DNA from: an uncultured Clostridium sp.
GTDB taxonomy: Bacteria > Bacillota > Clostridia > TANB77 > CAG-465
Reading direction: 5' to 3'
NCBI GenBank assembly: GCA_948470565.1
Contig: CAOKPF010000007.1
Location: 1 to 39,555 of the forward strand
Length of the DNA stretch: 39,555 bases
The first letter of the stretch is position 1, and the number at the start of each line of letters is the position of its first letter. This document shows, piece after piece, positions 1-39,555 of the stretch. The position numbers and the translations under genes were made by a program. The notes under the pieces were generated by a model. The model was not told the origin of the DNA. It saw only the letters and a list, made by a program, of their open reading frames with translations, and searched no databases.

Positions 1-1
1 A

Positions 2-106
2 AGCATTTTTAATGCTTGCAAAGATTTTTTATTAAAAAAAGTGTTTAAGACCCGATTAGATTATAGTAATATTAATTCAATTTCTAGGAAATATAGTACA
101 TTATAA
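2..106 (+). CDS. possible 3' end of an upstream gene (partial)
   Basis: An open frame enters from the left edge and ends at a TAA; its visible end reads ...RKYSTL. I do not recognise it. The usual neighbour upstream of rpmF is a DUF177 (YceD) gene, but this tail does not look like the common DUF177 ending, so the identity is open and the frame may be chance. It lies just before the strong rpmF promoter, which is compatible with the end of a separate transcription unit. Confidence 0.2.
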   Translation, partial: SIFNACKDFLLKKVFKTRLDYSNINSISRKYSTL

Positions 107-137
107 CTAAAACTTTTAATATTTAAGTCGTAAAATC

Positions 138-166
138 TTGACAATATCTAGGTTGTAGTATATAAT
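138..166 (+). promoter_or_regulatory. sigma-A type promoter of rpmF
   Basis: A perfect TTGACA (138-143) and a perfect TATAAT (161-166) are separated by 17 bp, about 70 bp before the rpmF start. Consensus strength suits a ribosomal protein gene. Confidence 0.85.
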
Positions 167-236
167 GTATAAGTAACAAATGAGATAATGATTGTGTATT
201 TGATATACATATCTTTATATAAGGAGGGAATTTTAG

Positions 237-431
237 ATGGCACAACCAAAAAGAAGATGGTCAAAAGAAAGAACACATAAGAGACGTTCTACATGGAAAA
301 TAGAGACAAAGAATTTAAATAATTGTCCTAATTGTGGAGAGGCTATTCTCTCACATACAGCTTGTCCTGCTTGTGGCTATTACAAAAATGAGCAAGTTGT
401 TGAAATAAAAGAAAAAAAAGCTGAAGCATAA
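237..431 (+). CDS. rpmF: 50S ribosomal protein L32
   Basis: This 64-residue basic protein is bacterial ribosomal protein L32, a component of the large ribosomal subunit. The N-terminus MAQPKRRWSKERTHKRR is typical, and four cysteines in two CxxC pairs (C30, C33, C43, C46) form the zinc-binding version of L32. Length fits the family. The ATG follows a strong AGGAGG-type site. It has its own consensus promoter and is closed by a hairpin downstream, so it may be transcribed alone, although the DUF512 gene begins only 59 bp after its stop. The usual DUF177 gene just upstream is not apparent. Confidence 0.95.
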   Translation: MAQPKRRWSKERTHKRRSTWKIETKNLNNCPNCGEAILSHTACPACGYYKNEQVVEIKEKKAEA

Positions 432-444
432 AAAATATTTTTTA

Positions 445-468
445 CTCCACAGTATCTGTGGAGCTTTT
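445..468 (+). terminator. hairpin after rpmF
   Basis: CTCCACAG and CTGTGGAG form a perfect 8-bp stem with a TAT loop, followed by CTTTTG. The T-run is short, so it may act as a partial terminator or as an mRNA 3' end stabiliser between rpmF and the next gene. Confidence 0.6.
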
Positions 469-490
469 GTCATTTTAGGAGAAATAAAAT

Positions 491-1891
491 ATGAAAGAAA
501 TACTAATATATGGTGTAAAAAAAGGAAGTATAGCAGAAGATTTAGGAATTGCTAAGGGAGATAAGTTATTAAGTATTAATGGCGAAGAGGTATTAGATAT
601 ATTAGATTATAAATTTGCTGAGGCTGATTGTTATGTTGAACTTGAGATAAAACATGTTGATGGTGAAGTGGAAATATATGAAATTGAAAAAGAGGAAAGC
701 GAAGCTTTAGGATTAGTATTTGAAACAGAACTTATAGATAAACCACGTAACTGTCATAATAAATGTATATTTTGTTTTATGGAACAGTTGCCAAAAAATG
801 TTAGAAATTCATTGATATTTAAAGATGATGATTATAGATTATCATTTTTTTCAGGGAATTATATAACTCTTACAAATATGAAACAATCTGATATACGTAG
901 AATAATAAAATATAGAATGAGCCCTATAAATATATCAGTTCATGCAACCGATAATGATGTAAGATGCATGATGTTAAATAATAGATTTGCTGGAAAAGTA
1001 TTAAAATATATGGACTTGTTATATGAGGCAGATATCAATATGAATGCTCAAATAGTGCTTTGTAAGGGTATAAATGATGGTAAAATACTTGAAAAGACAA
1101 TACAAGATTTATCAAAATATATACCTGTCTTAAAAAGTATATGTATAGTTCCAGTAGGATTATCCAAAAATAGAGAAGGACTTTACCCATTAGTACCACT
1201 TGAAAAACAAGATTGTATAGATACTATAAAGTTGGTTGAAAGATACCAAACTGAATTTAAGAAAAAACATAAAACTATGTTTGTATTTCCAGCAGACGAA
1301 ATATATATAAAGGCAGGTATAAAAATTCCAAGTTATAAAGAATATGGAGAGTTTGAACAGATAGAAGATGGAATTGGACTTATGGCAAACTTCGAACATG
1401 AGTTTGAAGTTGCTTTAAAAAATATAGAAAGTAATTTAATTCATAAAAGAATAACTATAATAACAGGAAAAATAACAGAGGAATATATAAGGCAAAAAGT
1501 TCAAATATTAAAAAATGAAAAGTTACCAAATATAGATATTAATGTGGTAGCGCCAATTAATAACTTTTTTGGTGAACAAATTACAGTAACGGGACTTATA
1601 ACTGGTCAGGATATATTAAGAACAATAAATGAATTAAAACAAAATAGTGTTGATATTGGCGAATATGTAATGTTTCCTAAAATTATGTTAAAAGAGGACG
1701 AAGATATATTCTTAGATGATATGTTACTTGAGGAATTGCAAGAAAAAATTAATACCAAAATAGTTGTAACAGATGGTACAGGCAGTGGGTTTATAAATGG
1801 TATTTTACTAAAAAAAATAGAAAAAAATATAATAAAATTATATAATCTAGAAAATTTTTATGGAAATAGCTATGAAAATTCTATAATATAA
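491..1891 (+). CDS. DUF512 family protein (PDZ plus radical-SAM-like)
   Basis: A 466-residue member of the DUF512 family, conserved in Clostridia and of unknown reaction. The first ~65 residues look like a PDZ-like peptide-binding fold (GSIAEDLGIAKGDKLLSING). A cysteine cluster follows, CHNKCIFCF (C88, C92, C95), the CxxxCxxC arrangement used by radical SAM enzymes to hold a 4Fe-4S cluster. The C-terminal half (from about residue 270) corresponds to the DUF512 region proper. An AGGAG site precedes the ATG. In many Clostridia this gene sits before der (engA); here der is absent and an unrelated repeat protein follows. The family assignment is secure, the biochemical role is not. Confidence 0.88.
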   Translation: MKEILIYGVKKGSIAEDLGIAKGDKLLSINGEEVLDILDYKFAEADCYVELEIKHVDGEVEIYEIEKEESEALGLVFETELIDKPRNCHNKCIFCFMEQLPKNVRNSLIFKDDDYRLSFFSGNYITLTNMKQSDIRRIIKYRMSPINISVHATDNDVRCMMLNNRFAGKVLKYMDLLYEADINMNAQIVLCKGINDGKILEKTIQDLSKYIPVLKSICIVPVGLSKNREGLYPLVPLEKQDCIDTIKLVERYQTEFKKKHKTMFVFPADEIYIKAGIKIPSYKEYGEFEQIEDGIGLMANFEHEFEVALKNIESNLIHKRITIITGKITEEYIRQKVQILKNEKLPNIDINVVAPINNFFGEQITVTGLITGQDILRTINELKQNSVDIGEYVMFPKIMLKEDEDIFLDDMLLEELQEKINTKIVVTDGTGSGFINGILLKKIEKNIIKLYNLENFYGNSYENSII

Positions 1892-1961
1892 ACTAATTTA
1901 TATTTTAAACTCAGTCAAACACACTAAACGTAATTTTATTCTTAAAGTAATAAATGTATTA

Positions 1962-1990
1962 TTGACATAATAACAAAAAAGTGATATAAT
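1962..1990 (+). promoter_or_regulatory. promoter of the 75-residue-repeat protein
   Basis: TTGACA (1962-1967) and TATAAT (1985-1990) with a 17-bp spacer ending in TGA, so an extended -10 is present. It lies 49 bp before the start codon. Confidence 0.8.
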
Positions 1991-2038
1991 TTTTTATACA
2001 ATAATTAAATCTAAATATTAATATATAGGAGGTTTTAT

Positions 2039-3370
2039 ATGGAAAAACAATATAGTGAGGCTCAATTATTAGCTATGGAACCAGTAGATGTATATAAGTT
2101 AGTTTTAGACGAAAAGATTAATAGATTTCCAAGAAGTTTGTTTTTTTATAAAGGAGTTTTAAATGTAGATGCAATTGCATCTATTGTAAAATACCTATTT
2201 GAAGTTCGGCTTGAATGGGGACATGAGGAAATTTGCAATAGTATATCTAATGAAATATTTTATGAAAACAAACTTAAGTTTTTAATAAGAAACCTACTTA
2301 ATAATAGTCCATATAAATTATTAGAAATTGTTTATCCAGGAGAATATAAACCATGGGAACTGAAAAATTCTCCAAAAGGGTATTTTAATAGAAAAATAGC
2401 TATTGAAGCAGTGAAGTGGTTAATTGAAGTGAAGAAAAAATGGGCTAGAGATGAGGTATGTAAAAACCTATCTTGTGAAGTATTTTATCAAAATAATTTA
2501 AGAGGAATATTTCATATTTATTTTGACAATTCTGTCTATAAGGCACTAAATGCTGCTTATCCTGACGAATATAAGCCTTGGGAATTAAATAAAGTACCAC
2601 TTAGATATTGGAATAGAGAAACTGGGATTGAAGCAGTAAAATGGCTAATTGAAGAGAAGAAAAAATGGACTAGAGATGAAGTATGTAAAAATCTGACTTA
2701 TCAGGTTTTCTTTGAAAACGGACTTAGGAGTGTTATTCCTTTAGTGTTCCATGGTTGCCTATATGAAGCTATTAATAGTGCTTATCCAGGAGAATATAAA
2801 CCATGGGAACTTAAAAGTGTACCTAAAAAATATTGGAATAAAACAACAGCAATAGAGGCGACCATATGGCTTATAGATGACAAGTTAAACTGGACTAAGG
2901 AATTTGTATATGAAAATTTGAAATATAAAGTATTTGTTGAGTATGGACTTGCTGGAATGCTTGATATAGTATATCATGGTAATATATTTGCTGCATTAAA
3001 AGCTGCTTATCCTAATGAATATGACTTATCAGAATTTATTATTAAGAAAAGTAATTCTAGTAATTCTAAAATATATACTCAAAAGAAATTATTAAGTATG
3101 GAAGCATTGGAGGTCTATAAACTTATTATTAATAATGAAATTTATAGATTTCCAAAGGGATTTTGGAATTTTAACGATGAAAAAAATTTTGATAATGCAA
3201 GAGCTTTGATAAGGTATTTATGCGATGATATTTTAAAATTAGAAGATAATGAAAAAATGAAGATGACATTAAAAGATTTTCAAAAAAACCTTTTAAGTGG
3301 AATGATGAATTCACTGTTTAATAATAGTCCGATAGAAGCAATAAGGTGTGCTTATCCAGAGTTGTTTTAA
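2039..3370 (+). CDS. unknown protein made of 75-residue helical repeats
   Basis: A 443-residue soluble protein of unknown function. A motif of the form AYPGEYKPWEL closes each repeat and recurs at about residues 98-108, 173-183, 248-258 and, more weakly, 323-333, so the central copies have a period of exactly 75 residues. Each copy has an aromatic start (YWNR/YFNR), a helix with EAVKWLIE, a W(T/A)RDEVCKNL segment and a hydrophobic GL/NL patch. The N-terminal cap (AMEPVDVYKLVLDEKINRFP) is repeated near residue 353 (SMEALEVYKLIINNEIYRFP), so the protein ends with a second cap-plus-repeat unit finishing in AYPELF. It resembles in layout the repeats attached to some homing endonucleases and a Firmicutes DUF family (possibly DUF4046), but I cannot confirm either. 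It is monocistronic: own promoter, AGGAGG site, strong terminator. Confidence 0.75.
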   Translation: MEKQYSEAQLLAMEPVDVYKLVLDEKINRFPRSLFFYKGVLNVDAIASIVKYLFEVRLEWGHEEICNSISNEIFYENKLKFLIRNLLNNSPYKLLEIVYPGEYKPWELKNSPKGYFNRKIAIEAVKWLIEVKKKWARDEVCKNLSCEVFYQNNLRGIFHIYFDNSVYKALNAAYPDEYKPWELNKVPLRYWNRETGIEAVKWLIEEKKKWTRDEVCKNLTYQVFFENGLRSVIPLVFHGCLYEAINSAYPGEYKPWELKSVPKKYWNKTTAIEATIWLIDDKLNWTKEFVYENLKYKVFVEYGLAGMLDIVYHGNIFAALKAAYPNEYDLSEFIIKKSNSSNSKIYTQKKLLSMEALEVYKLIINNEIYRFPKGFWNFNDEKNFDNARALIRYLCDDILKLEDNEKMKMTLKDFQKNLLSGMMNSLFNNSPIEAIRCAYPELF

Positions 3371-3443
3371 TAATAGGTTTTGTAATTTTTATAATTAATT
3401 ATTGAAAATAAAACATATATAGAATATAAAAAATTATTTTTTT

Positions 3444-3477
3444 ACAGACATTATATATTTATAGTGTCTGTTTTTTG
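3444..3477 (+). terminator. intrinsic terminator
   Basis: A 12-bp stem (3444-3455 with 3460-3471, one G-T pair), a 4-nt loop and a run of six T follow the repeat-protein gene. Confidence 0.9.
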
Positions 3478-3510
3478 TGTATTTTCGTTTTGTTATTATT
3501 AGTAATATAC

Positions 3511-3539
3511 TTGAAACATTGTATATACTATGTTAAAAT
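3511..3539 (+). promoter_or_regulatory. probable promoter of rluA-prfB
   Basis: TTGAAA (3511-3516) and TAAAAT (3534-3539) with a 17-bp spacer, located between the upstream terminator and the ribosome binding site of the pseudouridine synthase gene. Confidence 0.55.
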
Positions 3540-3567
3540 ATACTTTAATATAAAAAAGGAGTTTTTT

Positions 3568-4275
3568 ATGAGAAATTTAAAAGTACTTTATGAGGATAAT
3601 CATATAATAGTAGTTATAAAACCTATTGGAATTCCTGTTCAACAGGATAAAACAGGTGATATTGATATGCTTGCAATTATAAAAGGGTATTTAAAGGAAA
3701 AATATAATAAACCAGGAAACGTATATTTAGGATTAGTACATAGATTAGACAGAATGGTTGGAGGGGTTATGGTATTTGCTAAGACCTCTAAGGCGGCTTC
3801 TCGTATAAGTGAGTATATTAGACAAAAGAATGTAAAAAAAAGATATTATGCAATTTTGAATGGATATTTAGATGTAAGTAATGAACCTAAGTTGTTACAA
3901 AATTACGTTGTAAAAAATGAGAGAACTAATATGAGTAGAGTAGTAAATTCTAATATAAAAAATGCAAAGCTTGCAGAGCTAGAATATGTGTGTAAAAAAA
4001 ATTTCGTGTTTAATAATAAGGAGTATTCTTTGGTGGATATTGATTTACATACAGGTCGCCATCATCAAATACGTGTTCAATTTGCAAATATTAATCATCC
4101 GCTATATGGTGATATAAAGTATGGACAAAAGGTAAATAAAGTAGGACAAAATTTAGGGTTGTGGTCGTATTATTTATCGTTTTATCATCCCACTAAGGAT
4201 GAATATTTGGAATTTGAATACATACCTTATAAAGAAGATGTAAAACTAGATAAAATATGGGAGTGTGTTAATTAA
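3568..4275 (+). CDS. RluA family RNA pseudouridine synthase
   Basis: A 235-residue enzyme expected to convert specific uridines of rRNA or tRNA to pseudouridine in the cytoplasm. The catalytic motif HRLDR lies at residues 58-62 with the nucleophilic aspartate at D61, and the later DLHTGRHHQIRVQF segment is the conserved RluA-family C-terminal motif. There is no N-terminal S4 domain, so this is the short RluA-like form. I start it at the ATG preceded by AAGGAG; the frame is open further upstream, but that part would run through the terminator and promoter and reads as a spurious hydrophobic leader. Its stop overlaps the prfB start by one base (TAATG), which implies translational coupling. The target nucleotide cannot be told from sequence. 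Confidence 0.88.
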   Translation: MRNLKVLYEDNHIIVVIKPIGIPVQQDKTGDIDMLAIIKGYLKEKYNKPGNVYLGLVHRLDRMVGGVMVFAKTSKAASRISEYIRQKNVKKRYYAILNGYLDVSNEPKLLQNYVVKNERTNMSRVVNSNIKNAKLAELEYVCKKNFVFNNKEYSLVDIDLHTGRHHQIRVQFANINHPLYGDIKYGQKVNKVGQNLGLWSYYLSFYHPTKDEYLEFEYIPYKEDVKLDKIWECVN

Positions 4276-5378
4276 TGGATTTTGATACTTTGAAAATTCA
4301 ACTAGATAATTTAAAAAATAAGCTTAATATAATTAAAGAGGCAATGAGTTTATCACAAAAAAAGGATAGAATAGTAGAATTAGAAAAAATTGTATCAGAG
4401 GAAGGATTTTGGGAGGATAGCAAAAAATCTGCTAAAGTACTTAGTGAAATGAAGATACTTAAAAGTTGTATTGAAAAAATAGATAAACTAACTATGTCTT
4501 TGGAAGAGGCTTATGGCTATCTTGAAATAGCAGAAGAATTAAATGAGATTGAAAGTTTTAAAGAGGCAGGTCTAATTGCTGATAGTTTGAATGAAAAGTT
4601 AGATAAGCTAGAAATAGACACATTATTATCAGAAGAATATGACAGTAACAATGCAATTATTACTATACATCCAGGAGCAGGCGGAACAGAATCTCAAGAT
4701 TGGGCATTAATGCTATATAGAATGTATACAAAATGGTGTAATAAAAGTGAATTTGATATAGAAGTACTTGATTTACAAGATGGTGATGAGGCAGGTATAA
4801 AAAGTGTGTCTATATTGGTAAAGGGATATAACGCATATGGATATTTGAAAAGTGAAAATGGTGTACATAGATTAGTTAGAATTTCACCTTTTGATAGTAA
4901 TAGTAGAAGACATACTTCATTTGCTGGAGTAGAGATTATACCTGAAATACCAGATGATGTAGAGGTAGTTATTAGAGAGGAAGATGTACATATGGACGTA
5001 TATAGAGCAAGTGGAGCGGGTGGACAACATGTAAACAAAACTTCGTCAGCGGTTAGATTAAAACATATTCCAACTGGTATAGTTGTTACTTGTCAAACAG
5101 AAAGGTCACAAGTTCAAAATAGGGAGTATGCTATGAAAATGTTAAAAGCTAAGCTATATAAGATGGAGCGAGACAATTACAAGAAAAAAATGGGCGAAAT
5201 AAAAGGCGAGACAACAGATAATGGTTGGGGAAGTCAAATTAGATCATATGTTTTTTGCCCATATACATTAGTAAAGGATCATAGAACAAACTTTGAAATA
5301 GGTAATGTTCAGGCAGTAATGGACGGAAGAATAGATGAGTTTATATATGCGTATTTGAAATGGTATAATAAAATATAA
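4275..5378 (+). CDS. prfB: peptide chain release factor 2
   Basis: A 367-residue class I release factor that recognises UGA/UAA and triggers hydrolysis of peptidyl-tRNA. The tripeptide SPF (residues 204-206), which distinguishes RF2 from RF1, and the catalytic GGQ loop (residues 249-251, in ASGAGGQHVNKTSSA) are intact. In many bacteria prfB carries an in-frame UGA near codon 26 that is bypassed by a +1 programmed frameshift; here the corresponding stretch (AMSLSQKKDRI) is read straight through with no stop, so autoregulation by frameshifting is absent. It is co-transcribed with the preceding pseudouridine synthase gene. An insertion sequence begins 32 bp downstream, so the native terminator may have been displaced. 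Confidence 0.96.
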   Translation: MDFDTLKIQLDNLKNKLNIIKEAMSLSQKKDRIVELEKIVSEEGFWEDSKKSAKVLSEMKILKSCIEKIDKLTMSLEEAYGYLEIAEELNEIESFKEAGLIADSLNEKLDKLEIDTLLSEEYDSNNAIITIHPGAGGTESQDWALMLYRMYTKWCNKSEFDIEVLDLQDGDEAGIKSVSILVKGYNAYGYLKSENGVHRLVRISPFDSNSRRHTSFAGVEIIPEIPDDVEVVIREEDVHMDVYRASGAGGQHVNKTSSAVRLKHIPTGIVVTCQTERSQVQNREYAMKMLKAKLYKMERDNYKKKMGEIKGETTDNGWGSQIRSYVFCPYTLVKDHRTNFEIGNVQAVMDGRIDEFIYAYLKWYNKI

Positions 5379-5400
5379 AGAGGCAGTAGACATTTTAAAT

Positions 5401-5409
5401 GAAATTATA
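5401..5409 (+). repeat. 9-bp target site duplication, left copy
   Basis: GAAATTATA directly abuts the left end of the insertion sequence and recurs identically at 6903-6911. Eight to ten base duplications are normal for ISAs1-family elements. Confidence 0.85.
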
Positions 5410-5524
5410 CAAGGGAAATTCATGAAAAACTGCAAAAATGAAATATTTTTGTAATATTATTTTGAACGTTTTTAGTACCATCAATCAAAATATCCTGACA
5501 ACTTAACCATAATTTTGTAACATT
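5410..5524 (+). repeat. left terminal inverted repeat (115 bp)
   Basis: Pairs without gaps with 6788-6902. Twelve mismatches, all transitions; positions 4 to about 55 are identical. Confidence 0.88.
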
Positions 5525-5608
5525 TTAAATTACCAAGAAAAGTACAATATACATATATAACTTGTAATAATATATAAAATATGGTATAAGAAGATTGGTG
5601 ATAAAAAG

Positions 5609-6759
5609 TTGAAGGAGATAAATGATATATTTAATAACTATTTTGGATTAATAGAAGATAAAAGAAATGAAAATAAAATAAGATATACATTAGCAGATAT
5701 ATTAAAAATATTAATAATAGGAGTTTTGTGCGGATTAGATAAAGTAACAGAAATAGTAGATTATGCAAAAGATAAAAAAGAATTTTTGTTAAAAGAATTT
5801 GGAATAAAAAAAGTAGCCTCACATTCAACAGTAGAGAGAGTTCTATCAATGATAAATACAGAGTTTTTATCATTGATATTATATAAAATAAATAAAGAAT
5901 ATATAAAGAATAATTTTGAAGAAATCCACTTTGATGGAAAAGTAATAAGAGCAACAGAAATGATAACAAAATTTAATAAAGCTTTAAATATAGTAACAGC
6001 ATATACAGAAACAGGAATATCACTATATCAAGAAACAGTATATGAAAAGACAAATGAAATACCAACAGTACAAAGTATGTTAGAAATAATAGATATAAAA
6101 GGGAAAATAATAACAGCAGATGCATTGCATTGTCAAAAAGAAACAGCAAGAGCAATAGTAGAAAATGGAGGAGAATATCTAATACAATTAAAAAGTAATC
6201 AAAAAAATATATATGAAGATTTTAAAATAATATATGAGGAAGAGCAACTAACGAAAAAGATTTTGAAATATATGAAACAGTAGAGAAATCACATGGAAGA
6301 ATAGAGACAAGAAAATATGTAAGAGTAAAAAATAAAGAATATTATAAAGAAAAATACTTTGATAGATATTTCAAAGAATGGGAAAAATTAACAGATGTAG
6401 TAGAAGTAATAAGGATAGTAGAAGAAAATAATAAAAAAAGGAAAGAGAGAAGTTTGTATATAACAAGTATAAATGGAGAATTAAAAGAAATAGCAAAACA
6501 TATAAGAAATCATTGGAGTATAGAAAGTATGCATCATATATTAGATGTAAGTTTTAGTGAAGATAAATGCTATTTAGGAAGTAAAAATGCACAAGAGAAT
6601 ATGAATATATTAAGAAAGTTTGCAACAATGATACATAAAAACTATAAAGAAGAAAAGGGAAAAAGTGTAAAAAGTATAAGTAATAATATGTTTAAATGTT
6701 TGATTAATGAAAAACAATTACTTGATGTTATAGAATTTGCCAAAAATAAATATATATAG
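5609..6759 (+). pseudogene. ISAs1 family transposase, frameshifted
   Basis: DDE transposase of the ISAs1 family. The first part, from a TTG start at 5609, has the N-terminal ISAs1 region (DIFNNYFGLIEDKRNENK) and acidic catalytic segments HFDGKVIRAT and ITADALHCQKETA. It runs into a stop at 6281-6283. The rest continues one frame back (minus 1) from about 6240 without a stop, through YETVEKSHGRIETRKY to the C-terminal NHWSIESMHHILDVSFSEDK, which supplies the last acidic residue, and ends at 6757-6759. A single-base deletion around 6239-6250 is the simplest cause. A run AAAAAG at 6254-6259 could in principle allow ribosomal slippage joining the two parts, but ISAs1 transposases are normally single-frame. 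The start codon and weak upstream SD are uncertain. Confidence 0.82.
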
Positions 6760-6787
6760 AAAAAACATCAAGTAATGGTAACGTCTT

Positions 6788-6902
6788 AATGTTATAAAAT
6801 TATGGTTAAGTTATCAAGATATTTTGGCTGATAATACTGAAAACACCCAAAATAATATTACAAAAATATTTCATTTTTGCAGTTTTTCATGAATTTCCCC
6901 TG
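6788..6902 (-). repeat. right terminal inverted repeat (115 bp)
   Basis: Inverted copy of 5410-5524, ending with the CAGGGG tip on the minus strand. Confidence 0.88.
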
Positions 6903-6911
6903 GAAATTATA
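6903..6911 (+). repeat. 9-bp target site duplication, right copy
   Basis: GAAATTATA, identical to 5401-5409. Confidence 0.85.
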
Positions 6912-6920
6912 TTAATACCA

Positions 6921-6949
6921 TTGACTTTAAATTATATAGGTGTTATAAT
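6921..6949 (+). promoter_or_regulatory. promoter of the 301-residue unknown gene
   Basis: TTGACT (6921-6926) and TATAAT (6944-6949), 17-bp spacer, starting only 10 bp past the target duplication of the insertion sequence. It is host DNA, not part of the element. Confidence 0.75.
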
Positions 6950-6997
6950 TTCCATGAAACAATTTATAGTCCAATTTTATTAAAGGAGGAAAAGCCT

Positions 6998-7903
6998 ATG
7001 GTAGGAAATAATTTTTCATCAGTCAAAATGTATTTTGCAGAATATGTAGAAATGTTAAAAAGCGAAGGTTATACTAAAGTAATATATAATTATGGTAGTA
7101 GTGTAACAAATAGAAAGGTAAAGCTTAGTAATACAGTTACAGGCAAAAATATTATTATGTATAAACTGCGAAATACTGTTATAATTGCAAAAGAGTGCGA
7201 CAATAATGAGTGGGAACTGGTATCAAGTAATACAGATTTTAATACTTTAGTAATTCCTAATTTACAGGATATTTTTGTACCATCTATTCATAGGGGAAAT
7301 CTGATGTTTGCAAAAATTTCAGATGGAGATGGAACAGAATATATAAGAATTATAGATACAGAGTGTCTAGCTTATATTGATGACAATAAGTATGTTTATA
7401 ATTCAGGTAGTTTATTTGATATATATTATCTTGATGCAGAATCAGAAAAGTATTTTGTACTTACTAAATTTGGAGATGATAGTACCAAAGTAATATACGA
7501 TATTGAAACTAATAAAATTGCATTTGAAGCAGAGGATATTAATATTTTATATAAAAATATTTTTATTGTAAAAGATAATGGTAAGTATAATATTGTCAAT
7601 ATAAGAAAAGAGCGGATATTTAATACAGATGAATATGATTTTGATAGTGAAGTTCAATTTTCATATAATGGGCAGAATGGTCAAGAATATGGAAACATAG
7701 CAAAGTTTTCATCGAATGAACCAAAAATCATAAAAGGTAGTAATGGTAAATTTGTTATAATACAATTTTTTGAAAATCAGCCTGTAAATGATATTGTGCG
7801 ATTTATGAAAAAGGTAAAAGATGAAGGAAGTATGAACGTAAAAACGCTTGAAATGATATGTTTAGATACGAAGACAGGAAAATTATTTGAAAGAAACGCA
7901 TAA
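6998..7903 (+). CDS. unknown beta-rich protein, 301 residues
   Basis: I do not recognise this protein. It has no signal peptide and no membrane segment. After a short helical start (YFAEYVEMLKSEGY) most of it alternates short hydrophobic strands with polar turns (for example KYNIVNIRKERIF, KYFVLTKFGDDSTKVIYDI), a pattern typical of beta-propeller or WG-repeat-like folds, but no exact repeat period is visible. A strong AGGAGG precedes the ATG. It stands alone with its own promoter and terminator. Its texture recalls the beta-rich paralogues at the right end of the window, but I see no clear shared motif. Confidence 0.7.
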   Translation: MVGNNFSSVKMYFAEYVEMLKSEGYTKVIYNYGSSVTNRKVKLSNTVTGKNIIMYKLRNTVIIAKECDNNEWELVSSNTDFNTLVIPNLQDIFVPSIHRGNLMFAKISDGDGTEYIRIIDTECLAYIDDNKYVYNSGSLFDIYYLDAESEKYFVLTKFGDDSTKVIYDIETNKIAFEAEDINILYKNIFIVKDNGKYNIVNIRKERIFNTDEYDFDSEVQFSYNGQNGQEYGNIAKFSSNEPKIIKGSNGKFVIIQFFENQPVNDIVRFMKKVKDEGSMNVKTLEMICLDTKTGKLFERNA

Positions 7904-7923
7904 TCAATATATATTATATGATT

Positions 7924-7955
7924 AGAGTCTATTTATTAAATAGGCTCTTTACTTT
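7924..7955 (+). terminator. intrinsic terminator
   Basis: An 11-bp stem (7924-7934 with 7938-7948, one T-G pair) with a 3-nt loop, followed by a T-rich tail, just after the 301-residue gene. Confidence 0.85.
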
Positions 7956-7956
7956 G

Positions 7957-8160
7957 TTGACACTAGAATAAATGACTTAAATATATGTAATAGTCATTTT
8001 TTAAAATTATCTCCGTTGAATTCAACGGAGATAAATATATAGAACTATTCCAAGAGTATATTATGAATATGTATATTCTCATAGGAAATAGTAACCAAAA
8101 TTTAATGTATATATAAGTAACATAATTAGAATATATGACCTTTGTACATAAAATAGTCAT
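7957..8160. other. dyad-rich intergenic region
   Basis: Between two convergent genes there is no plausible coding frame but several dyads. ATGAC-N15-AGTCAT occurs twice (7972-7997 and 8135-8160, 19 of 26 positions alike), a 28-bp perfect palindrome lies at 8007-8034, and a long imperfect hairpin at 8044-8092 (ACTATTCC near one end, GGAAATAGT at the other). The stretch opens with TTGACACTAG (7957-7966), closely like the start of the promoter at 24662, but no convincing -10 follows. Confidence 0.5.
8007..8034. repeat. 28-bp perfect palindrome
   Basis: Perfectly self-complementary around GAATTC, with CTCCGTTGAA as one half of the core. Could be a protein-binding site or a remnant of a mobile element; without a loop it is a poor terminator. 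Confidence 0.7.
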
Positions 8161-8189
8161 ATAAAATTAAGCCTTGCATTGCAAGGCTT
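8161..8189 (-). terminator. terminator of the minus-strand pseudouridine synthase gene
   Basis: AAGCCTTGC and GCAAGGCTT form a perfect 9-bp stem with a 3-nt loop (8169-8189). On the minus strand it is followed by TTAATTTTAT shortly after the gene's stop codon. Confidence 0.75.
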
Positions 8190-8210
8190 GAAAATATAAT
8201 AATGATAGTA

Positions 8211-9119
8211 TTACATGAGAATTTTCATATCGTAAGGAACATCTGTTCTTATACTGATCTTATTAAAGGTAATGGGGTGAAAAAATGACACTACTTCACA
8301 ATGCAAAGCTTGTCTATTAATATGTTGACTAATATTTTGTATTTTATATTCATTTGCATATAAATCATCACCAAGTAGTACATTTCCTTGATCTGCTAAA
8401 TGTACTCGTATTTGGTGTGTTCTACCAGTATGTAAAATTGCTCTTAAAATAGTGTAATTTTTTTCGTAATTTCTGTCTATAATTAAAAATTCAGTTTTAG
8501 CATAATCGCCATTTTCATTTACCTCTCGAGTTATAATTGATCCTTCTTTTCTCGATATATTTTTTTGTACTACAAAATGTTCGTTTGATATAATACCATT
8601 TGCAATACATATATATTCTTTGCACATTTGGATTTTTTCTTTTCTTCTAATAAATAATTCTTGTATATATTCATTTTTTGCAAATATACATATACCACTA
8701 GTATTTTTATCTAGTCTTGTAACTATATGTATAGTATTAATGTTTTTTGATTTTAAATAGTAATTTACAGCGTTTGCTAGAGTAGTAGTGTAATTTTGAC
8801 TACTGGGATGAACAGGCATAAATGCAGGTTTATTAACAATTAATATATATTCATCTTCATATAATATATCTAATACATAATTATATGGTTTAAACTTATC
8901 TGAAAAAGTCTTGTCATATTTTATATTATCAAAGTTTACTAAAATTATATCATTCTCATGAACTATATTATTTACCATAGCTATATTATTATTAATAAAT
9001 ATACAGTTGTTTGTTTTTAGTTTTGTTAAAAGTTTTGACGAAATATCTAGCTTGTTTTTTAGTATTTGTTTTATCGTACAATTACCATCATTATTAGTTT
9101 CTATAAATTTTATTATCAT
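8211..9119 (-). CDS. RluA/RluD family pseudouridine synthase with S4-like N-terminus
   Basis: A 302-residue RNA pseudouridine synthase. Residues about 1-65 look like an S4 RNA-binding domain (KNKLDISSKLLTKLKTNNCI...NDIILV). The catalytic domain starts near residue 85 (DILYEDEYILIVNKP); the motif TRLDKNTSG places the catalytic aspartate at D137, and HTGRTHQIRVHLA is the conserved C-terminal motif. Length and architecture match the longer RluD-like family, unlike the short RluA-type enzyme encoded at 3.6-4.3 kb, so the two probably modify different uridines. It is divergent from the methyltransferase gene and has its own terminator. The modified position cannot be deduced. Confidence 0.87.
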   Translation of the reverse strand: MIIKFIETNNDGNCTIKQILKNKLDISSKLLTKLKTNNCIFINNNIAMVNNIVHENDIILVNFDNIKYDKTFSDKFKPYNYVLDILYEDEYILIVNKPAFMPVHPSSQNYTTTLANAVNYYLKSKNINTIHIVTRLDKNTSGICIFAKNEYIQELFIRRKEKIQMCKEYICIANGIISNEHFVVQKNISRKEGSIITREVNENGDYAKTEFLIIDRNYEKNYTILRAILHTGRTHQIRVHLADQGNVLLGDDLYANEYKIQNISQHINRQALHCEVVSFFHPITFNKISIRTDVPYDMKILM

Positions 9120-9148
9120 CGTAAAATCTCCTCTATAAAGTTTTATCT

Positions 9149-9177
9149 ATTATATCATGAAACAGTACTCTTTAAAA
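9149..9177 (-). promoter_or_regulatory. probable minus-strand promoter
   Basis: On the minus strand an extended -10, TGATATAAT (TATAAT at 9154-9149), lies about 30 bp before the pseudouridine synthase start. The -35 (TTTTAA) is poor, as is usual when the TG extension is present. Confidence 0.45.
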
Positions 9178-9197
9178 GGAAAATAGTAAAAAACATA

Positions 9198-9226
9198 TTG
9201 ATATTTGTATAATTATAATGTATAAT
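9198..9226 (+). promoter_or_regulatory. promoter of the TrmN6-like gene
   Basis: TTGATA (9198-9203) and TATAAT (9221-9226), 17-bp spacer. Because the -10 overlaps an ATG at 9218, that ATG cannot be the start of the protein. Confidence 0.7.
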
Positions 9227-9244
9227 AATGCTAGGAGAAAATAC

Positions 9245-9988
9245 ATGAAATTAAAAGAAAGTGAAAAATGCGTTGATTTGGGAATATCAAATTTAAGACT
9301 TATACAAAATACTGATTATTTTTGTTTTGGAACAGATAGTGTAATGCTTGCAAATTTTATGGAGTCTAATAGTAGCAAAAATATAATTTTAGATTTATGT
9401 AGTGGTAGTGGTGTAATTCCATTTATAATATATGGTAAAAAGAAATACAAAAAAATATATGGAGTAGAGTTGCAACAGGAGATGTATGATTTATTTATCA
9501 GAAATATAGCTTTAAATAAAACTGACGAAAAAATTAAAGCATTAAATTGCAATATAAAAGATTTTAAATATATAAAGGAATATATTTTAGAGGAAAGAGT
9601 AGATATAATTACATGTAATCCACCATACAAAAAAAATGGAACAGGAATTTTGAGCGAGGGTAGAGTAAAGTATGTTGCAAAGCACGAAATTGAATGTACA
9701 TTGGAAGATATTTTTGTTACATCTAGCAAGTTATTAAACAATAAAGGTAAATTATATCTTGTTCATAAACCAGAAAGAGTAGCAGATTTAATATGTCTTG
9801 CTAGAAAATATAATTTTGAACCTAAAAAGTTACAATTTGTTTTTCCAAGAATTGACTTAAAACCTAGTATTGTATTGATAGAATATGTACGAAATGGTGG
9901 AAATGAATTAAAAATTCTAGAACCTATAATAGAATATGATGAAAATAACAATTACACCAAAAAGTTTAAAGAAATATATGGAATGTAA
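9245..9988 (+). CDS. tRNA1(Val) (adenine37-N6)-methyltransferase-like protein
   Basis: A 247-residue class I SAM-dependent methyltransferase of the TrmN6/YabB type, which in E. coli (YfiC) methylates N6 of A37 in tRNA1(Val). The SAM-binding motif I DLCSGSGVIPF (residues 50-60), an acidic post-motif (VELQ) and the catalytic NPPY (125-128), typical of N6-adenine methylation, are present. I place the start at the ATG after AGGAG (7-nt spacing); an ATG nine codons earlier lies inside the promoter. It is divergent from an RluA-type enzyme, making this a small RNA-modification neighbourhood. Substrate assignment is by family only. Confidence 0.82.
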   Translation: MKLKESEKCVDLGISNLRLIQNTDYFCFGTDSVMLANFMESNSSKNIILDLCSGSGVIPFIIYGKKKYKKIYGVELQQEMYDLFIRNIALNKTDEKIKALNCNIKDFKYIKEYILEERVDIITCNPPYKKNGTGILSEGRVKYVAKHEIECTLEDIFVTSSKLLNNKGKLYLVHKPERVADLICLARKYNFEPKKLQFVFPRIDLKPSIVLIEYVRNGGNELKILEPIIEYDENNNYTKKFKEIYGM

Positions 9989-9990
9989 AA

Positions 9991-10038
9991 AACTGGTAAA
10001 ATAGATCAAAAATGTGATCGAAATTACCAGTTTTTTTG
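9991..10038 (+). terminator. intrinsic terminator
   Basis: AACTGGTAA (9991-9999) pairs with TTACCAGTT (10024-10032), with an inner GATCA/TGATC helix, followed by a T-run. Confidence 0.85.
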
Positions 10039-10071
10039 TTTAAAAATTTAAAAGCTAAAAAGGATTAATTA

Positions 10072-10120
10072 GTAAAAAAGATGTGAAAAAATAGCCAAAA
10101 TTCAAGAGTCACTTTTTTAC
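10072..10120 (-). terminator. weak terminator of nadE
   Basis: GTAAAAAAG arms (10072-10080 and the inverse at 10112-10120) with an imperfect inner extension lie about 20-70 bp past the nadE stop on the minus strand. AT-rich and imperfect, so tentative. Confidence 0.35.
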
Positions 10121-10141
10121 AGTTCATTATAATTTTTTAGG

Positions 10142-12061
10142 TTACATATTTATAAATGATTTATAATCTAAGTCAGATGGTAAACGTAAACTACCACGAG
10201 GTGACATGGACACAGAACCTACCTGTGGACCATCTGGTAAACAATTGCGCTTAAATTGATTTTGATAATATCTTTTTATAAATGTCTCAAAACACTTTTT
10301 AATTTCATTCTCAGAATATACTTTGTTAAATGCAATGTTTGCAAGTTCCAGTATTTTATCTTTTCCAAAACCATTACGCTGATAATGGAAAAGGAAAAAA
10401 TCGTGTAGTTCATAAGAACCTAAAACACTTTCAGTTTTTTGGACAATTTCTTTACCATTACTTGGCAGTAATTCTGGTGAGATTGGTGTATCAAGTATAG
10501 AATTTAACAATTTTTCAAGTTTATGTTCCTTATTGCAAGTAGCATTTGTAATAATCCATTTAATCAGACTTTTTACTAAAGTCTTTGGAATGCTTGCATT
10601 TACACCATACATTGACATATGATCACCATTGTACGTACACCAACCAAGAGCCAGTTCAGACATATCACCTGTGCCAATTACAATTCTGCCTTCTTTATTA
10701 GCTACGTCCATAAGGATTTGCGTCCTTTCACGTGCTTGAACATTTTCGTATGTTACATCAAAATTATCTGGTTCATGTCCAATATCCTCAAAATGTTGAA
10801 GGCATGCTTTTTTTATATCAATTTCTCTCATTGTTATGCCAAGCAATTCTCCAAGTTTCAAAGAATTCTGATGTGTCATCTGGGTAGTTCCAAAACCAGG
10901 CATAGTTATTCCAATTATATCCTTTGTATCTTTACCTAATTTTTCAAAAGCTTTATGCGTCACTAGTAATGCAAGTGTAGAGTCAAGACCACCAGATATT
11001 CCAATTATAGCCTTGCAATTTAATTGGTTTATTCTTCTTGCAAGACCATCAACTTGAATGTTAAATATTGTTTCAAGCTCAGATGGATTATTAGGTATAA
11101 ATGGGTGAAGATTAATGCATGCGAAAATGTTTTCCGCATTTTCAGTGCCTTTATGTGAAAACGTATAATTTGTTGATATTTTTAAAATGTCTTTATTTTC
11201 ATATATCTGATGTGAGGCTGCAAACGTCATGTTTTGACTTCTTCTATTGTTTAATAGTTCTACGTCAACATCAGATATATTTAAATTACCTTTTTTAAAC
11301 ATTTTTTGCATGGAGCCATTTTGAGCAATATATGAAGTTCCTCCAAACACTATATCACTAGAAGATTCAGAGTTTCCCGCAGAACTGTATACATAGCCAC
11401 AGATTAGTCTACCAGACTGATTTTCAATGAGTTGCTTTCGATAGCTATCTTTACCCACAAGTTCATTACTAGCACTAAGATTTAAAATTATCTGTGCACC
11501 ATTGAGTGCCAGCTCTGAACTTGGCGGAATAGGTGACCATAAGTCTTCACAAATTTCTATCCCAAACTTAAAATCAAAGCCACATGTCTTAGCATTAAAA
11601 ATAATTTTTCCAAAGGGTACCTTTTTATCATAAAATGGTAATTCTATATATTTATTTTCTCTTGGCATTGGAGAAAACCAGCGTCTTTCATAAAATTCTC
11701 CATAATTTGGTAAAAATGTTTTTGGGACAATACCTAATATTTTACCATTTTGACAAATATAAGCAACATTATATCTAACACCATCTAACATTAGTGGTGC
11801 ACCTATTGCATAAATAGTACCACTTAAGGAATCTTCTAAAATGTCATAAATTGCATCTTCTACCATTCTGTAAAATCCAGAATTATAAAATAAATCTTGA
11901 CAGCTATATCCAGTTAAACATAATTCTGGAAAAACCAATAAATCAACATTATTTCTGTTAGCCTCTTTTATACATTCGATGATATAGTTTTTATTTTTTT
12001 CAATATCACCAAGTGAAAATTTATTTGCATTTACAGTTGCACACCTTACAAATCCGTTCAT
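10142..12061 (-). CDS. nadE: glutamine-dependent NAD+ synthetase
   Basis: A 639-residue fused enzyme that makes NAD+ from deamido-NAD+, ATP and glutamine. The N-terminal nitrilase-type glutaminase domain has its triad visible: E46 (FPELCLTGY), K114 (VPKTFLPNYGEF) and C171 (EICEDLW). The C-terminal synthetase domain carries the ATP pyrophosphatase P-loop SGGLDS (residues 356-361) and the later GTGDMSELALGWCTYNGDH segment. The length corresponds to the long bacterial form seen in many Clostridia. It is monocistronic on the minus strand, with AGGAGG before the ATG and a consensus promoter upstream. Confidence 0.95.
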   Translation of the reverse strand: MNGFVRCATVNANKFSLGDIEKNKNYIIECIKEANRNNVDLLVFPELCLTGYSCQDLFYNSGFYRMVEDAIYDILEDSLSGTIYAIGAPLMLDGVRYNVAYICQNGKILGIVPKTFLPNYGEFYERRWFSPMPRENKYIELPFYDKKVPFGKIIFNAKTCGFDFKFGIEICEDLWSPIPPSSELALNGAQIILNLSASNELVGKDSYRKQLIENQSGRLICGYVYSSAGNSESSSDIVFGGTSYIAQNGSMQKMFKKGNLNISDVDVELLNNRRSQNMTFAASHQIYENKDILKISTNYTFSHKGTENAENIFACINLHPFIPNNPSELETIFNIQVDGLARRINQLNCKAIIGISGGLDSTLALLVTHKAFEKLGKDTKDIIGITMPGFGTTQMTHQNSLKLGELLGITMREIDIKKACLQHFEDIGHEPDNFDVTYENVQARERTQILMDVANKEGRIVIGTGDMSELALGWCTYNGDHMSMYGVNASIPKTLVKSLIKWIITNATCNKEHKLEKLLNSILDTPISPELLPSNGKEIVQKTESVLGSYELHDFFLFHYQRNGFGKDKILELANIAFNKVYSENEIKKCFETFIKRYYQNQFKRNCLPDGPQVGSVSMSPRGSLRLPSDLDYKSFINM

Positions 12062-12115
12062 AATAATTCCTCCTATAATTTATTGAAATTTTAGTTTATT
12101 AGTAACATAATATAT

Positions 12116-12144
12116 ATTTTAACATGTTTTTAACAAAATGTCAA
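12116..12144 (-). promoter_or_regulatory. promoter of nadE
   Basis: On the minus strand TTGACA (12144-12139) and TAAAAT (12121-12116), 17-bp spacer, 55 bp before the start codon. Confidence 0.72.
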
Positions 12145-12229
12145 TAACAAAATAAAAATTTATTTATGCAATTATTTTTATACAAAAAGTGCCTCTTTCA
12201 TTTAATGGAAAGAATTTTTATTAAAGTGG

Positions 12230-12257
12230 TTGAAAAATTAAAGTTTTATGATATAAT
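12230..12257 (+). promoter_or_regulatory. promoter of tig-clpP-clpX
   Basis: TTGAAA (12230-12235) and TATAAT (12252-12257), 16-bp spacer with TG before the -10. No CIRCE or CtsR-like direct repeat is visible near it. Confidence 0.65.
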
Positions 12258-12297
12258 ATAGTAGTCGCAGATAAATTTAATTATGGAGGAATAGAAA

Positions 12298-13599
12298 ATG
12301 AATGTAAAAGTTGAAAAACAAGAAAATTCTAAGGTAGTATTAGAATTTACTATGCAAAATGAAGAGTTTAAAAAGGAATTAAATAAAGCATTTAAGAAAA
12401 ATGCTAGATATTTTAATGTTCCAGGTTTTAGAATTGGCAAAGTGCCTATGGCTATTGTAGAAAAAATGTATGGAGAAAAGGCATTATGCGAATTAGTTGT
12501 AGATGAAGTAGCTGATAATGAGTATAAAAAGGCTTTAGAAGAAAACAAGCTTGAGAGTGTATCACAACCTCATTTAGAAATAAAGGAAATTGGTAAAGAT
12601 AAAGATTTAGTATATACCATAGAATTTTATGAAAGACCAGAAGCTAAAGTAAAGGCTTATAAAGGTTTGGAAATAGAAAAAATAGATGTTACAGTAACAG
12701 ATGAAGATGTTGAAAAGGAAATTAATAAAGCAAGAGATAATAATGCAAGAATTGTATCTGTAGAAGATGAAAAATTAAAAGAAAATGATATCTCAACAAT
12801 AGATTTTGAAGGGTTTGTAGATGGTGTAGCATTTGAAGGTGGGAAAGGTGAAAATTACGAACTTACAATTGGTAGTGGAGCTTTTATTCCTGGTTTTGAA
12901 GAACAATTAATTGGTATGAGCATTGGAGAAGAAAGAGAGATAACTGTAAAATTTCCTGATGATTATCATGCTGATAATTTAGCTGGAAAAGATGCAATGT
13001 TTAAAGTAAAATTAAATGCTATTCAAAACAAAATTTTACCTGAATTAGATGATGAATTTGTAAAAGATGTTTCAGAGTTTGATACATTAGATGATTATAA
13101 AAAAGATGTAAAAGAAAAACTTGAAATTAAAAAGCAAGAACATGCAAAACATGAAAAAGAAAGTAAAGTTATAGAAAAATTATTAGAAAATACAGAAGTT
13201 GTAATTCCAGATAGTATGATAGAAGATGAACAAGAAAATATATTAAAGGAATATGAACAAAATATGTCTGCACAAGGTTTAAATTTAGATATATATTGTA
13301 AGTATATGGGTACAACTAAAGATGCTTTTAAAGCTGATTTAAAACCTCAAGCAGAAAATAATGTAAAAATTGGACTTGCATTTGAAGCAATAAAGAAACA
13401 AGAAAATATTGAAGTAACAGATACTGAAATAGAAGCAAAAATAGATGAACTAGTTGAAGCTTATAAAAATGAGCAAGATGATGTAAGTAAATTAAAAGAA
13501 AAATATATGAAAAATGAAAATATAAAAATTTATATGAAAGAAAAAATAGAACTAGAAAAACTTTGGGACTTAGTTATTGATAGTGCAGTTGAAAAATAG
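12298..13599 (+). CDS. tig: trigger factor
   Basis: A 433-residue ribosome-associated chaperone and peptidyl-prolyl isomerase that receives nascent chains at the exit tunnel. The ribosome-docking signature GFRIGKVP is at residues 43-50. The central FKBP-type domain (about 155-245) includes FEGFVDGVAFEGGKGENYEL and FIPGFEEQLIGM, and the long helical C-terminal arms follow. Length matches the family. It is the first gene of the classic tig-clpP-clpX unit, 54 bp ahead of clpP, linking folding with proteolysis. Confidence 0.96.
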   Translation: MNVKVEKQENSKVVLEFTMQNEEFKKELNKAFKKNARYFNVPGFRIGKVPMAIVEKMYGEKALCELVVDEVADNEYKKALEENKLESVSQPHLEIKEIGKDKDLVYTIEFYERPEAKVKAYKGLEIEKIDVTVTDEDVEKEINKARDNNARIVSVEDEKLKENDISTIDFEGFVDGVAFEGGKGENYELTIGSGAFIPGFEEQLIGMSIGEEREITVKFPDDYHADNLAGKDAMFKVKLNAIQNKILPELDDEFVKDVSEFDTLDDYKKDVKEKLEIKKQEHAKHEKESKVIEKLLENTEVVIPDSMIEDEQENILKEYEQNMSAQGLNLDIYCKYMGTTKDAFKADLKPQAENNVKIGLAFEAIKKQENIEVTDTEIEAKIDELVEAYKNEQDDVSKLKEKYMKNENIKIYMKEKIELEKLWDLVIDSAVEK

Positions 13600-13653
13600 A
13601 ATGTAGAATAAAATGATAAAAAATAAATTGTTATTAATAGTAGGAGGTATAAT

Positions 13654-14265
13654 ATGATAAATAATAGTTTAGTACCAATGGTAATAGAACAGACTAGTAA
13701 AGGAGAAAGATCTTATGATATTTATTCTAGGCTTTTAAAAGAAAGGATAATTTTCTTAGCGGATGAGGTAAATGATGTAACTGCCTCTTTAGTAGTTGCA
13801 CAATTACTATTCTTAGATGCAGAAGACCCAGGAAAGGATATATACTTATATATAAATAGTCCTGGTGGCAGTGTAAGTGCTGGTATGGGAATATATGATA
13901 CTATGCAATATATAAAATCAGATGTATGTACTATTTGTGTTGGAATGGCTGCAAGTATGGGAGCTTTCTTACTTACTGCAGGTACAAAAGGTAAAAGATA
14001 TGCATTACCAAATTCAACAATAATGATACATCAACCATTAGGTGGAATGCAAGGGCAAGCTAGTGATATGAAAATTCATGCAGACTTTATATTAAGAACT
14101 AAAGCAAACTTAAATAAAATACTAAGTGAAAGAACAGGCAAACCTTTAGATGTAATTGAAAGAGATACAGATAGAGATAACTTCTTATCAGCGCAAGAGG
14201 CAAAAGAATATGGACTTATAGATGATATAATGGCAAATATAGACGATATAGCTAAGGAGAAATAG
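13654..14265 (+). CDS. clpP: ATP-dependent Clp protease proteolytic subunit
   Basis: A 203-residue serine peptidase that assembles as a double heptameric chamber and degrades substrates unfolded by ClpX or another Clp ATPase. The catalytic triad is visible: S101 in [10 protein letters not shown]126 in MIHQPLGG and D175 in DTDRDNF. Length and residue spacing match Bacillota ClpP closely. It has a strong AGGAGG site and is followed only 6 bp later by clpX, so they are certainly co-transcribed. Confidence 0.97.
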
Positions 14266-14271
14266 GATAAT

Positions 14272-15573
14272 ATGGCAAAAAAAGGTAAAAGTAGTAGAAT
14301 AGACGATATAAACGATTCAATCTTTTGTTCTTTTTGTGGAAGATATAGACAAGAGGTTAATAAATTGATTGAAGGACCTGATGGAATATTTATATGTGAT
14401 GAATGTGTAGATACATGTCATAAAATTATGGTATCACAAGGAATATTATCTAATGATGAACAATTACCTCAAAATGGCGATAAAAATTTTGATGCTACTG
14501 ATAAAGAATTAATAATATCAGATGAATTACTTACACCTGAAACTATAAAAACAATATTAGATGAATATATAATAGGTCAAGATATAGCCAAAAAAGTTTT
14601 AGCAGTTGCAGTATATAATCATTATAAAAGAATAAGAAATAGTGATAAAATAGATGATATTGAAATTCAAAAAAGTAATATATTATTACTTGGACCAACA
14701 GGGTGTGGAAAGACTTTACTTGCACAAACACTTGCAAAAATGTTACATGTACCCTTTGCTATTGCAGATGCAACAACACTTACAGAAGCAGGATATGTTG
14801 GAGAAGATGTAGAAAATATTTTATTAAGGCTTATACAAGCAGCTGATTTTGATATAGCAAAAGCTGAAAAAGGTATTATATATATAGATGAACTAGACAA
14901 AATATCAAGAAAATCAGAAAATCCATCAATAACAAGAGATGTTAGTGGTGAAGGAGTACAACAAGCATTACTAAAAATAATAGAGGGAACTGTTGCAAAT
15001 GTGCCACCACAAGGTGGTAGAAAGCATCCTCAACAAGAATTTATAAAAATTGATACATCTAATATATTATTTATATGTGGTGGAGCTTTTGAAGGATTAG
15101 ACAAAATAATACAAAGTAGATTAGAAACAAATACAATCGGATTTGGAGCAGTAGTTGAACCTAAAAAAGATAAAAATGTAAGTAAAATATTTGCACAAGT
15201 GCAACCTCATGATATAGTAAAATATGGCTTAATTCCTGAATTAGTTGGAAGATTACCTGTTATAACTACTCTAGATCAATTAACTAGAGAAGCGTTTATA
15301 GATATATTGTCTAAACCAAAGAATGCTTTAATAAAACAATATAAAAAACTATTTAAAATGGATAATATTGATTTAGTAATTGAGGATAGTGCCATTGATG
15401 AAATTGTAAGTCTGGCACTAGAAAGGAAAACTGGAGCTAGAGGTCTTAGAGCTATTATTGAAAATGTATTAATGAATGCTATGTATGAAGTACCATCTGA
15501 TAAAACAATAACAAAATGTATTATAACTGGAGATGTAGTAACAAAAAAGGCAAGTCCAATATATGAACATTAG
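14272..15573 (+). CDS. clpX: ATP-dependent Clp protease ATP-binding subunit ClpX
   Basis: A 433-residue AAA+ unfoldase that feeds substrates into ClpP. The N-terminal zinc domain has C19, C22, C42 and C45. Walker A is GPTGCGKT (141-148) and Walker [10 protein letters not shown] (202-210). The loop containing NTIGFG is the IGF loop that docks on ClpP. A GARGLR sensor-2 arginine segment is near the C-terminus. The gene ends the operon at a good terminator; lonB, which often follows in relatives, is not here. Confidence 0.97.
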
Positions 15574-15586
15574 ATATAAAAGTATT

Positions 15587-15616
15587 ATGCTATAGTTAAT
15601 TCTATAGCATTTTTTT
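15587..15616 (+). terminator. terminator of the tig-clpP-clpX operon
   Basis: ATGCTATAG (15587-15595) and CTATAGCAT (15602-15610) with a 6-nt loop, followed by six to seven T. Confidence 0.9.
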
Positions 15617-15707
15617 GAAAATTGATTTAATATTTAGAAATTTTATAACACCGAGTTTTATATACAGATAATATATAGAATAATAAAGTATCAAAAAGGA
15701 GTGAACT

Positions 15708-16124
15708 ATGAGTATTACAGATAAATTAAATAATGTAATAGAAAAGTATAATATAACTAGAACTAATAATATAATTTATGGAACTAATATTCCCATGCCA
15801 AATATGGTAATTCCAACTCCATGGAAAACCTATATAAGATTTGATGAATCAGAGTATTACTTTTTTTATTTTGATGAAGATGGAATAACTATTTACTCTA
15901 TTAATGGTGAAAGCTATGCTAATATTTTATGGGAACAAGTAGAAGGTTTTAAAATAAGTCATGTATTTATACTAGGAAAAATGACAATTAAAACTAGTAG
16001 TGCTACATATAAATTTCAAATAAATAGATTTGTATTTGGTTGTCCATGGATAACACAAAATACCAAATATTTAGAAGATAATAATTATTTTCGTAGCAAC
16101 AAAGTTATTGATATAAAAAAGTAA
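15708..16124 (+). CDS. small unknown protein, possibly PH-like
   Basis: A 138-residue protein that I do not recognise. It is rich in aromatic residues and beta strands (SEYYFFYFDEDGITIYSI, then NILWEQVEGFKISHVFILG, then MTIKTSSATYKFQI), a pattern resembling bacterial pleckstrin-homology-like domains, though no family motif is firm. It has no signal peptide and no convincing membrane helix. A good AAGGAGTG site precedes the ATG. The YigZ gene follows 47 bp later with no terminator between, so the two may be co-transcribed. Confidence 0.7.
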   Translation: MSITDKLNNVIEKYNITRTNNIIYGTNIPMPNMVIPTPWKTYIRFDESEYYFFYFDEDGITIYSINGESYANILWEQVEGFKISHVFILGKMTIKTSSATYKFQINRFVFGCPWITQNTKYLEDNNYFRSNKVIDIKK

Positions 16125-16171
16125 GTAGTTTGATAAAATATGACAAATTAAAAGAATAGGAGAGTAATAAA

Positions 16172-16792
16172 GTGACATATTTTACACTAAATTGTAAAAA
16201 TGATACAAGCAAATATGGAGAAATATCAAGTGATGTATATATAGAAAAAAAATCAAAATTCTATTCCTATGTTTTTAATATAGAAAATAAATTACAGGCA
16301 CAAGAATGTATAGAAAAATTAAAAGTAGATAATAAGGAAGCAAGACATATAGTATATATATATTCATATTTAGAAAATGGAAAAAATATTATACAATTCT
16401 CAGATGATGGAGAACCTCAGGGAACAGGAACAAAAGCTATATACGAAACTATTGTAAAAGAACAACTTTCTAATATATGTATAGTTATAGTAAGATATTT
16501 TGGTGGCATACTTCTTGGGGCGGGACCTTTGCTTAGAGCTTATTTTAATGTTGCAAAGTCTGCTATAAATAAGTGTATAAAAAATGAGATATATGAGTAT
16601 ATAAAATGTGAATTTGAGTGTGAGTATTCTAATTATGAAATTATTAGAAATATACTATCAAAACATACATATAACAGGTTGGTGTATTTTGATAAAATAG
16701 ATTTTGATAATGTAGTCAAATTCAGTATTAGTATTGAAAAAAATAACTATAAAAATATATTTGAAAGTATAGTTTGTTATATAAAAATATAA
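16172..16792 (+). CDS. YigZ/IMPACT family protein (UPF0029)
   Basis: A 206-residue member of the YigZ/IMPACT family. The family core is clear: KEARHIVYIY, then SDDGEPQGTGTKAIYE, then IVIVRYFGGILLGAGPLLRA. The C-terminal ~70 residues form the second, ferredoxin-like domain (CEFECEYSNYEIIRNIL). The eukaryotic homologue IMPACT regulates Gcn2; the bacterial role is unsettled. The start is GTG, supported by AGGAGAG about 7 bases upstream. Length is typical. Confidence 0.88.
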   Translation: MTYFTLNCKNDTSKYGEISSDVYIEKKSKFYSYVFNIENKLQAQECIEKLKVDNKEARHIVYIYSYLENGKNIIQFSDDGEPQGTGTKAIYETIVKEQLSNICIVIVRYFGGILLGAGPLLRAYFNVAKSAINKCIKNEIYEYIKCEFECEYSNYEIIRNILSKHTYNRLVYFDKIDFDNVVKFSISIEKNNYKNIFESIVCYIKI

Positions 16793-16879
16793 TAATTTTA
16801 TATTTATAAGTGATTTGAAATTTTTTTGCGTTCTATTCTAAGAAAAAATAAGCTTTTATTATTTGTGAGAATTTTTTTG

Positions 16880-16908
16880 TTGAAATAAATATTTGCATGT
16901 GATATAAT
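16880..16908 (+). promoter_or_regulatory. shared glycan-locus promoter, copy 1
   Basis: TTGAAA (16880-16885) and TATAAT (16903-16908), 17-bp spacer with a TGTGA extension. The whole 29-bp block including the spacer is nearly identical to 18979-19007 and 19745-19773, differing only at one C/T position. Confidence 0.85.
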
Positions 16909-16955
16909 CTTTTTAAACAAGAAAAATTAGTTATACAATAAGGGGAAGATGTGTC

Positions 16956-18857
16956 ATGAATGTAAAATCAAAAATATACAAATTATTTAATATGATTTTT
17001 TCAATTGTATTTGCAGTTATATTAATTGGTACAATATTTGATAATCAAAGTCAAATAAAAGCTGTAAGTGCATTACCACTAATCTTGTGTGCTTTAATAA
17101 TAGGAGTAGTAGTAATTTTAATGTATACATTATGTATGTATATAGGAAAAAAGAAATTAAGTGATAATACTTATTACTGTGGTAAAATTAGTATAAAAAA
17201 AGAAATAATTATATTTTTAATATTAATATCTTGTATAATAGGTTTGGAAATTATTTGTGGAATGAAGCTTAGAGTTAGTGGTGAGAGATTTGATTTAATA
17301 AATATAATTAGTATGGCAGATAATATAGCTAATAATCGTAATGTACCAGTACAAACAGAAGAATATTATACTGTATATCCTGATACTGATTTTATAATGT
17401 ACATAATGATATTTGTATATAAAATATTTTTAAAATTAAATCTTGATAAATATAATGCATTAGTTCCTGGAATAGTTTTTAATATAATTATGGTTACAGC
17501 ATCAATTATTACATTTTACTTTATTATAAGGAAATTGTACAATAATACAAAAGCACTTGTAATGCTTGGTGGAATTTTTTTAATTACCCCCATATTTCTA
17601 TATATACCAATATTTTATACTGATACTTTATCTATGTTTTTTGTTGTAATGATATACTATCTTTATTTACTTTTTAGAGAAAATCCTAATAATATAAAAA
17701 AAGTAATATATTTTATATTATTAAATATAGTTGCTATAATAGGGATTAAAATAAAGTCTACTGTCGCTATAATGGTAATAGCAATGTATATAGATTTAAT
17801 AATTAACAGCACAAGTATACTTTTTTGTGTTTTTGCAATTACATATTCCATAGTAACATTACTTTTAGGTAATATGTTAATAAATAATTCAATGAATAAT
17901 AGTGGATATTTTAATCTCTTCGGGTTTAATTCCCCGACGCTTGCGTCGTAACAAACTAGGCAAACATTACGAAGTTTTGTTTGCTGGGGCGAATACCCCG
18001 CTCTCGAAGAGAGGCAAACATCTTTTCTAGATGTTTGAGGGCTTGCCCCGGGGAAGTTTATTGTAGATATATCAAAGAGATTTTTACCATATACTCACTG
18101 GATTATGATGGGATTAAAAGAAAATATGCAATATAATTTACCAGTGTCAAAGGATAATGTTGAAGAGTATGGATATGATATTAGTAATCCATTTATTAAA
18201 AGTGTATATGGTGTATGGAATTATGAAGATTTTTACTATACAACTGATACTTCAGATTTTATGATACCAGGTTCTTCATTTCTGTCATTTTATAATTTAG
18301 TACACACAGATCTTACATATGAACAAATGAATGATAGATGTAAGAAAAGAATATCTAAAAGATTGAAAGAAAAAGGAGTTATGGGAACTATAAAATTTGA
18401 ATACAAAAAGCTTATTCAAACTTGGGGGGATGGTACATATTATGTTCCAACTAAACTTAGTAGATACCCAATCGAAAATGATAATTCATTAGCAAAATTT
18501 GTTCGTTTAAATGGAATATACTTTGATAAATATAATAACTTTTCTCATGGAGTGCATGTAATAATGCTAAGCTTTATATTTATATCTACTTTAATAAATA
18601 TAAAGAGTAAAAAGAATTATGATTTTAATGAAAGTAAATATAGTAATTACAAAATGAATATATTAAGAGTAGCTATATTTGGATTAATTATATTACTTGA
18701 ATTATGGGAAACTAGGAGTAGATATTTAGTAAATTATATATTAGTATTACTAATACTTTGTATACCAGCGTTAGACTTTCTTAGTATTAAATTAATAAAT
18801 TTCTTTAAGAATATTAGTAAAAAAACTAAATCAGTAATATATTATATAGATTGCTAA
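16956..18857 (+). pseudogene. GT-C (PMT/ArnT-like) membrane glycosyltransferase, interrupted
   Basis: Two pieces in the same frame belong to one polytopic membrane protein. The first (331 residues to a TAA at 17949-17951) has about eight hydrophobic helices, with IISMADNIANN and a YPDTDFIMYIMIFVYK segment of the kind seen in lipid-linked-sugar glycosyltransferases. The second, downstream of the insert, begins FIVDISKRFLPYTHWIMMGL, where the THWIMMGL stretch is characteristic of this class, and ends with two or three more helices. A GC-rich hairpin element (17914-18056) with two in-frame stops separates them. Removing 147 bp (insert plus one TTTA) gives a single frame of 584 residues with the junction SGYFIVDI. 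The gene is thus inactivated, or at most yields an N-terminal fragment. Confidence 0.82.
17914..18056 (+). mobile_element. GC-rich hairpin (MITE-like) insertion
   Basis: About 143 bp, far richer in G and C than anything around it, flanked by TTTA at 17910-17913 and 18057-18060. It is a chain of short perfect hairpins: CGACGC/GCGTCG (17935-17948), GCAAAC/GTTTGC (17960-17984), GGGG/CCCC (17986-17999), CTCTC/GAGAG (18001-18013), CAAACATCT/AGATGTTTG (18015-18037) and GGGC/GCCC (18039-18048). An outer pair TTCCCCG (17930-17936) with CGGGGAA (18049-18055) could close the structure. It has no coding capacity, so it would need a transposase supplied elsewhere. I cannot name its family. Confidence 0.72.
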
Positions 18858-18939
18858 GAAAAATATTATAAATTTAATTATAAAATATTTAAATGCATAT
18901 GTATTTTTAATAGTTTGTATAATTACTAAAATGCATTAA

Positions 18940-18977
18940 ACAAGTTTTTATACTGATAATAAACTTGTAATTTTATT
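18940..18977 (+). terminator. terminator after the interrupted glycosyltransferase
   Basis: ACAAGTTT (18940-18947) pairs with AAACTTGT (18961-18968), followed by AATTTTATT. It lies immediately before copy 2 of the shared promoter. Confidence 0.65.
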
Positions 18978-18978
18978 A

Positions 18979-19007
18979 TTGAAATAAATATTTGTATGTG
19001 ATATAAT
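18979..19007 (+). promoter_or_regulatory. shared glycan-locus promoter, copy 2
   Basis: TTGAAA (18979-18984), TATAAT (19002-19007), 17-bp spacer identical to copy 3. Confidence 0.85.
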
Positions 19008-19064
19008 TAGTAACAAAGATTATTATGTATTTGTTACTAATCTTTTTGTTAATTGGAGTTTTTG

Positions 19065-19631
19065 ATGAAAAAGTTTAAATTATTATTTTTTTATTGTATA
19101 TATATTCTATTTTTCTCATTTGTATATATGCTAAGTTTTAGATTAGATATTTCTAGCATAACAAATATATTTACATATAAAGGGGTAACATTGTTAATTA
19201 TGGTAGCAATTTTACTACTACTACTCCTGATTGTTATAAGATATATTTTGATTAAGAAAAATATAATATTTTTAGAAATAAAAGATATATTTATAACGAT
19301 ATTAATAAGTATATTGATAAATGCTTTTATACTTATACTAATTCCAACAACTATAGAACGCTCAATATCAGTATATATGATAAATAGACTAAATAATAGT
19401 GAAAATGGATTAAGTAAAAGCGAAATTGAACAAACGTTTATTGATGAATATGTATATGAATTTGATGCGTTTAATAAAAGGCTTAATGAACAAGTAATAA
19501 CTGGTAATATTACAAAAAAAGTTATTGATAGTGAAGAAAAATATGTACTTACTAATAAGGGCAAATTTACGTATAAACTTTTTAGAATATTTAATGAGCT
19601 GTATAATATAAAAAGTATTTTATTGAATTAA
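19065..19631 (+). CDS. small membrane protein with C-terminal winged-helix-like tail
   Basis: A 188-residue protein with three to four N-terminal membrane helices (about residues 5-25, 35-60, 75-100) and a soluble C-terminal part. The tail (LSKSEIEQTFIDEYV, then a variable segment, then KYVLTNKGKFTYKLFRIF) has the helix-then-strand pattern of a winged-helix fold. I do not know its function; small proteins of this shape occur beside PMT-like glycosyltransferases, and its promoter is shared with the two glycosyltransferase units around it, so a role in the same glycan pathway is inferred. I start it at ATG 19065 because GGAG lies 6 bases before it; a TTG four codons upstream overlaps that site. 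Confidence 0.7.
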   Translation: MKKFKLLFFYCIYILFFSFVYMLSFRLDISSITNIFTYKGVTLLIMVAILLLLLLIVIRYILIKKNIIFLEIKDIFITILISILINAFILILIPTTIERSISVYMINRLNNSENGLSKSEIEQTFIDEYVYEFDAFNKRLNEQVITGNITKKVIDSEEKYVLTNKGKFTYKLFRIFNELYNIKSILLN

Positions 19632-19649
19632 TATATTGACTTAAAAAGT

Positions 19650-19677
19650 AGGGTGTTATAATAATGACACTCTATTT
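19650..19677 (+). terminator. weak hairpin after the small membrane protein
   Basis: AGGGTGT (19650-19656) pairs with ACACTCT (19667-19673) with one G-T pair, followed by ATTTA. Possibly a terminator; the T-run is poor. Confidence 0.35.
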
Positions 19678-19744
19678 AACACTTTAGATTAGAAAATTTA
19701 AAATATTTGAAATCCTTTTATATGTAGAAAAAGTGCGATAATTG

Positions 19745-19773
19745 TTGAAATAAATATTTGTATGTGATATAAT
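19745..19773 (+). promoter_or_regulatory. shared glycan-locus promoter, copy 3
   Basis: TTGAAA (19745-19750), TATAAT (19768-19773), 17-bp spacer identical to copy 2. It serves the three-gene operon that starts at 19910, with an unusually long leader of about 130 nt. Confidence 0.85.
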
Positions 19774-19909
19774 CTCTTTAAATAATTATTATAAAAACAA
19801 ATAAAAACAAGTAATTTCTTGGTAATTTATACTTTATTTATGCAAATAATATTAATATAAATAGTAAATAAAGTAGTGATTTTTATAAAAAATAAAAGGG
19901 GAGATAATT

Positions 19910-21409
19910 TTGAAAATTAAGGTAAGAGAATGCTTACTTAATTTATTAATATTTACAATATATTTAACTTTCACATTTATAGTTATGATTAACCATGAAG
20001 CGTGGTCAGATGAAGCTCAGGCTTGGCTTTTAGTAAGGGATTTAGACTTTTTTAGTTTATTAAAACAGCTTGCAATAGAAGGACATCCATCACTTTGGTA
20101 TTTGATACTTTTTCCATTTGTAAAATTAGGTTTTCCATATATAACATTAAATGTTGTATCTTGGATTATATCCTGTATTACAGTTGCACTTATATTAAAA
20201 TTTGCACCATTTAATAAACTTATAAAAATTGCATTTATAACGTGCTCATCTATGATATACTATTATCCAGTAGTCTCGCGTTCCTATGTATTAATACCAC
20301 TGTTTATTGTATTAATTTGTATTTTTTGGAATGAGCGACATAGACATCCGATTATAATAGGGATATTTATTGCATTACTTGGTAATATACATTTATTAAC
20401 ACTGCCAATATCTGGAATACTTATACTAACTTTTTATATATATGAATTGTTTATTAAACGAGTATTAGAAAATAAAAAAAATATTATAATAGGTTTTCTC
20501 ATTGCCTCTTTAGGAGTAATAATAGCAATAATCCAAATTAGTGGAGCAGTTTTTAGTAATAATTTAGTAAATAATATAAAAGTAATAAATGTATCACTAG
20601 TTAAATTAATAGAAACAATAATTTATGGTGCTAATATTATTAGATATACTAAAGATATATATATTATGAAAGTTGATATACTAACTTATTTAATAATTAT
20701 AGCTATAGTTTTGATTGCAATACTTATGTATAAAAAAAGTAAAACTAGTTTTTTATTATACATTACAGTAACTGTTTCAATTTTAGTAGTGCATACATTA
20801 TTTTGGATAGAAAATACTCAAAGAGTGACAATAATTTTTATGCCATTTTTATTTTTTTTATGGAATTACAAGTATAAAGAAAAAAATAAATATAATATAT
20901 CTGATAAAGTTATAATATCTTGTATATTGTTTTTATTATTTATTTCAGGTTATAATGGTATATATAATGGTATAAAAGATATAAGTGGTGTATATTCTTA
21001 TGGCAAAAAAACAAGTGAATTTATAACAAATACAATTCCTATTAATTCAATATTCATATGTGATACAGAAGAGAGAACAAGCTCCATAATTCCATATTTA
21101 GGGAAAAATGACTATAAATTTTTTTGTGGCTATACTAATGAATATTTTACTTTTGCTAATTGGGATAAACAGTGGACTATTGAATTTCGTATTAATGAGT
21201 TAGTTAGCAGTATAAGGCAGTTTAATAATCAAAAGAATGTATATGTTATTTTATCAAAAATCAATAAAAGAGAAAACAATGCTATAATACAAAAGATGAT
21301 AAGTGATGGTGAGATTACTCTTATATACAATGGTGAAGAAAACTCTATCTGTCAAGAAAATGGAAATCTAGATAAATATAATATATATACTGTGAATGTA
21401 AAAAAGTAA
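19910..21409 (+). CDS. GT-C family membrane glycosyltransferase (paralogue 1)
   Basis: A 499-residue polytopic membrane protein with about ten to eleven helices. The first extracytoplasmic loop carries HEAWSDEAQAWLLVRD (D34, E35), the acidic motif of PMT/ArnT-like GT-C glycosyltransferases that use a polyprenyl-phosphate sugar donor outside the membrane. GHPSLWYLILFP and SRSYVLIPLFI follow as expected. The C-terminal ~120 residues are soluble and presumably extracytoplasmic. The start is TTG, supported by GGGGAG about 8 bases upstream. The next gene encodes a close paralogue, and an FAD enzyme completes the operon. Acceptor and sugar are unknown. Confidence 0.83.
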   Translation: MKIKVRECLLNLLIFTIYLTFTFIVMINHEAWSDEAQAWLLVRDLDFFSLLKQLAIEGHPSLWYLILFPFVKLGFPYITLNVVSWIISCITVALILKFAPFNKLIKIAFITCSSMIYYYPVVSRSYVLIPLFIVLICIFWNERHRHPIIIGIFIALLGNIHLLTLPISGILILTFYIYELFIKRVLENKKNIIIGFLIASLGVIIAIIQISGAVFSNNLVNNIKVINVSLVKLIETIIYGANIIRYTKDIYIMKVDILTYLIIIAIVLIAILMYKKSKTSFLLYITVTVSILVVHTLFWIENTQRVTIIFMPFLFFLWNYKYKEKNKYNISDKVIISCILFLLFISGYNGIYNGIKDISGVYSYGKKTSEFITNTIPINSIFICDTEERTSSIIPYLGKNDYKFFCGYTNEYFTFANWDKQWTIEFRINELVSSIRQFNNQKNVYVILSKINKRENNAIIQKMISDGEITLIYNGEENSICQENGNLDKYNIYTVNVKK

Positions 21410-21438
21410 TAATTACAAATTTCGAAAGGCGTATAAAT

Positions 21439-22959
21439 ATGAAGTGGGATAATATATATAAATTTATGATTATGGGGATATATCTTGTAATTACTGCTGT
21501 ATTTGTATATCATCATGAATCATGGTCAGATGAAGCTCAAGCTTGGCTTATAGCTAGAGATTTAAATTTTATAGAAATTTTTAAACAAATGGTATACGAA
21601 GGGCATTCATGCTTTTGGCATTTAGTGCTAGTACCTTTTGCAAAACTCAGAGTACCATATGAAATTATAAATTATGTAAGTTTTGCTTTGGTTAGTATTG
21701 GTGTTTGGTTAATAATTACAAAATCACCATTTAACAAAATTATAAAAGTGATAATTATATTTAGTGCTCCTTTTTTGTATTACCATAGTGTAATTGCTAG
21801 ATGCTATGCATTAATACCAATGATATTATGTTGGATAGCAATTTATTATCCAAAAAGAGGGCAAAAACGATATATATACTGTATATTACTAGCACTCCTT
21901 GCTAATACCCACCTTATAATGATACCTGTATCTGGTATACTTATTTTAGAATACATATACGATGAAATTATACCAAACAAAGATAAAAGTGATAAAAAAA
22001 ACAAAATTATAGCAATCTGTATTGCAATATTTGGAATATTGTTATATATTATTCAAGTAAGAAATGCTTTAACAACTTGTAATCTTGTTCAAAATTTAGA
22101 ATATGTTAAAGAAATTTCAAGTATATCTGATATATTTAGATTAATGCTAGAATCATTTCATTATATATTTAAATATGTAATTGGTGAAAACACCAATACC
22201 ATTATATTGTATATTTTTGAACTATTAGTAATAATTCCTATAATTATTGCAAGTTTTAGAAATATGAGGCAAGGAATTGTATTTTGGGCTTGGTTTGGTT
22301 TTAGTGTAATTTTGCAAGCTGTAATTTGGTTTGTATTGCCACAAAGAGCTGTTGTAATTATATTAATGATTATGTTTTTTGCTTGGAATAATTATAACGA
22401 TTTATATATAAAAGGTAAAAAATTAAAATGGTATGATAAAATAATATATATACCATTAATAATATTGTGTATATGTTCTTTAGTAAATATATTAAAAATT
22501 GCATATAGAGATGTAGTAGAAAATTATTCATGTGCTAAGGAAGTGGCAAATTATATAGAAAGGTTAGTACCTAAACACTCAACTTTTATATGTCCATCTA
22601 TGCAAAAAACAAACGCTGTAATACCATACCTAAAAAAAGGCGATTATAACTTTTATAGTGTTACTAGAAATGAATATTTTTCTTTCGTAATTTGGGATGA
22701 AAATTGGATAAAAGACATTAGTTTTGAAGAGATGATAAATAGTATTAATAATATAATGCAAGTTAAGGAAGATGGAACTAATATATACATTATATTATGG
22801 AAATACGATATACGATTATTAGATAAACTAAAAGCAAATGGTATTATACAGACATTTTATGAATCAGGTATAAATGATAGAATTGATTATTCAATTTATG
22901 AAGAATATTATATATATATTGTAAATGAAGATAAAGTTCGAAGTTTAAAGGGGGAATAA
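21439..22959 (+). CDS. GT-C family membrane glycosyltransferase (paralogue 2)
   Basis: A 506-residue paralogue of the preceding protein, with the same order of elements: HHESWSDEAQAWLIARD (D31, E32), EGHSCFWHLVLVPFAKL, then about ten helices and a soluble C-terminal domain (ICPSMQKTNAVIPYLKKGDY matches ICDTEERTSSIIPYLGKNDY in paralogue 1). HPS has become HSC here, so donor or acceptor preference may differ. It begins 29 bp after paralogue 1 and ends 2 bp before the oxidoreductase gene, so one transcript is expected. The pair arose by tandem duplication and has since diverged extensively. Confidence 0.83.
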   Translation: MKWDNIYKFMIMGIYLVITAVFVYHHESWSDEAQAWLIARDLNFIEIFKQMVYEGHSCFWHLVLVPFAKLRVPYEIINYVSFALVSIGVWLIITKSPFNKIIKVIIIFSAPFLYYHSVIARCYALIPMILCWIAIYYPKRGQKRYIYCILLALLANTHLIMIPVSGILILEYIYDEIIPNKDKSDKKNKIIAICIAIFGILLYIIQVRNALTTCNLVQNLEYVKEISSISDIFRLMLESFHYIFKYVIGENTNTIILYIFELLVIIPIIIASFRNMRQGIVFWAWFGFSVILQAVIWFVLPQRAVVIILMIMFFAWNNYNDLYIKGKKLKWYDKIIYIPLIILCICSLVNILKIAYRDVVENYSCAKEVANYIERLVPKHSTFICPSMQKTNAVIPYLKKGDYNFYSVTRNEYFSFVIWDENWIKDISFEEMINSINNIMQVKEDGTNIYIILWKYDIRLLDKLKANGIIQTFYESGINDRIDYSIYEEYYIYIVNEDKVRSLKGE

Positions 22960-22961
22960 AT

Positions 22962-24533
22962 ATGAAAGAAAAAGTAGTAATAATTGGAGCAGGACCTGCC
23001 GGACTTACATCAGCATATGAGTTACTAGATAAATCTAAAGATAAATATGAAGTTATTATACTTGAAGCAGAAGATAAAGTTGGTGGAATATCCAAGACCG
23101 TAAAATGTGGAAATAATTTAGTTGATACAGGTATACATAGATTTTTTTCTAAAGATGATAGAGTAATAAATCTTTGGAAGAAATTATTACCTTTACAAGG
23201 AAAACCTTCATACGATGAAATAAAATTAGGTGTAGAGAAAAAGTATGAAGAAGGTGGACCTGATCCAGAAAAAACTGATGATGTAATGTTAGTAAGAGAT
23301 AGAATTACTCGAATATATTATCAAAGGAAATTCTTTGATTACCCTATAAGTATGAAATTTGAAACAATTAAAAATTTAGGATTTATACAATTAGTAAAAG
23401 CTGGATTTAGTTACCTAAAAGCTTGTATTTTTAAGAAAAAAGAAGATTCACTTGAAAACTTCTATATAAATAGATTTGGAAAAGTACTATATAGTATGTT
23501 TTTTGAGAAATATACTGAGAAAGTTTGGGGTAGGGCACCATCTAAAATATCAGCTGATTGGGGTAGTCAAAGAGTAAAAGGCATATCTGTTATGGAAGTT
23601 ATAAAAGATATGGTAAGAAAGCTTTTTAAAGTAAAAAATAGTAAAAATACACAGACTTCACTTATAGAAACATTTTGGTATCCTAAGATGGGTGCAGAAC
23701 AAATATGGGCTGTAATGGCAAGAGAAATAGAAAATATGGGGGGAGTTATAAAAAAGAACTGTAAAGTTGAAAATATAAAAGTAAATAATGGAAATATTGC
23801 CTCTTTAACATATATAAATAATGGAAAAACTTATGAAATAAAAGGTGATTATTACATTTCTTCAATGCCACTTAAAAACTTAATTATGGGTATGGGAAAA
23901 AGAATTGTTCCAAAAGAAATTGCAAAAATTGCTAAAGGTCTACCTTATAGAGAGTTTATGACAGTAGGATTGTTAGTAAAAAAGATAAATTTAAAAAATA
24001 ATACTAATACTAAAACTTTAGGAAATGTTATACCAGATTCCTGGATATATGTACAGGAACCTGATGTAAAAATAGGAAGATTACAAATATTTAATAACTG
24101 GTCACCATATCTGTTTGAAAATCCATCAGACATTGAAGAAAATGTACTTATAAATTTAGAATATTTTTGTAGTGAAAATGATAAGTATTGGAATATGAGT
24201 GATAAGGATTTTATTAACTTTGCAATAAATGAGGCTGTAAAAATAAACTTAATTAATAGACAAGATATAATTTGTTCAAATAGAGTAAAAGTAACTAAGG
24301 CTTATCCAGCATATTTTGATACATATTCTAGTATAGACAAGCTTATAAAATACTTGAATACATATGATAATCTATTTTGTATAGGTAGGAATGGACAACA
24401 TAGGTATAACAATATGGATCATTCTATGGTAACAGGAATGGAAGCTGCAAATAATATAATGAATAATATAAAATCTAAAGATAATATATGGAATGTAAAT
24501 GTAGACAAAGAATATCATGAGATAAAAAAATAA
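22962..24533 (+). CDS. FAD-dependent oxidoreductase (UGM/protoporphyrinogen-oxidase-like)
   Basis: A 523-residue flavoprotein. The N-terminal Rossmann motif VVIIGAGPAGLTSAYELL (residues 5-22) and the acidic end of the second strand (ILEAEDKVGGIS) bind FAD. IHRFFSKDD and the C-terminal CIGRNGQHRYNNMDHSMVTG match a family of NAD(P)/FAD-dependent oxidoreductases often annotated as UDP-galactopyranose-mutase-like and found in glycan loci. It lies 2 bp after the second glycosyltransferase gene and is surely translated from the same mRNA, so a role in modifying a sugar or lipid carrier is inferred. The exact reaction is unknown. Confidence 0.82.
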   Translation: MKEKVVIIGAGPAGLTSAYELLDKSKDKYEVIILEAEDKVGGISKTVKCGNNLVDTGIHRFFSKDDRVINLWKKLLPLQGKPSYDEIKLGVEKKYEEGGPDPEKTDDVMLVRDRITRIYYQRKFFDYPISMKFETIKNLGFIQLVKAGFSYLKACIFKKKEDSLENFYINRFGKVLYSMFFEKYTEKVWGRAPSKISADWGSQRVKGISVMEVIKDMVRKLFKVKNSKNTQTSLIETFWYPKMGAEQIWAVMAREIENMGGVIKKNCKVENIKVNNGNIASLTYINNGKTYEIKGDYYISSMPLKNLIMGMGKRIVPKEIAKIAKGLPYREFMTVGLLVKKINLKNNTNTKTLGNVIPDSWIYVQEPDVKIGRLQIFNNWSPYLFENPSDIEENVLINLEYFCSENDKYWNMSDKDFINFAINEAVKINLINRQDIICSNRVKVTKAYPAYFDTYSSIDKLIKYLNTYDNLFCIGRNGQHRYNNMDHSMVTGMEAANNIMNNIKSKDNIWNVNVDKEYHEIKK

Positions 24534-24544
24534 AAAAATTTAAA

Positions 24545-24587
24545 TAGCTAGTAATTAGATGTAATTTTCTAATTACTAGTTATTTTT
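24545..24587 (+). terminator. terminator of the glycosyltransferase operon
   Basis: CTAGTAATTAGA (24548-24559) pairs perfectly with TCTAATTACTAG (24568-24579), extended by three pairs, with a TATTTTT tail. Confidence 0.9.
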
Positions 24588-24661
24588 ATGTTTATATCAA
24601 ATACAGTATACATAACAATATCAGACATATTTTGTATTCATAAATTGTTGCCAAAATTTGA

Positions 24662-24690
24662 TTGACACTAGTATAAATGCGTGATATAAT
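24662..24690 (+). promoter_or_regulatory. promoter of the GHMP kinase gene
   Basis: TTGACA (24662-24667) and TATAAT (24685-24690), 17-bp spacer ending GTGA as in the glycan-locus promoters, but the rest of the spacer differs. Confidence 0.8.
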
Positions 24691-24763
24691 CTGTTCGGAA
24701 CGTAGCTTGTGTAGTCATTAATATTACTACAATTATGTAATTCTTAAGAAAGGAGAATAAGAT

Positions 24764-25813
24764 ATGAATGAAAAATTTAATGATAAGGTAGAATTATTTG
24801 TTCCAGGTAGAGTTTGTTTAGTTGGTGAATTAAGTGACTTGGTATCTGAATATTTGGGTGAGCATAATCCAGAACTTATTCCAGGTGAGGCCATTGCGGT
24901 AGGTATTAATAAGGGAATATATGCTACTGTGGAAAAATCTGACAGACTTGTATTTAAAATGGAAGCTAAAAATTTAAATATCGCTATGGATATTGGTCAA
25001 ATTGCTAAAATTACGAGAGGAAATGAGTTTTTTTCATATGTTTGCGGTACTACTGAATATATGATGAAAAATTATAATGTTGGAGGTATACAAATTGTAG
25101 TAGATAAAATGGACTTGCCTATACAAAAGGGACTTTCTTCAAGTGCAGCTGTATGTGTACTTGTTGCTAGAGCTTTTAATATCTTGTATGATTTGAATTT
25201 GCCTGTTGAAGAAGAAATGAAAATTGCATATGAAGGTGAACATTTGACTGGTTCTGGTTGTGGTAGACTTGATCAAATATGTGCTACTGGAAAAAAGCTA
25301 TCTCATATAATTTTTTATAAAGATTATGCCAAGTATACTAAAGTGAAAGTTCAGAAAAAAATATATTTGGTAATAGCTGATTTAAAGGCGAAAAAAGATA
25401 CAAAGAAAATTTTATCGTCTCTTAGGAGAGGGATTGAAAATCCTACTAATGAAGATGAGTATAAAGCTCGTGTACTTGTAGGTGAAGAAAATAAAAAAAT
25501 GGTAGAGGAGAGTATAAGAGCAATTGAGGCTGGTGATTTAAAAAGACTTGGTGAAATGTTTATAGTTGCTCAAAAATTGATAGATGATACCTCTAATATA
25601 TGTGATGAGTTAATTGCTCCAATTTTGCATAGAACTTTAAATGATCCATATATTCAAAGTCTTACTTATGGAGGCAAAGGTATTGGGTCAAATGGAGAGG
25701 GTAGTGTCCAATTTGTTTCTAAAGATAAAGATTCTCAGCAGTTATTAATTGATTATTTAAATAACGTATTATGTATGGATGCCTTTGAATTTAATATAGA
25801 ACCTACTAATTAG
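24764..25813 (+). CDS. GHMP family sugar kinase
   Basis: A 349-residue ATP-dependent kinase of the GHMP (galacto/homoserine/mevalonate/phosphomevalonate) superfamily. Motif 1 VPGRVCLVGELSD (residues 13-25), the ATP-binding motif 2 PIQKGLSSSAAVCVL (119-133), a likely catalytic aspartate in GCGRLDQICA (D170) and motif 3 GGKGIGSNGEG near residue 304 are all present. The first motif resembles sugar-1-kinases rather than mevalonate enzymes. A nucleotidyltransferase gene follows in the same direction, so phosphorylation and then nucleotide activation of a sugar is the likely pathway (inference). It has its own promoter and terminator. Confidence 0.83.
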   Translation: MNEKFNDKVELFVPGRVCLVGELSDLVSEYLGEHNPELIPGEAIAVGINKGIYATVEKSDRLVFKMEAKNLNIAMDIGQIAKITRGNEFFSYVCGTTEYMMKNYNVGGIQIVVDKMDLPIQKGLSSSAAVCVLVARAFNILYDLNLPVEEEMKIAYEGEHLTGSGCGRLDQICATGKKLSHIIFYKDYAKYTKVKVQKKIYLVIADLKAKKDTKKILSSLRRGIENPTNEDEYKARVLVGEENKKMVEESIRAIEAGDLKRLGEMFIVAQKLIDDTSNICDELIAPILHRTLNDPYIQSLTYGGKGIGSNGEGSVQFVSKDKDSQQLLIDYLNNVLCMDAFEFNIEPTN

Positions 25814-25830
25814 CCATTTTATTTTGTTAA

Positions 25831-25880
25831 TTAAAACGATGTTATATATATGTAATTATATTTCATCGTTTTAATTTTTT
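25831..25880 (+). terminator. terminator after the GHMP kinase gene
   Basis: An 11-bp perfect stem (25831-25841 with 25864-25874) followed by six T. Confidence 0.85.
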
Positions 25881-25899
25881 GTATAATGTTAAAAAAATG

Positions 25900-25928
25900 T
25901 TGATTTTTGTAAGTATATAGTATATAAT
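25900..25928 (+). promoter_or_regulatory. promoter of the nucleotidyltransferase gene
   Basis: TTGATT (25900-25905) and TATAAT (25923-25928), 17-bp spacer. Confidence 0.7.
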
Positions 25929-25956
25929 TTAGAAATACAAGAGGGGGTTAAATTTT

Positions 25957-26733
25957 ATGAAATGTATTTTACTATGTGCTGGATATGCAACAAGACTTTA
26001 TCCATTAACTGAAAACTATCCAAAAGCTTTAATTGAAATTGAGAAAGGAAAGCCAATTTTAGATTATATATTAAGTGAAGTAAATACTATATCTGAAATT
26101 GATAAAATATATGTAGTATCTAATGAGAAGTATTACAAAAATTTTGTTGATTGGAAAAATAATGTAAAGAGTGATAAGGAAATAGAGATAATAAATGACC
26201 ATACTACTTCTAATGAAGATAGACTAGGTGCTATTGGTGATATACAATATGTTATAAAAGAAAAAAATATTAACGATGAGTTATTGGTAATAGCAGGAGA
26301 TAATTTATTTGATTATAAGTTAAGAGATGTTATAGACTTTTATAATGAAAGAAAGTCTGCTACAATTTGTACAAAACGTATAGATGACGTTTCATTATTA
26401 AAAAGACTTGCTGTTGCTACAATGGATAATGATTATAAGATTATAGATTTGACAGAAAAACCAGAAGTACCAAAAAGTAATATTGGTGTGTATACTACAT
26501 ATGTTTATCCAAAAGAGATTATAAATCATTTAGATACATACCTTGCTGATGGTAATAACCCAGATGCACCTGGATATTTAGTAGAGTGGTTATATAAAAG
26601 GCAGCCTGTTTATTCATATTGTATAGATGGAAATTGCTTTGATGTTGGTACATTTGAAACATTAGATGAAGTAAGAAATTTATATAATAGCAATATTAGT
26701 GAATATGATAAAATTAATAAAAGATATTTATAA
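25957..26733 (+). CDS. sugar-phosphate nucleotidyltransferase
   Basis: A 258-residue nucleotidyltransferase of the RmlA/GlmU-like GT-A fold, which joins a sugar 1-phosphate (or similar) to NTP. The signature LCAGYATRLYPLTENYPKAL (residues 6-25) holds the nucleotide-binding loop and the conserved lysine K23; IAGDNLFDY supplies the metal-binding aspartate, and LTEKPEVPKSNIGVYTTYVY and FDVGTFETLDE are family-typical. There is no C-terminal beta-helix domain. Together with the GHMP kinase it probably makes a nucleotide sugar, possibly for the neighbouring glycan locus. The substrate cannot be read from sequence. Confidence 0.85.
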   Translation: MKCILLCAGYATRLYPLTENYPKALIEIEKGKPILDYILSEVNTISEIDKIYVVSNEKYYKNFVDWKNNVKSDKEIEIINDHTTSNEDRLGAIGDIQYVIKEKNINDELLVIAGDNLFDYKLRDVIDFYNERKSATICTKRIDDVSLLKRLAVATMDNDYKIIDLTEKPEVPKSNIGVYTTYVYPKEIINHLDTYLADGNNPDAPGYLVEWLYKRQPVYSYCIDGNCFDVGTFETLDEVRNLYNSNISEYDKINKRYL

Positions 26734-26765
26734 GGGGACTTTTACAGTTCCCCTTGTTTATTTTT
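26732..26765. terminator. terminator between convergent genes
   Basis: AAGGGGA (26732-26738) pairs with TCCCCTT (26749-26755), followed by GTTTATTTTT. It overlaps the stop of the nucleotidyltransferase gene and faces the end of the recombinase gene. Confidence 0.7.
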
Positions 26766-27729
26766 ATAAATTATTCAATGGATTATTTTCTAAAGCGTTC
26801 CTTATCTCATCATTATCTACATGAGTGTATATTTCAGTAGTAGACACACTTTCATGTCCTAAAATTTCTTGCAATGAACGTATGTCTACGCCACCATACT
26901 TATGAAGTAGAGTAGCAGCGGTATGTCTTAATTTGTGAGGGGAGTATTTCTTTGGGTCAAGACCTGCAAGAGTTATATATTTTTTTACTAACATTTCTAC
27001 GGTTCTTTTACCTATTCTAGTCCCTCTATTACTTATAAATAAAGCTTCTCTATCCTTTACATTATCTTTGGGGCGTATTGCTATATATTCAGCTAATGCC
27101 TTTTGACAAGTCTCGTTTAAATAAATAGAACGTTCTTTATTACCTTTTCCTACAACTGTTAGTACATTATCCTTAATATCTTTCATATTAATATTAATTA
27201 ATTCAGAAAGTCTTAGTCCACAATTTAAAAATAATGTTAAGATACACAAGTCTCTTTTTTCAAACTTCCCATCAACGGAATTTAGTAGTGTTACACTTTC
27301 TTCAAGTGTTAAATATTTAGGCAATCTTTTTGGAAGTTTTGGTGTTTCTAACTCAACAGCTGGATTTTTCTCTAACACTTTCTTTTTTAGAGTTAAATAG
27401 TTAAAAAAAGATTTTAGGGTAGCAACTTTTCTTGCACGTGTTCTAGGTTTGTCTAAACGCTGAGTAGTTAAATAATTAAGATATGAATGTAAATCTTCAA
27501 GTTGGATTTTCTTAAAGAATGCAATATCTAAATTTTTTATATCAGTTTGTACAATTAATTCATCATTTAAGTTCTTAAATGATATTTTATCTATAATATA
27601 TAGTTTTAAAAACCTGAATACGTCGCGCAAATCATAATAGTATTCATGTACAGTATTTACAGAACGGTTTTTTATACCTATCATATAATCTATAAAATCG
27701 TTTACTAGTTCTGGTATATCATCAAACAT
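26764..27729 (-). CDS. tyrosine recombinase, XerC/XerD type
   Basis: A 321-residue site-specific recombinase of the phage-integrase family. The N-terminal core-binding domain (about 1-125) is followed by the catalytic domain with R173 (NCGLRLSELI), K195, H265 and R268 (HKLRHT), H292 (GHESVSTTE) and the nucleophile Y301. Length and the GHESVSTTEIYTHV ending are typical of chromosomal XerC/XerD-like proteins that resolve chromosome dimers, although related enzymes also serve mobile elements. No dif-like site is visible nearby. AGGAGG precedes the ATG. Whether it is XerC, XerD or an accessory recombinase is uncertain. Confidence 0.87.
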   Translation of the reverse strand: MFDDIPELVNDFIDYMIGIKNRSVNTVHEYYYDLRDVFRFLKLYIIDKISFKNLNDELIVQTDIKNLDIAFFKKIQLEDLHSYLNYLTTQRLDKPRTRARKVATLKSFFNYLTLKKKVLEKNPAVELETPKLPKRLPKYLTLEESVTLLNSVDGKFEKRDLCILTLFLNCGLRLSELININMKDIKDNVLTVVGKGNKERSIYLNETCQKALAEYIAIRPKDNVKDREALFISNRGTRIGKRTVEMLVKKYITLAGLDPKKYSPHKLRHTAATLLHKYGGVDIRSLQEILGHESVSTTEIYTHVDNDEIRNALENNPLNNL

Positions 27730-27762
27730 AAATCAACCTCCTAAAAATAACATGTATAAAAA

Positions 27763-27808
27763 TATATTGACATATATAATTATACATTATTTTATATATG
27801 TCAATATA
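27763..27808 (-). terminator. long AT-rich dyad, probable terminator
   Basis: Arms of 17 bp (27763-27779 and 27792-27808) are perfectly complementary around a 12-nt loop. On the minus strand it is followed by TTTTTATAC just after the zinc-ribbon gene, as expected of a terminator. It also contains TTGACA on both strands, so it may double as an operator or promoter site for the recombinase gene. Confidence 0.65.
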
Positions 27809-27827
27809 CCACAAACATTTTAACATG

Positions 27828-28340
27828 TCAATATCTTGTACTCCTATTTTCTTCTTTTACGAAATATCTATTTATTTCTGATAATCCATTACAAAGAGGA
27901 CAAACATTATAAAAAACTAAATAAGTTACATCTGCAAATTCATCATCATCACCATAGCCACAATCACTATATACAAGTTGATTTTTTATAACTTCTACAT
28001 CAGTATGTGTTTTAAATTGCTCCTTTAAGGAGTATTTTCCACATTTTGAGCATTTTATATAGTCCTTATCAACCATTTCTTTAAAATTTTTTATCATATT
28101 AGGAAGCCAAGTTCTGTGTATAGTATTTAGTGCTCTTTCTTGTTCATCAAGCTGTAAATTTTCTAAATTTTCCATTATAAAATCTTCAAAATCTTTTTCT
28201 GTCATAACTAAAGTTTCATTATAAAAATTACATTTAGGAAAATATAAATCACATAATATATTTAATATTTCTTCTTGTCTTTTTGGCGACAATTCAGTTA
28301 AGTTTTTCTTTACGAAAATTTTAAGTTCTCCTTTTGTCAT
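27828..28340 (-). CDS. unknown zinc-ribbon protein
   Basis: A 170-residue protein that I do not recognise. Two CxxC pairs (C97/C100 in CSKCGKYSLKEQF and C147/C150 in CPLCNG) should bind one zinc as a ribbon. The first ~90 residues are helical and appear to contain two related segments (FVKKNLTELSPKRQEEILN and FIMENLENLQLDEQERALN), suggesting an internal duplication. It lacks membrane helices. GGGAGG precedes the ATG. It has its own promoter and, downstream, the AT-rich terminator. No functional hint comes from the neighbours. Confidence 0.72.
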   Translation of the reverse strand: MTKGELKIFVKKNLTELSPKRQEEILNILCDLYFPKCNFYNETLVMTEKDFEDFIMENLENLQLDEQERALNTIHRTWLPNMIKNFKEMVDKDYIKCSKCGKYSLKEQFKTHTDVEVIKNQLVYSDCGYGDDDEFADVTYLVFYNVCPLCNGLSEINRYFVKEENRSTRY

Positions 28341-28394
28341 AATTAAAAACCTCCCTATAATTATATAAGATTAAAAATTATATTTACATCGTAT

Positions 28395-28423
28395 ATTATA
28401 TCATGCCGTTATATATATATCAA
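28395..28423 (-). promoter_or_regulatory. promoter of the zinc-ribbon gene
   Basis: On the minus strand TTGATA (28423-28418) and TATAAT (28400-28395), 17-bp spacer with a TGA extension before the -10. Confidence 0.7.
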
Positions 28424-28531
28424 TGATATGTAGAAAAATTACAGGGAAAATATTATTTAAAATAAAAATTTTATACAATTAATTATTGTAATAAAAAGTA
28501 GATACAGAGAGTGATTAGCTTGTTTCCTATG

Positions 28532-28583
28532 AAAAACGTGAAACTTACTTCGTTATTATATATAAAAAACGTGAAATTTATTT
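28532..28583 (+). repeat. two direct repeats, operator-like
   Basis: AAAAACGTGAAACTTACTT (28532-28550) recurs as AAAAACGTGAAATTTATTT (28565-28583), 17 of 19 positions alike, 33 bp apart start to start, which is about three helical turns. The second copy runs into the -35 of the ATPase promoter, so a bound protein would block polymerase. Confidence 0.65.
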
Positions 28584-28610
28584 GACTAATAATTTAAAAT
28601 ATTATATAAT
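28582..28610 (+). promoter_or_regulatory. promoter of the AAA/DUF4143 gene
   Basis: TTGACT (28582-28587) and TATAAT (28605-28610), 17-bp spacer. The transcript would start about at the ribosome binding site, giving a very short leader. Confidence 0.7.
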
Positions 28611-28628
28611 ATGTCTGGAGGTGTTAAT

Positions 28629-29930
28629 ATGGAAAGGAAAATTTACAAGGATTTAATAAATTGGAAAAATACTAATATAGAAAAACCTTTGATGGTAATA
28701 GGCGCAAGGCAAATAGGCAAAACATATATTATAGAGGAATTTTGTAAAAAAGAATTTAAAAACTATATATATATAAATTTATTGGAACATATAGAAATAA
28801 TAAGGATATTTCAAGAAAATATTAATACTGCTGATAAATATAAAAGAATGAAAATTTATTTAGATAAAGATATAGATTTACAAAATACAATTATATTTTT
28901 CGATGAAATTCAAGAATCAGAAGAATTAATAAGTTCATTAAAATACTTTAATGAAAGTCCAGAGCCCTTTAAAATAATATGTGCAGGAAGTTTGTTAGGA
29001 GTTAAATTAAAAAGAATGCATTCTTCATTTCCAGTAGGAAAAGTAAAAATGATAAATATGTACCCTATGGATTTTGAAGAATTTTTGATTGCTAATAATA
29101 ACCCAGCACTTATTGAAGAAATTAGAAATTGTTACAAAAATAATATATCTATGGATTCTGTATTGCACAATAAAGCTTTAGAGTTATATAAATTATACTT
29201 ATGTGTTGGTGGAATGCCAGAAGCAATTAAAAATTTATTTATGCATAATAAAGATATCTTAAAATTTGATAAAAATATTATTACTGATATATACCAATCA
29301 TATTTAAATGATATGAACAAATATATAGATAATAAATTTGAGGCTAGAAAAATAGAAAGTATCTATAATTCTATTCCATCACAATTAGGAAATCAAAGTA
29401 ATAAATTTCAGTATGGGAAAATATCAACAAATGCTCGAAAAAGGGATTATGAAACAGCTTTAAATTGGCTTCTTTCTAGTACAATGGTTCATAAATGCCC
29501 TATACTTAATAAAGTAGAAATTCCACCGCTAGGTTTTGTTATACCTGACCATTTTAAGCTTTACTTAAGTGATGTAGGTATTTTGTTGAATATGTTACAA
29601 ATTAAATATAAAGATATATTATTAGATAATCTTTTGCAGTATAAAGGAATTATAGCAGAAAATTATGTTGCTACTCAATTAATCGCAAACAATATACCAT
29701 TAATATATTGGGAATCTAGTAATACAGCGGAAGTTGATTTTATTTTATATAATGATGATGGGATAATTCCCATTGAGGTTAAAGCTAATGATAATGTTGG
29801 AAGTAAAAGATTAAATATTTATATAAAAAGATATAATCCAAAATATTCTATAAGAATTTCTTCAAAGAATTCTGGATATAAAAATAATATAAAATCTATA
29901 CCATTATATGCAGTATTTTGTATAAATTAA
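28629..29930 (+). CDS. AAA ATPase with DUF4143 domain
   Basis: A 433-residue ATPase of the AAA_14/DUF4143 family, common and often multi-copy in bacteria and archaea, with no settled function. Walker A is GARQIGKT (residues 25-32), Walker B IIFFDEIQE (D92, E93). The C-terminal domain contains AEVDFILYNDDG and IPIEVKAN, a D...ExK arrangement like that of PD-(D/E)xK nuclease-fold domains. I place the start at the ATG after GGAGG; an ATG six codons earlier sits at the end of the -10 box. The gene is alone, with its own promoter, operator-like repeats and terminator, which fits an accessory, perhaps defence-related or mobile gene (inference). Confidence 0.85.
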   Translation: MERKIYKDLINWKNTNIEKPLMVIGARQIGKTYIIEEFCKKEFKNYIYINLLEHIEIIRIFQENINTADKYKRMKIYLDKDIDLQNTIIFFDEIQESEELISSLKYFNESPEPFKIICAGSLLGVKLKRMHSSFPVGKVKMINMYPMDFEEFLIANNNPALIEEIRNCYKNNISMDSVLHNKALELYKLYLCVGGMPEAIKNLFMHNKDILKFDKNIITDIYQSYLNDMNKYIDNKFEARKIESIYNSIPSQLGNQSNKFQYGKISTNARKRDYETALNWLLSSTMVHKCPILNKVEIPPLGFVIPDHFKLYLSDVGILLNMLQIKYKDILLDNLLQYKGIIAENYVATQLIANNIPLIYWESSNTAEVDFILYNDDGIIPIEVKANDNVGSKRLNIYIKRYNPKYSIRISSKNSGYKNNIKSIPLYAVFCIN

Positions 29931-29963
29931 TAAATTTGTATAAACAGAGATTTTCTCGAAATT

Positions 29964-30000
29964 ATTAGATTAGCATGATATGTAGCTAATCTAATTTTAT
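29964..30000 (+). terminator. terminator of the AAA/DUF4143 gene
   Basis: ATTAGATTAGC (29964-29974) and GCTAATCTAAT (29985-29995) form a perfect 11-bp stem followed by TTTAT. Confidence 0.85.
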
Positions 30001-30095
30001 ATTTAGAAATAGTAAAGTAGGGAAGAGGAGTGTGTTTTCCAAATATTAAATGTTACAAAAATAAATTAGTAAAAAATAGAATTTTAAGTAAAATT

Positions 30096-30139
30096 TTAAA
30101 TTTTATTCAACTAAATATTTTTACTTGAATAAAATTTAA
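30096..30139. repeat. AT-rich hairpin
   Basis: TTAAATTTTATTCAA (30096-30110) is the exact inverse of TTGAATAAAATTTAA (30125-30139), with a 14-nt loop. No T-run of terminator type follows on either strand. Confidence 0.6.
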
Positions 30140-30336
30140 TTAAAAGTACAAATGTTTGTTTATGCTTTTGCTATAAAAAATATAAACTATAAATTATATT
30201 TGTTTTTTTGTAAATTTATTTAAGTATATTTAAAATTATTCATTTTAATAAAATTTATAGTTATTAAATTTATAAATTTGTATATCCTTATAAAAACTGA
30301 TTTTCTCTATAAAACTCAAAACTTACGCTTTCGAGA

Positions 30337-30524
30337 ATTGATTTTAAAGACATTTTTATTTTAAAGTAATATAAACACAACCACCTTAAATAATAAATTA
30401 TTTTGATATTGTTAATTTTATGATTTATATAGTAAATATATATTTAATTATAAAAATGTTAAAAGTCAAAAAAAATGACGCGCTAAAATCGATTTTAAAG
30501 CATTTTTATTTAAGTGGTAATATA
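30337..30524 (+). repeat. diverged direct repeat pair
   Basis: GATTTTAAAGACATTTTTAT near 30340 recurs as GATTTTAAAGCATTTTTATT near 30491; similarity extends weakly about 25 bp on each side (ACGC upstream, AATATA downstream). The copies are about 150 bp apart and look like an old duplication. Confidence 0.5.
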
Positions 30525-30680
30525 GTTAGTAGTCTAAAAAATATTACAAATATGTGAATTTTAGTTTTTTGAAGTTTTTTTTAAAAAATCATCTAAATAA
30601 ATTTATTTATAAAATTTATTTATAATATAACAAATCAATAAAATTAAATATACGAAGTGTACTAATGGATTTAATATAAA

Positions 30681-30826
30681 AAGCACAAAAAGGGGCTATA
30701 TTATTTTAATGCTACTCCTTTATTCACAAAATTATTATTTTGCGCAATTACTGAAATATTAAAATACAGCCTCTTCCATCGGCTAATTCATTTATATATT
30801 ATAATAATTGCGCACATTCTTTTGAA
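30681..30826 (-). ncRNA. candidate structured RNA with alternative pairings
   Basis: On the minus strand GTGCGCAATTA (30815-30805) pairs with TAATTGCGCA (30750-30741), enclosing a small helix TTAGCC/GGCT. A competing 17-bp helix joins AAGAGGCTGTATTTTAAT (30775-30758) to a segment ending ATAGCCCCTT (about 30710-30690), which is directly followed by TTTTTG. The two helices interleave, so they form either a pseudoknot or mutually exclusive states, and the 3' end looks like an intrinsic terminator. The GC-containing loops stand out from the AT-rich surroundings. I could not match it to a known riboswitch, and no gene follows on the minus strand within this region. Confidence 0.35.
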
Positions 30827-30876
30827 TATAAAAATTTTATTATTTAACACCATAATCTTTTTTTTGTGACTTTAAT

Positions 30877-31062
30877 TTAGCCACAACGTTTTTTAGTTTT
30901 CAAATAAACAAAATCTTTTTCTTTGTTAGACAATAATCCCTGCCCTTTAAAAAATATCTCATTTTCTAAATTATAGAATTTTTTATTATAATGTAACGAT
31001 ATTCTTTGATAAAGATTTTGAATTTCATAATAAAATCTCCTTTTTGCTAGTTTTATGTAAAA
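30877..31062 (-). pseudogene. possible gene remnant
   Basis: An open minus-strand frame of about 61 codons with a protein-like composition (LAKRRFYYEIQNLYQRISL ... GQGLLSNKEKDFVYLKTKKR) but no acceptable start codon. An AAGGAG site with a 20-codon frame (ATG at 31028, stop at 30966) overlaps it in another frame. It may be the decayed end of a lost gene. I do not recognise the family. Confidence 0.25.
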
Positions 31063-31123
31063 TTATAAATATATAATTTACTATATAAAAGTATTTGTAA
31101 TATATGCTACATAACTATAATAT

Positions 31124-31153
31124 AAAAAGATGCCTCTACATTTCTATAGAGGC
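31124..31153 (-). terminator. terminator of the SNase-like gene
   Basis: GCCTCTA (31132-31138) pairs with TAGAGGC (31147-31153); on the minus strand a CTTTTTATA tail follows. Confidence 0.8.
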
Positions 31154-31204
31154 GATCATAAGAGGTTGATATATGAAAACTAAGGTTTTCCCTAGTTCGG
31201 CATG

Positions 31205-31975
31205 CTAATTTATTTTTTTCCAAATTCCAATAGAATTTGATTTTGCATATAATTGAGCTTCCAACAATATATCCAATAAAGATATATTTGTTCTCTCAAC
31301 TTTTAATGAAGCTAATCCTTCATTAAGTAATGTTTGATTATATAATTCTGAACCAATATATATGTATGCATATATTTTTGAATCTTTCTCTTTTAACTTA
31401 TCAAACGCAATTGCCACAGTCTTTCCTTTTAAGTCTTTTTCCATTTGTTCATATACACTACTTGGTGACTTTTTAAAATCAACACCAATTAATGTAATAT
31501 TATAAGTTCTATAATCAATTTCAACATAAACATTACCATTTTTATCTACATTCTTTACAGTTCCCTTAGAAGATTTTTGTAATGCTCTAAGAGAAGATAA
31601 TTCATTGGATAAACTGCTTACTGTTGATACATTATCATCTTTTAAACTTTCTGTATATACTAATTCTATATTATTCTCAGAAACTTCTACTTTATTTTCT
31701 ATTTTTTCATCAACTTTTGTAGTATTATCAACTATATTATCCTTGTCACTGCTTTGTTTATCTTGTGTAGTTAATTCAATTTTAACTTCATTTTCAGTAG
31801 GTACATTTTTATTGTCTACACCTGCTTCAGCTACAATTTCACTTTTAGGAGCTGTGTGATTACTAGATATATATATGTATAAACCACTACCAATTAGTAA
31901 AAATGAAATTACTACAATTAAAACAGTAGGACCATATTGTCTAATATAGAAACTAGATTTATTATCATAATACAT
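31205..31975 (-). CDS. membrane-anchored SNase-like protein, catalytically degenerate
   Basis: A 256-residue protein. An uncleaved signal-anchor helix (about residues 15-36, TVLIVVISFLLIGSGLYIYI) is followed by a long low-complexity acidic linker (about 40-125) and a C-terminal staphylococcal-nuclease-fold domain (about 135-256). The domain shows NITLIGVDFK in place of the usual RLxGIDxPE, then AYIYIGSELYNQTLLNEGLA and EAQLYAKSNSIGIWKK, which are good matches. The arginine and glutamate of the active site (R35 and E43 in S. aureus nuclease) are missing, and the second arginine (R87) also appears lost, so it is probably a binding domain at the outer membrane face rather than a nuclease. Own promoter and terminator. 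Confidence 0.8.
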   Translation of the reverse strand: MYYDNKSSFYIRQYGPTVLIVVISFLLIGSGLYIYISSNHTAPKSEIVAEAGVDNKNVPTENEVKIELTTQDKQSSDKDNIVDNTTKVDEKIENKVEVSENNIELVYTESLKDDNVSTVSSLSNELSSLRALQKSSKGTVKNVDKNGNVYVEIDYRTYNITLIGVDFKKSPSSVYEQMEKDLKGKTVAIAFDKLKEKDSKIYAYIYIGSELYNQTLLNEGLASLKVERTNISLLDILLEAQLYAKSNSIGIWKKIN

Positions 31976-32014
31976 TCTTCACATCGCCTCCTTAGTATTA
32001 TTAACTACATTCTT

Positions 32015-32043
32015 ATTATAGCATACATTTTATGTAAAGTCAA
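32015..32043 (-). promoter_or_regulatory. promoter of the SNase-like gene
   Basis: On the minus strand TTGACT (32043-32038) and TATAAT (32020-32015), 17-bp spacer, right after the end of yebC. Confidence 0.75.
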
Positions 32044-32054
32044 CACTTTTTTTC

Positions 32055-32089
32055 AAAAATATTACAATTTTGTTACAAATTTATGTAAT
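32055..32089 (-). terminator. probable terminator of yebC
   Basis: ATTACA (32061-32066) and TGTAAT (32084-32089) flank a loop with further AT pairing; on the minus strand ATTTTTG follows. Confidence 0.5.
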
Positions 32090-32090
32090 A

Positions 32091-32819
32091 CTATATATTT
32101 GCATTATGCCACACATCTTGAACATCATCATTTTCATCTAATTTGTCCAAAAATCTTTGAAATTTTTCCTCTTCCTCACTTGTTAAATCTTTCTTTACAT
32201 TTGATATCATTCTAACATCATTTTCCAATATAGTTAGATCTTTTGATTCGACATAATCCCTTAATTTTGAAAAATCTTCTGGTGTACTTGTTATTTCAAT
32301 ATACCCACCTTCTGAAATGAAGTCTTCTGCTCCATTTTCCAAAGTTTCCATCATTAACTCATCTTCGTCTATTACTTTATCATCATTTTCTATTAATATA
32401 TATCCTTTTTTTTCAAACATATAGCTAACTGAACCTGTTTGACCTAAATTACCACCTGATTTATTAAAAATAGACCTAACATCTGCAGCCGTTCTATTCT
32501 TGTTATCTGTTGTAGCGGTTACTATAACAGATATACCACATGGTCCAAATCCTTCATAAGTAAGTTCCTCGTAATTTGCAGAGTTATTATCACCAACAGC
32601 TTTTTGAATACATCTATTTATATTATCATTAGGCATATTTTGAGCCTTTGCTTTTGAAATTACATCTTTTAATTTACTGTTAATATTAGGATCTCCACTC
32701 CCACCCATTTTTACAGCAACTGTAATTTCTTTTCCTAATTTTGAAAATATATTAGCTTTTTTAGAGTCTGTTGCCTCCTTTTTTCTCTTTATATTTGCCC
32801 ATTTACTATGTCCTGACAT
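32091..32819 (-). CDS. yebC: YebC/PmpR family regulatory protein
   Basis: A 242-residue member of the YebC/TACO1 family. The N-terminus MSGHSKWANIKRKKEATDSK is diagnostic, followed by GSGDPNINSKLKDVISKAKA, GPCGISVIV and GGNLGQTGSVSYMFEKKG. Bacterial members have been described as DNA-binding regulators, and more recent work links the family to translation of difficult sequences such as proline runs. Length is standard. GGGG-type SD precedes the ATG. The SNase-like gene follows after a terminator and its own promoter. Confidence 0.94.
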   Translation of the reverse strand: MSGHSKWANIKRKKEATDSKKANIFSKLGKEITVAVKMGGSGDPNINSKLKDVISKAKAQNMPNDNINRCIQKAVGDNNSANYEELTYEGFGPCGISVIVTATTDNKNRTAADVRSIFNKSGGNLGQTGSVSYMFEKKGYILIENDDKVIDEDELMMETLENGAEDFISEGGYIEITSTPEDFSKLRDYVESKDLTILENDVRMISNVKKDLTSEEEEKFQRFLDKLDENDDVQDVWHNANI

Positions 32820-32901
32820 TTTAAATTCCCCCTTTACATATTTTTATTAATAGATAAGTATTATTATCTTTTATACATAGTATTCTTAAATTTTATTAAT
32901 A

Positions 32902-34293
32902 TTAATTTCTTTTTACCTTCCAATACCCATTTTTGTCTGCGCCTATTCTTTCTAATAAGTTATTTTCTTTTAATTTATTTATATTTCTTTTTACTGTTAT
33001 ACTAGTTATACCTAATTTTATAGCAATTTCGTTTTGAGTAATATTTGGATTTTTTAATATTGTTTCCATTATTTTCAATTCTGTTTTATTCAATTTTACA
33101 GTATCATTTACAGTATCATTTACAGTATCATTTACAGTATCATTTTTATATAATCTGCTATAAAAAGTAACCGAAAAAATGTTTTTCCCTAGAATTTCAA
33201 ATTTTGGTTTTTTTACATCTACATTATAAGCATCCATTATTTTTTTAATACCACTACCACGTCTTTCCATATAATTTAATCTTGAAAAAATATCACAAAT
33301 TAAAGGATTTCTTCTTGTACTAAAATGATTATTTAATAGTTCATCTAAATCATATCCAAAATCAACTCCGCCAAAAGATAGAATCTCTATTCTATCATCA
33401 TACATTGCAAGTTCTATTTGTGAGCCTCTATATAAATATTGACGATGAGCCTCTGCATTTATAATAGCTTCTCTTATAGCCTCTAAATCATATTCTGAAA
33501 TATTTTTTCTACTTACTTCTCCTGTCCTAGTCCAACCATTTGACATATGCTTTTTAACAAATTCCATTGAATTTTTTATTTGAGAAATTATACTACCATA
33601 ATATTCTATATCATCTTTTGCATCTATCTTTTCTAGCCCATTCCACCTAGTACATGATATAAATGCACCTGTATGATTATTTTGATCAGAAAACAATATT
33701 GCAGCATTTGTCATTTTATTTTCTTTATTTATTAATTCAAATGAATTAAAATCACTATCTTTTATTATAATATTTTTTACTTCTTTAAACTCTGATTTTA
33801 AAACATTGAATGTAAAATTTTCAAATTTATTGTCGGTTATCTGTTCATCCCAGCCTTCATTTTTGCCTCTTAATATTAATTCATTTAATTCTAAACTATT
33901 TACTGGATTATCTTGATCACCCTTTCTAATATAAGCTACTTTAGTTCCCTTATTCACATAATAATATGGAGTGTGACCACCTGGTAAAACTTTTACAACA
34001 ATTATTTTTTTGCTTCTATAATCCACAATATCAATAACAGGAATAATACTTGGCATTATTTTATCTTTAATTCTTTTTGTAATTTCTTCATAAGATGTCT
34101 TTATATTATTAATTCCAACTACTTCTTTTGTTTCATCTTCTATTCCAAAAATTAAAAAACCAACATCATATCCATTAGCGAATGAACTGACTGTCTTTAA
34201 ATAATTTTTAGGTTCTTTAAAGTCGACTTTTTCCTTTAATTCTAGATTATATTTTTCATCAGTTAAAATTTCATCAATATTAATTTTATACAC
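32902..34293 (-). CDS. AlbA_2 (Schlafen-like) domain ATP-binding protein
   Basis: A 463-residue regulator-like protein. The N-terminal AlbA_2 domain (about 10-135) has LELKEKVDFKEPKNYLKTVS, FANGYDVGFLIFGIED and TPYYYVNKGTKVAYIRKG. The middle (about 270-360) is the HATPase_c_4 region: REAIINAEAHRQYLYRG, IEILSFGG, RRNPLICDIFSRLNYMERRG. The C-terminus is a winged helix (NITQNEIAIKLGITSITVKRNINKL). Between them, around residues 383-398, NDTV is repeated four times in a row from a 12-bp DNA repeat. Proteins of this type are widespread accessory genes, sometimes in defence islands; function unproven. GGAGGGTG precedes the ATG. Confidence 0.85.
   Translation of the reverse strand: MYKINIDEILTDEKYNLELKEKVDFKEPKNYLKTVSSFANGYDVGFLIFGIEDETKEVVGINNIKTSYEEITKRIKDKIMPSIIPVIDIVDYRSKKIIVVKVLPGGHTPYYYVNKGTKVAYIRKGDQDNPVNSLELNELILRGKNEGWDEQITDNKFENFTFNVLKSEFKEVKNIIIKDSDFNSFELINKENKMTNAAILFSDQNNHTGAFISCTRWNGLEKIDAKDDIEYYGSIISQIKNSMEFVKKHMSNGWTRTGEVSRKNISEYDLEAIREAIINAEAHRQYLYRGSQIELAMYDDRIEILSFGGVDFGYDLDELLNNHFSTRRNPLICDIFSRLNYMERRGSGIKKIMDAYNVDVKKPKFEILGKNIFSVTFYSRLYKNDTVNDTVNDTVNDTVKLNKTELKIMETILKNPNITQNEIAIKLGITSITVKRNINKLKENNLLERIGADKNGYWKVKRN
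33098..33145 (-). repeat. 12-bp tandem repeat, four copies
   Basis: ACAGTATCATTT (plus-strand reading) occurs four times without interruption and with no mismatch, encoding NDTV x4. Because the unit is a multiple of three, copy-number change would lengthen or shorten the linker without frameshift. Confidence 0.9.
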
Positions 34294-34403
34294 CCTCCTT
34301 TAATAAGATATACTTTAATTTTCAATTATATATATTATCATATTTTAACTATTTTTTGTAGTATTTAGAGAAATTTTTTCATTTTTAATACAAAAAAATT
34401 TTT

Positions 34404-35681
34404 CTACAACATATTATGTAATTTTATATACCTGATTTTAGATAAATATTTTTGTAAAATTCCATAAACTACATACGCTAACCATACTCCAACAATTCCA
34501 AGTGATGTATATGATAATATAATAGCAAGTAATATTTTTACAAAAGAACTAATAATATTTCTTTTTGCTAAAAATTTAAAATCTCTAAATCCTCTTAAAA
34601 TTGAAAAATAGTAAGTAGCACTCATTGTTATATATGTACTAACTAAAAGTAATGGTAGTACTTTAAAAAATATAATTTGTAATTCTTCTGTTTTTAACGA
34701 TATTTTCATTATTACTATGGATATAACAAATACTATAAGAGGAAATAAAGCAGAACATATATTTGTTATTTTTTTTGCAACAATTTTTATATTATCAATA
34801 CTTTTTTTAGATTTATTACCTGAAGCAATTCCAACAGTAATTGTTATTCCATCTCCAAATCCCTGTATAAATGCTTCATAAATATTAGATAGTTGAATTA
34901 AAATAATGTGTACTGCATATTCTAAACTTCCCATTCTTGAAACAAGTATATTAAATATAAAATTGTCTATTTTTGAAGCAATTCGTTCAACAAAATTCCA
35001 TTTAAATAAATTCCATATTTGCTTAAATAAATCAGTTTTAAATGAGTATTCAACATCATTTTTAGATATTATTACCAAATATATCATTAATATTGTATCA
35101 ATAAATACCGTTACCCATGCTACTCCAATAATTCCATATCCTAAATTCACTGCTATAATATCCATAAATAAATTTAATATTACAGCAAAAATTCTAAGCT
35201 TTAGTATAACTCCCTGTTTTCCAATAGTTCTTTGATAACCCGATAGAACTGTAACAACTGAATTTTGTAAAAATCCAATTAATCTAATTTTAATGTAAAT
35301 AACACATATTTTATCTACATCAAATAAACTTGGAAAAATAGGTTGTATTAAATATATTATAACAATTGTTATTAACGATATTAATAATGTCATAATTATT
35401 GCATTACCAATAAACATCTTTTGAGTTTTTATATTGTTTTCTCCAACAGACTTTGCAACTAAAGTGTTATTTGATACATTTATTGTTTGAATGCTCATTT
35501 GCATTAAATTTATAACTACTGACATTGCTCCTATTGCACCTAATTCTAAAATCCCAATAGTAGATATTGCAAGTGTATCAACAAGTGTCATTAATATATT
35601 TATAAGATTTTCAAACGCAATTGGAATAGATATTTTTAATTGTTTCTTTACACTTATTTCTTCCATTTCTAACTTTATCAC
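34404..35681 (-). CDS. MATE family efflux transporter
   Basis: A 425-residue inner-membrane protein with about twelve hydrophobic helices in two related halves, typical of MATE transporters that export drugs or metabolites using a cation gradient. The start of helix 1 and 2 (SIPIAFENLINILMTLVDTLAIS) and NTLVAKSVGE are family hallmarks, and the second half opens with WNLFKWNFVERIASKIDNFIF. The first codon is taken as GTG at 35681; an ATG five codons later is an equally possible start, and the promoter gives only a very short leader. Substrate unknown. Confidence 0.85.
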   Translation of the reverse strand: MIKLEMEEISVKKQLKISIPIAFENLINILMTLVDTLAISTIGILELGAIGAMSVVINLMQMSIQTINVSNNTLVAKSVGENNIKTQKMFIGNAIIMTLLISLITIVIIYLIQPIFPSLFDVDKICVIYIKIRLIGFLQNSVVTVLSGYQRTIGKQGVILKLRIFAVILNLFMDIIAVNLGYGIIGVAWVTVFIDTILMIYLVIISKNDVEYSFKTDLFKQIWNLFKWNFVERIASKIDNFIFNILVSRMGSLEYAVHIILIQLSNIYEAFIQGFGDGITITVGIASGNKSKKSIDNIKIVAKKITNICSALFPLIVFVISIVIMKISLKTEELQIIFFKVLPLLLVSTYITMSATYYFSILRGFRDFKFLAKRNIISSFVKILLAIILSYTSLGIVGVWLAYVVYGILQKYLSKIRYIKLHNML

Positions 35682-35697
35682 CTAATTTGTTGTAATC

Positions 35698-35727
35698 ATT
35701 ATAGCATTTTAATATATAATATGTCAA
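35698..35727 (-). promoter_or_regulatory. promoter of the MATE gene
   Basis: On the minus strand TTGACA (35727-35722) and TATAAT (35703-35698), 18-bp spacer. Confidence 0.72.
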
Positions 35728-35734
35728 CTATATT

Positions 35735-35780
35735 TAAAAAGAAAAGATGATTAAAATTACATTTGTAAAATTAATCATCT
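35735..35780 (-). terminator. terminator after the 164-residue paralogue gene
   Basis: AGATGATTAA (35745-35754) pairs with TTAATCATCT (35771-35780); on the minus strand CTTTTCTTTTTAAA follows. Confidence 0.75.
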
Positions 35781-35798
35781 AACCTTTCTATAAATTTT

Positions 35799-36293
35799 TT
35801 ATACAGCAAAATTTACTTGTATTTTACCATCGCTTGTAATATCAAACATGAGTTCTTTTTCAGCAATTATCGTCCTACCATTTTTTTCTAAACTGTATGT
35901 TACCCATATTTTGTCATTTTCTCTAATTGAAAAATTAACATAGTCATAATAGTGGTCAAACTCCAATTTTGCAAAATGTCTTCCATCAAGTGTAAACCAT
36001 AAATTTTTAGTAGGATATTCAGAAATTGCAATTACTTCATTTGGGAGTACATTAACAAATTCTACTGCCATAAAATTGTTAAGAACTATATTAGTTTTAA
36101 TTAACTTATTAGAAATATTTTTAAAAAATATCTCACCTGTATTAACTACTATGTATAATATCTTTACATATTTATTTAAGTTTTTTCTATTGCTTTTTTT
36201 ATTACATTTTATAACATGTGCCTCTTTAAACAAACGAAAATGACTTGTAAAACCAGTATCACAATCTTTAAAAATTTTATTTTCATTTTTCAT
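35799..36293 (-). CDS. unknown protein, paralogue array member 1 (short form)
   Basis: A 164-residue protein of unknown function, about half the length of its two larger paralogues. It shares their C-terminal core: NEVIAISEYP, then LWFTLDGRHFAKLEFD, then a strand-rich end (KELMFDI). FTLDGRHF resembles the Asp-box (S/T-x-D-G-x-x-W/F) of sialidase-type beta-propellers. No signal peptide or membrane helix. An AAAGGAAAAG site with similar flanks occurs upstream of this gene and of the next copy, so leader and gene were duplicated together. It has its own consensus promoter and terminator. Confidence 0.7.
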   Translation of the reverse strand: MKNENKIFKDCDTGFTSHFRLFKEAHVIKCNKKSNRKNLNKYVKILYIVVNTGEIFFKNISNKLIKTNIVLNNFMAVEFVNVLPNEVIAISEYPTKNLWFTLDGRHFAKLEFDHYYDYVNFSIRENDKIWVTYSLEKNGRTIIAEKELMFDITSDGKIQVNFAV

Positions 36294-36348
36294 ATAATCA
36301 CTTTTCCTTTCATCTATTAAGAATTAATAAGTAAATATAACCTTAGAC

Positions 36349-36377
36349 ATTATATCATGTATAACTAATTATGTCAA
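36349..36377 (-). promoter_or_regulatory. promoter of paralogue 1
   Basis: On the minus strand TTGACA (36377-36372) and TATAAT (36354-36349), 17-bp spacer with a TGA extension. Confidence 0.78.
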
Positions 36378-36382
36378 ATAAA

Positions 36383-36425
36383 AAATAAGACAGCTATTTA
36401 CTTAATATAAGTAAATATAACTGTC
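36383..36425 (-). terminator. terminator of paralogue 2
   Basis: GACAG/CTGTC outer arms (36389-36393, 36421-36425) and a perfect inner TATTTACTTA/TAAGTAAATA helix (36395-36404, 36408-36417); on the minus strand CTTATTTTTT follows. Confidence 0.8.
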
Positions 36426-36441
36426 CTAAATAATTATATTT

Positions 36442-37536
36442 TTATTCTTCATAGTAGCTTGCAATTAATGGATTTTGAAAAATATCTATAAAATTAAACT
36501 CAAAAAATATTTTAGATAATATTGTATTAGTATCACAATAGTATAAACATATGTTATTATCTATAAATCTAATATCCACAGCTTTTTCAGTACCAACAAA
36601 TTTTGAATAATCTAACTTTGAGAAATTTTCAAAATCTAATGTAAAATAACAACAATGTTTTTTTCTATTCATTAAACCTATAACTCCATTGGGAAATACA
36701 AAACTACACACATAATCAATATTTATCCTAGCTTGTGATTTTATTTTTTTTCCAATACAATTAGTATACTTTATCTTACCAGACCTTAATAAAAGCTTAG
36801 TATTACTTACAAATGCATTAATTCCAACTTTTTCTAATTTAGTTAATCCACTACTTATAGGATTTAAATATATACACTTTTTCCTAAATCGCAATAATAT
36901 ATTATATTTTTGTATTACCTCTATATTTCTACAATTACTATCCATATAAATCTCGCATTCTCTTTCATCACATTTATTCTTCTTAATATGTAATTTTATT
37001 GGTGAAAAATCCAAATTAAAAAAATCAAGTTCCATATAGATTGGTATAGATATTGACTTGTCATAATAATCATTTACCAAAAAAATTTCATTATCACTTA
37101 TTTTTTTTATTACGTAAGAATTACTGTAATTAAAATATATATTATCTTTAAACAAATCAGTTAATTTTATTATTGAGTATATATTCTCATTTAATATTAA
37201 AATTAGTATATCATCTTTTTGGTCTACTATGCATATAATACCATTTGACGTACAATAAAAATGACAATCTAAATTTGATTGTAAAAAAACCTTTTTAACT
37301 AATGTGTCTGTAATATCTGTACATTTATTGTCTAAATGAAAAAATGCTACATTTTCGAAATTTTTATTAACAGCTATATATTTTATATAAGCATTAATAG
37401 CACACTTTTTCCTACGATCAATACATTTTCTTCCATAAAATATTCCTCCATATCCCTTTAATTCTTCATATTCTTCTACATTTAATCTAGTAATTTCAGG
37501 TAAGTCTTTCAAAGACTTTACAATCATATTATTCAT
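36442..37536 (-). CDS. unknown protein, paralogue array member 2
   Basis: A 364-residue unknown protein. Two related halves are visible: the first with CAINAYIKYIAV, FHLDN, VKKVFLQSNL and NGIICIVDQKDDI; the second with NAFVSNTKLLLRSGKIKYTN, then NGVIGLMNRKKHCCYFTLDF and ENFSKLD, and a conserved end KIFFEFNFIDIFQNPL. The Asp-box-like YFTLDFENF occurs once near the C-terminus. I start it at the ATG giving MNNMIVKSL, which matches MNNKITL of the next paralogue and follows AAAGGA; the frame is open 22 codons further but runs into the upstream terminator. Cysteine and lysine rich, no signal peptide seen. Confidence 0.7.
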   Translation of the reverse strand: MNNMIVKSLKDLPEITRLNVEEYEELKGYGGIFYGRKCIDRRKKCAINAYIKYIAVNKNFENVAFFHLDNKCTDITDTLVKKVFLQSNLDCHFYCTSNGIICIVDQKDDILILILNENIYSIIKLTDLFKDNIYFNYSNSYVIKKISDNEIFLVNDYYDKSISIPIYMELDFFNLDFSPIKLHIKKNKCDERECEIYMDSNCRNIEVIQKYNILLRFRKKCIYLNPISSGLTKLEKVGINAFVSNTKLLLRSGKIKYTNCIGKKIKSQARINIDYVCSFVFPNGVIGLMNRKKHCCYFTLDFENFSKLDYSKFVGTEKAVDIRFIDNNICLYYCDTNTILSKIFFEFNFIDIFQNPLIASYYEE

Positions 37537-37603
37537 ATTTTCACATTTTCCTTTCTTCTTAGTTAAGAATAAATTATTTTTATTACGATAGAAAAATACC
37601 ATT

Positions 37604-37643
37604 AAAAAAGGACAGTTAGTAAAAAGTGTAAGTAACTGTCCTT
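37604..37643 (-). terminator. terminator of paralogue 3
   Basis: An 11-bp perfect stem (37608-37618 with 37633-37643, core GGACAGTTA) with, on the minus strand, a run of six T. Confidence 0.88.
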
Positions 37644-37686
37644 AATGTTAATATTACTATTTAAAGAAAATTAATTTTTTAATATT

Positions 37687-38856
37687 TTATATATTTTGCT
37701 CATAAGTTACACTTAATGAATTGTTAATTACATTGGAAAAATTGAAATTAAAGTAAAGAGCAGTATATATTTTTTCATCTGTTACTTCTGATTTTTTAGC
37801 AATACACAATACGTCATTAACATAATCCAGTTTCTCTATGCCACTAAAATCCTCATTTAATTTTGAAAAATATTCGCAATCTATAGTAAAATATAACTTA
37901 TTACCATTTATTACTATTATAATAATACCATTTGATAATACATATGAATTGCATTTTTTTATTATCATATTAAATTTTGATTTTGAATACCTTACTCTAT
38001 TATAACTATCTATATATATGATTTTACCATTATACTGTAATATATATATTTTCTTTATTATAGAATTAATACATACTTGGTCTGAAATATTTGTAGAATT
38101 ATTTTTAGTAATTATATAAGCATTTTTAAAAAATGCAAATCTACTTATTATATCATCATATATACATAAATTTTCGTTTACAATAAATTTATCATTTTTA
38201 TATATTTCATAACTTTTTTCTTCACTTACAATGCTTCTGTAATGTAACTTTATACAATTACCATTCTCGTTATAAAAGTCAAATTCCATATATATAGGAA
38301 TAGAGTCATTTTTATCTTCATATCCCATTTCTTGAGAATAATTTTGCCACTTATATTCTATTAAGTCATTGCTAATAGAGGTAATGTATATAGAACTAGT
38401 TATATCTCTGTCATGTTCCTTTAAAAAGGTGTCAAAATTAACAATAGAATATATTTTATCATTTAGCATAAACAAAATATTACTTCTATCAAACACAACG
38501 CAAAGAATGCCATTTTCTGTAGTATATAATTTTAAATTGCACTTTAAAAAAATTTTTTTTAGAATATTATCATTAACTTTGATATAGTTATCAGATAAAT
38601 CTCCAATATATATATTATCTTTATGCGTAATTAGAATATGCCGTATATATATATTTATTGCGTTATTTTTCCTTTCATCTATACCATCTCTTCTAATTAC
38701 AGATTTAAAATATGAATCTCTCTTTTTTTTCTCAAAAAGCTTAAAGCAACGAAATTTTCTCCTTATATTCTTTAATATTTCTTTTTCTATTGATGTAGTA
38801 CATATTCCTACTTCTCTTAAATTTGGAGTTGATGTTAATGTTATTTTATTATTCAT
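37687..38856 (-). CDS. unknown protein, paralogue array member 3
   Basis: A 389-residue paralogue of the preceding protein with the same two-half layout. First half: ERKNNAINIYIRHILI, IYIGDLSDN, LKKIFLKCNL, NGILCVVFDRSNILFM. Second half: KNAYIITKNNS, KKIYILQYNGKIIYIDSYNR, SNGIIIIVINGNKLYFTIDC, EYFSKLN and LYFNFNFSNVINNSL. YFTIDCEYF replaces YFTLDFENF. The regular strand-turn pattern suggests a beta-propeller or beta-sandwich. There is no secretion signal and no enzymatic motif. A GGTAGGTAGG stretch lies ahead of the ATG. Confidence 0.7.
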   Translation of the reverse strand: MNNKITLTSTPNLREVGICTTSIEKEILKNIRRKFRCFKLFEKKKRDSYFKSVIRRDGIDERKNNAINIYIRHILITHKDNIYIGDLSDNYIKVNDNILKKIFLKCNLKLYTTENGILCVVFDRSNILFMLNDKIYSIVNFDTFLKEHDRDITSSIYITSISNDLIEYKWQNYSQEMGYEDKNDSIPIYMEFDFYNENGNCIKLHYRSIVSEEKSYEIYKNDKFIVNENLCIYDDIISRFAFFKNAYIITKNNSTNISDQVCINSIIKKIYILQYNGKIIYIDSYNRVRYSKSKFNMIIKKCNSYVLSNGIIIIVINGNKLYFTIDCEYFSKLNEDFSGIEKLDYVNDVLCIAKKSEVTDEKIYTALYFNFNFSNVINNSLSVTYEQNI

Positions 38857-38907
38857 AGCCTACCTACCTTTCAAATAAGAAATTAAAGTTAATATTATAA
38901 TTTTCTA

Positions 38908-39276
38908 TTAATCATTTATTCTTACATCAATCGTACTTTTATTAGCTCTTGAAAAATTAAATTCAAATTCAAGCTTTAATTTATTCTTTTTTTCACTATC
39001 AGAACTTATGTATATTTCTTCATCTTCATATATAAAATCATTGAATTCTTTTACTTCTATTTTAGTAAAATATTCAAAATCTAATGTAAAATAAATATGT
39101 GTTTTCTCAAGTACATCTGGGGTTTGAAAAACTAATGCAATTACTCCATTTGGTAACACGCAAACTGATGGCATATTAATTTCTGGAATATCGGATTGAG
39201 AACAATAATAATTATTGTTACAATCTAAATAACAAAAATGTAAATTTCCTACTTCCTTTTTACATATATACACCAT
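38908..39276 (-). CDS. paralogue array member 4, probably 5'-truncated
   Basis: At least 122 residues with the C-terminal core of the family: NGVIALVFQTPDV, IYFTLDFEYFTKIEV and LKLEFEFNFSRANKS. Reading upstream of the ATG at 39276 in the same frame gives TSLNAFIKM, which continues the alignment with the paralogues (CAINAYIKY, NAINIYIRH), but no start codon or good ribosome binding site is found before a stop at about 39335. The gene is therefore either a decayed, 5'-truncated copy or starts at an unusual codon. No terminator separates it clearly from member 3. Confidence 0.55.
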   Translation of the reverse strand: MVYICKKEVGNLHFCYLDCNNNYYCSQSDIPEINMPSVCVLPNGVIALVFQTPDVLEKTHIYFTLDFEYFTKIEVKEFNDFIYEDEEIYISSDSEKKNKLKLEFEFNFSRANKSTIDVRIND

Positions 39277-39429
39277 TTTTATAAAAGCATTTAGGGACGT
39301 TCCATAAATAAATGTTACAATTTTTATGTAGACTTAAAATTTACCGTTAAATAAATTTTAAATTCATTTATTTAGTGGTGAATTTTGAATATGTAAAAAA
39401 GTTTATATTAAATGGCATGACAAAACAGC

Positions 39430-39464
39430 ACATTATAATATTATTTTTCAATATTATGTAATGT
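39430..39464 (-). terminator. hairpin after a gene entering from the right edge
   Basis: ACATTATAATATT pairs (one bulge) with AATATTATGTAATGT; on the minus strand GCTGTTTTG follows. It lies just past the stop of the open frame at the edge. Confidence 0.4.
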
Positions 39465-39477
39465 ACTTCGATTTACA

Positions 39478-39555
39478 TTATATATTTTGCTCATGATTAT
39501 GTGTTGATTTGCGCCTAAAAATATACAGCCAATTGCAAATTAAGATATACAGATA
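39478..39555 (-). CDS. possible 3' end of another gene (partial)
   Basis: A minus-strand frame is open from the right edge to a TAA: a hydrophobic stretch (CNWLYIF), then RRKSTHNHEQNI. The last four residues and the DNA under them match the end of paralogue 3 (...TYEQNI), but the rest does not. Too short to identify. Confidence 0.25.
   Translation of the reverse strand, partial: YLYILICNWLYIFRRKSTHNHEQNI

Follow-up and report, generated by a model that had tools for sequence, protein, structure and literature searches.

How did a glycosyltransferase gene come to be split by a segment with a base composition foreign to its surroundings, what is this segment, and could it leave the gene again? 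The locus lies in a window of 39,555 nucleotides (the whole stretch of DNA analysed here), which is contig 7 of a 2.1 Mb draft assembly comprising 126 contigs with a completeness of 96.6%. The segment has a GC content of 48%, versus 25% in the window, and contains six perfect hairpins located between 17935 and 18048, as the first-pass annotation had described. Moreover, its folding is more stable than that of all 200 dinucleotide shuffles, both as DNA (z −3.7) and as RNA (z −3.4). We are highly confident that the insert is a non-autonomous element of the IS200/IS605 family, namely a PATE, moved in trans by a Y1 HUH transposase (TnpA) without target duplication. The features of the locus are as follows, with a slash marking the insertion point here and below.

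16956..17915 (+), glycosyltransferase gene, 5' portion, up to and including the TTTAAT target (codons F-N)
17910..17915 (+), target hexamer TTTAAT, adjoining the left end and unduplicated, in all copies and at uninterrupted sites
17916..18062 (+), mobile element of 147 bp, defined by 15 full-length copies with the same boundaries and by a filled/empty difference of 147 bp
17935..17948 (+), left-end hairpin CGACGC-TT-GCGTCG, common to resident IS200-type elements
17960..17984 (+), internal hairpin, GCAAACA paired with TGTTTGC
17986..17999 (+), hairpin GGGG-CGAATA-CCCC, an alternative to the right-end closing stem
17996..18053 (+), compound right-end structure, in which a closing stem of CCCCG (17996-18000) and CGGGG (18049-18053) surrounds three hairpins
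18001..18013 (+), hairpin CTCTC-GAA-GAGAG, first within the closing stem
18015..18037 (+), hairpin CAAACATCT-TTTCT-AGATGTTTG, second within the closing stem
18039..18048 (+), apical hairpin GGGC-TT-GCCC, whose GCTTGC tip precedes the right cut by 16 nt, likewise in the resident IS
18057..18062 (+), hexamer TTTATT at the right end of the element, with which the resident IS copies also terminate
18063..18857 (+), glycosyltransferase gene, 3' portion, placed by the paralogue alignment FN/VDVSKK

Boundaries, copies and uninterrupted sites

A search of the same genome revealed 15 full-length copies of the element, together with several partial or older remnants. Over 153 bp, twelve of the full-length copies have the same sequence, another two show a single-base difference and the remaining one departs from it at seven bases. 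All 15 carry TTTAAT directly 5' of the left end and finish with GTTTATT at the right end, beyond which the sequences diverge from copy to copy. Since the copies share these ends and the uninterrupted sites read TTTAAT followed by the flank, the insert corresponds to 17916-18062 and nothing is duplicated. The element begins with CTCTTC and ends with TTTATT, which are not inverted repeats of each other. The copies and empty sites that the first-pass annotation had proposed to look for do exist, the latter in the same genome rather than in other strains, whereas the 4-bp TTTA duplication that it had read at this locus, and expected at others, is found in none of the 15 copies. The presence of TTTA on both sides is an accident, because the TTTAAT target and the TTTATT terminus begin with the same four bases; the annotated length of 147 bp was right by a coincidence of register, and its boundaries were displaced.

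Two uninterrupted sites document the insertion at nucleotide level. On contig 12, an interrupted gene is accompanied by an element-free tandem duplicate 2.1 kb away; the joined flanks match the latter without gaps, both gene copies differ in length by exactly 147 bp, and the alignment runs through AATTTTAAT/ACTAAA. This region (C12:22124-25200, L084) is in its own right a recent tandem gene duplication, identical at 704 of 706 positions over the compared stretch, with one copy bearing the element. On contig 40, a paralogue of the window gene can be aligned without gaps across GGATATTTTAAT/GTAGAT (that is, TTTAAT/GTAGAT) with 82% DNA identity, so that the empty state of the window gene is deduced from a paralogue rather than from the corresponding locus of a different strain. 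Furthermore, other interrupted genes, which encode a PspC-domain protein, an integrase, a member of an ATPase-like family and a protein with an uninterrupted homologue in genome G020, align with close homologues that are uninterrupted and show no indel at the junction.

The 5' part of the glycosyltransferase gene shows a weak match to PMT_2 (E 1.7e-5, just under the Pfam cut-off), and the paralogue L085 aligns across the insertion site with 49% amino acid identity, the paralogue protein reading SGYFN/VDVSK. The insert brings two in-frame stops into the gene, while the joined flanks form a single open frame of 597 codons from stop to stop. Thus, the proposal that excision restores the frame is sustained, although the repaired junction reads SGYFN/VDISK, with residue N where the annotated junction SGYF-IVDISK had placed I. 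Read-through, also suggested there, appears unlikely for the window copy, because each sense-strand frame of the element holds at least one stop. Ten of the 15 copies interrupt open frames, seven in sense and three in antisense orientation (L009, L010 and L012), which explains the broken look of about ten genes in this genome, each interrupted at a predictable place. This genic share, about two thirds, is close to that of TTTAAT sites, 64% of which fall within open frames of at least 100 codons and, therefore, no avoidance of genes is visible.

Outside this genome the element was absent from the 27 other members of the genus that were searched, and one further genome of the family (G031) contains a left-end remnant. 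In G031, which belongs to another genus, the left end (L129, C21:6614-6663) closely precedes an unrelated open frame and is not followed by any right end that could be found; it is a remnant or a possible case of promoter donation. An origin from a phage or plasmid was considered and rejected, as the phage search gave no match, viral contigs contained no exact left-end match, and plasmids contributed a single short left-end match, in a Ca. Megaera plasmid and close to a tnpA.

Relationship to IS200/IS605-type elements and strand bias

Three resident insertion sequences of about 582 bp (L017, L018 and L019 on contigs C3, C28 and C43, respectively) share the left 49 bp of the element with 94-96% identity, and their open frame matches the Y1 transposase family (Y1_Tnp, PF01797; E 1.5e-23). 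They have in common with the element the TTTAAT target, the TTTATT terminus and GCTTGC-tipped hairpins equally distant from the cuts, but they carry a frameshifted tnpA and their right-end hairpin is simple, whereas that of the element is compound. Because of this difference, the resident IS need not be its direct parents. To judge from its right-end architecture, the parent may have been another IS, one whose right end is compound and which is absent from this assembly. Two IS200-type elements in Lachnospiraceae/Clostridiaceae MAGs (L048 and L053) resemble the element in the TTTAAT target, a related left hairpin, and a compound right end with a closing stem and the GCTTGC tip, and differ from it in their intact TnpA of 154 amino acids, their length of 694 bp and their terminus TTGATT. 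The plan of the compound right end recurs in L048 with different stem sequences, and the last right-end hairpin is GTGCTTGCAC in these IS versus GGGCTTGCCC in the element, a paired change affecting both sides. TTTAAT directly precedes the left end in these two IS, as well as in the three resident IS and in a fourth related IS. A simple base-pairing rule for guide-directed cleavage, judged by eye, was inconsistent across the relatives and is not claimed.

Orientation provides a further line of evidence. In all 20 cases considered (15 full-length copies, one partial copy, the three resident IS and the related IS), the strand reading TTTAAT is the local G-rich strand, while the G-rich strand holds 45% of the TTTAAT sites on the same contigs, which gives a probability of 1.2e-7 for 20 of 20. 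Three old remnants follow the same rule, as do the three gene-antisense copies, and the IS on C43 follows the G-rich strand even though the surrounding coding bias is opposed. The G-rich strand is taken as the leading-strand sequence. With GC skew serving as a proxy for replication direction, the orientation thus appears tied to the lagging-strand template in 20 of 20 cases, as expected for single-strand transposition on that template. Such a bias is predicted by IS608-type transposition (PMC6006769).

These features match the definition of PATEs, which lack terminal inverted repeats, possess near-terminal palindromes, generate no duplication and are too short to encode a transposase (PMC3119063). 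Consequently, the element is a well-documented further member of a type already known, described also in Halanaerobium (PMC7290912). The PATEs of Haloquadratum walsbyi are likewise short, non-coding and homogeneous among copies; they have IS605-related palindromes near both ends, lack terminal inverted repeats and leave the target unduplicated (PMC3119063). They belong to another domain of life and have another sequence, whereas the present set is a homogeneous group of 147 bp whose right end is a compound of several hairpins and whose target is the hexamer TTTAAT. IS608 and ISDra2 also insert 3' of a short, invariant target, which is not duplicated, and display subterminal hairpins and a bias towards the lagging-strand template (PMC6006769), but, unlike the element, they encode TnpA (and TnpB) and use tetra- or pentanucleotide targets. 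The first-pass annotation was correct in proposing a non-coding mobile element with other copies and an enzyme supplied elsewhere, and the part of its reading that fails is the MITE with a target duplication. The value of this case resides in a well-resolved bacterial PATE with many identical copies, an empty/filled pair in the same genome and a complete strand bias.

According to the mechanism described for the IS200/IS605 family (PMC6006769), a Y1 HUH TnpA supplied in trans would recognize the subterminal hairpins near both ends (17935-17948 on the left and 18039-18048 on the right) on one DNA strand, when this strand becomes single-stranded on the lagging-strand template. The 147 nt would then be excised as a single-stranded circle and joined 3' of another TTTAAT, leaving the target unduplicated. 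The window copy has interrupted the glycosyltransferase gene through its stop codons, and its precise loss would restore the gene, given an active TnpA.

Transposase supply and present activity

An intact Y1 transposase in the same cell is needed for present activity, although not for the membership of a non-autonomous element in the family, and none was found in the 126-contig draft assembly, where all six Y1_Tnp matches are disrupted or truncated. In four IS copies tnpA is frameshifted, with an additional stop in one of them; the remaining two matches are interrupted by a stop or cut by a contig end. A common one-base frameshift precedes the presumed catalytic tyrosine in the tnpA genes of all three resident IS, that of C43 being further decayed, and the related IS on C52 has a tnpA frameshift of its own. 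No TnpB (PF07282) match was detected in the genome, and the TnpA N-terminus had no close match (E 1e-30) in the other 384 genomes of the order.

The most plausible scenario is a recent spread of the element by means of an active TnpA, which either was lost afterwards or lies in the unassembled part of the genome. This echoes an open puzzle in Haloquadratum walsbyi, where recent PATE insertions are found although the IS200-type transposases of one strain are all pseudogenes (PMC3119063). The switching of the gene that the first-pass annotation envisaged fits the precise excision known for the family and is possible in principle, yet it probably does not operate now, because all Y1 transposases in the assembly are broken, by frameshifts or otherwise, and no TnpB was found. 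A less favoured view, to which we assign a small but appreciable probability, is that the element is still moving without a conventional intact transposase. The frameshift in the resident tnpA would then be a programmed +1 event, or TnpA would be provided by incoming mobile DNA, and the interrupted genes would switch reversibly during replication.

Other readings of the insert and further repeats in the window

A quite different view would place the solution at the RNA level, where the insert would be spliced out as an IStron-like intron or skipped by translational bypass, leaving the host genes functional. Its length of exactly 49 codons and stable RNA fold are in line with this idea, as is the genic location of about two thirds of the copies, although this proportion is about the same as that of TTTAAT sites. 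However, the Rfam search of the window matched no family and no group I intron core was found, 147 nt being small for such an intron. Moreover, three of the ten copies within genes lie antisense, so that the transcript would carry the complement of the structure, and orientation tracks the G-rich strand even against the local coding bias, as in the IS copy on C43. We consider splicing or bypass very improbable. Equally improbable is a guide-RNA element working with TnpB: omega-RNAs sit at the right end of IS605-type elements and the right end of this element is highly structured, but the genome contains no cognate TnpB and the two intact relatives examined, L048 and L053, encode tnpA only. Finally, a MITE derived from an element with a DDE transposase, bounded by terminal inverted repeats and a TTTA duplication as the flanks of the window copy had intimated, has a negligible probability, since it is refuted by the empty/filled pair on contig 12, where TTTAAT is kept and nothing is duplicated, and is at odds with the differing hexamers at both sides of every copy, the absence of inverted repeats, the ends shared with Y1-transposase IS and a strand bias not expected of DDE elements.

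The preferred reading as a PATE concerns the insert, and the window contains two other sets of repeats. Three similar stretches, TTGAAATAAATATTTG[C/T]ATGTGATATAAT, occur at 16876-16927, 18975-19026 and 19741-19792 in a cluster of glycosyltransferase and membrane-protein genes, each upstream of an open frame, and are perhaps a shared promoter. At 36611-36649, 37856-37894 and 39056-39094, repeats of 39 nt are spaced about 1.2 kb apart; three consecutive open frames on the minus strand contain one repeat each, which suggests a tandem gene family.
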